Assembly (NCBI GenBank): GCA_002840645.1
Contig: PHBO01000016.1
Location: 1 to 50,241 of the forward strand
Direction: 5' to 3'
Length of the DNA stretch: 50,241 nt
From: Candidatus Cloacimonetes bacterium HGW-Cloacimonetes-3
GTDB taxonomy: Bacteria > Cloacimonadota > Cloacimonadia > Cloacimonadales > Cloacimonadaceae
Shown in pieces: positions 1 through 50,241 of the stretch (positions are counted from its first letter, which is position 1; the number at the start of each line of letters is the position of its first letter). Both the position numbers and the translations under genes were made by a program. The notes below the pieces were generated by a model, which was given only the letters and a program-made list of their open reading frames with translations, did no database searches and had not been told where the DNA came from.

Positions 1-23
1 GCCAGGATCAAACTCTCCATCAT
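1..23 (-). rRNA. rrs: 16S ribosomal RNA, 5' end only (gene continues off the left edge)
   Basis: Read on the minus strand, bases 16 to 1 are AGAGTTTGATCCTGGC, the universal 5' motif of bacterial 16S rRNA (27F primer site). In Escherichia coli this motif begins at about nucleotide 8, so the mature 5' end should fall near base 23. Only this fragment is present; the rest of the rRNA operon lies to the left of the window. A strong promoter lies upstream at about 122-152. Confidence 0.88.
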
Positions 24-76
24 AATTAAATGACTGAAGTGACAAGAGCTTCATTCTCACATTCACACTCTATAAA

Positions 77-91
77 CTGTCTAAAAGATCA
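77..91 (-). promoter_or_regulatory. boxA-like antitermination site in the rRNA leader
   Basis: The minus strand reads TGATCTTTTAGACAG between the rRNA promoter and the 16S 5' end. It resembles the NusB/NusE boxA consensus (TGCTCTTTAACA) with a few differences, and it sits in the expected leader position. The call rests on position plus partial match only. Confidence 0.35.
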
Positions 92-121
92 TTTTTGCCC
101 TGCCCTCGTCGAGCAGGTTGC

Positions 122-175
122 GTCATACTCTTTACGGCGGTTTTTTTGTCAACGGCTTTTTTTTAGAATTATCGG
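122..175 (-). promoter_or_regulatory. Probable rRNA operon promoter with A/T-rich upstream element
   Basis: On the minus strand a perfect -35 TTGACA (152-147) is followed after 19 bp by TATGAC (127-122), a 4/6 match to the -10 box. The bases upstream of the -35 are very A/T rich with an A8 run, as in UP elements of strong rRNA promoters. The 16S 5' end lies about 100 nt downstream. The -35 is unambiguous; the exact -10 is less certain. Confidence 0.6.
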
Positions 176-374
176 TTATTTTCCTTTCTGTACACGCTAA
201 GATATTGCCGTTCAGATGCTAATGAATGTGATATATTTTCCGTATCGTAGCTTCAGACTCATAAAATACCATAGCTTGGTAGTGCCCAAACAGGCTAAAA
301 ACCATTTTGCCGGATTTAGAAATCGACGTTTTACGCTACGAGAAGGATGGAATTAGTGATGGGAGATATCAGCA

Positions 375-551
375 GCATGGAGTTCAAAGTGCTTTTCCCA
401 GCATCAAGCTATCTCCAAATCTGAGAGCACTTCGGACTTCATGCGTGCAGCAAGAGACTAATTGTTACCGCCATGTGACCGTTTGAAGTCCGAGCCGGCG
501 TTAAATTTGATATACGCTCAAGCTTCTCCCAGCCGGCTTGAACTCCAAACT
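375..551 (+). repeat. RAYT-flanking structured repeat, copy 1 (177 bp)
   Basis: Two hairpins can be drawn. Stem 1 pairs 375-393 with 426-444 over 19 positions; every departure from Watson-Crick pairing is a G-U wobble. Stem 2 pairs about 481-499 with 532-550, again with only G-U exceptions. The outer ends GGAGTTCAA and TTGAACTCC are also inverted repeats of each other. It ends 16 bp from the stop codon of the transposase gene. Confidence 0.85.
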
Positions 552-567
552 GAACAGGTTGCACACC

Positions 568-1134
568 TTAATCCAGCAAATACTTCTCAATATGCTTAAG
601 TGCTGTTATCTTCTCCATAATCTCCCGGTAGCTGGAAGCATCCTTGAAATAAGCCCGGCAGATGCTTTCATCACACAATTGCGTATGGCGCAGCCCAATC
701 CACTCCTGATAATTTGACCATTCCCAATCTTCTGGTGATTTCACGAAGCCCGCGGACACAGGATTCTGGTGAATATACGCAGACAAGCGCAGCAGATAGA
801 TGTCTTTATCCACGTGTTTATGCTGAGTTTTCCCGGCAAAGATACTGCCTTTCCCTCCGTACTTCCCATTGTAATACATCGAATAGCTGAACCATATCTT
901 GCTCATGCTCTGGTAAATAGGGTATTCACCATTTTGCCGGATTAAGAAATGATAATGGTTTGGCATCAGACAGAAAGCGACCATCGAGAAGCTGGTGCTA
1001 TCCAGATACTTCGTCATAAGACTAAGGCATTTTCGGTAGTCTTCGGCATCCCGAAAAAGTAATAAGCTTTGCGAAGCGTGATTGTAGATATGATAATAGC
1101 AGGCTGAGATGAATTCCACGGCTTTAACTCTCAT
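568..1134 (-). CDS. REP-associated tyrosine transposase (RAYT), IS200-like Y1/HUH family
   Basis: This 188-residue protein has the single-domain Y1 transposase layout. The N-terminal YYHIYNHASQSLLLFRD block is followed by MPNHYHFLI with the HUH metal ligands (H60-Y-H62), and later by AYIHQNPVSAGF, where Y120 is the likely nucleophile. A WSNYQEW block follows, as in RAYT proteins. HUH transposases cut and rejoin single-stranded DNA at hairpin feet through a 5'-phosphotyrosine link; RAYTs act on REP hairpins. The ATG is preceded by AAAGGA. The gene lies between two 177-bp hairpin repeats, which supports RAYT over a classical IS200/IS605 insertion. It is intact, without frameshift. No TnpB or accessory gene is next to it. 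Confidence 0.88.
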   Translation of the reverse strand: MRVKAVEFISACYYHIYNHASQSLLLFRDAEDYRKCLSLMTKYLDSTSFSMVAFCLMPNHYHFLIRQNGEYPIYQSMSKIWFSYSMYYNGKYGGKGSIFAGKTQHKHVDKDIYLLRLSAYIHQNPVSAGFVKSPEDWEWSNYQEWIGLRHTQLCDESICRAYFKDASSYREIMEKITALKHIEKYLLD

Positions 1135-1182
1135 CCATTATTCCTTTATCTTTTATAACTATAAGTTGTTAGCACCAACTAA

Positions 1183-1359
1183 GCATGGAGTTCAAAGCAC
1201 TTATCCATATTCAGCACTTACTCCGTATTTGACAGTGCTTCGGACTTCATGCGTGCAGCAAGTAACTAATTATTCGCAGCAAGTGACCGTTTGAAGTCCG
1301 AGCCGGCGCTAAGATATTGGTAAGCTCTAGCTTCTCACAGCTGGCTTGAACTCCAAACT
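1183..1359 (+). repeat. RAYT-flanking structured repeat, copy 2 (177 bp)
   Basis: Same length, ends and orientation as the copy at 375-551. Stem 1 pairs 1183-1201 with 1234-1252. The inner part of the stem is GCACT/AGTGC here but GTGCT/AGCAC in copy 1, so both arms changed together and pairing is kept. The second hairpin and the shared segment CAAGT(A)ACTAATT in the linker are also retained. It lies 48 bp upstream of the transposase start. Confidence 0.85.
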
Positions 1360-1375
1360 AAAACAATCTGCCTTT

Positions 1376-1780
1376 TTAAATAATTGTTTTCCACCGTTCA
1401 TGCCAAATTTTACAAACACCAGGATCGAATTCAACTACATACATTTCTGCGTTGCCATGTATTTTACTGTCAATTACTGCAAGTTCTTCAGGATTAAGAT
1501 AAGCGCACAATACTAAAGAGTTGTCGACTATAAAAGTTAAAGTGGATAACGAATCCCATCTGAAAAAGCTGTTATGAGGTTTTCTTGTAGAATTTAGGAG
1601 TTTCTTGGCAGTTGTATTTTGTTTCAACTCATAAACTAAAGGTCCATTTTTTAGAGGTGTTATAAAATATAGTGTTTTTAGTTCTGAAACTGCTCTATTA
1701 GACAATTCAATTAAAATTTCTATAACAGAGGTATGATTTGTTGTGTCTTTCTCAGGTATCAAACATCTTAAAACATCCAT
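1376..1780 (-). CDS. Hypothetical protein (134 aa)
   Basis: I do not recognise this protein. It starts with ATG behind AAGGAT at a sensible distance and is visibly more A/T rich than the housekeeping genes further right. It has no signal peptide, membrane segment or obvious catalytic motif, and looks like a small soluble alpha/beta protein (acidic middle, and a C-terminal FDPGVCKIWHERW stretch). It lies 16 bp from the RAYT repeat and shares its strand, so it may be accessory DNA. It could be a fragment of a larger family, but nothing visible tells which. Confidence 0.55.
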   Translation of the reverse strand: MDVLRCLIPEKDTTNHTSVIEILIELSNRAVSELKTLYFITPLKNGPLVYELKQNTTAKKLLNSTRKPHNSFFRWDSLSTLTFIVDNSLVLCAYLNPEELAVIDSKIHGNAEMYVVEFDPGVCKIWHERWKTII

Positions 1781-2137
1781 GTTAAATCCTTTTATTTTAT
1801 TCTTATACAGTCAATGTGTTTTTCATATCCGAGATCGATACTTAACGAAGCTCAAGTAAATTGTGCCGGATATCTTGTTTATCTTTCCTTGCATTGTGTG
1901 ATCTCTAGACTACTTTAGGTACATAGTTAGCTCCTAAACTCATCCACAGTATAGCATTGTATTCCGATTTCTCCAATTATCATCCTTATGAAGATTGCGA
2001 TGACTTTTATCTTGCTCCTTGAACTCATATTATCAAATATCCATAGAACTCACTAGATATCTTAGGAATGCGGCATGCTTCGAGCTTGAAAAAACTACTA
2101 TATTATACCTAAAATAACTGCTTGATCCTACTATTGT
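1781..2137. other. Gene-free stretch, nothing recognised
   Basis: About 357 bp of A/T-rich sequence between two minus-strand genes. I see no credible coding frame, RNA gene or strong hairpin. It presumably holds the promoter of the small gene ending at 1376 but no convincing -35/-10 pair stands out. Confidence 0.4.
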
Positions 2138-2683
2138 TTATTTCGATGCTGAATAATTATTAAAGTTCCGCGAAATATTGTATTGAGCTTGTTGTTTCGT
2201 ATAATACGGTAGCTTTGAACCTACCTCAATAGCTTTATCTTTTGCTATTTCATATCCGTTCAGGTAAGCTATAAAATACCATTCATAAGCCATAGACAGT
2301 TCTTTCCCATACCCATAGCCTTTTTCATAGTACTCACCGAGTTGATACTGTGCAGCAGGAAGCCCTTTCTCAGCCGCTTTTGTCATTTGTTGATGAGCTA
2401 GGGGTTCACCATACCCAGGATCTTCAAACCTAACAATGTCTTTGTAGATTAACATTGATGCTTCGTACAGTGCTTCAGGGGTTTGGGACGCTTCGAAATA
2501 ATCATAAGCTTTTATTGTATTTTTCTTTACCTTCCCACCCTGTAGATATTCCATACCAAGCCTATACGCAGCTTTCTGGTCACCTTGCTTTGCACTTCTT
2601 TTTAATTTTGATATCTCTGGGTCGGTGCAGCTTGTTAACAGTGACACCATCAATAGTACAATGGATATTGTAATCTTGTTCAT
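2138..2683 (-). CDS. Lipoprotein with Sel1-like (TPR-type) repeats
   Basis: The 181-residue product begins with a hydrophobic signal ending in the lipobox LLTSC (Cys19), so it should be lipidated and envelope anchored. The rest shows Sel1-type helical repeats: AKQGDQKAAYRLGMEYLQG near 32-50 and AAEKGLPAAQYQLGEYYEKG near 103-122, with a weaker unit between and another after. Sel1 repeats form solenoids for protein-protein contact; the partner is unknown. The ATG has a strong AGGAG site. Standing alone between accessory genes, it gives no hint of a pathway. Confidence 0.78.
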   Translation of the reverse strand: MNKITISIVLLMVSLLTSCTDPEISKLKRSAKQGDQKAAYRLGMEYLQGGKVKKNTIKAYDYFEASQTPEALYEASMLIYKDIVRFEDPGYGEPLAHQQMTKAAEKGLPAAQYQLGEYYEKGYGYGKELSMAYEWYFIAYLNGYEIAKDKAIEVGSKLPYYTKQQAQYNISRNFNNYSASK

Positions 2684-2750
2684 ACATTCTCCTGCTTATT
2701 TTATTAGTTTTGCAAGTCTATATCGTTTATTTCATAAATAATGCACGTTA

Positions 2751-3107
2751 TCAATACGAACTAATCGCTTCAAGAACAGCCATATTGATATAAAGTGGTT
2801 TTAAAATCCCTCCCCAGGAATTGCTGCAGCTTTTAGCGATTTCTTCTGCCAGATTGTTGTAGTCAGTACCCCAATTCTGGCTATACCACAGATACACGCT
2901 GTTGGGGTTAAGATTGGTATCTGCAGCAGTCCATGTGATATCATGAGTATCACCCAGATACCAGGTTTCACCGCCATTTGGTGATGATAAATCTAAAGTT
3001 GGATCCACCGTATCCAGCGTAAACAACTCGGTATCGGTGTAGCTGCTTAAGCCAAACAAGCTTCCTAAAGCAAGTAAAAATAAGCCTAACAGTAATGTCA
3101 GTTTCAT
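2751..3107 (-). pseudogene. Truncated secreted-protein remnant (signal peptide plus start of an Ig-like/KNH-type domain)
   Basis: The 118-residue frame starts after an excellent AGGAGG site and has a signal peptide. It is followed by SPNGGETWYLGDTHDITW and LNPNSVYLWYS, the opening of an Ig-like domain common in large secreted proteins of this bacterial group. After about residue 90 the expected repeat pattern is lost and the frame ends, with no further domains or C-terminal sorting signal. Secreted proteins of this type are usually several hundred residues, so I read it as a 3'-deleted remnant. A short functional secreted protein remains possible. Confidence 0.5.
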
Positions 3108-3246
3108 TGTTTCCTCCTGTTGGGGTGAGATTGTTACGCCTTGAGTTTTATCATAAATTCATAAAGAAACACTGCCTGTTATTTGTCAATAACAAATCCG
3201 CAAACACTAAATTAGTTCAGAACAGCATGCCAAGCATATACTTCCC

Positions 3247-3280
3247 ATAACCCTCCCGTATCGGAATATGGGAGGGTTAT
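3247..3280. repeat. Palindromic repeat family A, copy 1
   Basis: ATAACCCTCCCGTAT (3247-3261), a 4-nt loop, then ATATGGGAGGGTTAT (3266-3280) form a 15-bp stem with one G-U type mismatch. A similar palindrome with the same flanking tail (GG(C/T)GGGATAT(G/A)CG) occurs at 41784-41815, so this is a dispersed family and not a one-off terminator. Confidence 0.75.
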
Positions 3281-3482
3281 AGGCGGGATATGCGTAAAAG
3301 GTATGTAGGGTATAGGTTTAGTGGCATAACAAAGAAGATGAAAAGAAACTATTTTCGGGTTTTGAAAGATTTTCGGCATTTCTGTCCCGATTTTTGAATT
3401 CTGTCCCCCTATATATAGTAGAGGGTGCTAATTGTTAGCCCTTAAAGATTAAGCGTTAAACGCAACAAAAAAGGAGATTATG

Positions 3483-3929
3483 ATGAAAGTAGGATTTCAA
3501 TACGGATTAGCAGGTTACACTGGCAAGCTTGATGGCTTGGTGTATTATTACGACAAAGTTGGTGGTAGAGTGTATGCCCGGAAGTGGGTTTATCCCCGGC
3601 TTACCCAGGAAAACGTAAGGATTGGAAGTATCTCGGACAATCTGTTTGCCATACAGCCATCCGAGGCTTACAAAGATAATCTGCGTATGTATGTGCCGCG
3701 CTACAATACCTTGAAGGTAGCAGAACACAGACCGGTGCGCTCATGGGTGAATATCTACCTGAAGATGATGTATAATATGGCAAAGCAGATGCCGGAAGTG
3801 GATTTGCGCACTATTAGCAGAGAGCAAATATATCAGAACAACATGCCGTGTATAAGTGTAAAACAAGCTGTGGAAGCAGGGCTACTACCTGAGGTGAAGG
3901 GCTATGAGCGGATGACGGCAGAGATGTAG
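3483..3929 (+). CDS. Conserved-looking protein of unknown function (148 aa)
   Basis: I do not recognise this family. Two adjacent ATG codons are possible. The second (3483) sits 6 nt from AAGGAG, the first (3480) only 3 nt, so I chose the second. The protein is soluble, basic, and rich in Tyr and Arg in its first half: GYTGKLDGLVYYYDKVGGR, then YARKWVYPRLTQENVRIGS. There is no signal peptide or membrane segment. The KLDGLVYYY...ARKWVYPR block looks like a structured, possibly nucleic-acid- or particle-binding surface, but that is a guess. Its stop codon runs straight into a G-rich short-period repeat (3927-3970). Confidence 0.65.
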   Translation: MKVGFQYGLAGYTGKLDGLVYYYDKVGGRVYARKWVYPRLTQENVRIGSISDNLFAIQPSEAYKDNLRMYVPRYNTLKVAEHRPVRSWVNIYLKMMYNMAKQMPEVDLRTISREQIYQNNMPCISVKQAVEAGLLPEVKGYERMTAEM

Positions 3930-3970
3930 GGGTGCTGGGGTGTTGGAGAGCGGGAGTGCTGGGGTTGTAG
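3927..3970 (+). repeat. Short-period degenerate repeat starting at a stop codon
   Basis: G-rich units of the type GGTGCTGGGGTGTTGG follow directly on the TAG stop of the preceding gene for about 40 bp. Similar, differently worded short-period tracts follow or flank genes at 4441, 5299, 16826, 31681 and 32078. Confidence 0.5.
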
Positions 3971-4087
3971 GATGATGTGCTATTTCCTTGCATAAGATGC
4001 AGTTGCTAAATGCGTAAAGCGAATTATATTGACAAAAGCAGTGCATGTAGCATAAGGAGACAAAATCATTAAACTGGAGACCAAACA

Positions 4088-4444
4088 ATGCTAAGGCAAG
4101 TTCTACTATCCAAGTTGCACAGGGCTACGGTTACCGAGTGCGATATAAATTATAACGGCAGCATCAAGATAGATGAAGCCCTGCTGGAAGCCACCGGTAT
4201 GCGTGAATTCGAGAAAGTGGAAATATTCAACATCACTAATGGCAACCGGTTTTCCACCTACATTATATTGGGTGAAAGAGGCAACGGAGATATCAGCATC
4301 AACGGTGCTGCGGCAAGACTTGTGCAAGTGGGCGATAAAGTTATCATCATCAATTACGGCATGATGGACGAAGCCGAGATGCAAGCCCATAAGCCACGCA
4401 TAGTCGTGCTAACCGAACAAAACAAGGTTGAAAATACTAATTGA
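4088..4444 (+). CDS. panD: Aspartate 1-decarboxylase (pantothenate pathway)
   Basis: PanD makes beta-alanine from L-aspartate for pantothenate and CoA synthesis. The 118-residue length is typical. The proenzyme is self-cleaved at Gly24-Ser25 (YNGSIKID here), which yields the pyruvoyl cofactor from Ser25. The TYIILGERGNGDISINGAAAR block contains the conserved Tyr and the family core, and GDKVIIINYG follows. Translation starts at ATG behind GGAGA. The TGA stop overlaps the possible TTG start of panC, so the two genes are coupled and supply both halves of the pantoate/beta-alanine ligation step. The final residues and the stop come from an A/T-rich simple repeat. Confidence 0.95.
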   Translation: MLRQVLLSKLHRATVTECDINYNGSIKIDEALLEATGMREFEKVEIFNITNGNRFSTYIILGERGNGDISINGAAARLVQVGDKVIIINYGMMDEAEMQAHKPRIVVLTEQNKVENTN

Positions 4445-5298
4445 AAATTGAGAATGGAGAATTGAGTATTATTCATACTCCATTGGAGATGCAGGCCCTA
4501 AGCCAGAACTGGCAAAAGGGTTTATCAATTGGCTTTGTTCCCACCATGGGCTTTCTGCATGAGGGGCATCTGTCTTTAGTGCAGGAATCTAACCGGATGT
4601 GCGATGTTACGGTAGTATCCATCTTTGTAAATCCTTCGCAATTCGGGGCTAATGAGGACTTGAGCAGTTACCCGCGTAATCTGGAGCGGGATTTGCAGCT
4701 TCTATCCAAACACAAAGTAGATTATGTGTTTATCCCCAAAGCAGAAGACATATATCCCCCCACATACCGCACCTGGGTGAACGTAACAGGCATCAGCGAA
4801 GTATTATGCGGGGCAAGCCGTCCGGGACACTTTACCGGGGTTGCCACAGTAGTGTTGAAGCTGGTAAACATTGTGAAACCAGGTTTGATGTTCATGGGCG
4901 AAAAGGACTATCAACAGGTAACTGTGCTGAAAGCCATGCTGAAAGACCTGAACGTCCCCACCACTATAATCCCCTGCCCCATCATGCGTGAAGCCGATGG
5001 CTTGGCGATGAGCAGCCGCAATACTTACCTGAAAGGCGAAGCCAGACAGCAGGCATTGTGTCTGTATAAAGCTATCCTTATGGCAAAACAGCTATATCGT
5101 GAAGGGATCAGGGATACCAATATGCTTTGTGAAGCCGCAAGTGAGATAATTAAAACCAACAAAGGCGAGATTGACTATATCGAGTTCGTAGATCCCGAGA
5201 CATTAGCACATGTGGGATATGCAGAAGCCGACACCAGAATGATCCTGGCAGTGAAAGTAGGTGTCACTCGCCTGATAGATAACTCACTAATCCAATAA
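4441..5298 (+). CDS. panC: Pantothenate synthetase (pantoate-beta-alanine ligase)
   Basis: PanC condenses pantoate with beta-alanine using ATP. It shows VPTMGFLHEGHLSLV with the HxGH nucleotidyl-transferase motif, FVNPSQFGANEDLSSYPR, GHFTGVATVV, FMGEKDYQQ and READGLAMSSRN, all PanC hallmarks. Two TTG starts are possible. The one at 4441 overlaps the panD stop (translational coupling) and gives 285 aa. The one at 4462 gives an N-terminus (MSIIHTP...) whose distance to VPTMG matches family members better, but its GGAG lies only 2 nt away. The 4441-4470 stretch is a simple repeat, so the extra N-terminal residues may be repeat-derived. panB is not in the window. Confidence 0.94.
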   Translation: MKIENGELSIIHTPLEMQALSQNWQKGLSIGFVPTMGFLHEGHLSLVQESNRMCDVTVVSIFVNPSQFGANEDLSSYPRNLERDLQLLSKHKVDYVFIPKAEDIYPPTYRTWVNVTGISEVLCGASRPGHFTGVATVVLKLVNIVKPGLMFMGEKDYQQVTVLKAMLKDLNVPTTIIPCPIMREADGLAMSSRNTYLKGEARQQALCLYKAILMAKQLYREGIRDTNMLCEAASEIIKTNKGEIDYIEFVDPETLAHVGYAEADTRMILAVKVGVTRLIDNSLIQ

Positions 5299-5344
5299 CA
5301 ACTTCAACACCCAACAACTTTCTTTACCAGGGCTCGATTTCTAC

Positions 5345-5371
5345 TTGACATATTCTTTGCAGTATTAATAT
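5345..5371 (+). promoter_or_regulatory. Possible sigma-70-type promoter for the secreted repeat protein
   Basis: TTGACA at 5345-5350 and TAATAT at 5366-5371 are separated by 15 bp. The next gene starts at 5411. The -35 is perfect; the -10 is 4/6 and the spacing short, so this is tentative. Confidence 0.4.
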
Positions 5372-5410
5372 CGTCATTATCAAGGTTTTGATATCTCTTT
5401 GGAGGAAATA

Positions 5411-8293
5411 ATGAGACATTTGAAAGAATACTTTTTGATTTGTTCGTTACTATCTATGTGTTTCTGGCTGGCTGCACAAACACAAGATTGGGCTTGGGCA
5501 CAGGTGGCCGGAGGAACTACCGCAGATTATGCCGAAGGCATCACAACGGACAACCTTGGAAACAGCTATATCGCCGGGGTTTTCACTGGGACAGCCAGCT
5601 TTGGTTCTATCACTGTAACCAGCGCGGGACTTGAAGACATTTTTGTTGCCAAGATAGATAGCTTAGGAAACTGGATCTGGGCAATCAGGGCCGGTGGACA
5701 GGGCAACGACCTGTGCGGTTCAATTGCGGTAGATTCAAACCTTAACTTATACATAACCGGATGTTTTACACAAACCGCAGATTTCGGATCCACAATTCTT
5801 GAATACAACAATGAAAGGAGTATCTTCGTTGCCAAAATTACTGGAGATGGAACTTGGATATGGGCACATCAAGTTGGAGATGGATATGCAGCAATGGGTA
5901 CTCAGATAACAACAGACACAAGCTCAAACATCTACTTAACAGGATACTTTCAAGATTCGGTTCAGTTTGGCAATACTTCTCTATACAGCAACGGTGCTAA
6001 AGATATCTTCGTGGCAAAAATGGATAGTAATGGGAATTGGATTTGGCTACGGGGAGCTGGCGGTGCAGGAGATGATATTAGTTACGATTTAGCTGTAGAT
6101 ACTAATGGTAATCCATATGTTACTGGTCAGTTTGTTTCAACCGCATACTTTGGTGAATCTGTTATTTCAAGCCTCGGAGGTGCGGATATTTTTGTAGCTA
6201 AACTGGATAGTAACGGAAACTGGCTATGGGCGCAAACTGCTGGAGGATTTGGAGATGTTGACCGGGCTACAGGTATTGCCGTGGATGGAAGTGCAAACAT
6301 ATATCTAACCGGTAGGGTTGAAGGGAATGTGAGGTTTGGAATGACAACATTGCCCGGTTTTGGAGGTTACGACCTGTTTGTAGCTAAGATGAGCAGTAAC
6401 GGTAATTGGCTCTGGGCAGTAAATGCCGGGGGAATAACTGATGATTGTGGATACGGGATTGCAGTTGGCACTGATAATACCGCATATTTAACCGGGAGAT
6501 TTACCTCAATTGCTCTTTTTGGTAATACAAGCTTGGCCTGTAGCGGTATATTTGATATCTTTGTAAGCGCTTTAGACACAAACGGTAATTGGTTATGGAC
6601 AAAACAAGGCGGGGGAACAGATAATGACTACAGTTACGGGATCTCACTTGACTGTAATAACACTATCAGTATCTCTGGTTATGTTAGTGGTACCGCTTTC
6701 TTCGGCAATCACTCCGTTACCAGTTCTGGTGCTTCAGATATACTTGTTACAAGACTAAGCTATAAAACAGCAACACCTTCCTTCAACCCTTCAAATGGAG
6801 TATATACACATCCAATATATGTTACAATTAGCTGTATTACAGAGAATGCTGAGATTCATTACACTCTTGATGGTTCGGTTCCCACTCTAACTTCTCCGAT
6901 CTATACTATACCTCTATATATTGATAGCAATACGACCATACATGCTATAGCCTTGTCTCCTGGTTTTATCCAGAGCGATCAGGCTTCAGAATCATATCAA
7001 ATTTCTGAGCCTGCTCCAACTCCGGTGTTTAACCCAATTAGTGGAACTTATGCAAGTTCAGTAAGTGTATCCATGATATGTTCACACTCCGGTGCTATAA
7101 TTCGCTATACACTGGATGGAACCGAACCCACCTCTTCATCAAGCCCTTATTCAAGTCCAATATATGTGGAATCAACAACAACAATCATGGCTAAAGCATA
7201 TGAATCCGGATTAGTTCCAAGTGCTACCGGTTCTGCCACTTACACAATCACTGGAACCGTAGCCACACCCGTGGTATCTCCACCCAGCGGTGTATATTCT
7301 ACATCACAGAATGTAGTTTTATCTTGCCCAACCTCGGGAGCAGAGTTTAGATATACATTAGATGGAACAGAGCCTACTTCAACTTCGACCCTATACACAT
7401 CCCCCATATACATTGAAGCATCAGCCACAATCAAAGCCAGAGGGTTTTTATCGGGTTGGACACCCAGCACGGTCACCACTTCCATATATACCATAACAGG
7501 AACAGTGGCCACCCCGGTATTCTCTATTCCCAGCGGGATATATTCCAGTGCTGTGAACATCTCTTTGATATGCGACATTCCCGGGGCATACATGCGTTTT
7601 ACTCTGGATGGAACAGACCCTACTTCATCCTCAAGCCTATATACCCTTCCAATCTATCTTGAATCCTTTACCACTACAGTAAAAGCCAGAGCATATTTAC
7701 CCGGATGGACACCCAGTGCTATAGCTTCTGCTACTTATAGAATTACCGGAACGGTTGCCACACCGGTGTTCAATCCACCTCCGGGTTTACTGGAATCGAA
7801 CCAGGCGATAACCCTTAGCTGCAACACACCGGATGCACAAATCAGATACACATTGGATGGAACCAATCCAACCTACAGTTCCCCTCTATACGCCAGTCCA
7901 ATCTACTTAGACAGTGCCACAACTATCAAAGCGAAAGCATATCTTGCAGATTGGGAACCAAGTGCAATTTCAAGTGCCGGTTACCAGACCCCGGTATCAA
8001 ATTTTGACGAGTTGAACTCTGCGGATCAGGGAATTCTGGATATCTACCCAAATCCGTTTAGAACCTCCACTACTATTGCTTTAAACGTTAAGGAACCTAA
8101 TCAGAGTTTTCAGATAAAGGTTTACAACCTCAAAGGTGAATGTGTGTATGCCAAAGACGGCGTTACAAACGGCAAACTAAACGTAACATGGAACGGCACA
8201 GACAAGAATAACAATCCAGTAGCCTCAGGACTGTATATACTGAAATTTACATCAGGTAAGCAGAACATACTACGTAAAATTGTACTGTTATAG
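5411..8293 (+). CDS. Large secreted protein: seven propeller-type repeats, five chitobiase-C-type repeats, C-terminal sorting domain
   Basis: The ATG at 5411 is used because GGAGGA lies just upstream; an in-frame TTG at 5399 overlaps that site. A signal peptide covers about residues 1-22. Seven repeats of about 61 residues follow, each with W(I/L)WA...AGG..., a (Y)(I/L)TG(x)F strand and DIFVAK(x)DSNGN (SBBP-like), as expected for a seven-bladed beta-propeller. Next come five repeats of about 80 residues with ATPVF.P.SG.Y, RYTLDGTEPT and ATIKAKAY, matching the chitobiase/beta-hexosaminidase C-terminal (CHB_HEX_C) family. The last 85 residues (LDIYPNPF..., then VASGLYILKFTSG) are a FlgD-like/Por-type sorting domain. 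It is most likely exported and surface attached. No catalytic site is evident, so adhesion or carbohydrate binding is an inference. Confidence 0.88.
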   Translation: MRHLKEYFLICSLLSMCFWLAAQTQDWAWAQVAGGTTADYAEGITTDNLGNSYIAGVFTGTASFGSITVTSAGLEDIFVAKIDSLGNWIWAIRAGGQGNDLCGSIAVDSNLNLYITGCFTQTADFGSTILEYNNERSIFVAKITGDGTWIWAHQVGDGYAAMGTQITTDTSSNIYLTGYFQDSVQFGNTSLYSNGAKDIFVAKMDSNGNWIWLRGAGGAGDDISYDLAVDTNGNPYVTGQFVSTAYFGESVISSLGGADIFVAKLDSNGNWLWAQTAGGFGDVDRATGIAVDGSANIYLTGRVEGNVRFGMTTLPGFGGYDLFVAKMSSNGNWLWAVNAGGITDDCGYGIAVGTDNTAYLTGRFTSIALFGNTSLACSGIFDIFVSALDTNGNWLWTKQGGGTDNDYSYGISLDCNNTISISGYVSGTAFFGNHSVTSSGASDILVTRLSYKTATPSFNPSNGVYTHPIYVTISCITENAEIHYTLDGSVPTLTSPIYTIPLYIDSNTTIHAIALSPGFIQSDQASESYQISEPAPTPVFNPISGTYASSVSVSMICSHSGAIIRYTLDGTEPTSSSSPYSSPIYVESTTTIMAKAYESGLVPSATGSATYTITGTVATPVVSPPSGVYSTSQNVVLSCPTSGAEFRYTLDGTEPTSTSTLYTSPIYIEASATIKARGFLSGWTPSTVTTSIYTITGTVATPVFSIPSGIYSSAVNISLICDIPGAYMRFTLDGTDPTSSSSLYTLPIYLESFTTTVKARAYLPGWTPSAIASATYRITGTVATPVFNPPPGLLESNQAITLSCNTPDAQIRYTLDGTNPTYSSPLYASPIYLDSATTIKAKAYLADWEPSAISSAGYQTPVSNFDELNSADQGILDIYPNPFRTSTTIALNVKEPNQSFQIKVYNLKGECVYAKDGVTNGKLNVTWNGTDKNNNPVASGLYILKFTSGKQNILRKIVLL

Positions 8294-8313
8294 GGCTTGC
8301 TTTAACTACCTTA

Positions 8314-8377
8314 GCATTACGCATGAAAAACGGATCGCATGCGTAATTCATAAGCAATTCATAAGCAATTCGTGCAT
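8314..8377. repeat. Palindromic repeat family B, degenerate copy with short tandem repeat
   Basis: GCATTACGCATGAAAAACGGAT is followed by ATGCGTAATTCA, an eroded version of the 49-bp palindrome at 24820-24868. Directly after it, AATTCATAAGC is repeated in tandem (8345-8368). It lies downstream of the secreted repeat protein. Confidence 0.6.
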
Positions 8378-8516
8378 GTGCGCTTCTTAAACCAGATATC
8401 GCATCGCCTTAACAGTAGCACTTGGGTATAAATATATCATCAAAATATCTACTCAAAAGGAACATGAGACTGTTATACCCTACTCTTTGAGTAAATATCT
8501 ATATCCTATTTCAAGC

Positions 8517-8545
8517 TTGACAGATGCATAAGGACAGATTTTGTG
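8517..8545 (+). promoter_or_regulatory. Possible promoter upstream of tRNA-Leu
   Basis: A perfect TTGACA (8517-8522) lies about 50 bp before the tRNA. The -10 at the right distance (TTTGTG, 8540-8545) is poor, so only the -35 is convincing. Confidence 0.3.
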
Positions 8546-8569
8546 GTTCAGATTAAGCCTAATATGCAT

Positions 8570-8656
8570 GCGAAAGTGGCGGAATTGGCAGACGCGCTGG
8601 ACTTAGGATCCAGTGAGGTTAAACTCGTAGGGGTTCGAGTCCCCTCTTTCGCACCA
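8570..8656 (+). tRNA. tRNA-Leu (anticodon TAG), CCA encoded
   Basis: The acceptor arms GCGAAAG and CTTTCGC pair perfectly, followed by discriminator A and an encoded CCA (8654-8656). The anticodon arm is CTGGA-CTTAGGA-TCCAG, giving anticodon TAG, which reads CUN leucine codons. A long variable arm (TGAGGTTAAACTCGTA) and the T-arm GGGG-TTCGAGT-CCCC fit class II tRNA-Leu. The trigger-factor gene starts 30 bp downstream. Confidence 0.97.
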
Positions 8657-8685
8657 AACCTATAATTAAACAACAGGAGAATACA

Positions 8686-9978
8686 GTGCAGGTAGAATTC
8701 AATCAAGTTAATGCCGTGACCAAAGAAATCAACATAAGCGTTCCCGCAGATCAGGCAGGGAAAGCATTCGAGAAATACCTACGTAAAGCCTCACGGGATA
8801 TTGCAGTTCCGGGTTTCCGCAAGGGGAAGGCACCTCTTGCCATGGTGGAACGCATGCATGCCGATACCATAAAAGATTACTTTTTGAAAGACTATGTGGA
8901 CGAAGTATTCGACGAAGTAGCACAAGAGAATGACATCCACTTCCTTCTTTTCCCTGAAGTGAAAGACCTCAGCTGGGAAAAAGGCGAAGAAATGAAGATT
9001 AAGATTGAAGTGGAGCATGAGCCTACTCTTGAATTTAAGCAGCTGGAAGGACTTAGCATCCCTCACAAACCACAGCTTCTGGACGAAGAAATAACTAAGT
9101 ATCTGCAAGATTTGATTCAGGAAAACGGGCACATTATTGATGTGGAAACCGCTATTGCCGATGATCAGGTTTTGGTAGATATCACTTTCAAACACGGAAG
9201 CGAAAGCTATACCAAAACTGGAACTCTGTTTGCAGGAACCGGCATGCACAACCGCTCACTGGAAGAACTGGTAGGTTGCAAAACCGGTGACGTGGTCGAA
9301 GCAAAGTTAGCCGGAAAGACCATTATGCTTGTGACCATGGATGCCAGCACTTATTTGGAGAAGGAATTCCTTTATCCATGCAGCATTATGGTTAGCAGTG
9401 TGTCACGCATGGAATATCCTGCGCTTGACGATGAGTTTGCCAAGGATATGGAGTTCGATTCTTTGGAGCAGATGAAAGCCAAGATCGCCGAGGATATGAG
9501 CCTGAAAAATGAGCACGTAAATATCAATATAGACAACTACAGCGTTATCACCAAGCTGTATGTGGATAACAACTTCGACCTTCCCCACAAGACAATTGAA
9601 TACCTTGCAGAACAAGAAGCAGGTAAGATAGACAATCCCGAATACAAGAAGTTCTACGTCTATCAATACCGCATGCAGATTGCTCAGGAAATGGTAAGCA
9701 TGTACATCATGAATAACCTGCGCAAAGCCATTCCCATGGAAGTTACCGATGAAATGGTGGAAGAATACATCATCCATGAAGCAATTCTGGAAGATAAGAG
9801 CGCAGAAGCCTATAAAGAAGCGTATAAAGATGATCTCAACAGCGACAACTATAAATCCGCCGTACAGAACTACTTTATCCTTAGACAGATCGCCACGAGC
9901 AGCGATTTTGTAATCGTTGAACCGGAAAGCGAAGAAGAAATCCCTGAAACTGAAGCCCTGGAAACAACGGAGGAATAA
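8686..9978 (+). CDS. tig: Trigger factor (ribosome-associated chaperone)
   Basis: The 430-residue protein starts at GTG behind AGGAGA. The N-terminal ribosome-binding domain carries the signature [10 protein letters not shown] (about residues 42-51), and the long helical C-terminal arms are present (about 260-415, acidic tail). The middle region (about 150-245), where the FKBP-type prolyl isomerase domain normally sits, is poorly conserved: the usual PGFE-type loop reads RSLEELVG. Isomerase activity is therefore doubtful, while chaperone function is likely. The gene heads tig-clpP-clpX; its TAA overlaps the clpP ATG by one base, the common bacterial order for co-translational folding and protein turnover. 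Confidence 0.93.
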
Positions 9979-10562
9979 TGAATTTCATCCCCATGGTTAT
10001 CGAACAGGTAGGACGTGGAGAACGCGCCTACGACATCTATTCCCGTCTGCTGAAAGACCGCATTGTGTTTCTGGGCGGAGTGATTGAAGACAACCTGGCT
10101 AACACCGTGGTAGCCCAGCTATTACACCTTGAAGGTGAAGATGCGGAGCGTGATATCTATATGTACATCAATAGCCCCGGCGGTGTAATCTCCTCCGGCT
10201 TGGCGATTTATGACACCATGCAATATATAAAGCCCAGAGTAAGCACCATTTGCATAGGTCAGGCTGCAAGCATGGCAGCGGTTCTTTTGGCTGCCGGTGC
10301 TCCCGGAAAGAGAACAGCCCTGCCTAATAGCAGAGTTATGATCCATCAGCCCATGGGCGGTGCGCAAGGTCAGGCTGCGGACATCGAAATCCAAGCCAAA
10401 GAAATCCTGTATTTACGCGAACGCATGAACCATATCCTGCACACGCATACAGGCCAGACTATCGAAAAAATATTGGAAGATACAGACCGGAATTATTTCA
10501 TGAGTGCAGATGAATCCCTGGCTTATGGGATAATAGACGAAGTATTGGCTGCACGAAAATAA
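9978..10562 (+). CDS. clpP: ATP-dependent Clp protease proteolytic subunit
   Basis: ClpP forms the tetradecameric peptidase chamber fed by ClpX. At 194 residues it is the usual size without a long propeptide. The catalytic triad is visible as Ser98 (GQAASMAA), His123 (MIHQP) and Asp170 (EDTDRNYF), and YINSPGG is also conserved. Its ATG shares a base with the tig stop, so translation is coupled. clpX follows after about 100 bp with its own ribosome-binding site. Confidence 0.97.
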
Positions 10563-10663
10563 CTTGACGAAATCCAGCCGGGATATTAGATAGGTGGGGA
10601 TGATGCTGAAGAAGCTTCTGCCCATAGCAAGTATCCGGGGCATGAAATAGACAGGAGGATTGC

Positions 10664-11911
10664 TTGGATAAATATAAGACATTAAGCTGTTCATTTTGCG
10701 GAAGAGCCGAGAATGAAGTGAAAAACCTCATCAGGGGCATATCTGGTAACATTTGTGATGAATGTATCGTGATGTGCCACACCATAGTAGATACAAATAA
10801 GGAAGAAGGCACAACAGAAGAATTTGATGCGCCTATTCCCAGTAAGATAAAGAGTTTTCTGGATCTGTACGTTATAGGACAGGACAAAGCCAAAGAGATT
10901 ATCTCTGTGGCTGTTTACAACCATTACAAGCGTATCTTCAAGCAAAAGAAAAGCGATGAGATTGATCTGGAAAAGAGCAATATCATGATGATAGGACCCA
11001 CCGGAAGCGGAAAAACTCTGATAGCACAGACCCTTGCCCGTTTTCTGCAAGTTCCCTTTGCCATCTCTGATGCTACAACCCTTACCGAAGCCGGTTACGT
11101 GGGCGAAGATGTGGAAAACATACTGGTGCGCTTACTGCAAAACGCTAACTATGACGTTGCCAAAGCGGAACGCGGTATTGTGTATATTGACGAGATAGAT
11201 AAGATTTCCCGCAAGTCCGAAACTCCTTCCATAACCCGCGATGTAAGTGGAGAAGGGGTTCAGCAGGCTTTACTAAAGATTTTGGAAGGCACCAAGGTAA
11301 ACGTTCCGCCCAAAGGTGGACGCAAACACCCACAACAGGAATTCATCGAAATAGATACCAAGAACATCCTGTTCATTGCCGGTGGTGCATTCTTCGGGCT
11401 GGAAAAGATCATTAAAGAACGTATGGATAAGAAAGCCATTGGCTTCGATGTGGAGCTGGGGAAAAAGCAGGAAGATGCCAAGATATTCGATCAGACCACT
11501 CCGCATGACCTCTTGAAGTATGGCTTGATTCCGGAGCTTATCGGACGTATGCCGGTAATCTGTACACTGCACGAGCTTACTGAAGAAGCACTTATTGATA
11601 TCCTGGTTAAGCCCAAGAACGCCATTTGCAAGCAATACCAGAAGTTCTTCGAGATGGATGGCGTGGAGCTTAGCTTCGAAGAAGAAGCACTTAAGGAGAT
11701 CGCCCGCATCGCCATCACCCAGAAAACAGGCGCACGTGGATTACGCTCTATCATGGAGAAGTTCATGCTGAAGATTATGTTCGATATCCCAGACCGGAAG
11801 GACATTGAAGCATGTACCATCACAACAAAAGTTGTTAACCAAAGTGAAGAACCGGAATTTGGCTTGATAAAGCCGATAAGCCCCCAGAATAAAGCCGCAA
11901 ACGAGCAATAA
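10664..11911 (+). CDS. clpX: ATP-dependent Clp protease, ATPase subunit ClpX
   Basis: ClpX unfolds substrates and threads them into ClpP. The start is TTG, placed 5 nt after AGGAGG. The N-terminal C4 zinc-binding domain (CSFCGRAE...ICDECI) is followed by Walker A GPTGSGKT, pore loop GYVGED, Walker [10 protein letters not shown], and the C-terminal [12 protein letters not shown] and [10 protein letters not shown] motifs of the AAA+ small domain. Length (415 aa) is normal. The zinc finger distinguishes ClpX from HslU. Confidence 0.97.
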
Positions 11912-11921
11912 GGGAGATACT

Positions 11922-13154
11922 ATGACCGCAGAAATAACCGTCCCGCGCCGGGAAAAGCTTGCCGCAGCGTTGGCAGATAAAGAAGCCATTATTCTCTTTG
12001 CCGCCGGTGAAGCTAATCTGGAGAAGTTCAAGCAAGACAATAACTTCCTGTACGTAACAGGTTTACAGATTCCTGAAGCGATTTATGTAATGTACAATAA
12101 TGGTCCCATACCAGCCGAGTACTTGTTTATCCAACGCAACGATCCGGCTAAGGAAGTGTGGGATGGACGCAAAATGAGTGCTGAAGAAGCAAAAGAACTA
12201 AGTGGTATAGATCATGTTGTATATCTGGACGAGTTCTCAGCCGTGATATCTATGTTCTGCCCCGCCATCAGTAAGATTTGGGCAAACATCGGTAGCCAAA
12301 GCATGGACAGACCCTTAACCATGCAGCTTTACAGACTTTCTCCCATTCGGGAACGGTTCCCCAATATTGTAATAGAATCCATCACCAGCCTCATCACTCC
12401 CCTTCGTAAGATTAAAAGCGAATGGGAATTGATGCAGCTTCAACGTGCCATTGATATCACCGGTAAAGCCGTTATTGATGTGATGGAAGGTTCGATCAGC
12501 TCTATGATGGAGTATGAACTGGAAGCCATGATGTTCTACCGTATGCAACGCATGGGTGTAAAACAATGGGGCTTCTCCCCCATCGTGGGTAGCGGGATAA
12601 ACGCTGCCACCCTACATTACAAGGCTAACGAATGCCGTATAGAAAGCGGAGAAGTAGTTTTGATGGATGTGGGTGCCTCATACATGAATTATAGTGCTGA
12701 TATCACCCGCTGCTTCCCTATTAGCGGGAGCTTCTCAGAACGCCAGAAACAAATTTACAGTATTGTGCTGGATGTTCAGAAACAAGTGATAGAAATGATA
12801 AAACCAGGCGTGGAGCTGGGAGATTTGAACCGCAGCGCTCGTGATCTGCTTGCCAATGGCATGCTTGAGATTGGCCTGATCGACGATGTAGAAGACGTAA
12901 ACAAATATTACATGCACAGTGTAAGCCACTTCTTAGGCATGGATACTCACGATGTAGGCGGACGCAGTGCAATCCTGGAAGCAGGCAACGTTATAACCGT
13001 GGAACCAGGTATTTATATTCCCGAAGAGAAGCTTGGAATCCGCATCGAGGATGATGTACTGGTTACTTCTACAGGCTATTGCGTGCTTTCCCAAAACATC
13101 CCCAAAGAGATCGAAGAACTGGAAGAAATCCGCAAAGCTGCTTTGAGTAAGTGA
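11922..13154 (+). CDS. pepP: M24B family metallopeptidase, Xaa-Pro aminopeptidase type
   Basis: This enzyme should remove N-terminal residues preceding proline. The creatinase-like N-domain (about 1-165) is followed by a pita-bread catalytic domain. The five metal ligands can be placed at Asp249 (MDVGASY), Asp260 (ADITR), His336 (SHFLGMDTHDVG), Glu361 (TVEPGIY) and Glu376 (RIEDDV). Length (410 aa) is close to bacterial PepP. It follows clpX by 10 bp with a GGGAG site and its TGA overlaps the coaD ATG. Prolidase (PepQ) cannot be fully excluded, but the N-terminal domain and HDVGG motif fit PepP better. Confidence 0.9.
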   Translation: MTAEITVPRREKLAAALADKEAIILFAAGEANLEKFKQDNNFLYVTGLQIPEAIYVMYNNGPIPAEYLFIQRNDPAKEVWDGRKMSAEEAKELSGIDHVVYLDEFSAVISMFCPAISKIWANIGSQSMDRPLTMQLYRLSPIRERFPNIVIESITSLITPLRKIKSEWELMQLQRAIDITGKAVIDVMEGSISSMMEYELEAMMFYRMQRMGVKQWGFSPIVGSGINAATLHYKANECRIESGEVVLMDVGASYMNYSADITRCFPISGSFSERQKQIYSIVLDVQKQVIEMIKPGVELGDLNRSARDLLANGMLEIGLIDDVEDVNKYYMHSVSHFLGMDTHDVGGRSAILEAGNVITVEPGIYIPEEKLGIRIEDDVLVTSTGYCVLSQNIPKEIEELEEIRKAALSK

Positions 13155-13639
13155 TGACACGCGTTATCTACCCCGGAACATTCGATCCCATTACCTTCGG
13201 ACACATAAACATTCTGGAAAAAGCCTGTAACATATTCGACGAGGTTATCCTTGCCGTAGCTCATGATACAGGCAAGCAAACCGGATTCAGCCTGGAAGAG
13301 CGTTTCATGCTATGCGAGCAGGCTACCGCTCATCTACCAAATGTAAAGGTGTCCACTTTCGAAGGTCTGTTTGTGGATTATGCCAAAGCCATGGAATGCC
13401 GGATTATGATACGCGGTATGCGCGCAGTGTCGGATTTCGAATACGAGCTCTCCCTTGCTCTTACCAATAAAAAGCTCAGCCCCGAGATCGAGACCATTTT
13501 CCTTGTACCAAGTTTGAAGTACATGTATCTGTCCTCTTCCATGATTCGCCAGCTTGCCACTTTGGGCGGTCCTCTGGGCGATTTTGTACCCCCAGTTGTA
13601 GCTGATGCTATGAAGCTGAAATATGGCAAAACAAAGTAA
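13154..13639 (+). CDS. coaD: Phosphopantetheine adenylyltransferase
   Basis: CoaD adenylylates 4'-phosphopantetheine in the penultimate step of CoA synthesis. PGTFDPITFGHINI holds the T/HxGH nucleotidyltransferase motif; IRGMRAVSDFEYEL and YLSSSMIRQLA are the other two conserved blocks. I use the ATG at 13154, which shares its A with the upstream TGA, over a GTG three bases earlier. The product is 161 aa, a normal length. The gene overlaps dnaB by 17 bp. With panD/panC nearby, two sections of the CoA pathway are in this window. Confidence 0.96.
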   Translation: MTRVIYPGTFDPITFGHINILEKACNIFDEVILAVAHDTGKQTGFSLEERFMLCEQATAHLPNVKVSTFEGLFVDYAKAMECRIMIRGMRAVSDFEYELSLALTNKKLSPEIETIFLVPSLKYMYLSSSMIRQLATLGGPLGDFVPPVVADAMKLKYGKTK

Positions 13640-15002
13640 CACCGAGAGTTCCAAAAGACCCAAGATATCCGAGCGCAGCCTTCCTGCTGATATTAATGCA
13701 GAAGCAGCCATTCTTTCCGCCATGCTTATCGATAGCAACGTGGTTAGCAAAGGTATCGAGAAAATAAAAGAAGAGTACTTCTACCGTAGTGCCCACAAGA
13801 TTATCTACCGCACCATGGAAGAACTTTTCAACGAAAGCATCGAGATCGACCCCTTAACAATGATAAACCGCCTTGAGCGTAATAACAAACTGGAAAAGAT
13901 CGGCGGTATCCCCTACATTAACGACCTTGCCGATTTCGTGGTTTCCAGTGCCAATTTTGATTATCACCTCACTATCGTAGTTGAGCAAGCACTGCTTCGT
14001 CATCTTATCCTTGCTGCCAATGGTATTATCGAATCCTGCTACACTTCTGCCAAGCCGGTAAAATCCGTCGTGGACGAAGCTGAACAGGCTATTTTTGCTA
14101 TAGCGGAACTGCCAAGCCATCAGGGCTTCCAGCGCATTGATCAGCTAAGTGCTGAAGTGCTGCATAACATCGATCAGATTGCCTCAACCAAGCAACCTGT
14201 GGTTGGAGTCAGCACCGGCTTTTCCGCTTTGGACAGGCTTACCGGTGGTTTCCGCCCCGGGCAGTTTGTGATTATTGCTGCTCGTCCGGCTATGGGGAAA
14301 TCCTCCCTGGCATTGAACATTGCTTCTCATGCCGCCGTGAATCTGAACAAGAAGGTAGCGATATTCACTATGGAAATGTCCTCTGATGAAGTTATCATGA
14401 GGATGTTCAGCTCTGCCTCGGAAGTAAACATGGACAGCATGTTAAAGGGCTTCGGCATGAACGAGGAAAAGCTTATCCGCATTATGCAGGCTTCCGAAGT
14501 GCTATCCACTAAACAGATTTATATCGACGAATCCGGCACTAACACCCCCCTTGATATTCGAGCCAAAACCCGCCGTCTGACTGCTGAAGTAGGCGGACTT
14601 GATCTTATTCTTATTGACTATTTACAGCTTATGACTCTCCCCCGCGACAAGGAAAACCGCCAGCAGGAGATATCCGAGATTTCCCGTGCCCTCAAGATCC
14701 TCGCCAAGGACATGAAGGTACCTGTGGTGGCTTTGTCCCAGCTAAACCGTGCCGCTGATAACCGTGAGGATAAAAGACCCAAACTTGCCGACTTGCGTGA
14801 GTCAGGTGCTATTGAACAGGATGCCGACCTGGTGATGTTCATATACCGAGATGAATACTATTACCCGGATAAAACTGAGAAACCCGGTATCGCAGAAATC
14901 ATCGTGAGTAAGAATAGGCACGGTTCCACCGGCAATGTTGACCTTGGTTTTGATAAGGAATTCACCCTCTTCAGACCTCTTGATAACGTGCATGATAAGT
15001 AG
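13623..15002 (+). CDS. dnaB: Replicative DNA helicase DnaB
   Basis: DnaB is the hexameric fork helicase. The N-terminal domain (LPADINAEAAILSAMLID) and the RecA-like C-domain are both present: Walker A ARPAMGKSS, the H1a block FTMEMSSDE, Walker B LILIDYLQLM, ALSQLNRAAD and DLRESGAIEQDADLVMF. Length (459 aa) is typical and there is no intein insertion at the usual sites. Its start lies inside the end of coaD and its last 11 bp overlap the next gene, so it is embedded in a tightly packed operon. Confidence 0.97.
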   Translation: MAKQSNTESSKRPKISERSLPADINAEAAILSAMLIDSNVVSKGIEKIKEEYFYRSAHKIIYRTMEELFNESIEIDPLTMINRLERNNKLEKIGGIPYINDLADFVVSSANFDYHLTIVVEQALLRHLILAANGIIESCYTSAKPVKSVVDEAEQAIFAIAELPSHQGFQRIDQLSAEVLHNIDQIASTKQPVVGVSTGFSALDRLTGGFRPGQFVIIAARPAMGKSSLALNIASHAAVNLNKKVAIFTMEMSSDEVIMRMFSSASEVNMDSMLKGFGMNEEKLIRIMQASEVLSTKQIYIDESGTNTPLDIRAKTRRLTAEVGGLDLILIDYLQLMTLPRDKENRQQEISEISRALKILAKDMKVPVVALSQLNRAADNREDKRPKLADLRESGAIEQDADLVMFIYRDEYYYPDKTEKPGIAEIIVSKNRHGSTGNVDLGFDKEFTLFRPLDNVHDK

Positions 15003-15738
15003 CGTTTTTGCCGGTATTGGCGAATACAGCATCTTTATCGGCAAGTCCTTAGCCCGAGTTCCTGCCTTAAGCAAGCGTTATCCGGAATTCCTTATCCAGT
15101 TTAAGCGTATCGGTTTCGATTCGCTTTTTTTAATTGCCCTCACTGCTGCCTTCACCGGTCTGGTTACTGCCCTGCAGGCAGTTTACCAATCCAAGGGCTA
15201 CATTCCCCTCAATCTGTTAAGTGTGTTAATCGGCAAATCTACCATGATAGAACTGGCACCGGTGCTTACCGCTCTGGTGTTAACCGGTAAAGTGGGTGCT
15301 TCCATTGCCGCAGAGATCGGCACCATGCGTGTAAGCGAGCAGATAGATGCCCTGAAAAGCATGAATATCAACCCCTATGAGTTTCTCTACATGCCCCGCA
15401 TTGTAGCTGGCATGATAGCCTTTCCGCTTATCACCGTGTTTGCCAATGCCATTGGCATCATTTGCGCCTGGTACTTTTCCTGGCTGCGTTATGGCATACA
15501 CTACTTCACTTTCTTTAACAACATGCGCAGCTATTTTGAGCCATCCGACCTCTGGGGCGGGCTGGCAAAATCCTTTGTCTTCGGATTCATCATCACCACC
15601 TTTGCCTGCTTTCACGGAAACCGCTGTTATGGCGGAGCAGAGGGGGTTGGCAGAGCTACAACTTTAACCGTGGTGTATTCAGCGGTAGCCATTCTGGTAA
15701 TGGATTTCATCGTTGCCTGGGTGTTATTTGGTGTGTAG
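14992..15738 (+). CDS. mlaE: MlaE-family ABC transporter permease
   Basis: The product belongs to the MlaE/YrbE permease family, which works with an MlaF-type ATPase and an MCE-domain protein to move phospholipids between the inner and outer membranes. Hallmarks are GLVTALQAVYQ, LAPVLTALVLTGKVGASIAAEIGTMRVSEQIDAL (the coupling region around the conserved EIGTM) and GRATTLTVVYSA near the end, with about five membrane segments. I start at ATG 14992, which overlaps dnaB by 11 bp and gives 248 aa; an upstream in-frame start would overlap by 68 bp. No ATPase or MCE gene is adjacent. A ThiB-like lipoprotein follows instead. Confidence 0.9.
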   Translation: MISSVFAGIGEYSIFIGKSLARVPALSKRYPEFLIQFKRIGFDSLFLIALTAAFTGLVTALQAVYQSKGYIPLNLLSVLIGKSTMIELAPVLTALVLTGKVGASIAAEIGTMRVSEQIDALKSMNINPYEFLYMPRIVAGMIAFPLITVFANAIGIICAWYFSWLRYGIHYFTFFNNMRSYFEPSDLWGGLAKSFVFGFIITTFACFHGNRCYGGAEGVGRATTLTVVYSAVAILVMDFIVAWVLFGV

Positions 15739-15739
15739 C

Positions 15740-16825
15740 ATGAACCATAGCATTTCACGCTGGATTGGCATGCGTCCTCTTTGTATGATTTGCCTTTTCC
15801 TTGCGCTTATCATGTTTTCCGCCTGCGGTAAGAAAGATGCTGCACTGGATACAAACGGGCAGAAGCATAAACGCAAGCTCATCATCTATTGCACCGATGT
15901 TTTTCGCAAGTCCGGCTTGGAAGCAACCATTGTACCGGAGTTTAGCAAGAAAAACGCTTGCGAGGTGGAGCTTGTGTTGTTCCGCAATGCCGCCGAGCTT
16001 AGCAATGCAATAAAATCTCCCGACAATACCGGCAAATACGATATTGCTATTGGGATGGATAATTCATTTGCCCTTTCCGAGTCCCTTGCTGCTTATTTTG
16101 TCCGCCCGGATGATATTGATTTTGATCAGCTTAGTAAGGAGTGCATCTTTGATGCTGATCTCCGCCTTGTTCCCTATGCCTACAGCAGTCTGTGCATGGT
16201 TTACAATAAGAAGAATATAAGTGTGCCACCTCAGTCATTCGGCGAGCTTCAGGATGCCAAATACCTCAGCCAGATGGCGATTTGCGATCCTCATGAATCC
16301 GGTGTGGGACGTGCCAGCCTGTTCTGGAGTCTGGCTCTGTTTGGTCCTGATGGCTACGAGCACCTGTGGAAAAGCTTGCGCAAGAATATCTACAAAACCT
16401 ATTCTGACCGTAACGAAGCCCTGGAAGCCCTTAAAAGGGGTGAATGCAACCTCCTGATGAGCCTGAATACGATACCCGCTTATCTGCAGGAGCTTGATCC
16501 CGCCAATAAGGATTTCGGCATCTCCATGCTGAAAGAGGGCAGCTACCAATACATAGAATCCATAGGGTTACATAGAGAAAGCAGTAATCATGACATGGCT
16601 GATAAGTTCATCCGTCACTTCCTTAGCCCCGGAGCACAGAAGATGATTATCTATAAACTGGGCATGATCCCTGCCAACCGCAAAACCATGCTTCCCATGC
16701 ACTTTTCCACCATCCCGTTCGCTTCCTATGCGGTGAATGCAAAGCTTAGCACCAGCCTTATTGCAGAGCAGCTAAAGCTGTGGCTGGATTTCTGGGACAG
16801 ACTGTTTGGGTTTCAGATTTCTTGA
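15740..16825 (+). CDS. ThiB-like periplasmic binding lipoprotein
   Basis: The start at ATG 15740, 1 nt after the permease stop, gives a signal peptide with lipobox MFSAC, so the 361-aa protein should be membrane-tethered. The body resembles type 2 binding proteins of the thiamine group (ThiB/TbpA): LIIYCTDVFRKSGLEATIVPEFSK is the opening strand, YDIAIGMDNSF the second-domain crossover, and CDPHESGVGRASLFWSLALFG the cognate of the 'DPRTSSPG...' segment. Thiamine or a related small cation is the likely ligand, but this is by resemblance only. No ThiP/ThiQ genes are adjacent, so its permease must lie elsewhere or the role differs. The stop abuts a 32-bp inverted repeat. Confidence 0.72.
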   Translation: MNHSISRWIGMRPLCMICLFLALIMFSACGKKDAALDTNGQKHKRKLIIYCTDVFRKSGLEATIVPEFSKKNACEVELVLFRNAAELSNAIKSPDNTGKYDIAIGMDNSFALSESLAAYFVRPDDIDFDQLSKECIFDADLRLVPYAYSSLCMVYNKKNISVPPQSFGELQDAKYLSQMAICDPHESGVGRASLFWSLALFGPDGYEHLWKSLRKNIYKTYSDRNEALEALKRGECNLLMSLNTIPAYLQELDPANKDFGISMLKEGSYQYIESIGLHRESSNHDMADKFIRHFLSPGAQKMIIYKLGMIPANRKTMLPMHFSTIPFASYAVNAKLSTSLIAEQLKLWLDFWDRLFGFQIS

Positions 16826-16988
16826 AGTGGAACAGTGGAAGGGTGGAAGCGTGAAACGTAGTTGTAGTTTGTATTGCCGGCATTCTTTTTCTCTGCCGGA
16901 AAGAAGTTCTCAGGTTCTCTATAATTGTGGAATGAAGCACGATATCTTTGCCGCTGGTTTCACTCTTCCACTTTTTCACTTTTCCACT
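16826..16988. repeat. 32-bp inverted repeat of short-period units filling the intergenic region
   Basis: The left arm (16826-16857) is built of AGTGGAA-type units; the right arm (16957-16988) is its reverse complement at 27 of 32 positions. The left arm begins on the base after the TGA stop and the right arm ends 4 bp before the next ATG. The 99-bp centre contains a smaller hairpin (GCCGGCATT / TCTGCCGG region) and no gene. Confidence 0.7.
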
Positions 16989-16992
16989 TAAT

Positions 16993-17460
16993 ATGCCTCT
17001 CCACATTGTCCTCTTTGAGCCGGAAATCCCCCAAAACACAGGTAATATCGGGCGGCTCTGTGTGGGTGCCGATTCCACTCTGCATATTATCAAGCCAATT
17101 CGCTTCATGCTGGATGACAAAGCAGTTAAGCGTGCCGGATTGGATTATTGGCAGCATCTGAGCTTGCAGATTCACGATAGTATCGAGGATATCTTCTCCC
17201 TCTTTCCTGAGCAGCGCATCTTTCTTGCCACCACTAAAACGAAAACCTCCTTCTGGGACAAAAGCTACCAAGCAGGTGACGTATTCGTTTTCGGACCGGA
17301 ATCCCGCGGTCTGCCGGAAAGCTTGCTAACAAAATACCCCCGGCAATGTATCCGCATTCCCATGAGCACAAACATTCGCAGTATAAATCTTGCCAACTCA
17401 GTGGGGATAGTGATGTACGAAGCAATTCGGCAAATAGAACTCACAGAGCTTCCACTTTAA
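16993..17460 (+). CDS. trmL: tRNA (cytidine/uridine-2'-O-)-methyltransferase TrmL
   Basis: TrmL 2'-O-methylates the wobble base 34 of tRNA-Leu isoacceptors. The 155-aa protein is a minimal SPOUT enzyme with PLHIVLFEPEIPQNTGNIGR at the start, VFVFGPESRGLP in the middle and IRIPMSTNIRSINLANSVGIVMYEA at the end, the three SpoU motifs. I chose ATG 16993 because homologues start here; a longer frame upstream is made of the simple repeat. No good Shine-Dalgarno is visible since the repeat occupies that position. Confidence 0.93.
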   Translation: MPLHIVLFEPEIPQNTGNIGRLCVGADSTLHIIKPIRFMLDDKAVKRAGLDYWQHLSLQIHDSIEDIFSLFPEQRIFLATTKTKTSFWDKSYQAGDVFVFGPESRGLPESLLTKYPRQCIRIPMSTNIRSINLANSVGIVMYEAIRQIELTELPL

Positions 17461-17617
17461 GTAGCTTAACTTACTATCTATATGCAGTACCACCATCAAT
17501 ATTGTATCATAAATTCCACACTGTAACTTAGTTTCAGCCATAGTTCAGAATTAGTCCTTGACTATTTATTCATTCAGTTCAGACTGTCACTGATAGGTTT
17601 ATAGATTGAGGTGTAAA

Positions 17618-19873
17618 ATGAGGCAACGCTGCAAGTATCTGTTACTGACCACGCTGTTAGTAGTGCTAAGTACTCTGGGGTACACCAGCAACCTGAAAAC
17701 CGTTCGCTTACAATTAAAATGGAAACACCAATTCCAGTTTGCGGGATACTATGCCGCCATCGAGAAGGGCTACTATAAAGATGTAGGGCTGAACGTTGAA
17801 CTACTGGAAGCACATGCGAATGAGACCCCGTTTGAAGCGGTAAATAGCGGTAAGGCAGAGTTTGGCACTTGTACCACAGATATTCTCGAAGCTCGCTCCA
17901 AAGGGATGAAGCCTGTTATTTTGGCAAATGTGTTTCAGCATTCCCCCCATATCCTTATTACTATGCAGAAATCCGGTATTCGTAGTGTACACGATCTCGT
18001 GGGGAAGAGAATTGCCGCTGAACCAGGTGCAGCAGACCTGTATGCATTTCTTTCATCTGAAGGCGTAAAACTGGATAGGTTCAGCGTGGAAGAGCTTGAT
18101 TACAGTATGGAGAAGTTTATCAATGGCGAAGTTGATGCCATTACTGCCTATTGTACAGACGAACTATACCCCCTCAGAAAAGCCGGATATGACCTTAACA
18201 TCATGTGGCCTTCAAGCAGTGGAATTGATTTTTATGGTGATATGCTGTTCACTAATGAGGGCTTAATTAAAAGGAATCCCACTTTAGTTGCCGGCTTTAG
18301 GGAAGCCTCCCTTAAAGGCTGGGCTTATGCGCTGAACAATCAGGAAGAAATAGTGAACCTGATATACAACAAATACAGCCAAAGGCATACTCTTGATCAC
18401 CTTCGTTTTGAAGCAGATGAAACCCGCAAACTAATCCTGCCCGATGTAGTTGATATTGGTTATACCAACCCCGGCAGATGGGCGCACGTTATCGAGTCAT
18501 ATCAGACCCTTAATATAATACCTAGTACTTTTACTGTTAAAGGCTTGTTGTATTCGGATTACCTAAAACAACCCTTCAAGATACCTTGGAAGTTTGTTGT
18601 ATTGCTGGCTTTTGCTCTTGGTTCTGCAATCGCTTTAATTTTATTCTTTTACGCTATCAGCAGAAAGCTACAGAAGGAGATAAAAAACAAAGAAATCGTG
18701 CAGAAAGAACTAACCAAACGCAATGCTGATTTGGGGCTGTTGCGCCAAGAACTGCTTACCAAGAACGCTACTTTGATGGGGGTAATGGAAAGCATCCCGG
18801 ATAGTGTGTTTTCTGTCGATTTAAACTATTTATACACCAGCTTCAACAATCGCCACGCACAAATTATGAAAGCCCTTTTCAACACTGATATTGAACTCGG
18901 ATACAGCATGCTGGACAGCGTAATGGTGGAAGACGATCGCCAGCTAATGAAATCCAATATCGATAGATCAATCAATGGTGAGTTTTTTAGGGTTGAGTAC
19001 TTTTCCGGCAGACACAGAGCGAACAGATACTTTGAAGTCACATTCGCTCCGATTTTCGATCCTGGAAGCTGTACAATCGGTGTTATGATTATGGCAAAGG
19101 ATATTACAGCCAGTAAAAAATCTGAAACCAGACTAAAGAACATGAACGAGAACCTGGAAAAGCATGTGAAGATACGCACCAAACAGCTTACTGACGCTGT
19201 AAACGAAATAGACGATTTCGCTTATTCTTTATCTCACGATCTGCGCACTCCCCTCCGGGGCATAGATGGCTTTAGTTCTATCTTGCTGGAAGATTACGGA
19301 GACAAACTGGATGACAACGCAAAGAGATACCTTAAGCGCATTAAAAAAGACTCTCAGCGTCTGGGGGACGTGCTGGATGCCTTGCATGGGTTGTCAAATG
19401 TCTCCCGCAAAGAATTATCTCGCGCTCAAACTAACCTTAGCGAAGTGGCAGACCATATAATTAAGCGGTTTGTTTCAGATTATCCCCAGCGAGATATCGA
19501 GATAGTTATTCAGCACGGACTTATAGAGAATTGCGATAAAAAGCTGATGAAAACAGCGTTGGAAAACTTGTTCAGCAACGCCATTAAGTTCACGAACCAG
19601 GAAGCAAATGCAAGGGTGGAATTCGGAATGAAAACCATCGACAATGTTAATACATATTTCGTTAAAGACAATGGAATTGGCTTCAATATGGATTATGTAA
19701 ATAAGCTCTTTCACAACTTTCAGCGTTTGCACAGATATAACGACTTTGAAGGCATCGGTATCGGGCTTGCAACTGTACGGCGCATAGTTGTTAAGCATGG
19801 AGGAACAATCTGGGCTGAATCCGAGCTGGGCAAAGGGGCAGCCTTTTATTTCACCTTAACAAGCGCTACCTAA
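17618..19873 (+). CDS. Histidine kinase with periplasmic NMT1/THI5-type binding domain and PAS domain
   Basis: The ATG at 17618 follows GAGGTG; the product has 751 residues. Order: signal peptide or first membrane anchor (about 8-25); an NMT1/THI5-like solute-binding domain (about 29-310; LKWKHQFQFAGYYAAIEKGYY, then FGTCTTDILEAR); a membrane segment (about 325-345); a PAS domain (about 380-495); a coiled linker; HisKA with phospho-acceptor His540 (SHDLRTPLRGIDGFS); and HATPase_c (NLFSNAIKF, DNGIGFN, GIGIGLATV). NMT1-type domains often bind pyrimidine precursors of thiamine, so the ligand could be of that class; this is inference. No response regulator is adjacent. The kinase core closely resembles that of the kinase at 35384. 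Confidence 0.88.
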   Translation: MRQRCKYLLLTTLLVVLSTLGYTSNLKTVRLQLKWKHQFQFAGYYAAIEKGYYKDVGLNVELLEAHANETPFEAVNSGKAEFGTCTTDILEARSKGMKPVILANVFQHSPHILITMQKSGIRSVHDLVGKRIAAEPGAADLYAFLSSEGVKLDRFSVEELDYSMEKFINGEVDAITAYCTDELYPLRKAGYDLNIMWPSSSGIDFYGDMLFTNEGLIKRNPTLVAGFREASLKGWAYALNNQEEIVNLIYNKYSQRHTLDHLRFEADETRKLILPDVVDIGYTNPGRWAHVIESYQTLNIIPSTFTVKGLLYSDYLKQPFKIPWKFVVLLAFALGSAIALILFFYAISRKLQKEIKNKEIVQKELTKRNADLGLLRQELLTKNATLMGVMESIPDSVFSVDLNYLYTSFNNRHAQIMKALFNTDIELGYSMLDSVMVEDDRQLMKSNIDRSINGEFFRVEYFSGRHRANRYFEVTFAPIFDPGSCTIGVMIMAKDITASKKSETRLKNMNENLEKHVKIRTKQLTDAVNEIDDFAYSLSHDLRTPLRGIDGFSSILLEDYGDKLDDNAKRYLKRIKKDSQRLGDVLDALHGLSNVSRKELSRAQTNLSEVADHIIKRFVSDYPQRDIEIVIQHGLIENCDKKLMKTALENLFSNAIKFTNQEANARVEFGMKTIDNVNTYFVKDNGIGFNMDYVNKLFHNFQRLHRYNDFEGIGIGLATVRRIVVKHGGTIWAESELGKGAAFYFTLTSAT

Positions 19874-19984
19874 GCTCTTGCAAGGTGCTTTTCCATCAGA
19901 CAGGGTATGCTGCTTTCATTTGCTGCAATTTTAGCCTTTCCCTGCTATCTCCCACCTCCGCCCTTACTGGTACCCTTAGTATTG

Positions 19985-20045
19985 CCATAATAATTCCCTA
20001 ACGATTCCCTAACGGCGTTAGGGAATCGTTAGGGAATTATTATGG
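19985..20045. repeat. 61-bp palindrome with a perfect 29-bp stem
   Basis: Bases 19985-20013 and 20017-20045 are perfect reverse complements around the 3-nt loop GGC. The arm contains an internal near-duplication (ATTCCCTAACG twice). It lies between the 3' ends of two convergent genes, so it may terminate transcription on both strands, although it lacks a clear T run. Confidence 0.85.
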
Positions 20046-20136
20046 GAGCATTAGAGAAACAAGCAGGGAATAAGATGAGTGTAAGCAGGAGCTTGGTAAA
20101 CAAGACTTAAGACACGCTTTGCTTACGTATAATCTC

Positions 20137-20853
20137 TTACATTTCCTGGAGGTTGCTTTTAATAAGCTGATGCAGGTATTCAGCCAGGGCGTGTTTATCG
20201 TTATATAAAGGGCTTCCCGGTTCTATAGCAGGCATAATGCGCATTTTCAGCTTAGCCTTGTGCAGCTTCTTATCCATCTCCATGATACGGTAGCTGCCCT
20301 TAATCGCCATCGGAATAATGGTAGCGTTTGCCATAATGGGAAGCTTCAGGCTGCCAAGATGGAACTCGCCCATGTTGTCGCTTCTGCTGCGTGTTCCTTC
20401 GGGAAAGATAACCATAGGATGTCCGGCTTTGATCACCTCGGCACTTCTCTGGAAGGATTCCATCGCTTTGCGGGCACTGCCGCGGTCTATAAACACGCAG
20501 GGTATCTCGCGCATCCAGTGGCTTAGCACCGGAATTTTAAACAGTTCCTGCTTGGCAATGAAGCCGGTGGATATGCCTGTGAAGCCCAGCACCAGGGGAA
20601 TATCGAACATGCCCTGATGGTTGCTTATGAAGCAAATGTTGCGGTGTTCCGGCAGGTTTTCTGAGCCTTCCACGGTGACAGTGCTTCCGGTGGTTAGCAA
20701 TGTGGTTCGCGCCCAGAAAAGTACCACTTTCTGCACCCATCTGTGGTAGGTGGGTGCAGGCAGAAAAAGCTTTAGCACTACAAACACAAAGTATGCCAGC
20801 ATGCAGCCAAACATGAATAGTATGAAAAATATCTTCCAAAGTAGAGATATCAT
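20137..20853 (-). CDS. plsC: 1-acyl-sn-glycerol-3-phosphate acyltransferase (PlsC family)
   Basis: PlsC makes phosphatidic acid from lysophosphatidic acid at the inner membrane. The 238-aa protein has an N-terminal membrane anchor (about 3-30) and the four acyltransferase blocks, including the catalytic NHQGMFD (HX4D) and the substrate-binding FPEGTRSRS. The ATG is preceded by GGGAG. It is the last gene of a lon - deacetylase - plsC run, 16 bp after the previous stop. Confidence 0.92.
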   Translation of the reverse strand: MISLLWKIFFILFMFGCMLAYFVFVVLKLFLPAPTYHRWVQKVVLFWARTTLLTTGSTVTVEGSENLPEHRNICFISNHQGMFDIPLVLGFTGISTGFIAKQELFKIPVLSHWMREIPCVFIDRGSARKAMESFQRSAEVIKAGHPMVIFPEGTRSRSDNMGEFHLGSLKLPIMANATIIPMAIKGSYRIMEMDKKLHKAKLKMRIMPAIEPGSPLYNDKHALAEYLHQLIKSNLQEM

Positions 20854-20869
20854 TGTAACTCCCGTGGTA

Positions 20870-22315
20870 TCAGTAACTGAGGTTAACCCATTCCTCGTGG
20901 ATGTTATGCAGAGAGGTTATCCAGCCTTGCTTCTTTAGCGCATAATCTATGGTGTCCCAATACAGCTTTCCCCATAGCGGGTAATCTATAGGATCAAAGC
21001 TGGTGTTGTGCCACAGCAGCGATACATGGCTCTGGTATTTTGCTGCCACATCGATTAGCCGTCTAAGGTTACGTCTGGCAGAATAGTAGCTGAGGTTCAT
21101 GGCTTTGTGAGAGTAAAGGGTTGTGTCCATCACTATCAGAGGTATCTCCAACACTCTGAAGGGGCGGTTTTCCGCTATATTGTAGGGGAAAAAAGGAAAG
21201 GATATCCCTGCACGGAAGCCGATGTTCTCCCAGTATCCCAGGGTAGAATCGTACTTGATGCCCGCTTCCTCAAGGATGGAGAAACTCGTCTGGTAGTTGA
21301 AATGCAAATAATGGGTGCGAAAACCGGTGGGGTTAAAACCAAGCTCCCGCAGGTTGTTTAGTTCCTCTTGCAATACAGCAGGGTCAAAAGCAGACTCGGG
21401 ACTGCCATGCAAGCCCACTTCCTGCTGTCCCAAGAGGTCAATAATCTGCTCTCGTGATTGTAAATCGCTGATGTAGTTTTGCCTTGTATCCTCAAAATCG
21501 TCCCGTGCAAGAAGAAACCACGTTGCGCGTACACCCTTTTCAAATTCTTTGCGGGCAAGAGAGCGGATGGTTTTCCAGGGGTTGTAGATAAGATTCTTAT
21601 GCAGTAGATGACCAAATATCTTATAGGTAGCATTGAAAGGGCGCTCCAGAAATGTGCGGATGTTGTATTTGAAGCTATCCAGCTTTGCAGAACCGCCCCA
21701 GTAGTTCCAATAGTCTATATCATGAGACAGCGACACGGCAAATTTGCGGTCTTCTGCCCAATGTGTATCGCGGACAAACTCGGGAGTATATTTATCCATA
21801 ACATACAGCAGCATCTGGCAATAGATATCTACCACAGGTGTCTCGGTGAAATCCCAACGTTGTTGCAGGCTTTGTTTGTAATCCACCCTACCCTTTTTCT
21901 GTCCATGGAAACCGAGGATATACTCGTGCCAGCAGGAAAGGAAATAGAAGCCACTGGCGACAATATCCTTCCTTACCACGCAGGATTCTGCCCCAAAAGA
22001 GAATATCCCACCCCCCTGTGAGAACAGGAAGGGTATGTGTTCGCTCCTGAACTTACAGAAGTTTACGTCTTCCAGAGGGTATAACTCTTGCTTTTCGAAG
22101 AAATCGGCTGTGGCAGGATTGTAATATATCTTAAGCGGATATTCTTTGGTTGTGGGCGTTCCATAATAAAGATGCGCACCATCGAAGTGAACCCCATACA
22201 TGAATTTAGGGTTCAGCCTCAGGATATAGCAATATGTCCGCAGCACAAACTCTGCCTTGGGGATGTATTGCTGCGGGAGGGATAGCAGTATATTTATATT
22301 AGGATAACGTTCCAT
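20870..22315 (-). CDS. Polysaccharide deacetylase-like protein with N-terminal extension
   Basis: The second half of this 481-aa protein has the NodB/polysaccharide deacetylase fold. SHDIDYW carries the catalytic base and metal Asp, GLHGSPES the metal His, and GFRTHYLHFN and SLLWHNTSFD the later motifs (the last includes the final catalytic His). The first 200 residues form a separate domain typical of a group of uncharacterised, cytoplasmic or surface-polysaccharide-linked members. There is no signal peptide, so it may act on a lipid-linked or cytosolic substrate. It starts 5 bp after lon and is followed by plsC. Confidence 0.82.
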   Translation of the reverse strand: MERYPNINILLSLPQQYIPKAEFVLRTYCYILRLNPKFMYGVHFDGAHLYYGTPTTKEYPLKIYYNPATADFFEKQELYPLEDVNFCKFRSEHIPFLFSQGGGIFSFGAESCVVRKDIVASGFYFLSCWHEYILGFHGQKKGRVDYKQSLQQRWDFTETPVVDIYCQMLLYVMDKYTPEFVRDTHWAEDRKFAVSLSHDIDYWNYWGGSAKLDSFKYNIRTFLERPFNATYKIFGHLLHKNLIYNPWKTIRSLARKEFEKGVRATWFLLARDDFEDTRQNYISDLQSREQIIDLLGQQEVGLHGSPESAFDPAVLQEELNNLRELGFNPTGFRTHYLHFNYQTSFSILEEAGIKYDSTLGYWENIGFRAGISFPFFPYNIAENRPFRVLEIPLIVMDTTLYSHKAMNLSYYSARRNLRRLIDVAAKYQSHVSLLWHNTSFDPIDYPLWGKLYWDTIDYALKKQGWITSLHNIHEEWVNLSY

Positions 22316-22320
22316 TGCTT

Positions 22321-24696
22321 TTACGCTTTCTTTGCTTTCGCATCCCGACGTTTGGCTTTTAGTTCCGGTTCTTTGGGATTGGGAATAAGGAATATCTTCA
22401 TTGCTTCGAAGACATCTTTGATAAACGTAATCTGGATACCTTCCAGAATATCGGCAGGTATATCAGATATGGATTCCCTGTTCTCGTCCGGTACCACTAC
22501 TTTCTTAATCCCCGCCCTGCGTGCAGCAAGCAGCTTTTCTCTCAAACCGCCAATGCCAAGCACTTTGCCAAGTAAGGTGATCTCACCTGTCATAGCGATA
22601 TCGTGGCGAACTTTCTGCCCGGTAAAGAGGGATGCCAAAGCAACGGTTAAAGCAACACCTGCAGAGGGACCATCCTTAGGCACGCCCCCGGAGGGGAAGT
22701 GGATATGAATATCCGAGGTTTCTAAATCCTTGGAGTTTATATGGTACATGCTTTGGTTCGCCTTTAAATAGCTTACTGCTAAGCGGGCAGATTCTTTCAT
22801 CACATCGCCCAGTGAACCGGTAAGCTGGATGTTGCCCTTCCCGGGCATGCGGGTAGTTTCGCAAAAGAGTATCTCACCGCCATAGCTTGTCCATGCCAAG
22901 CCTGTTGCCACCCCTATTTCCGGTTTACGGTTCGCAAGCTCCAGTGAGTATTTACGCGTTCCGAGGTATTTTACAATATCAGGAGTCTTTATCTGCCACT
23001 TCTGCTTGGTTCCCATGGCTACTTCCCGTGCTATCTTACGGAAGATGGAGCCGATACGCCTCTGCAGGTTACGCACTCCCGCCTCACGGACATAGTAACG
23101 GATAATCTCCTGCAAAGCAGGCTTGGTGAACACAAGATCTTCACCCGCCAAGCCGTTATCATCCTGTTCCCTGGGAATTAGGTAGGTTTTGGCGATCTCA
23201 ATTTTATCATGCTCCAGATAGCTGGTAAACTCTATAATCTCCATGCGGTCACGCAGGGGCGGAGGAATGGTATCCAGTGAATTTGCCGTGGTGATAAACA
23301 TCACTTCGGAAAGGTCAAAGGCAAGGTTTATGTAGTTATCTACGAAGCTGTTGTTCTGCTCAGGATCCAGCACTTCCAGAAGTGCCGAAGCCGGGTCACC
23401 CCGAAAGTCCCTGCCCAGCTTGTCTATCTCATCCAGCATAAACACCGGATTGGCAGTTCCTTGTCGCTTGATCTCCATAAGTATCTTACCCGGCATGGCA
23501 CCAATATAGGTGCGTCGATGCCCGCGGATTTCTGCTTCATCGTGAATACCGCCCAGGGACATACGGATAAACTTGCGGTTGAGGGCACGCGCCACGGATT
23601 TACCAATAGAGGTCTTCCCCGTTCCGGGAGGACCCACAAAGCATAGAATAGGACCCTTTAAGTGTCCTTTCAGCTTCTTAACGGCAATGTACTCCAGGAT
23701 GCGGGTCTTGGCTTTTTCCAAGCCATAATGATCCTTGGCAAGGATACGCTCTATCTTCCTCAAATCCAGACGGTCTTTGCTATATGTTTTCCAGGGCAGG
23801 TTAACAATCCAATCCAGATAGTTACGGATAACGCCATACTCACTGGCAGCGGGCTGCATGGTGGAAAGGCGTTCCAGCTCTTCGTAGGCAACTTCTTTCA
23901 CATGCTCGGGCAGCTTGTTCTTTTCAATCAGCTCACGCCATTTGAACATTTCCTTGCTTACTTCATCTGTTTCACCCAGTTCGCGGCGGATAGCATCCAT
24001 TTGCTCGCGCAGGTAATAGCGGCGCTGGTCTTCGTTCATTTCCAGCTGCAGATTGCTGCGGATATGGTTCTCCACGCGCATCTGGCGGATTAGTTCTGCC
24101 AGGCAGTTATTCAGGAAGCGATAGCGTTGTTTCAGGTTGCTTAGTTCCAGTATCTTCTGGCGGTCTGCCACGGGTAAATCTATATTGCCGGCGATTATAT
24201 CTGCCACTCTGCCGGCTTGTTTGATGTTCGTAAGCCCGGAAATCATTTCCTTGTTCAGCAGGCTGCTTTCCTGAGATATTTTATCCAGCAGTTCCAGGGC
24301 TATGGTTCGGTATGCCTGAATTTCGGTATCATCGGTGTTCTGCTCGATAATGGTTTCCACATCCACCATAATGAAGGGTTCTTTCTGCACCACTTTCTGC
24401 TGCTTTACCCGGGCTGTGCCTTGCAACAGCAGGCTGATAGAGCCATCCTGATTGCGCATCATGCGCAGGATGGTTACCGCTGTGCCGATAGTCGCCAGTT
24501 CGGTATCTGCTCCCTCGCCTTTCTCTTTATCCAGGAAAAAAGCCATCAACTTATCGTTGGAAAGGGCATAATCTATCACCAGCTTGGATTCTTCATCCGA
24601 GATCACGAGCGGCATCAGCAGGTAGGGAAACATCACCACGCTGCTCATGTGCAAAACCGGCAGGGTTCTGGGTATTCTATTGTTAGTGTCTTCCAC
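22321..24696 (-). CDS. lon: ATP-dependent protease Lon
   Basis: Lon degrades misfolded and regulatory proteins. The 791-aa chain has the N-terminal substrate domain (LPVLHMSSVVMFPYLLMPL), AAA+ Walker A GPPGTGKTS, Walker B VFMLDEIDK, and a C-terminal protease domain with catalytic Ser678 (KDGPSAG) and the Lys in GGLREKLLAARRAG. Translation starts at GTG behind AAGGAG. Basic residues form the tail (KAKRRDAKAKKA). It is the first gene of a three-gene run and has its own probable promoter at 24731-24758. Confidence 0.97.
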   Translation of the reverse strand: MEDTNNRIPRTLPVLHMSSVVMFPYLLMPLVISDEESKLVIDYALSNDKLMAFFLDKEKGEGADTELATIGTAVTILRMMRNQDGSISLLLQGTARVKQQKVVQKEPFIMVDVETIIEQNTDDTEIQAYRTIALELLDKISQESSLLNKEMISGLTNIKQAGRVADIIAGNIDLPVADRQKILELSNLKQRYRFLNNCLAELIRQMRVENHIRSNLQLEMNEDQRRYYLREQMDAIRRELGETDEVSKEMFKWRELIEKNKLPEHVKEVAYEELERLSTMQPAASEYGVIRNYLDWIVNLPWKTYSKDRLDLRKIERILAKDHYGLEKAKTRILEYIAVKKLKGHLKGPILCFVGPPGTGKTSIGKSVARALNRKFIRMSLGGIHDEAEIRGHRRTYIGAMPGKILMEIKRQGTANPVFMLDEIDKLGRDFRGDPASALLEVLDPEQNNSFVDNYINLAFDLSEVMFITTANSLDTIPPPLRDRMEIIEFTSYLEHDKIEIAKTYLIPREQDDNGLAGEDLVFTKPALQEIIRYYVREAGVRNLQRRIGSIFRKIAREVAMGTKQKWQIKTPDIVKYLGTRKYSLELANRKPEIGVATGLAWTSYGGEILFCETTRMPGKGNIQLTGSLGDVMKESARLAVSYLKANQSMYHINSKDLETSDIHIHFPSGGVPKDGPSAGVALTVALASLFTGQKVRHDIAMTGEITLLGKVLGIGGLREKLLAARRAGIKKVVVPDENRESISDIPADILEGIQITFIKDVFEAMKIFLIPNPKEPELKAKRRDAKAKKA

Positions 24697-24730
24697 TAAA
24701 GCACTCCTTGGAAAATTACTTTTACATATA

Positions 24731-24758
24731 TAGATAAAGCATTTCTGCTATAAGTCAA
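24731..24758 (-). promoter_or_regulatory. Probable lon promoter
   Basis: On the minus strand TTGACT (24758-24753) and TATCTA (24736-24731) are 16 bp apart. They lie about 35-60 bp upstream of the lon GTG start. No CIRCE-type repeat is visible nearby. Confidence 0.5.
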
Positions 24759-24819
24759 GCATCAGAAAAGGACGATTTTGGCAAGTAAAATGTGGCATCT
24801 CTCTTGCACGATTTACTTA

Positions 24820-24868
24820 TGCATTACGCATGAAATACGGATGCGATCCGTAATTCATGCGTAATGCA
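24820..24868. repeat. Palindromic repeat family B, near-perfect copy
   Basis: A 23-bp arm (24820-24842, TGCATTACGCATGAAATACGG start) pairs with 24846-24868 with a single mismatch around the loop GCG. A degenerate copy is at 8314. It lies between the lon promoter and the 3' end of the cyclic-nucleotide-binding gene. Confidence 0.8.
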
Positions 24869-24933
24869 CAGGCAGTTCGGCAAGGGTAGACGCTTGGGCA
24901 TCCGTGGCAACCATATATCTACAGATAAGTTAG

Positions 24934-25434
24934 CTATTGTTGGACAGCAATGTACAGGGCAGTAGCCAGCTTCACCAGATTAGCATCAGTGGCTTGGAGG
25001 TTTTCAGATAATTTCTTGGCGATATTGCTCATCACCACATATGCTGCATAGTGATTCTCCACAGCATAACTATCGAATTCAGCTTTACTTAATGTGAATA
25101 GCAGGCAGTCTTTCTTGGCAATGATATTGGCAGTTCTGGCAGCATGACCCAGCACGCCGTTTTCTCCAAAGGTTGGCAGCATATCTCCGCAAAGGGTAGC
25201 CAGCACTTTCTCTGTGGATGCCTGATCCTCATGAAAGCCCTTCACTAAATCCTTGGTAACGATAACACAGCCTTCCACTAACAGGAAAATCTGATCCCCG
25301 AAAGTGTTTTCCCTTAGAACATATTGTCCTTTATTAACCCTCAAGGGCTGAAAAAGGGGTTGAAGTGTTTCCAGTTGCGACTGGGATAAACCGTTAAAGA
25401 GGGGTACCTTTTGCAAGATGCTAATGTCAATCAT
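24934..25434 (-). CDS. Stand-alone cyclic-nucleotide-binding domain protein
   Basis: The 166-aa protein is essentially one CAP/CNB beta-roll: VPLFNGLSQSQLETLQPLFQP, YVLRENTFGDQIFLLVEG (with the turn-Gly), and a FGENGVLGHAARTANIIAK phosphate-binding-cassette-like segment. The cassette is divergent: the usual (F/Y)GE(x)ALL...R(T/S)A reads FGENGVLGHAARTA, keeping Glu and Arg. The C-terminal helices replace the usual HTH, so it is not a CRP/FNR regulator. It is 9 bp downstream of a K+ channel gene, which suggests it is a detached regulatory subunit of that channel. Confidence 0.82.
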   Translation of the reverse strand: MIDISILQKVPLFNGLSQSQLETLQPLFQPLRVNKGQYVLRENTFGDQIFLLVEGCVIVTKDLVKGFHEDQASTEKVLATLCGDMLPTFGENGVLGHAARTANIIAKKDCLLFTLSKAEFDSYAVENHYAAYVVMSNIAKKLSENLQATDANLVKLATALYIAVQQ

Positions 25435-25443
25435 ATTTGTCCC

Positions 25444-26616
25444 CTATCCTAAATAAATTGCGTGATCATTAACCTGGATAATGCTGTCCCGAGCGGGGTT
25501 CCAGCGGATATTGCTTCTATCTTCCTGCACCATACGTTTAGACTTTGCCAGGGCAGCTTTGATGAATTGATCGATACCGGTACTGTCGTCATCAAAAATG
25601 GAGGCAGACTCCAGTTCAGGCTCTTTATTCATCAATCCGATAATCAGCTTTTCATGCTCCTGATACTGGTCATCAAAATACTCGCCGAAGCTCTTGCCAA
25701 TGAAACCATCAGTGACCTTTATGGTCATTATGCGGTTATTGGGGGCTTTAGCAAGATTGCAGAACAGGGATAGGCTATCCTGCTCGAAAACGTTGTTGGC
25801 AAGGATAGAGCCGCCGATATCGTCCCAAATTATGATATTGGTTACACCTATACGCTGCAGCATGTTCCGGTTTTCGGTGTTAATAAGCTGCACGGTGATT
25901 TTCTCTTTCTTCGCTAAATAATGCACCGCATTTGCCACGATAATGCTCCGGTCGTCAGCCGCAGCGCGTGATAATGACTGATCTGCCAGAATAATCACCT
26001 GTGAAGCATGCTCAACCGCAGCTCTGTGCAAGGATTCTTCCTGAGTGGTTTCTCCACGCACAAAACTTAACGGCAGGCTGGGATACTTAGCTTCCAGGCG
26101 TTCAAAGAATTCCGGTGCTTCGTTTGCCAAGATACACACATCCGTATCCTGTAGTTGCTTTTCGATGAGGGAACGAAGGAAGTAATCTCCGGTGTTGTTC
26201 CAGCCGCAGATAACTACGTGATTGTGTTTTCTTATCTGTTTCAATCCTTTTGCTCCTTTCAGTTTGTCCTCCACGAACAGAGATGCGATAAGACCCGTAA
26301 AAACGGAGAGAGTGGTAAACCCTACCGTAATAAGAATAATACCAACTACACGCCCGGGGTATGTAACCGGGAATTTATCCCCATAACCAACTGTGGCAAT
26401 TGTGACTATCGCCCACCATATACCATCCCAGAAAGACCTGATGGTGCTGGAATCCCTGCCACGGTATTCGAAGAACCAGGCTAAAAACGCCGAGAGAAAC
26501 AGCAGGATAACAATGAATAGAAACACCAGCAGGAAGCGCTTTGCCAATCTCTGCGCATCTGCGTGCAGATTGAAACGGGCTGCCAAGCGGCGAAAGTATC
26601 CCTTGGGGATGTGCAT
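25444..26616 (-). CDS. Potassium channel with C-terminal RCK/TrkA-N domain
   Basis: Two transmembrane helices flank a pore loop with the K+ selectivity filter TVGYG, followed by a Rossmann RCK domain (VVICGWNNTGDYFLRSL...) and a further C-terminal domain with DGFIGKSFGEYF, as in MthK/Kch-type channels. The in-frame TTG at 26634 has no ribosome-binding site, whereas ATG 26616 follows AAGG, so I start there (390 aa). It follows the DUF445-like gene by a few bases and precedes the cyclic-nucleotide-binding protein, in one transcription unit. Confidence 0.9.
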   Translation of the reverse strand: MHIPKGYFRRLAARFNLHADAQRLAKRFLLVFLFIVILLFLSAFLAWFFEYRGRDSSTIRSFWDGIWWAIVTIATVGYGDKFPVTYPGRVVGIILITVGFTTLSVFTGLIASLFVEDKLKGAKGLKQIRKHNHVVICGWNNTGDYFLRSLIEKQLQDTDVCILANEAPEFFERLEAKYPSLPLSFVRGETTQEESLHRAAVEHASQVIILADQSLSRAAADDRSIIVANAVHYLAKKEKITVQLINTENRNMLQRIGVTNIIIWDDIGGSILANNVFEQDSLSLFCNLAKAPNNRIMTIKVTDGFIGKSFGEYFDDQYQEHEKLIIGLMNKEPELESASIFDDDSTGIDQFIKAALAKSKRMVQEDRSNIRWNPARDSIIQVNDHAIYLG

Positions 26617-26623
26617 ATTAACC

Positions 26624-27199
26624 TTATACGACAATAAGGAAGAAGATCATGTTCATGATGCCAATGAGGAAATTCACCGCCAGAAAAGCAATCAGCATAG
26701 GCTTGTAAACGTATTTTCGGAAATAGCCGTAGAAGAAATCTATACTGAACTGGAAGTCGAAATCGTCTATACGGTGTTCCACCCTAAGCTGCTCTATCAT
26801 GCGGGGCACGGTTTTACGCAGCAGGTTGCCGGCAAGATTCACAAAGGCATCCACGATCTTGCTGCGAATGCTCTGCTTTAGCTTGGCAGGCAAGAAGCGC
26901 CATTCCTGTACAAACTCTGTCTTCTCCCACAGGAACACGCGAATCTGCTTTAACCACTTTCTAAGATAACCACTACGGTCAGGATCAGCGGCTTGCTCCA
27001 GATAGTCATGCAGGATGTCACGGGCTTTGCTGAATACCCATTCCCGCTTCGCTACCAGGAAGCCGGGAGTGAAAGGAATCCGTTTGCCAAATATGTAACG
27101 AGCTTTGGTATTGAACAGAAACCACTTGAACAAATACACCAGAGATAGCCCTAAGGCTATGTTCCACAAGATAAAACCTAAGGATTTAAGTATGAGCAT
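26624..27199 (-). CDS. Membrane protein, DUF445-like
   Basis: The 191-aa product has an N-terminal hydrophobic helix (about 5-28) and another at the C-terminus (about 168-190), with a basic, helical middle. The segment FGKRIPFTPGFLVAKREW resembles the RIPFTPGLIPKRR block of DUF445 membrane proteins, so I call it DUF445-like; function is unknown. The start is ATG 27199, whose A is shared with the TGA of the upstream TPM gene, behind GGAGG. Confidence 0.65.
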   Translation of the reverse strand: MLILKSLGFILWNIALGLSLVYLFKWFLFNTKARYIFGKRIPFTPGFLVAKREWVFSKARDILHDYLEQAADPDRSGYLRKWLKQIRVFLWEKTEFVQEWRFLPAKLKQSIRSKIVDAFVNLAGNLLRKTVPRMIEQLRVEHRIDDFDFQFSIDFFYGYFRKYVYKPMLIAFLAVNFLIGIMNMIFFLIVV

Positions 27200-27978
27200 C
27201 AAAAACCTCCTCCTGCTCCACCACCGCCCGAGCGTCCACCACCCGAGCCACCAAAGCCACCAAAGCCACCAAAGCCACCGCTACTGCCTCCACCCCAGCT
27301 TCCGCCGGAGCTTCCACCGCCCCAGCCTCCGCCACGTCCACTTAAGATTGTCATCCAGATAAGGACTTCCAGGATTCTGCCTTTGGTAACTATCATCAAG
27401 ATAATGAATAGTATAATTAAACCGATTGCACCGAAGCCGCTTGATTTGCTTCTGTTGGCGGAGCGTTGGGAATACTCGGAAATACCGCTTAGGGTTACGC
27501 CCTTTTCTGTGGCGAACTTGGAAAGCAACATCAGGCTTCCCTGTACAAAGGATTCATCCCAGTTCTCGCTACCTTTGCCCAAGTAGGACTTCATAGTCTG
27601 GTAAACATCATAAGCATAGGCATCGGTTATATAGCCCTCTGAGCCATAACCAACTTCGATACGCAGCTTACGTTCTGCCACTGCCAGCATGATCAGCACT
27701 CCCTCATCACGCTTGCTGCCTATTGCCCAATCCTTGTAAACCTTTACGCTGAAATCCACTTCGTTTACCCCGCCCATATCGGGGAAGGTAGCAATGAAGA
27801 AATCACAATCTGTCTTCTCACGTAGCTCAATCGCCCAATCGTTTATCTTAGTTCTGGTATCGGGGTTCATAATCCCGGCGAAGTCGTTCACAAAACCAAT
27901 GGGCTTTGGAATTTCGGCAGAGAGGGTACTAAGCCCAAGCAGAATGGTCAGTGCAAGTACAAAGAGCTTAAACTTCAT
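27199..27978 (-). CDS. TPM-domain protein with glycine-rich C-terminus (YgcG type)
   Basis: A signal peptide (about 1-21) is followed by a TPM domain (about 30-155: GFVNDFAGIMN, then KRDEGVLIMLAVAERKLRIEVGYGSEG). Next come a membrane helix (about 185-202) and a 45-residue Gly/Ser-rich tail (GGGWGGGSSGG type), the classical TPM_phosphatase/YgcG layout. Plant homologues act in photosystem II repair; the bacterial role is unclear, probably membrane-associated. The ATG lies inside the end of ribBA (11 bp overlap). Confidence 0.88.
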   Translation of the reverse strand: MKFKLFVLALTILLGLSTLSAEIPKPIGFVNDFAGIMNPDTRTKINDWAIELREKTDCDFFIATFPDMGGVNEVDFSVKVYKDWAIGSKRDEGVLIMLAVAERKLRIEVGYGSEGYITDAYAYDVYQTMKSYLGKGSENWDESFVQGSLMLLSKFATEKGVTLSGISEYSQRSANRSKSSGFGAIGLIILFIILMIVTKGRILEVLIWMTILSGRGGGWGGGSSGGSWGGGSSGGFGGFGGFGGSGGGRSGGGGAGGGF

Positions 27979-29200
27979 GCAGGATGTGCCCCATTTTGGT
28001 TTTCTTAGTGTGTAAATAAAGTCTGTTGTCGTCGCCGGCTTCTATCTCGATGGGAACACGCTCTACAATTTCGAGCCCGTAACCCGTTAAGCCCACGATC
28101 TTCTTGGGGTTGTTTGTAAGCAGCTTAATCTTCTTTAAGCCCAAGTCTTTTAATATCTGCGCCCCGATACCATAATCCCGCAAATCTTCCGGGAAGCCAA
28201 GATCAAGATTAGCCTGAACGGTATCAGCTCCATTATCCTGGAGGTGGTATGCCTTAATCTTGTTCAGCAAACCTATGCCCCTGCCTTCCTGCCTCATATA
28301 GAGTATCACGCCTTTGCCGGCTTCGGATATAAGCTCGAAGGAGCGGGCAAGCTGCTCTCCACAATCACAACGGAGGCTGTGAAGCGCATCACCTGTTAAA
28401 CACTCTGAATGTACGCGTACAAGGATTGCTTCGTCACGCGTAATCTCACCCATCACAAGGGCAATATGGTATTCTTCGGAAATATCACTTAGGTAAGTAA
28501 TTATATCGAATTGACCGTAACGGGTAGGCAAACTCGCTTTGGATACGGGATGCACCATTCGCTCCCGCTTGCGTCGCCAGTGGATAAGCTCTTCTATGGT
28601 GATAATCTTTAGTCCATGCTTTTGGGCAAAGGGGATAAGATCGTCCAGCCTTGCCATCTCGCCATCCTCACGGATAACCTCACAGATGGCTCCTACAGGA
28701 TTTAAGCCTGCAAACCCGGCTAAATCTACCGCTGCTTCTGTGTGCCCTGCACGCCGGAGTACTCCGCCCCTCTCAGCAAGAAGAGGAAACACATGCCCGG
28801 GGCGCATAAACATCGCTGCTGTACTGCCGGGATTGGCTAATGCCTTGATGCTTTTAGCACGTTCCGAAGCAGATATACCGGTGGTAGTGCCTTCTATTAC
28901 ATCCACCGAAATTGTAAATTTTGTGCCATGACGCTCGTTGTTCCTGCTGGTCATCAAAGGAATATCCAGCCTGCTTGCTGCTTGTGCATCCATGGGAACA
29001 CAGAGCAAGCCTTTGCCATGGCTAATCATAAAGTTTACATGGGCAGGAGTAATCATATCTGCTGCCATCAGCAGATCGCCTTCATTCTCGCGGTTTTCGT
29101 CATCCACCACGATAATCATTTCGCCCATGCGAATAGCCTCTATGGCATCATCTATGCTGCTAAAAATGGGGTCTTCTGTTATTGCTGTACTATCTTTCAA
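27968..29200 (-). CDS. ribBA: Bifunctional riboflavin enzyme: DHBP synthase and GTP cyclohydrolase II
   Basis: RibBA provides both precursors of riboflavin. The N-terminal half (about 1-203) is 3,4-dihydroxy-2-butanone 4-phosphate synthase with DDENRENEGDL and AGHTEAAVDLA. The C-terminal half is GTP cyclohydrolase II with the zinc site SECLTGDALHSLRCDCG and RQEGRGIGL. The length (410 aa) is normal. The start is TTG, overlapping the rluD stop, behind AGGAG. No FMN riboswitch is visible, consistent with its position inside an operon. Other rib genes are not in the window. Confidence 0.96.
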   Translation of the reverse strand: MKDSTAITEDPIFSSIDDAIEAIRMGEMIIVVDDENRENEGDLLMAADMITPAHVNFMISHGKGLLCVPMDAQAASRLDIPLMTSRNNERHGTKFTISVDVIEGTTTGISASERAKSIKALANPGSTAAMFMRPGHVFPLLAERGGVLRRAGHTEAAVDLAGFAGLNPVGAICEVIREDGEMARLDDLIPFAQKHGLKIITIEELIHWRRKRERMVHPVSKASLPTRYGQFDIITYLSDISEEYHIALVMGEITRDEAILVRVHSECLTGDALHSLRCDCGEQLARSFELISEAGKGVILYMRQEGRGIGLLNKIKAYHLQDNGADTVQANLDLGFPEDLRDYGIGAQILKDLGLKKIKLLTNNPKKIVGLTGYGLEIVERVPIEIEAGDDNRLYLHTKKTKMGHILHEV

Positions 29201-30228
29201 TCTCTGATTTCTCCTTGTAGGATACTTTTAGTATCACGTGTTTCAGTGTCAATAGCAAAATACTCATCGAGCCAATTAAGGGTGTATAGCAAATCCTCGG
29301 GAAGAGATGCGCATGCACTGATTAAATTCCCACTAAATGGGTGAACAAACTCCAGCTTCCAGGCATGGAGAGCCTGACGGAGCAAATGTGCGGTAAGAAG
29401 CTCTGTAGCTTTTTTCTTCATGTTCTGGGGTAGCACCGAGTGCACATAACGCCTTGTATTATATAGCAAGTCACCCAGTATGGGGTAGTTAATATGTGCA
29501 AAATGCACTCTGATTTGATGCATCCTGCCTGTTTCCAGATTCACTTTCAGCAGGGCAAAATAATGCCAGTTTTTCAGGGTTTCATAATGCGTAACTGCAT
29601 AACGTCCCTCGTCAGACACACACATCATGCGAGGGTTATGGTTACTGCGGTTTATGTAGGTCTCGATAGTCCCGCTTTCAGGATCAGGAACTCCTGTGCA
29701 AATCGCCAGATAGGTCTTTTTTATCTGACGTTTGGCAAACATATCGGATAGCTTCGCTTGGGTAGCATCGTTCTTGGCTATCACAATCAAGCCGGAGGTG
29801 CCTCTATCCAAACGGTGAACTATCCCCGGACGGTTCACTTCTCTGCCGGTGGATAAATTGCTGCCAAAATGGTGCATTATGGCATTTACCAATGTTCCGT
29901 CAGGATTTCCAAACCCGGGATGCACTATCATGCCGTGAGCTTTGTTAATTATTGCCAGATCATCATCCTCAAACACTAGGTCCAAGGGGATATCTTGTGC
30001 ATATACATCCAGAGATTCCGGTTCTGGAAGATTTAGCATGATCTCATCCCCTGTTTTTAGAGGATAGCTCTTTTTCACCGGGATACTGTTAACAAGAATG
30101 CGGTCTTCATCTATTAACCGCTCGATAAAACTGCGCGAATACAGCTCCTGGATGTTTAGCTCCACCAGATACTTATCCAGTCTTTGAGGTTCGGTTGTCT
30201 CGCAGATTACCTTAATCTTGTTTTTCAC
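29197..30228 (-). CDS. rluD: Ribosomal large-subunit pseudouridine synthase, RluD-like
   Basis: RluD-type enzymes isomerise uridines in 23S rRNA helix 69. An S4-like RNA-binding domain (about 8-75: RLDKYLVELN...) precedes the catalytic domain with HRLDRGTSGL (catalytic Asp), KTYLAICTG and GRMHQIRVHFAH. The frame extends upstream into the preceding gene, but homologues begin near the GTG at 30228, giving 343 aa and a 17-bp overlap. The ribosome-binding site is weak, consistent with coupling. Confidence 0.92.
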   Translation of the reverse strand: MKNKIKVICETTEPQRLDKYLVELNIQELYSRSFIERLIDEDRILVNSIPVKKSYPLKTGDEIMLNLPEPESLDVYAQDIPLDLVFEDDDLAIINKAHGMIVHPGFGNPDGTLVNAIMHHFGSNLSTGREVNRPGIVHRLDRGTSGLIVIAKNDATQAKLSDMFAKRQIKKTYLAICTGVPDPESGTIETYINRSNHNPRMMCVSDEGRYAVTHYETLKNWHYFALLKVNLETGRMHQIRVHFAHINYPILGDLLYNTRRYVHSVLPQNMKKKATELLTAHLLRQALHAWKLEFVHPFSGNLISACASLPEDLLYTLNWLDEYFAIDTETRDTKSILQGEIRD

Positions 30229-30955
30229 TATCTGTGAATTCCAAAACGTATACTGCACCGGTTGAAATGCCCTTGCGGTTACGGACGATAGAACCATTGA
30301 TGCGTACCTTACCCAAATAGACAAGATCGTTTACCATAACGTCATAGATGTTATTACCGTAGCGCAAAGCATCAATAATAACTGCAACTATCCGTGCTTG
30401 GTAATCGTTCTTGAGGATCAGTTCATTCAGGTTCACCATTTCTGATACCATGGGGAAATGCTTCCGGAAGTGTTCGTTGCAATAAACAACATCACCGGTT
30501 GCACCGGTAATCAGGATAGATTGAGGCAACAGGTTTATCATTAATTGCAGCCTTTGGTGATGCTCGAATATCTTGTTCGCTTTAGCGGCATCGAAGCGCA
30601 TGATTATCCCCAGCATTTTCTCCAGTGAATATACCAAATCCTGGAAATCCTGATCTTGGTCATAAGTAGAGCTATCAATATCAATCTGATAATTACCATT
30701 AGAAATGCTGTCTACAAGTGAGCCTACTTCCCTGATGGCTTTGCGAAGCCGATAGGGAATATAGTTATACAACACCACAATGTAAACGAATATCAGAAAA
30801 ACAAAAACAATAATAATAGAATGAATATCACCGGCAAGGCTCATCACATTTTTTGCATTGCTAACCGCAAACAACAGAAAAGCTGTTTGGAGAATAATTA
30901 ATCCGAACAGGAGGGCGATCATGACGTGATACTTAGATTTTATTGAGTGTTTCAT
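30212..30955 (-). CDS. Membrane HAMP-PAS protein without an output domain
   Basis: The 247-aa protein has two transmembrane helices (about 10-32 and 45-66), a HAMP-like linker (YRLRKAIREVGSLVDSISNGNYQ), a short coiled helix and a PAS domain (about 133-245: LPQSILITGATGDVVYCNEHFRK...). It stops before any kinase, cyclase or phosphatase module. The start ATG is behind AAGGA, 4 bp after trkA. It is probably a sensory adaptor; its place directly after trkA suggests, but does not prove, a link to K+ uptake. A lost kinase domain is possible, but the next gene follows without debris. Confidence 0.72.
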   Translation of the reverse strand: MKHSIKSKYHVMIALLFGLIILQTAFLLFAVSNAKNVMSLAGDIHSIIIVFVFLIFVYIVVLYNYIPYRLRKAIREVGSLVDSISNGNYQIDIDSSTYDQDQDFQDLVYSLEKMLGIIMRFDAAKANKIFEHHQRLQLMINLLPQSILITGATGDVVYCNEHFRKHFPMVSEMVNLNELILKNDYQARIVAVIIDALRYGNNIYDVMVNDLVYLGKVRINGSIVRNRKGISTGAVYVLEFTDSEKQD

Positions 30956-30959
30956 ATCA

Positions 30960-31664
30960 TCAGTCCTTATTTAATGCTGTCTCATAGATCAGCTTGTCGA
31001 TGTTACCTTTGGGTCCCAGGATAATTAGGACATCCCCTTCATTGATGAGATCGTTTGCCCCGGGCATGTCGTTCAGCTTTTTCTCTATCACATTGCGTCC
31101 ATCGTCAGTAACAGAAAGGTAGTTATATTTTATAGCGATAACATTGACCCCGCGCTTGGTAGGTAATGCTAAATCCTGCAGGGGACGACCAACGAACTCT
31201 CTTGGTGCGATCATTTCCACCACTATGTGTCCGCTGGAGAGATTCACATATTCCAGTATATTCCTTGAAATTAGGGTTTTTGCAAGCTGATTTCCTACCA
31301 TTTCTTCCGGGAGGAGAGTATGCTGTACCCCGATAAGAGACAAAATGCGTCCATGGAGCTGTGATTCCACCTTGGCATAGATAATCCCCACACCAATCTT
31401 TTTCAGGATAGCGGAAGTAAGGATGCACTCCTGTATATTGCTGCCAATACCCACAATCACTGCATCTGCTTCGTTCAAGTGTTGGGAACGAAGGGCAGAT
31501 TCATCTGTGCTGTCCATGCAAATAGCTGAAGCAACTAAGTTGCTTACTTCATCTACAAGTTCCTGTTTTTTATCTATGGCGATTACTTCCATGCCGTTTT
31601 CTGCCAGTATTTTGGCAACCGTCATACCGAAGCGTCCCAATCCAATTACTGCGTAGCGTGCCAT
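30960..31664 (-). CDS. trkA: Trk/Ktr K+ uptake regulatory subunit (RCK)
   Basis: A single RCK unit of 234 aa: the nucleotide-binding fold (YAVIGLGRFGMTVAKILAENG, then the acidic end of beta-2, AIDK) and a C-terminal TrkA_C domain (VGRPLQDLALPTKRGVNVIAI, GDVLIILGPKGNIDKL). One RCK copy per chain matches KtrA/TrkA1 rather than the duplicated enterobacterial TrkA. It gates the membrane subunit encoded at 32107, from which it is separated by a four-helix-bundle gene with repeat ends. Confidence 0.92.
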   Translation of the reverse strand: MARYAVIGLGRFGMTVAKILAENGMEVIAIDKKQELVDEVSNLVASAICMDSTDESALRSQHLNEADAVIVGIGSNIQECILTSAILKKIGVGIIYAKVESQLHGRILSLIGVQHTLLPEEMVGNQLAKTLISRNILEYVNLSSGHIVVEMIAPREFVGRPLQDLALPTKRGVNVIAIKYNYLSVTDDGRNVIEKKLNDMPGANDLINEGDVLIILGPKGNIDKLIYETALNKD

Positions 31665-31680
31665 GTTTTCTCCTTAAAAA

Positions 31681-31712
31681 AGGTTTTAGGTGTTAGGTTT
31701 TGGGTGTTAGGG
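31681..31712 (-). repeat. Short-period repeat, left end of the four-helix-bundle cassette
   Basis: TTAGGTGTTAGGTTTT-type units. Fifteen bases (TAGGTGTTAGGTTTT, 31687-31701) recur in inverted orientation at the right end (32095-32109). The stop codon of the S23-type gene lies inside this tract. Confidence 0.7.
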
Positions 31713-32069
31713 TCTATTGCCGAGTTTACTGCGCAAAGATGACAACATTCTGCTTACTTCTCCACTTACCTCAAAAGCTTTGATACTCAACTCCTTAGTA
31801 ATATAGCCAAAACGTATGGCAAGAAATATCTGTGTCTCTACTTCAGCTAATGATCCTTGTGCGATAGACAGAAAGTGAAGATATTCTGCTATTGCGTGTC
31901 TTCCTTTTCCTTCTGCTATATTTGATGGAATAGATACCACTGCTCTGCGAATCTGGCTGGTTAAGGCATACATCTCTTCTTTTGGAAAGTGTTTACTTAA
32001 ACTATATACTTCATCGGCGAAGTCCATTGCCTTCTGCCAAACGATCAAATCTCTATAACTATCTATCAC
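31707..32069 (-). CDS. Four-helix-bundle protein, S23/IVP family
   Basis: The 120-aa sequence is a clear member of the family first seen as ORFs in 23S rRNA intervening sequences: YRDLIVWQKAMDFADEVY, FPKEEMYALTSQIRRAVVSIPSNIAEG and LHFLSIAQGSLAEVETQIFLA. The fold is a small pentameric helical bundle related to diversity-generating-retroelement Avd proteins; the cellular role is unknown. The start is GTG with AGGAG that itself belongs to the flanking repeat. Both ends of the gene lie in inverted short-period repeats, and it interrupts the trkH-trkA pair. No reverse transcriptase is near, so a retroelement accessory role is not supported. Confidence 0.9.
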   Translation of the reverse strand: MIDSYRDLIVWQKAMDFADEVYSLSKHFPKEEMYALTSQIRRAVVSIPSNIAEGKGRHAIAEYLHFLSIAQGSLAEVETQIFLAIRFGYITKELSIKAFEVSGEVSRMLSSLRSKLGNRP

Positions 32070-32077
32070 TTTTTTCT

Positions 32078-32109
32078 CCTAACACCTAAAACCTAAAACC
32101 TAACACCTA
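32078..32109 (-). repeat. Short-period repeat, right end of the four-helix-bundle cassette
   Basis: Inverted counterpart of the tract at 31681-31712 (CCTAACACCTAAAACC units on the plus strand). The trkH stop codon, TAG, is the first codon of this repeat, so the repeat now ends the trkH reading frame. Confidence 0.7.
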
Positions 32110-33798
32110 CCCAATCGCTATTTTCTCTTCAGCATAGTTGATATTTGGTTGCCTCGTCCTCATTGAAAAGGCATAGATCATAGTGAGGGGGCCTATACGT
32201 CCGATGTACATTAATAAAGTTATCATCGCTTTCCCGGGGTAACTTAGGCTGCTTGTGATGCCCATAGACAGCCCAACTGTCCCAAAAGCAGAGATGGATT
32301 CGAAGAGGATTTGTTCAAAAGTGAAGGGTTCTAACATCATCAGGAAAAACACTATCCCGAACACGATCATGGCTGCGATAGTAATCAAAGTGGTTGCTTC
32401 TTTGGCATTTGAAGTGGCTATCTTCCGATTAAAAACCGTCAAGTTCCGCTTCCCCCGTAGCATTGCAACCACAGATAAAAGAAGCACTGAGAAAGTAGTG
32501 GTTTTCACACCACCACCGGTAGAGCCTGGAGATGCACCTATAAACATTAAAGCCAAGGCTACAAGAACAGATGCAGAGCTGAATCTGCCTATATCTATTG
32601 TGTTAAAACCTGCCGTTCGCATGGTAACGGATTGGAACCATGAGCCAAGCAAGCGGCGAGAAAGGGTGAAGCCTTCCATACTGGCATGATATTCTGCCAG
32701 AAACAAGATAATGAAGCCCAGTATGGTTAACCCTGCGCTGGATGCCAGTACGATTTTCGTGTGTAGGGTAAGCTTCTTAACTTTGGCGTTGGAAAAGACG
32801 TTTTTGTACAATTCTATCAACACTGTGAAGCCAAGCCCCCCCAGAATTATTAAGAAAGTGATGGTAAGGTTTACCACCGGGCTATCCACAAAGCTCATCA
32901 TATTGTCGCTCCACAGAGCAAAACCAGCATTACAAAAAGCAGATACAGAGTGAAAGATTGCGTTGTATATAGCCTGAGAAGTTGGCAACACTTTGGCAAA
33001 GCTAACATAGAGAAACACTGCGCCAATAGCTTCGATAAACGCCGTAACCAACACGATACTTTGTAACAACTTAAATACGCTTACTACCTGATGTTCACCC
33101 ACCATATTATGCATCACGTTTTCTAATTTAAGGGTAATTCTCTGCCCCAGCATGAGGGCAAAAGCAGTGGAGATAGTCATAATCCCTAAGCCGCCAATCT
33201 GAATCAGCAACAGAATCACTATTTGCCCAAAGAGCGTAAAATATGTACCTGTATCCACCACTACCAAACCGGTTACACAGGTAGCAGAAGTGGCGGTAAA
33301 CAGCGCATCCAGAAAGTGGGTTACCTGCCCTTTCACGCTTGCCGCAGGAAGCATTAGCAGCACCGTGCCGAATATGATTACGGCAACAAAACTAAGCATC
33401 AGGGATACTGGTGGGTTACCCGAAAGCAGTTTTAGAAACCTTCCTTCAAAAGCTTTGAAGATAACGTATTGAATGATAAAATAGGTCTGCCTGATTAACA
33501 GGAAGAAAATCGCAAACTTAGCTTGAAAGGCTAAAAGCAATGCTCCCATCAGCAGCATGATAACATCAAAGATAATTACCTTGCCGTCACGCTTAAAATC
33601 CTTGAAGAGTACGTGATTAAGGATTGTAAACATCAAAAGCAACAGATTTGCCAGCGCAGTTGCCAGTTCAAGGCTGCGATAGTTGAGGAAAACCCCGATT
33701 ATCGGCTCTAAAAATAGAACTACAAAGCTCCATGCAGCCAACAGATAGGCAATCAACTCAACATGACGCAATGGGGCTTTTTGATATGAATCAGGCAT
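32107..33798 (-). CDS. trkH: Trk/Ktr-type K+ transporter membrane subunit
   Basis: The 563-aa protein has many membrane segments, the four pore-lining filter sequences of the SKT superfamily (TSATCVTGL, SAFCNAGFALW, MRTAGFN, SAFGTVGLS) and the GASPGSTGGGVKT intramembrane loop. An extra hydrophobic N-terminal region (about 130 residues) precedes the core. It forms the K+ (possibly Na+-coupled) uptake channel gated by the RCK protein at 30960. Its last codons run into the four-helix-bundle cassette repeat, so the C-terminus may be slightly altered. adk lies 9 bp upstream. Confidence 0.94.
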   Translation of the reverse strand: MPDSYQKAPLRHVELIAYLLAAWSFVVLFLEPIIGVFLNYRSLELATALANLLLLMFTILNHVLFKDFKRDGKVIIFDVIMLLMGALLLAFQAKFAIFFLLIRQTYFIIQYVIFKAFEGRFLKLLSGNPPVSLMLSFVAVIIFGTVLLMLPAASVKGQVTHFLDALFTATSATCVTGLVVVDTGTYFTLFGQIVILLLIQIGGLGIMTISTAFALMLGQRITLKLENVMHNMVGEHQVVSVFKLLQSIVLVTAFIEAIGAVFLYVSFAKVLPTSQAIYNAIFHSVSAFCNAGFALWSDNMMSFVDSPVVNLTITFLIILGGLGFTVLIELYKNVFSNAKVKKLTLHTKIVLASSAGLTILGFIILFLAEYHASMEGFTLSRRLLGSWFQSVTMRTAGFNTIDIGRFSSASVLVALALMFIGASPGSTGGGVKTTTFSVLLLSVVAMLRGKRNLTVFNRKIATSNAKEATTLITIAAMIVFGIVFFLMMLEPFTFEQILFESISAFGTVGLSMGITSSLSYPGKAMITLLMYIGRIGPLTMIYAFSMRTRQPNINYAEEKIAIG

Positions 33799-33807
33799 TT
33801 AGACAAC

Positions 33808-34440
33808 CTAAAGGTTTTGCAAATCCTGCATTATCTCCCGCCCAATATCCTGGATTCCATTATCCGCAGAGATTGTGTGTAAAACACCTTTTTTTGCAAA
33901 GAACTCCTTGAGGGCATAGGTTTGAGCGTAAAATTCCTTCACTCGCTGCTTAATAGCATCGCCGGTGTCATCAGCTCTTTGTTTTAGCTGCCCGCCACAA
34001 ACGTCGCACACACCTTCCTGCTTGGGAATCCGACTGATGAGATTGAAGTTTTCACCACAATCGCCACACACTCGTCTCGCTTCAATACGGCTGATGGCAT
34101 CTTCTTCGCTAAGGCTTAGATAGTAAACTCTTTTCACACGGTAGTTTGCCATCAGGAATTCTGCCTGTGCAGGGGTACGGGGAAAACCATCAAAGATTAT
34201 CCCGGGGCAATCGGCGCACAGTGAACTGTTCACCAGATCAAATACCAGCTCATCACTTACCAAATCGCCACGTGCAATAATGGACTTCACTTCTAAGCCA
34301 AGTTTGCTTCCACCGGCTATTTGCTCTCGAAACAGATCACCGATATTAACATGTTGATAGCCTGATTTTTCAGCCAGTATTTTGGCTTGAGTTCCCTTGC
34401 CACTGCCCTGAATTCCAAGAAATACTATAGCATCTGTCAT
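33808..34440 (-). CDS. adk: Adenylate kinase
   Basis: Adk interconverts ATP + AMP and 2 ADP. P-loop GIQGSGKGTQ, the AMP site GDLFREQ, FDGFPRTPAQAEF and RADDTGDAIKQRV are in place. The LID domain carries a zinc-binding C-x2-C...C-x2-C set (CGDC, CDVC), common in Gram-positives and some other phyla. At 210 aa it is a long-form enzyme. ATG follows AGGTGA. It is the first gene of the minus-strand run leading into the K+ transport genes. Confidence 0.97.
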   Translation of the reverse strand: MTDAIVFLGIQGSGKGTQAKILAEKSGYQHVNIGDLFREQIAGGSKLGLEVKSIIARGDLVSDELVFDLVNSSLCADCPGIIFDGFPRTPAQAEFLMANYRVKRVYYLSLSEEDAISRIEARRVCGDCGENFNLISRIPKQEGVCDVCGGQLKQRADDTGDAIKQRVKEFYAQTYALKEFFAKKGVLHTISADNGIQDIGREIMQDLQNL

Positions 34441-34886
34441 TGTTCACCTCAGTTTGTGCAGTAAAAAGGGCTTGCATAGTTCTGTCAAGCCAATTTTCTT
34501 CCTAAGCATTCCCTCCAAACAAAAGATAATTCAAAAGATATGGTTACTACTCGCAATACCATTGCCAAGCAAGGAATCGATTCAGCTTAACTAATCTGAA
34601 CCGCGATAGATATCTATATCAGCAGCAAATACTTCTGCCATAGTGTTTAGTAACATACCAGAAAAGAGTAGCATGTTTAGTTGCTTTTTACCTCTTGCCG
34701 AAATTACAGATTTGTGTAGCTCTAGGATTTAACTTGATTCCCATTGTGTATAAATCAATCCACACTATTTTCGAATCACTATTCGATTTATCTTGACAAT
34801 TGCCTATTCTTGAAATTTATAAACGTCATACACAAACTGCTATAGATTTCTACGATTAGAGTAGTTTAATATATCTGTATAGCCAT
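34441..34886. promoter_or_regulatory. Divergent intergenic region with a promoter for the response regulator
   Basis: A 446-bp A/T-rich region between divergent genes. On the plus strand TTGACA (34793-34798) is followed after 19 bp by TATAAA (34818-34823), about 75 bp before the response-regulator start. I see no RNA gene or coding frame in the remainder. The adk promoter should also be here but is not obvious. Confidence 0.45.
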
Positions 34887-34898
34887 GTGGAGAATGAT

Positions 34899-35339
34899 TT
34901 GAGTGTGCCAACTATCCTTCTGATAGAAGATAGCTTATCTGATGTTGAACTAACCAGACGTGCCCTGAAAATGAACGGATTTGAAGTAAATATTAATGTA
35001 GCCGAGGACGGCGTTGAGGCACTGGACTATCTTTTATGTACGGGAATTCACTCTCACAGAAACCCATTCTCTTTGCCTGATTTGATATTGTTAGACCTTA
35101 ATATTCCCAAGATAGATGGTAATGAAGTAGTTAAGCGTATTCGTGCTACCGATAAAATCAAGTTGATCCCCATTGTTGTGTTAACCTCATCAAATGAGGA
35201 TTCTGATCTCTTAAATGCCTACAATAATGGGGCTAACAGCTACATCCGTAAACCTGTCGAATTCAATGAGTTTGCTGAAGTAGTTAGTCTTCTCGGGCGT
35301 TACTGGCTGGAAATAAACGAAGCACCTCCCATAAAATAG
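34899..35339 (+). CDS. Stand-alone receiver response regulator (Rcp1-like)
   Basis: One receiver domain with no output domain (146 aa from TTG 34899). I prefer TTG at 34899 because GGAG lies 6 nt upstream; a GTG at 34887 overlaps that site. It has the acidic pair ED (LLIEDS), phospho-acceptor Asp66 (LILLDLNIPKIDG), VVLTSSNED and Lys in IRKPV. The length and the insert after alpha-2 (CTGIHSHRNPFSLPD) match Rcp1-type regulators that pair with phytochrome-like kinases. It is 44 bp before a large kinase whose core is of that type, so they are probably partners. Confidence 0.9.
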   Translation: MSVPTILLIEDSLSDVELTRRALKMNGFEVNINVAEDGVEALDYLLCTGIHSHRNPFSLPDLILLDLNIPKIDGNEVVKRIRATDKIKLIPIVVLTSSNEDSDLLNAYNNGANSYIRKPVEFNEFAEVVSLLGRYWLEINEAPPIK

Positions 35340-35383
35340 TATGCTACATCTTAAGGGCAATCACTTTTAGAAAAGAGTAAGAA

Positions 35384-38300
35384 ATGAGAAGTGGAATACT
35401 TGTTTCTTTGATCTACAATGCTGCGTTGTTGCTGGCGTTGGGGATGATATTCGATTCCGTTACTCTACGCAATTACCAGACCAGATTGTGGGCTAAATTA
35501 CTCTCCGGTTTCAGCTTGGGATTAATAGCCCTTGCAATTATGATAAACCCCTGGGTATTGATTGGGGGTGTAGTTTTCGATACCCGCTCTATATTGTTCA
35601 GTATTATCGGAATGTTTTTTGGCACTGTGCCGGCAATCATAAGCTTATCAATAGCAGTAGCATATAGAATATGGCTGGGTGGTTCGGGTGTTTATATGGG
35701 TGTTTCTGTTATTGTTGCCTCGTTAGGTTGGGGCTACATCTGGAAAAGACTTCACCATAAGTGGAAGCATCCTTTTGGAATCGTCGAGTTTTATTCTCTG
35801 GGCATAGCCAATCATTTAACCATGCTGGGATTAACTGTGTTGTTGCCTGCCGCCTCGCGGGGAAGCGTTCTATGGACTATCTCATTGCCTGTGATGACTC
35901 TATACCCTATCGTCACGGTTGTTTTGGGGCAGATGTTAGTGAAGCGTATGCAGCTCAGGCGTGAGAAGTATGCTTTGGAAACCAGCGAAGAGCAATTCCG
36001 CATCCTTTATGAAAGCGCTCCCATTGCTTATCAGTCTTTGGATGTAAATGGCAATTTCATAACCGTGAACAAAACATGGTTGCATATATTAGGCTATGAC
36101 CTTGAAGACGTTTTAGGAAAGAACTTCTCTCAATTTATTGATTCAGATAATCAACCACTATTCGCTGAGTGCTTTGCAGAGTTTAAAATAACGGGTTCCA
36201 TGGAGAATAACGAGTTCGGGTTGCTTAAAAAAGATGGTTCCCAAATACTCGCCAGCTTCAATGGTACTATTTTGTATGATGTAGATGGCAAGTTCAAGCA
36301 AACCCAATGCGTGTTCACTGATATCACTGAGCGCAGGAAACAGGAAACGGCACTGCTAAAAATCAAGGCTGACTGGGAAGCAATCTTCCAGTCTATCCCT
36401 CATCCCACTTTTATCTTAGATAAAGACCAAACAATACTTGCAGCCAATGCTAATCTTGAAAAAGCTACAGGGTTTAGCACAGAGCAGATGAAAGGCAGGA
36501 AATGCTGGGAACTGATGCATGGTGAGGATGCTACCGAGCCACCCCCGGGATGTCCTTTCGCCGAAAGCTGCGACAGCGACAATGATATCTCCAGAGAGAT
36601 GGAAGTTAGTGCCTTGGGTGGTTGGTTTTTAGTCACCTGTAAGCCGATTTTTGATGAATCCGGGCAAATAGACAAGGTTATTCATATTGCTATGGACATC
36701 ACAGAAAGGAAGAAAAATGAGCTAATTCTGTTGCAAAGCGAAGAGAAATACCGCTTGCTTTCAGAAACTGCTCAGGACATCATTCTTGTGCATCATTTTG
36801 ATGGCTCAGTGTCCTACGCAAATCAGAAAGCACTTAGTTTCCTGGGTGTTAATCAGGAAGAACTGGCAAGTATAAACATCCTTGATTACGTAGCAGAAGA
36901 GTATCATGCAATGCTTGCCGAACATAGCAAAGAAAGGCAAGAGGGTTATTTAGGGTCACGTGTCTATCCCTTGGAACTCATTACCTGGGACAAATGCCGC
37001 ATACAGGTAGAGGTTAGCAGCACTCCTATAGTTAGTGACAATCAGATTACAGGCATCCTTGCCGTTGTACGCGATATCACAGAGCGGTTAGCAGATCAAC
37101 AGGCTATAAAAGAAAGCCAGGAGCGCTTCGAGAGTTTCATGGATAATCTTCCCGGCGGTGTGTTTATTAAGGATGCCTACAGTGCACTTATCTATGTTAA
37201 CCAGTACCTGAAAAACGTGCATAGTGCCGATAGAAAGATAGGCTTAAGACCACATAGTGTGTATCCTAAGGAAATCGCAAATGCAATAGTTGAGGAAGAT
37301 CAGCAGACCCTGATGACGGGATTTCGCACCGCTATTGAAGAAATCCTTCACAACGATGGCGTCACTCATTTATACGAAACCACTAAGTTTGTTCTACCCA
37401 ACCCAAATGGTGAGCCCCTAATAGGTGGGATAGCACTGGACGTTACCCAGAAGCTGCTTGCTGAGGAGCAAAAAAACAGGTATGCTAAGCGTATTGAGAT
37501 ACTCCACACTTTGGACAGCATAGTTCTGGAGACCTTGTCCTTCGATTCTGTATGTAATGCAGTAGTGGAGAACCTTCAACAGTTGATGCCTTTCACCGTT
37601 CTTACCGTGAACGTGTTATCAGAAGGAACAGTTACCTTCCCTGCGTTTTTAAAACCTAAAGGGAGATTTGAATACTTGACCTTAGGCACGAGATATACTC
37701 CGAACCAGGAATTCATGCAGGAACTTGCAGAACAGCGAACCGTTGTTATACATGATGCGTCATCCTCTCGTCCCACGCCCGGTATGCCTATACGAGCCAA
37801 TATGGTGGAAGATGGGATAAAATCCTTGATGTACAACGCCATGATTATACAGGATGAACTGGTTGGTTTCTTGTGGTTCTCCTCAGATTATCAGGACTTT
37901 TTCACCTCAGAATACCGGGAAATAGCAGACGAATTTGCCAATCAGCTTGCCATTGTTTTGCACCACTTACAGCTGATTCAGAGGATTAAAGAATACGCAT
38001 TGGAACTGGAACAAAAGGTGGATGAAAGAACTAAACAGCTTACCTCCTCCAACCAAGAACTGGAAGCATTCTCCTATTCAGTGGCACATGATCTGCGCTC
38101 TCCTTTGCGCACCATAGATGGCTATTGCTCCATCCTGATGGAAGATTACGCTCCAGATTTACATGAAAATGCTCTTACACTCCTTAGCACCATTCGGGCT
38201 ACTTCACATCGTATGGATACCCTTATCCAAGAGTTGCTGTTACTGGCTAAAATAACCAGAAATGCACTCCAAATTACACAGGTAAACATGTATGATATGG

Positions 38301-38734
38301 CTTCTCAGATATCTTCGGAGATACTGATATCCAAAGCTCCGCTACAGTTTGATGTTATCATTGATGAGCTTCCGGATTGCTTGGCGGATTATACATTGAT
38401 CGGGCAAGTGTGGCAAAATCTGCTGGAGAATGCAGTAAAATTCTCCGCTCCTTGTGCCACGAGACAGATTCATATTGGCTACGAGAAACGAGATAAAGAT
38501 ACCGTCTATTTCGTTAAAGATAGCGGTGTGGGCTTCAATATGGAGTTTGTGGACAAGATTTTCGGTGCCTTCCAGCGCTTGCACAGGGAAACAGAATTTG
38601 AGGGAACCGGCATTGGTTTGGCTATTGTGAAAAAGATAATCGACAGACATTTCGGCGAGGTGTGGGCAACAAGCTGCATCGGCACAGGCTCCACACTCTT
38701 TTTCTCCCTTCCCGATGAGATTAACATAGACTAA
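35384..38734 (+). CDS. Large multi-PAS membrane histidine kinase
   Basis: An N-terminal membrane region of about six helices (1-195), including SIIGMFFGTVPAIIS and GGSGVYMG, resembles the 5TM-5TMR_LYT sensor of LytS-type proteins. Four PAS domains follow (about 205-320, 325-445, 450-570, 580-700), the second with a Cys-rich insert (CWELMHGEDATEPPPGCPF). Then come a GAF-like domain (about 710-865), HisKA with His902 (VAHDLRSPLRTIDGY) and HATPase_c (NLLENAVKF, DSGVGFN, GTGIGLAIV). There is no receiver domain; the preceding single-receiver gene is the obvious target. Possible signals include cell-wall fragments or redox state, but nothing visible decides. Confidence 0.9.
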   Translation: MRSGILVSLIYNAALLLALGMIFDSVTLRNYQTRLWAKLLSGFSLGLIALAIMINPWVLIGGVVFDTRSILFSIIGMFFGTVPAIISLSIAVAYRIWLGGSGVYMGVSVIVASLGWGYIWKRLHHKWKHPFGIVEFYSLGIANHLTMLGLTVLLPAASRGSVLWTISLPVMTLYPIVTVVLGQMLVKRMQLRREKYALETSEEQFRILYESAPIAYQSLDVNGNFITVNKTWLHILGYDLEDVLGKNFSQFIDSDNQPLFAECFAEFKITGSMENNEFGLLKKDGSQILASFNGTILYDVDGKFKQTQCVFTDITERRKQETALLKIKADWEAIFQSIPHPTFILDKDQTILAANANLEKATGFSTEQMKGRKCWELMHGEDATEPPPGCPFAESCDSDNDISREMEVSALGGWFLVTCKPIFDESGQIDKVIHIAMDITERKKNELILLQSEEKYRLLSETAQDIILVHHFDGSVSYANQKALSFLGVNQEELASINILDYVAEEYHAMLAEHSKERQEGYLGSRVYPLELITWDKCRIQVEVSSTPIVSDNQITGILAVVRDITERLADQQAIKESQERFESFMDNLPGGVFIKDAYSALIYVNQYLKNVHSADRKIGLRPHSVYPKEIANAIVEEDQQTLMTGFRTAIEEILHNDGVTHLYETTKFVLPNPNGEPLIGGIALDVTQKLLAEEQKNRYAKRIEILHTLDSIVLETLSFDSVCNAVVENLQQLMPFTVLTVNVLSEGTVTFPAFLKPKGRFEYLTLGTRYTPNQEFMQELAEQRTVVIHDASSSRPTPGMPIRANMVEDGIKSLMYNAMIIQDELVGFLWFSSDYQDFFTSEYREIADEFANQLAIVLHHLQLIQRIKEYALELEQKVDERTKQLTSSNQELEAFSYSVAHDLRSPLRTIDGYCSILMEDYAPDLHENALTLLSTIRATSHRMDTLIQELLLLAKITRNALQITQVNMYDMASQISSEILISKAPLQFDVIIDELPDCLADYTLIGQVWQNLLENAVKFSAPCATRQIHIGYEKRDKDTVYFVKDSGVGFNMEFVDKIFGAFQRLHRETEFEGTGIGLAIVKKIIDRHFGEVWATSCIGTGSTLFFSLPDEINID

Positions 38735-38742
38735 GCTGTATA

Positions 38743-38952
38743 ACTAGTGTTTTGTCCAGCATGTAATGTCGCAATGGAACTGTCATTCCTGCGGAGGCAG
38801 GAATCCAGCCCTTATTGAACCGCTTAAGTATTGATACTTTAGCATGTTGATAAGCTGTTGTTTATCTTTCTTTCCTTTTAAGCTATTTCCCTTATCTGGA
38901 TTCCTGCCTCCGCAGGAATGACAACTCTTGGCAGGCTTGACGCGACACTAGT
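38743..38952. mobile_element. MITE-like element, 210 bp, with terminal and internal inverted repeats
   Basis: The ends ACTAGTGT and ACACTAGT are inverted and continue imperfectly (GTC(C/A)AGC). Inside, 38781-38808 and 38896-38923 are perfect 28-bp inverted copies of a unit beginning TGTCATTCCTGCGGAGG, each itself a small hairpin (ATTCCTGC/GCAGGAAT). A TA dinucleotide borders both ends, as expected for IS630/Tc1-type insertions. No transposase lies within. Confidence 0.7.
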
Positions 38953-39043
38953 AGTAACCAAAGCACAAAGGCATCCAATACTATGCCAACTTACCAACTT
39001 AGCAGAACTCTAAAGTCCCTAAACAGCAAGGCTCCCACAATTG

Positions 39044-39079
39044 TTAAGATTATTTAACCTGAAAATAACCGTTTTTACT
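39044..39079 (+). promoter_or_regulatory. Candidate PhoB box upstream of phoB
   Basis: TTAAG, TTAACC, ATAACC and TTTAC occur with their TAA/TAC cores at 39045, 39055, 39066 and 39076, a 10-11 bp period. The same period and core appear before the porin-pst operon. It lies about 100 bp upstream of the phoB start, which suggests autoregulation. The -10 is not clear (TATCCG at 39092 is one choice). Confidence 0.55.
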
Positions 39080-39176
39080 TGTCACAAATGGTATCCGCCT
39101 CGTTTTGGTAAGTAAAGTTACCCTCACCTGATTATGACCTACTAAGGGTAGCATGACATACATACAGGAGTGTGTG

Positions 39177-39869
39177 ATGAGTAAATTGTTGTATATCGTA
39201 GAAGATGAAGCCGATATTCTGGAATTAGTGCTAATGAAGCTTGAGGCTGCCGGGTTTAGCACCAAAGGTTTCGAGCGAGCCGAACCTATGTTGCAAAGCC
39301 TTAAAGTTAGTGCCGTCGATCTGATTATCCTGGATGTGATGCTGCCCGGGATGGATGGTATGGAAGTGTGCCAGAAGCTAAAAAGCGATCCTGCTACAGA
39401 GAATATCCCCGTCATCATGCTTACTGCTAGAACTGATATCGAAGACAAGGTAAAGGGACTGGAATACGGAGCAGATGATTATATCACCAAGCCATTCGAT
39501 GCCAAAGAGCTTGTTGCGCGGGTTAAAGCCGTACTTAGGCGCAGCAGTTGGGAGAGCAGCAAAAACGTGCTTAGCATCACCCCCGATTTCGTGATAGATT
39601 TCAACCGCTACGAAGTGCTTATCAACGGCAAGCGCGCAGATATAACCCTTACTGAATTCAAAATATTGCAGCTACTTACCAAGCGTCCAAGCTGGGTTTA
39701 CAACCGCAGCCAGATGCTGGATTACCTGTGGGGAACCGATAAGGTGGTGATAGAGCGCACGATAGATGTTCACATCCGCAACCTCCGCGAGAAGCTGGGT
39801 GAGTTTGCCATTATGATCCAGAATATCCGGGGCGTGGGATACCGTTTCAGTGTCGGTGGCGAGGAATAG
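39177..39869 (+). CDS. phoB: PhoB-type response regulator (OmpR family)
   Basis: A receiver domain (phospho-acceptor Asp53 in LDVMLPGMDG, switch Thr in MLTART, Lys in ITKPF) is joined to a winged-helix DNA-binding domain (about 135-230; LTEFKILQLLTKRP, VDVHIRNLREKLG, IRGVGYRF). The ATG at 39177 follows AGGAG; a longer frame begins upstream without a site. The 230-aa length fits PhoB/PhoP. With the PhoR-like kinase next and the pst operon opposite, a phosphate-starvation role is well supported. Confidence 0.92.
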   Translation: MSKLLYIVEDEADILELVLMKLEAAGFSTKGFERAEPMLQSLKVSAVDLIILDVMLPGMDGMEVCQKLKSDPATENIPVIMLTARTDIEDKVKGLEYGADDYITKPFDAKELVARVKAVLRRSSWESSKNVLSITPDFVIDFNRYEVLINGKRADITLTEFKILQLLTKRPSWVYNRSQMLDYLWGTDKVVIERTIDVHIRNLREKLGEFAIMIQNIRGVGYRFSVGGEE

Positions 39870-39870
39870 T

Positions 39871-41199
39871 TTGGACAAAAACAGCCTGTTCCGCACTCTA
39901 GTAATCGCACATTGCATTCTGCTGCTTATCCTTGCCTTGCTGTTGCAGCTAAACATGCCGGTAATCCTCTTGCTGCTTGCGATGGCTGCTCTGGTAGCGG
40001 TGATGCTTGTGTTTGTAAATCGTAATCTTAGGAAGCAATATGCCATGATCTCCAAGGCAGCACAGCAGATTGCAGAAGGTGATCACAGCGTTCGCATCCC
40101 CAGCCTGCAACTGGATGAGTTCGACACCATGGGGCAGGATATTAACCTCATGCTTGGCAAGCTGGATAACACGATCAACCACCTGGCAATACACAGAGAG
40201 GAACTTCGCCTTCTGCTTAGCTCCATTGATGATGTGCTGTGGTCACAAAATCTGGATGGCAGATTGGTGTGGGCTAACCAAGCATTCATCAACCTCTTCG
40301 CTGCATATAGTCCGGATAAACGGCAGTTTTATTGGGAAGTTATTCGCGAGCCAATCCTGATCAAGCAGATTAAGGACAGCGACACGGATGATGCAAAGCT
40401 GATGAAAGAACTTCAGTTCGGCGAACGCAGCTATCTGCTATCCGGCAACCGTAACGAAGAAGCAAGACGCCGGGTATTCATCATGCAGGATATCTCCTCT
40501 ATCCGGATGGCAGAGCAGATGAAAAAGGACTTTGTGGTAAATCTTGCCCACGAACTGCGCACTCCGCTAACAGCCATAAAGGGTTTTACGGATGCCATGC
40601 AAGATAACTCGTCGGCAAATAACCCCCGCTACCTTAGGATTATCCAGAACCATACCAATCGGCTGATTCATCTGATCAGCGATCTGGAACAGCTTATCCG
40701 CCTTGAACGTATCGCTGAGATCGAAAGGCAGGAGATAAACCTAAACACCTTTTTCAAGAACGTGCAGATGGTGCTTAGCCCTCATGTGGAAGAGAAAGGG
40801 CTGTCCCTTTCCATCCAGCTGGATAAGCGGCTGCCCCGGCTGCACTGCGATCCCTTCAAACTGGAACAGGTGTTTCTAAACTTGGTGCAAAACTCCCTGC
40901 GTTACACCGAGAAAGGTGAGATATCCATCAAGAGCCGTGTGTTGGATAACGAAGTGCTGTTCGAAGTGTGCGACACCGGCAAAGGCATCGATTCCCATCA
41001 TCTGACCCGCATCTTTGAACGCTTTTATGTGGCAGATTCCTCCCGCAATCGCAGCCAAAGCGGCACAGGACTAGGGCTTGCCATCGTGAAACACATTGTT
41101 ATGCTACACAATGGCAGAATAGACGTGAGCAGCGAATTGGGCAAAGGAACTTGCTTTATGATCTATCTGCCCACAAAGCAGCTTTCAGGAAGCTGGTAA
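39871..41199 (+). CDS. phoR: PhoR-like phosphate sensor histidine kinase
   Basis: Two N-terminal membrane helices (about 9-55) are followed by a HAMP-like linker, a PAS domain (about 115-205; SSIDDVLWSQNLDGRLVWAN), HisKA with His227 (LAHELRTPLTAIKGF) and HATPase_c (NLVQNSLRYT, DTGKGI, GTGLGLAIVKHI). The lack of a large periplasmic domain is typical of PhoR, which senses transport through PstSCAB-PhoU. I start at TTG 39871 behind GAGGAA, 1 nt after the phoB stop; 442 aa. Confidence 0.9.
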   Translation: MDKNSLFRTLVIAHCILLLILALLLQLNMPVILLLLAMAALVAVMLVFVNRNLRKQYAMISKAAQQIAEGDHSVRIPSLQLDEFDTMGQDINLMLGKLDNTINHLAIHREELRLLLSSIDDVLWSQNLDGRLVWANQAFINLFAAYSPDKRQFYWEVIREPILIKQIKDSDTDDAKLMKELQFGERSYLLSGNRNEEARRRVFIMQDISSIRMAEQMKKDFVVNLAHELRTPLTAIKGFTDAMQDNSSANNPRYLRIIQNHTNRLIHLISDLEQLIRLERIAEIERQEINLNTFFKNVQMVLSPHVEEKGLSLSIQLDKRLPRLHCDPFKLEQVFLNLVQNSLRYTEKGEISIKSRVLDNEVLFEVCDTGKGIDSHHLTRIFERFYVADSSRNRSQSGTGLGLAIVKHIVMLHNGRIDVSSELGKGTCFMIYLPTKQLSGSW

Positions 41200-41211
41200 G
41201 GAATAACTCCC

Positions 41212-41751
41212 ATGTTTTCGGATACAAATGCCAAGCCCAGTTTCGAGGCTGTGCTCGGGAAGTATCAAAACCTGGCTTACAGCATCGCCAACGAATACCG
41301 AAACCGTGGCGTGCCCCTTGAAGACCTGAAGCAGGAAAGTCTGCTGGGACTATACTTGGCTTATGAACGCTTCGATCCTGCGCGGGAAACAAAGTTTTCT
41401 ACCTACGCCACGTTTTGGATAAAGAAACAAGTTCTGGAAGCACTTAAGCAAGAAAGCGAACTAAACGGCAAGACCGAGCAATTAGGCAAGTTGCAGGCTG
41501 CCGGGTTGGTAGCACAGGAAGCGAGCAACGATGCTACCGATGATCTAAAACTTCCCCCCAATATGCCGAGTTTGGAGCAGGATATTCTGCGCCTGTCCTT
41601 CGCCTCTGAGATGAGCCTGAAAGAAATAGCTACCCGCCTGAATATCAGTGTAGAAAAGGTTAAGCAGCACAAACAGAAAGCCTTGCGCCGGATGAGAAGC
41701 TTACGTGCCAATGAAGACAGCGTTGCTAAGCGTTTCTTAGAAAATACATAG
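41212..41751 (+). CDS. Small sigma-70 family factor encoded with phoBR
   Basis: The 179-aa protein has a good sigma region 2 (YRNRGVPLEDLKQESLLGLYLAYERFDPARETKFSTYATFWIKKQV; about 27-75) and a region 4 HTH (about 122-165; LEQDILRLSFASEMSLKEIATRLNISVEKVKQHKQKALRRM). Region 3 is absent, giving an ECF-like length. Yet region 2 reads like the sigma-B/sigma-28 or primary type, not ECF. The ATG is behind AGGAA, 12 bp after phoR, so it is the third gene of the phoB operon. No anti-sigma gene is adjacent. It probably redirects RNA polymerase during phosphate limitation; this is inference from position. Confidence 0.85.
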   Translation: MFSDTNAKPSFEAVLGKYQNLAYSIANEYRNRGVPLEDLKQESLLGLYLAYERFDPARETKFSTYATFWIKKQVLEALKQESELNGKTEQLGKLQAAGLVAQEASNDATDDLKLPPNMPSLEQDILRLSFASEMSLKEIATRLNISVEKVKQHKQKALRRMRSLRANEDSVAKRFLENT

Positions 41752-41783
41752 ATATTACCGTTAAGCTACGTGTAACTATCCGG

Positions 41784-41815
41784 TAACCCTCCCGTATCGC
41801 GATACGGGAGGGTTA
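41784..41815. repeat. Palindromic repeat family A, copy 2 (perfect 32-bp palindrome)
   Basis: TAACCCTCCCGTATCG is followed at once by its exact reverse complement. The tail GGTGGGATATACG parallels that of the copy at 3247-3280. It lies between the convergent ends of the sigma-factor and phoU genes and could stop transcription from both sides. Confidence 0.85.
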
Positions 41816-41928
41816 TGGGTGGGATATACGATACATGAAGGTTTGAGTCAGCTGACGTCTGTTGTTCCGACAACGGAGTTAGCCTTTCATTGCTTGGCTG
41901 TGGCAGCTTCAAAGTATAAGAGTAGTTT

Positions 41929-42582
41929 TTACAGCTCCTCCACATGGTGCTTTATGCTCTTACCCACCGCAAGGTAGATGGTGTTCTCGGCTATGTTTGT
42001 GGAGAGATCACCGATGCGCTCCAGGTTCTTGGCAATCCTCAGGATGTGCAAATACAAATCTATTTGATGCGGATTGGCTTTCATCAGCTTCACCAGATGC
42101 TTATAGATGTTGCGGTTCAGATCATCAACGATATTATCGTCATTGCATACCTTCCGGGCTGCACTAATATCTTCCCTGGCAAAAGCATCCAGGCTTTCTT
42201 TAAGCATCGCAAGGGTGGCATTCTTCATGGTGATAAGTTCCGGTAGCTCTCTAATCACGGGGTTTCCTACAAGCTGAGCAGCACTTTCGGCGATGTTAAC
42301 CGCTTGATCTCCCAGGCGTTCTAAATCGTTGTTTATCTTGTATATCATCAAGATCACCCGCAGGTCTTTGGCTTCCGGCTGATGCAGAGCAATTAGAGCC
42401 GTGCACTTGCTCTCCAGTTCCATCTCGATTTGGTTTACGTGTTTCTCGAAGATCATCACTTCTTCTACAAAGGATACCCCGCTATCGTAAAGCCCGCCGA
42501 TCGCCATGCTAATCATCTTTTCTACTAAGCCAGCTTGCGCCATCATTAGCTGTTTCAATTCTTCTTTTTTGCTGCTTATCAT
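41929..42582 (-). CDS. phoU: Phosphate transport regulator PhoU
   Basis: Two tandem three-helix PhoU repeats in 217 aa. Each shows the metal-binding E/DxxxD pattern: LRVILMIYKINNDLERLGDQAVNIAE (about 78-103) and LHILRIAKNLERIGDLSTNIAE (about 178-199). PhoU couples PstSCAB to PhoR and keeps the regulon off when phosphate is plentiful. The ATG follows GGAG, 37 bp after pstB; it is the last gene of the operon. Confidence 0.96.
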   Translation of the reverse strand: MISSKKEELKQLMMAQAGLVEKMISMAIGGLYDSGVSFVEEVMIFEKHVNQIEMELESKCTALIALHQPEAKDLRVILMIYKINNDLERLGDQAVNIAESAAQLVGNPVIRELPELITMKNATLAMLKESLDAFAREDISAARKVCNDDNIVDDLNRNIYKHLVKLMKANPHQIDLYLHILRIAKNLERIGDLSTNIAENTIYLAVGKSIKHHVEEL

Positions 42583-42619
42583 ATTATCTCCATAATTCTA
42601 TTTTAAACCCAAATCCACA

Positions 42620-43378
42620 TCAGCCAAACACACCTGTAAGGTATGCCTCGGTGCGTTTATCAGCAGGAACTGTAAATACCTTTTCGGTAATATCAAACTC
42701 CACCAACTGCCCCAGATACATAAATGCGGTATAATCCGAAATCCTTCCGGCTTGTGCGATGTTATGAGTAACGATTAGGATGGATACGGATTTCTTCAGC
42801 TCCAGACACAGTTCCTCTATCTTGGCAGTGGATTGTGGATCCAGGGCAGAGGTGGGTTCGTCCAGTAGCAGTACTTCAGGATTATTAGCCAAAGCACGGG
42901 CGATGCAAAGCCTTTGTTGTTGCCCTCCCGATAAAGCCATCGCCGGAGAGTGTAATCTATCCTTTACTTCCTCCCATAGCCATGCAGCTCTAAGGCTTTC
43001 TTCTACTCTAATGTGAATTTCGCATTTGCTGTATTTGCCTTGCACCACCATACCGAATGCTACATTGTTGTATATGGATTTAGGGAAGGGATTTGGCTTT
43101 TGGAACACCATACCAACCTTTGCCCTAACCTGGGTCACGTCTGTTTTAGGGCTGTATAAATCCATATCGCCCAAGCTGATCTTGCCTTCTATTCTGGTTT
43201 CCGGGATAAGATCATTCATGCGGTTGAAACAGCGCAGCAAAGTGGATTTACCACAGCCGGAGGGTCCAATAATGGCTGTAACCATTCTATCATAAATGGG
43301 GATATTTACGTTGTGAAGAACCTGTTGATTGCCAAACCACAGATTGAGGTCTTGTGTTTGAATGCGGGTGTTTACCAT
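42620..43378 (-). CDS. pstB: Phosphate ABC transporter ATP-binding protein
   Basis: The ATPase of the high-affinity phosphate importer, 252 aa. Walker [11 protein letters not shown]-loop [14 protein letters not shown] (the PstB-specific NPFP), signature [16 protein letters not shown], Walker [13 protein letters not shown] and the switch His (VTHN) are all intact. The ATG overlaps the end of pstA by 7 bp. Confidence 0.97.
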
Positions 43379-44226
43379 TTTCTTTTTCTCCTGATTGCAT
43401 AGCGGGTGTAAATAGCAACTGCACTTATGGAAAGAACCATCAACAGCAATACCAGAGCTGTTCCATAAGCGATGGGAACCTGAGATTCAGAGTGCGTTCC
43501 CTCGGTCATAAGGGCATAAATATGGTAGGGTAGTGCCATCACTTCGTCGTTCCAGCTTTTGGGTAGCAGACGGGAGTAGAAAGTGGCAGCAGTAAACATA
43601 ATAGGGGCGGTCTCTCCTGCTATCCTGCCGATACTGATGATCGTGCCGGTAAGGATATTCGGCAAGGCGGTGGGCAACATAACCCGCATGATAGTTTGCC
43701 TTTTGGTAGCTCCCAATGCCAGGGAAGCATCATGGAAATCCCTGGGCACGCTACGTAAGGCTTCTTCTGTGGCGTTGATAATCATCGGCAGAGCCAGAAT
43801 AGCCAATGTAAGTGAGCCGGAGAGTATTGAGATATCAAAACCAAAGAGGGATACGAAGACAGCCATCCCAAACAACCCGTATATAATAGAAGGTGTTCCG
43901 GCAAGGGTATTTATGGCTATTTTTACTATCTTAACAATCCACATGGGTTTACCATAAGAGGTTAAGTATATGGCAGTGAACACTCCCAGGGGCAAGGCAA
44001 TGACAATAGCCAGAGTGGTTAACCAGAAGGTTCCAACGATAGCAGGGAATATCCCACCCTCTGTCATGCCTTTCCTGGGTGCAGATGAGATGAATTCCCA
44101 GCTTAACACCCCGTAGCCCATCCAGAACATCCTGATCAGGAATATCAGCAGGAACCCGAATGTGATTAGTAGTGCTAAGCCAAGGATTCCTGTTCCAAAA
44201 AAGTTCTGCAGCTTGCGCTTGTTCAT
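43372..44226 (-). CDS. pstA: Phosphate ABC transporter permease PstA
   Basis: A 284-aa permease with six predicted membrane helices and the cytoplasmic EAA-type loop ([26 protein letters not shown]). The PstA pattern [16 protein letters not shown] and [16 protein letters not shown] identifies it. It overlaps pstC by 4 bp (ATGA) and pstB by 7 bp, so the three are translated together. Confidence 0.96.
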
Positions 44227-45092
44227 CTGCTGCTCCTTTTTAGGAACACAAGTTCGGTTATAAGGTTGGTAACAAAGGTTAGCGCAAATAGCAGGATTGC
44301 CAATGCAAACAGGGATTGGTAATGCAAGTCACCTATTACTGTTTCCCCCATTTCAGCAGCTATGGTGGAAGTCATGGGGCGGGTAGAGGCAAAGATGCTT
44401 TTAGGAATCTGCGCACTGCCTCCTGCCACCATCAATACAACCATGGTTTCTCCCACTGCTCTGCCAAAGCCTAATAGCACACTGCCAATAATCCCGCTTT
44501 TCGCAGCAGGAATAACAGCTCTGAAGATGCTTTCTATCTTGGTGGCTCCCAATGCCAGAGAAGCTTCCCTTACGCTTTTGGGAACGTTGGAGAGGGCATC
44601 CTCACTCATGCTGGCTATAATGGGGATAATCATTACCCCTAAAATTATCGAAGCTGAGAAGACATTAAGCCCCGTATCAAGATGAAACCATTGCCGTACC
44701 ATAGGTGCCAGAAATGCCATGCCAAAAAGCCCATAAACCACAGATGGAATACCTGCTAAAAGTTCGATAACCGGCTTGGCTGTTTCTTTCAAGCGAGTTC
44801 CGGCAATCTCTGATATATAAATTGCAGAGCCTAAACCTAAGGGAACACCAATAAGCAATGCACCTATGGTTACGAACAGAGAACCTGCAATCAGGGTCTT
44901 AGCCCCGAACACAGGAATCTCATGCGTAGGATACCATGCCCCACTAAACAGGAACTCCCTGATCGGCACCACCTTAAAAAAGGGAAGACCTTCGTTAAAG
45001 AGGCTGTAAATAATCCCCAACAGCACCACAAGGGTAAACAAGGAAGCTGTGTAGGTTATCGCCTGAAACAATCTTTCTTTATAGCTCTTCAT
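44223..45092 (-). CDS. pstC: Phosphate ABC transporter permease PstC
   Basis: A permease partner of PstA, 289 aa from ATG 45092. A longer frame to 45140 passes through the intergenic hairpin and lacks a site, so I use the ATG. PstC features: GIPSVVYGLFGMAFLAP, the coupling loop [22 protein letters not shown], and GFGRAVGETMVVLMVAGG. It ends overlapping pstA by 4 bp. Confidence 0.95.
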   Translation of the reverse strand: MKSYKERLFQAITYTASLFTLVVLLGIIYSLFNEGLPFFKVVPIREFLFSGAWYPTHEIPVFGAKTLIAGSLFVTIGALLIGVPLGLGSAIYISEIAGTRLKETAKPVIELLAGIPSVVYGLFGMAFLAPMVRQWFHLDTGLNVFSASIILGVMIIPIIASMSEDALSNVPKSVREASLALGATKIESIFRAVIPAAKSGIIGSVLLGFGRAVGETMVVLMVAGGSAQIPKSIFASTRPMTSTIAAEMGETVIGDLHYQSLFALAILLFALTFVTNLITELVFLKRSSR

Positions 45093-45107
45093 ACTTATCC
45101 CATAATA

Positions 45108-45141
45108 GGTGAGAGCTCGGAGTGATCTCCAGGCTCTCACC
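45108..45141 (-). terminator. Stem-loop between pstS and pstC (attenuator-like)
   Basis: Outer arms GGTGAGAG (45108-45115) and CTCTCACC (45134-45141) plus inner arms GGAG/CTCC around TGAT give a nearly continuous 15-bp stem. It has no long T run, so it is probably partial termination or mRNA protection, which would explain higher pstS than permease levels as in other pst operons. Confidence 0.55.
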
Positions 45142-45158
45142 GCTTAGCTCTCTAAAAC

Positions 45159-45977
45159 TTAGTTTAGGGTTATAAAACCCTGTTCTTTTACAATTTCCTG
45201 CCCGGCATGGGATTGGATAAAGCTTATAAATCTTGCCACGTCTCCGCTTGCTTTGCCATTAGTGTACATATACAGCTTGCGGGAAAGGGGATAGCTTCCA
45301 CCTTTTACAGTGCTTTCACTTGGCATCACGTTATTCACAGTTACCACTCTCACAGATTCGGTAACATATCCCAAACCTGCATAACCGATACCCCCGGGAG
45401 TAGAGGCAACTGCCGAGACAACCGCGTTATTAGAAGCAAGAAGCTGGGCAGTGCCATCAACTTTTGCTCCGGCAAGGGCTTTCTCATTGAACACTTCAAA
45501 GGTTCCCGATGCTACATCGCGGGAGATAACTACGATAGGCATGCTTGCACCGCCCAGTTCCTTCCAGTTCTTGATCTTACCGGTATAGATACCTTTGATT
45601 TGGGCGATGGTAAGGTTCTTAATGGGGTTGTTCTTATGCACCACAATGCTTATTCCGTCGTTTGCAACAGGATAGGCAGTGGGATTAATCCCTTTGGATT
45701 TTGAGGCAGTAATTTCTTTAGCTTTCATGGGACGGCTGGAGTTTGCTATATCGGCAGTCTTGTTTTGCAGTGCTGCCACGCCTACGCCTGAGCCTCCACC
45801 ACGCACCGAGATGTTTATGCCGGGATTGATGTCCATAAAGGCTTCTGCGGTTGCTTGTGCCACGGGAAGCACGGTTGTAGAGCCCGCGCAAGTGATCTGT
45901 CCATTCTTGCCAAAGGCGGGTATTATTACAAGACCTGCCATGGTAAGCAGAATTACTATTTTACTCGTGTGTTTCAT
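45159..45977 (-). CDS. pstS: Periplasmic phosphate-binding protein PstS
   Basis: A 272-aa protein with a signal peptide (about 1-23) and the PstS phosphate site: AGSTTVLPVA (about 31-40), RGGGSGVGVAAL (the Ser/Gly loop) and SRDVASGTFEVF. There is no lipobox Cys after the signal, so it is soluble in the periplasm. The start ATG follows AAGGAGA. It is 9 bp after the porin gene and 66 bp before pstC. Confidence 0.96.
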   Translation of the reverse strand: MKHTSKIVILLTMAGLVIIPAFGKNGQITCAGSTTVLPVAQATAEAFMDINPGINISVRGGGSGVGVAALQNKTADIANSSRPMKAKEITASKSKGINPTAYPVANDGISIVVHKNNPIKNLTIAQIKGIYTGKIKNWKELGGASMPIVVISRDVASGTFEVFNEKALAGAKVDGTAQLLASNNAVVSAVASTPGGIGYAGLGYVTESVRVVTVNNVMPSESTVKGGSYPLSRKLYMYTNGKASGDVARFISFIQSHAGQEIVKEQGFITLN

Positions 45978-45986
45978 CGTTTCTCC

Positions 45987-47219
45987 TTAATTGATTGTAT
46001 TGCTAAAGCGCCACTTAAGCTGCATCATTATCTGAGAGCTGTCTTTATAGCCCTTGGCATAATCTGCATAATATACTTCATCAGCACTGTATTTCTTGTC
46101 GGTGTAGTTAAGCTGGATTTGCATCTGAGGAACGTTCGAGATATCATGCATGATGTTATAGTTCACGCCCAAGGTGATAGCATTCAGTTTCATTTCAGGG
46201 TGCTTTATCTCGCTACCTACTTTGATCGGTTTGTCGGAATCATCCCACATATCATAGCGACCTATTACTTGCAAATCTACCGGCAGATACTCCGCCAAAG
46301 ATATAATCGGCATTATCATCATACCCTTACTGGTGTAATCCTTGTCCCCGGCATCGATTAGTTTGTCATTTGGCAGTTCTACACCTTTAGTAATATATTC
46401 AATCCACAGGTCGGCAGGACCGTATGCCAAGCGGGCAATACCATCCATCAGGCTTTGTTTTTCGTATTTCTTGTTAGCTGCATCTCCGGAAAGCTTTGTA
46501 TCCCGTTCCACAGTGTTCATCATATAGCTACCACCAAGGGTGACCCCTGGTATAGGTGTTAAACGCAGGTTGGCGAGGAAAGCCAGTTCGGTGTTGTCCT
46601 TAAGGCTTTTACCAACTTTCTTGTAGCCTTCTCCGTTATATACTCCTATAGCATATTCGCCATAACCGCTGGGGATGAAACCATTAAAGGTAACACCGTA
46701 ATCTGCGGAATTGGCTACCTTGTATTCATCCGTCGGGGCTTTACCGATCAACGAGTAGTTCCAATCGTAGATAGTTCCGAAATATACTTTCTGAAGCCCA
46801 ATGGAGAGAGTCTGTTCGGGAATGGGGATAAGATTTGCAAAATCTACATAAGCATATTTAATCTTCAGCCCTGCACCGTCGATTGATGCCTGGGTGTAAG
46901 CAGAAACGCTATCGATAGGCTGAACCGCATCGGAATAGGTGCTGGGCCATTCGTGTGTGGCATCGGTACTAAAGAGATCAATGGTAAAGCGTGCCTTGGT
47001 GGATTCGCTGAATTTGGATTCCAGCCCAATATAACCTCGTTCCAAAGATAAATTGTTTTTTGCCAGCTTACTCTCGTAAGTTCCGGCAGCATTCTTATAC
47101 ATAGCATTGTCCATCGTCCATCTGCCCCACATTTCTCCGCTGATCTTCAGCTCTTGTCCGTTTAGCATGGTGGGCAGCAGTATTGCGCTCAAAATTAAGA
47201 CTAAAAGTAGATTTCTCAT
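45987..47219 (-). CDS. Outer-membrane porin heading the pst operon
   Basis: The 410-aa protein has a signal peptide (about 1-21) and alternating beta-strand sequence throughout, ending in an aromatic outer-membrane C-terminus region (LKWRFSNTIN). LERGYIGLESKFSESTKARFTIDLF and LKIKYAYVDF are typical barrel strands. The position as first gene of porin-pstSCAB-phoU, with a PhoB-type box in front, suggests a phosphate-selective or phosphate-induced porin similar in role to OprP/PhoE. Substrate preference cannot be read from sequence. GGAGCAAC precedes the ATG. Confidence 0.85.
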   Translation of the reverse strand: MRNLLLVLILSAILLPTMLNGQELKISGEMWGRWTMDNAMYKNAAGTYESKLAKNNLSLERGYIGLESKFSESTKARFTIDLFSTDATHEWPSTYSDAVQPIDSVSAYTQASIDGAGLKIKYAYVDFANLIPIPEQTLSIGLQKVYFGTIYDWNYSLIGKAPTDEYKVANSADYGVTFNGFIPSGYGEYAIGVYNGEGYKKVGKSLKDNTELAFLANLRLTPIPGVTLGGSYMMNTVERDTKLSGDAANKKYEKQSLMDGIARLAYGPADLWIEYITKGVELPNDKLIDAGDKDYTSKGMMIMPIISLAEYLPVDLQVIGRYDMWDDSDKPIKVGSEIKHPEMKLNAITLGVNYNIMHDISNVPQMQIQLNYTDKKYSADEVYYADYAKGYKDSSQIMMQLKWRFSNTIN

Positions 47220-47250
47220 TGTTGCTCCTTTTTTTGTTTAGTCTGCTTCT

Positions 47251-47305
47251 ATTATACGCTTCTATTGTTAAGATTTCGTTATCCCAAAGTTAGGATTTGT
47301 TAACC
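47251..47305 (-). promoter_or_regulatory. PhoB-regulated promoter of the porin-pst operon
   Basis: On the minus strand TAAC occurs at 47302, 47292, 47281 and 47270 (first base of each), a 10-11-11 bp period, and a perfect -10 TATAAT lies at 47256-47251. No -35 consensus exists; the direct repeats occupy that place, as in PhoB-activated promoters, whose boxes are direct repeats with 11-bp period. Confidence 0.72.
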
Positions 47306-47323
47306 GGGCTTGTTCCTTGCTTG

Positions 47324-47390
47324 CATTGCCCTATCATTGCCCACCCATTGCCCACAAAGAGGGGAATGAGTGGGGAATAATTGAGGATTG
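47324..47390. repeat. Short-period repeat hairpin (CATTGCCC units)
   Basis: CATTGCCC is repeated three times (47324, 47335, 47346) and is then followed by GGGGAATGAGTGGGGAAT, which is complementary at 15 of 18 positions. It is a hairpin of the same style as the tract at 16826-16988. Confidence 0.5.
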
Positions 47391-47405
47391 CTTGCATTCA
47401 CTAAG

Positions 47406-47558
47406 TCTGGAGTCGATTTGGCTTCTCCAAACAACAATTCTATCTCCCAATTACACTATCCAAATGGACTACAGCGACACACAGCCGATGCCTGTAGTCC
47501 ATATCGCCGCAAAGATCGCATTAAAAGCACAACCAGTGTAGGCGATATCGACTCCAGA
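47406..47558. repeat. Structured element with nested inverted repeats
   Basis: Outer 12-bp perfect inverted ends TCTGGAGTCGAT (47406) and ATCGACTCCAGA (47547). Inside are an 11-bp perfect stem ATGGACTACAG/CTGTAGTCCAT (47464-47474, 47492-47502) and ATATCGCC/GGCGATAT (about 47502 and 47541). Just outside, ATTTGCATG is tandemly duplicated. There is no coding frame. Confidence 0.65.
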
Positions 47559-47797
47559 TTTGCATGATTTGCATGTAAGCAGTTGTTAGGTATTACAAGA
47601 ATTTAGGCATTTGTGGAACTATACTTGCATGATATATTCTCTTGCTTATAAATCCCATTGATATTGTTGCCAGCTTGCTATACACGCTGTAATGGTATAA
47701 GTGTATATGGGTTTAATGGTACATTGTCAAGCGGTTAACCTTAATTATTGAAGTAATTTCAGATGACTTATTAGAATAGACAAAACAAGGAGACAGT

Positions 47798-50241
47798 ATG
47801 AAACGTGTGTTTTTGGTGATTTGCCTCGCACTATTTGCGGCATTTGCTTTATCAGCCGAGACAGTGACACTGGGGACGGGGGATAACTCCCTATCCGTGG
47901 TCAGTTCTTCAACAACCGAGACCATCCTGCAATACAGGGTGAACTCTTTTGAGAAAGAAGCAGTTCAGATTAATGGTGCAGAGTGGTACCATATCCGCCT
48001 GCCGAAAGAAGGTATTACCCAGGACAAAGGTATGCCGGAACTTCCTGTATTTAACCGCAGTATCATAATTGACAATAATGCCTTTATGAAACTGGAAATG
48101 TATGATCTGGAATATCAGGATATCAAGCTCCCCGTCGCCCCTTCTAAGGGAGTAATTACCCGTAATATAGATCCCAAAACGGTACCCTATACTTTTGATA
48201 AAGTGTATCTTAGTGGGAATTTCTATCCGGAAGCTGTGGCAGATCTTTCCCAGCCATACATATTGAGAGATTTTCGTGGTATAACCATTAAAACCACACC
48301 CTTCTCCTATAATCCCGCCACACAGATTTTGCGGGTGTACACTAACTATAAAATCCGTGTTTACACCGATGGACTTGATACTGTAAACACACTCAACAGC
48401 ACTCGTGACGCTATATCCAAAGACTTTGCCCCTATTTACGAAAACCACTTTGTAAACTGGAACAACTATCGTTACACACCCGTGAGCGATGCTTTTGGCA
48501 AACTTCTGGTGATTTGCCACACTAACTACCTTACTCAGATTGCTCCCTATGTAAACTGGAAAAAACAGAAAGGTATAACCACCGAACTGGTGGAATGGAG
48601 CACGATCGGTACCACCGCAGCTCAGTTACAAACCTATATCCAGACCCGCTATAATGCAGATAACAGCATTACCTATGTACAGATCGTAGGTGATGCACCG
48701 CAGATACCGTCTCTGGCTTCCGGCGGGGGGGGCAGTGATCCTACCTTCGCACTGGTAGCAGGAAGCGACTACTACCCCGATATCTTTATCGGACGCTTTT
48801 CTGCTGAAACTACCGCGCAGGTAACTACCCAAGTGAATAAAGCCATTACTTATGAAAGAGATTTGACCACTACCGCTACATGGCTAAACAATGCTATGGG
48901 TATTGCTTCCGCTGAAGGTGGAGGCACATTGGGTGATAATGGTGAGAGCGATATAGTTCATATGAACGGTATCCGCACAGACTTGCTTAGCTATGGTTAC
49001 ACCACTGTTGACCAAATATACGATCCAAGTGCCCTTGCTTCTACTGTTACCACTAATGTTAATGCCGGACGTGGCTTTATAAATTATGTGGGGCATGGCT
49101 CTGATACTTCTTGGGTTACCACCGGATTTAGCAGCACTAATGCCACCGCATTAACTAATGGCACCAAAACACCCTTCATCATGGATGTTGCCTGCGTGAA
49201 CGGAAACTTTGTAAGCATCACATGTTTTGCCGAAGCGTGGTTACGCAATGCTAATGGTGGGGCTGTAGCAATGTATGCCAGCAGCATCAACCAGGACTGG
49301 AACGCTCCCATGCTTGCAGAGGATGAATGCACAGACCTTATCCTTGCAGGTACCAAGACAACTACCGGTGGTTTGTATTACAACTCCTCCTGTAAAATGA
49401 TGGATACCTATGGAAATACATCAGGCTCCAGCGGTGCAAACATGTATCTCACTTGGCACATCTTTGGTGATGCCTCTCTTATGGTGCGCACAAAAACACC
49501 GCAAGCAATGACGGTTACCCACCCCGCCACTATCCTGATAGGAGCTACATCTGTTACCGTAAACACCGGCGTAGCCAATGCCCGCGTAGCCCTCACCTAT
49601 AATAACACCATATATGGAGTAGCGACTGCGAATAGCAGCGGTGTGGCAACTGTTACGCTAAGCAGTCCGCCCGCGAGTGCGGTAACTTATGTGGTAACTG
49701 CCACTGCTTTTAACCGTGTTACTTATGTGGGCAGCTTGCAGCAGATAGCAGGCAGCGGTCCCTTTATGAGCGTGGAAACTACTACTTATGCGGACAGCAA
49801 TAACAACGTGGCAGAATACAGCGATAGCGGACGCTTCAATGTAACCTTCAAGAATATCGGTACCGCAACTGCCACCAGCGTAAGCACTACTCTTACTTGT
49901 AGCACCAGTGGCATCACCATTACCGATGGCAGCGAAAGCATTGCCAGCATTGCCGCAAGTACCAGTACCACTATTAACAATGCTTATAGCTTCAACATTG
50001 CCAGTAACGTTACGAACGGAACTTCCGCTGCTTTCACCATTACCATGGTAGCGGGAAGCGAAACCTGGACGTATAACTTTAATCTAACCTTAAACGCCCC
50101 GTTGCTTGCCATGGGAAGTATGACGATATCAGACCCCTCACCGGGCAATAACAACGGTCGCATTGATCCCGGTGAAACAGTTACCATCACCATGCCTTTG
50201 AACAATACAGGTGCTGCTGCCTCTCCTGCAGGCTCTGCAAC
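47798..50241 (+). CDS. Peptidase family C25 (gingipain-like) secreted protease, 3' end off the window
   Basis: The frame starts at ATG 47798 behind AAGGAG and stays open to the window edge (814 codons visible). A signal peptide (about 1-19) is followed by a C25-type propeptide, then the catalytic domain with ITYVQIVGDA, YYPDIFIGRFSA, catalytic His433 (INYVGHGSD) and Cys466 (MDVACVNGNF), the His/Cys pair of gingipains. After an Ig-like domain come CARDB-like segments (AEYSDSGRFNVTFKNIGTA...; GRIDPGETVTITMPLNNTG). Full-length members end in a C-terminal sorting domain, which would lie beyond the edge. It is predicted to be exported and surface-bound. Substrate specificity (Arg, Lys or other) is not readable. 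Confidence 0.92.
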   Translation, partial: MKRVFLVICLALFAAFALSAETVTLGTGDNSLSVVSSSTTETILQYRVNSFEKEAVQINGAEWYHIRLPKEGITQDKGMPELPVFNRSIIIDNNAFMKLEMYDLEYQDIKLPVAPSKGVITRNIDPKTVPYTFDKVYLSGNFYPEAVADLSQPYILRDFRGITIKTTPFSYNPATQILRVYTNYKIRVYTDGLDTVNTLNSTRDAISKDFAPIYENHFVNWNNYRYTPVSDAFGKLLVICHTNYLTQIAPYVNWKKQKGITTELVEWSTIGTTAAQLQTYIQTRYNADNSITYVQIVGDAPQIPSLASGGGGSDPTFALVAGSDYYPDIFIGRFSAETTAQVTTQVNKAITYERDLTTTATWLNNAMGIASAEGGGTLGDNGESDIVHMNGIRTDLLSYGYTTVDQIYDPSALASTVTTNVNAGRGFINYVGHGSDTSWVTTGFSSTNATALTNGTKTPFIMDVACVNGNFVSITCFAEAWLRNANGGAVAMYASSINQDWNAPMLAEDECTDLILAGTKTTTGGLYYNSSCKMMDTYGNTSGSSGANMYLTWHIFGDASLMVRTKTPQAMTVTHPATILIGATSVTVNTGVANARVALTYNNTIYGVATANSSGVATVTLSSPPASAVTYVVTATAFNRVTYVGSLQQIAGSGPFMSVETTTYADSNNNVAEYSDSGRFNVTFKNIGTATATSVSTTLTCSTSGITITDGSESIASIAASTSTTINNAYSFNIASNVTNGTSAAFTITMVAGSETWTYNFNLTLNAPLLAMGSMTISDPSPGNNNGRIDPGETVTITMPLNNTGAAASPAGSA

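Follow-up and report, generated by a model that had tools for sequence, protein, structure and literature searches.

Covarying inverted-doublet repeats with a cruciform fold flank a RAYT transposase and are dispersed through Cloacimonadota genomes

Two diverged repeats stand on either side of a transposase gene in Candidatus Cloacimonetes bacterium HGW-Cloacimonetes-3, and the question that the locus raises is whether they are elements belonging to that enzyme, and what in them is conserved. The known cases of RAYT transposases with their REP sequences cluster around GTAG tags. The window, by which we mean the whole 50,241-nucleotide stretch analysed, opens at a contig end, inside an rRNA operon. 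An earlier note had described a RAYT flanked by two 177-bp repeats, equal in length yet diverged. The repeats do lie around the Y1_Tnp ORF as direct copies of the same length with 79-81% identity, and the arms of their first stems read as that note gave them. Each copy is an inverted doublet of the form GGAGTTCA-N47-GGACTTCA-N42-TGAAGTCC-N47-TGAACTCC. The features are as follows (CM, covariance model).

377..553, + strand: element copy 1, core 379-546; inverted doublet with a four-way-junction fold; CM matches 378-442 (+) and 483-547 (-)
379..441, + strand: copy 1 unit A, GGAGTTCA, 47-nt hairpin, GGACTTCA; stem 387-393 (AAGTGCT) with 426-432 (AGCACTT)
433..492, + strand: copy 1 middle arm, in which CGGACTTCA (433-441) pairs with TGAAGTCCG (484-492)
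484..546, - strand: copy 1 unit B, inverted; stem 493-499 (AGCCGGC) with 532-538 (GCCGGCT)
568..1134, - strand: RAYT/TnpA_REP-like Y1 HUH transposase, 188 aa; HUH motif MPNHYH, catalytic YIHQNP
1185..1361, + strand: element copy 2, core 1187-1354, same direction as copy 1; CM matches 1186-1250 (+) and 1291-1355 (-)
1187..1249, + strand: copy 2 unit A; stem 1195-1201 (AAGCACT) with 1234-1240 (AGTGCTT)
1292..1354, - strand: copy 2 unit B; stem 1301-1307 with 1340-1346 (AGCCGGC/GCTGGCT on the + strand, one G-T pair)
47408..47556, no strand assigned: third doublet, degenerate and far from any RAYT; CM matches 47492-47556 (-), 33.6 bits, and 47408-47474 (+), 16.7 bits

Folded as single-stranded DNA, the window copies form four helices (outer tag stem, hairpin 1, middle tag stem and hairpin 2) that meet in a four-way junction with 0 unpaired bases. 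The folding z-scores are -3.2 for copy 1 and -2.9 for copy 2, and none of 200 shuffles folds as well. By themselves the two copies offer two compensatory pairs in the first stem, which is weak evidence. The earlier note had proposed a covariance-model search for further copies, and this search returned many dispersed copies with compensatory changes: at E<=0.01 the one-unit model finds 39 units in the genome of origin and, within its family, 71, 58, 45, 42 and 33 in relatives, with 0 in all 24 genomes from other families of the order. A DNA search of the genome of origin recovers partial element copies, and the pattern GGAGTTCA-N38..58-GGACTTCA matches 25 units there, compared to 0 for the pattern read backwards. 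Among 84,980 genomes scanned for the exact pattern there are 70 loci, 69 of them in Cloacimonadota; the remaining one, in Nesterenkonia, is probably a chance match, and it was left out of the covariance model yet is counted among the 162 units described below. Presence is patchy at the species level. An inverted exact partner accompanies 105 of the 162 exact units, and the covariance model detects a degenerate partner for most of the remaining units in the genome of origin. The elements are mostly extragenic, since 56 of 67 copies are overlapped by an ORF over half their length or less, in DNA that is 85% ORF. One doublet (L072:1545-1736) lies wholly within a 614-codon open frame at a contig end.

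The dispersed units reveal what is kept. In all 162 distinct units the distance from tag to tag is 45-49 nt, where the pattern permitted 38-58, and the unit length is 61-65 nt, so that a single unit already exceeds the 20-40 bp of typical REPs, as had been claimed for the whole repeats. Watson-Crick pairs fill 91% of the cells of the 7-bp hairpin stem, compared to 51% when the 3' arms are re-dealt among units, with a maximum of 58% over 2000 shuffles. With the register set one base away from the tag, Watson-Crick pairing reaches 86-96% at each of seven successive positions and only 15% at the eighth. After dereplication to 64 units the covariation score comes to 0.891, compared to 0.229 when shuffled; 0 of 500 shuffles reach the observed value, slid-register controls score at most 0.19, and up to four Watson-Crick types occur at one pair. 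The claim that structure is under selection, beyond duplication alone, is thus well borne out. At the level of the doublet, 42 of 55 distinct sequences have all four helices in their minimum free energy fold, compared to 0 of 55 with the unit interiors scrambled. The two stems of a doublet are never alike (at least 6 of 7 positions matching in 0 of 55, with 4.8 expected, P=0.0045), which suggests selection for the junction or against a palindrome, as identical stems would make the doublet one long palindrome. The letters of the element change freely, while its ability to fold into a cross is kept.

The protein between the window copies is an intact ORF that scores 34.6 bits against PF01797 (Y1_Tnp, cut-off 23). 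It also matches NF047646 (REP_Tyr_transpos) at E=1e-14 and 54.7 bits, which is under the NCBIfam equivalog cut-off of 80. MPNH[YF]H and YIHxNP are kept in this RAYT and its relatives in an alignment of 35 relatives. The genome of origin has six Y1_Tnp genes; the RAYT paralogues among them are 62% and 40% identical to the window gene, so there are no near-identical transposase copies. Elements stand on both sides of the window RAYT (C26) and of its nearest paralogue (C12, frameshifted, 62% identical), and the third relative (C28, 40% identical) is flanked by a repeat of another sequence, CTGTTTAACTC...AAGTCAAACAG. At the frameshifted gene (G000 C12:14850-15270; L059, L139) one flanking doublet is degraded and the other intact.

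Of 125 genomes of the phylum, 47 have RAYT relatives. Among the 35 RAYT loci that could be tested, about 28 have a direct repeat common to their upstream and downstream sides, at a level clearly exceeding the inverted and cross-locus controls. The repeats contain hairpins of diverse kinds, and a complete two-tag doublet could be made out by eye in part of the loci only. RAYT similarity tracks flank-repeat similarity (Mantel r 0.32, P=0.0005). The most enriched of all tetramers in the flank repeats are GACT (z 8.5) and GAGT (z 8.1), and the two again rank first and second in 18 loci independent of the origin of the idea (GAGT z 7.2, GACT z 6.0). The RAYT ORFs show no such enrichment, and the flank repeats show none for the classical tag GTAG. 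The sequence of the element varies by RAYT lineage, and the GAGT/GACT tags and general plan are constant. At 28 other Y1_Tnp loci the covariance model matches the flanks in isolated instances only. Four plasmid-borne RAYT relatives outside the phylum (28-34% identity), a small sample considered as carriers of the same architecture, lack direct flanking repeats. Within the family, 7 of 12 element-rich genomes are without a RAYT relative at E<=1e-20. Other Y1 genes were considered as partners in RAYT-poor genomes and rejected, as none is flanked on both sides. No Y1_Tnp gene was detected in G010 (99% complete, with 19 well-kept units) or in G035 (45 units). These genomes count against a RAYT-cognate element, as does the NF047646 score of the window RAYT; loss of the RAYT is known elsewhere.

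Taken together, the repeats are likely REPIN/BIME-like non-autonomous elements, cognate to the RAYT that they flank (a REPtron). That the adjacent RAYT processes them on exposed single strands is the likeliest reading because of the analogy with TnpA_REP of E. coli and Stenotrophomonas, which binds single-stranded DNA hairpins through a GTAG guide and cleaves at C|T (PMC8266576), and with REPINs, whose mobile unit is an inverted doublet (PMC3116915). The half-element would be the 63-nt unit, in which a 7-bp hairpin, its loop about 33 nt long, stands between the tags GGAGTTCA and GGACTTCA; two such units in inverted order, with different stems, would make up the replicating unit. Where this becomes single-stranded, for example on the lagging strand, two tag pairs and two hairpins could close into the four-way junction. 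The RAYT, in which the HUH and Tyr motifs are intact, may recognise a unit through hairpin plus tag, then cleave and rejoin it as single-stranded DNA and so copy the doublet into new extragenic sites. The elements are probably mobile, and we infer that the RAYT mobilises them; recognition, cleavage and copying, the single-stranded substrate and the site of cleavage are all predicted. On this best reading the element, with its GAGT/GACT tag and larger cruciform fold, is cognate to a Cloacimonadota RAYT lineage.

One subfamily bears on the mode of insertion. Its near-identical copies, which lie in several genomes and in unlike surroundings, agree for a further 15-16 bp past the core, up to ends of CCC/GGG. 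Matching AT-rich 5-mers (TTTAA, CTTAT, ATAAA, TTCAA, ATTAA) border these doublets, and this looks like a 5-bp target-site duplication. In ten CCC...GGG elements, chosen after the pattern had been noticed (loci L124, L103, L111, L125, L080, L089, L101 and L088), the flanking 5-mers are perfect in 6 of 10, compared to 1.2 expected (P=0.0003), and 45 of 50 flanking letters match, compared to 33.7 expected. An offset scan of 85 elements puts the same cell first (7 and 4 matches), where shuffles reach 4 in 2 of 200. Target-site duplications are not expected from the Y1 mechanism of IS200/IS605, and this keeps alive the rival reading that the doublets are MITEs of a DDE transposon with a 5-bp target-site duplication, the RAYTs merely lying between copies or having been captured. 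The parent transposon would have the ends CCCAATTGAGGC.../...CAGG and be expected in G005-like genomes. The matching 5-mers, with the concordant offset scan, and the absence of Y1 genes from some element-rich genomes speak for such MITEs. However, the duplications were found in the one subfamily only and at neither window copy, the element loci examined contain no transposon with these ends, and the single spaced pair inspected has no transposase. Nor would a DDE MITE explain why RAYTs of many lineages each have matching flank structures of their own, and we consider this origin improbable. A further and more ambitious proposal is that of a distinct superfamily of Cloacimonadota RAYT systems whose GAGT/GACT doublets work as four-way junctions in DNA, with the stems kept different to avoid a long palindrome and with 5-bp target-site-duplicating insertion, a route not known for Y1 enzymes; it is conceivable, but doubtful. 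In a search for empty orthologous sites, no two of the genomes compared were sufficiently close, and the HU-gene neighbourhood of G000 and G003 is not orthologous upstream. At G000 C28 a primase-like gene lies between widely spaced facing units; units as the ends of an autonomous transposon were rejected here, as these facing units belong to separate doublets.

Stable folds and an extragenic position would also suit transcribed structured RNAs, or 3' UTR stabilisers or terminators with a function as RNA, to which the RAYT link would be secondary. The pairing itself argues against this. According to the earlier note, the differences between copies keep pairing, partly through G-U wobbles. The Watson-Crick swaps stand; the wobbles are minor, with 37 G-T among 1134 stem cells, of which 1035 are Watson-Crick. 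As G-T is scarce and the changes are mostly Watson-Crick swaps, selection at the level of DNA fits better than RNA. On the GGAG-to-GGAC strand G-T exceeds A-C (37 vs 13; 23 vs 12 after dereplication), which hints, if mildly, at units acting each on a strand of their own. A doublet would then have its two units on opposite strands, which counts against an RNA. The elements show no clear orientation bias relative to genes and have no Rfam match, and together with their patchy presence between species this makes a role as RNA very unlikely. Simple local duplication with chance palindromes, for which the window with its only two good copies could speak, is refuted by covarying dispersed copies in many genomes and by fold z-scores near -3.

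The nearest kinds of element are REPINs/BIMEs with their RAYTs and TnpAY1 subclass 2.6. With the REPINs/BIMEs of Pseudomonas and E. coli (PMC3116915, PMC8266576) the present repeats have in common dispersed extragenic palindromes, an inverted doublet as unit, compensatory hairpin changes, a Y1 transposase of their own that they flank, and a repeat family for each RAYT. They differ in their 63-nt units, with two spaced tags in each, where classical REPs have 20-40 bp. GAGT/GACT takes the place of the GTAG/GTRG or CGTC tag at the foot of the hairpin, and the always different stems of a doublet give a four-way junction, not one long hairpin. TnpAY1 subclass 2.6 (RAYT group 5), mostly from Bacteroidetes, shares YIH[QN]NP, a length of about 180 aa, flanking structures without GT[AG]G and copies elsewhere in the genome (PMC6006769). 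The HUH residue is Y/F here (NH[YF]H) and [LIV] there. The flanking structures of that subclass are described only as atypical and weaker (PMC6006769); the comparison is thus by description and not by sequence, and the two repeat classes may overlap. The GTAG/CGTC REP superfamilies and TIRtrons (PMC3733652) likewise include tagged palindromes, dimers and repeat-flanked RAYT-like genes. Those superfamilies carry other tags than GAGT/GACT, and TIRtrons have long terminal inverted repeats where the RAYT flanks here are direct doublet copies. IS200/IS605 elements also combine a Y1 HUH transposase with flanking hairpins. Here a genome has few transposase genes, which diverge from one another and are far outnumbered by element copies, and NP, not Q, follows the catalytic Tyr. 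In the literature compared, which covers subclass 2.6 by description only, we found no GAGT/GACT tag, fixed-length two-tag unit, four-way junction or Cloacimonadota case. The earlier suggestion of a likely new REP/BIME class for this phylum is supported and can be refined to an inverted doublet forming a four-way junction.

Within one phylum, a single RAYT lineage thus has many mutually different repeat families of similar plan: tag, stem, tag and inverted partner. Such lineage-specific repeats are natural enzyme-repeat pairs for studying recognition. The elements also offer a DNA structure that is rich in covariation and has a defined junction, and the subfamily with target-site duplications allows a direct test of how an element inserts.

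Two loci give a view of larger arrangements. Between L064:392-864 and L089:6289-6762, 474 bp around an element are 95.6% identical in two genomes and the rest of the 8-kb loci is unmatched; the shared stretch is possibly a larger mobile unit or the result of horizontal transfer. At L236:3600-5300 (G003; the same site as L132) three element copies are each followed by the start of one and the same RAYT gene, two of the three starts being short truncated 5' fragments, and the outer tag occurs in 17-bp tandem repeats (TAAGTGTGGAGTAAATT). This arrangement suggests that element and RAYT amplify together and then decay.
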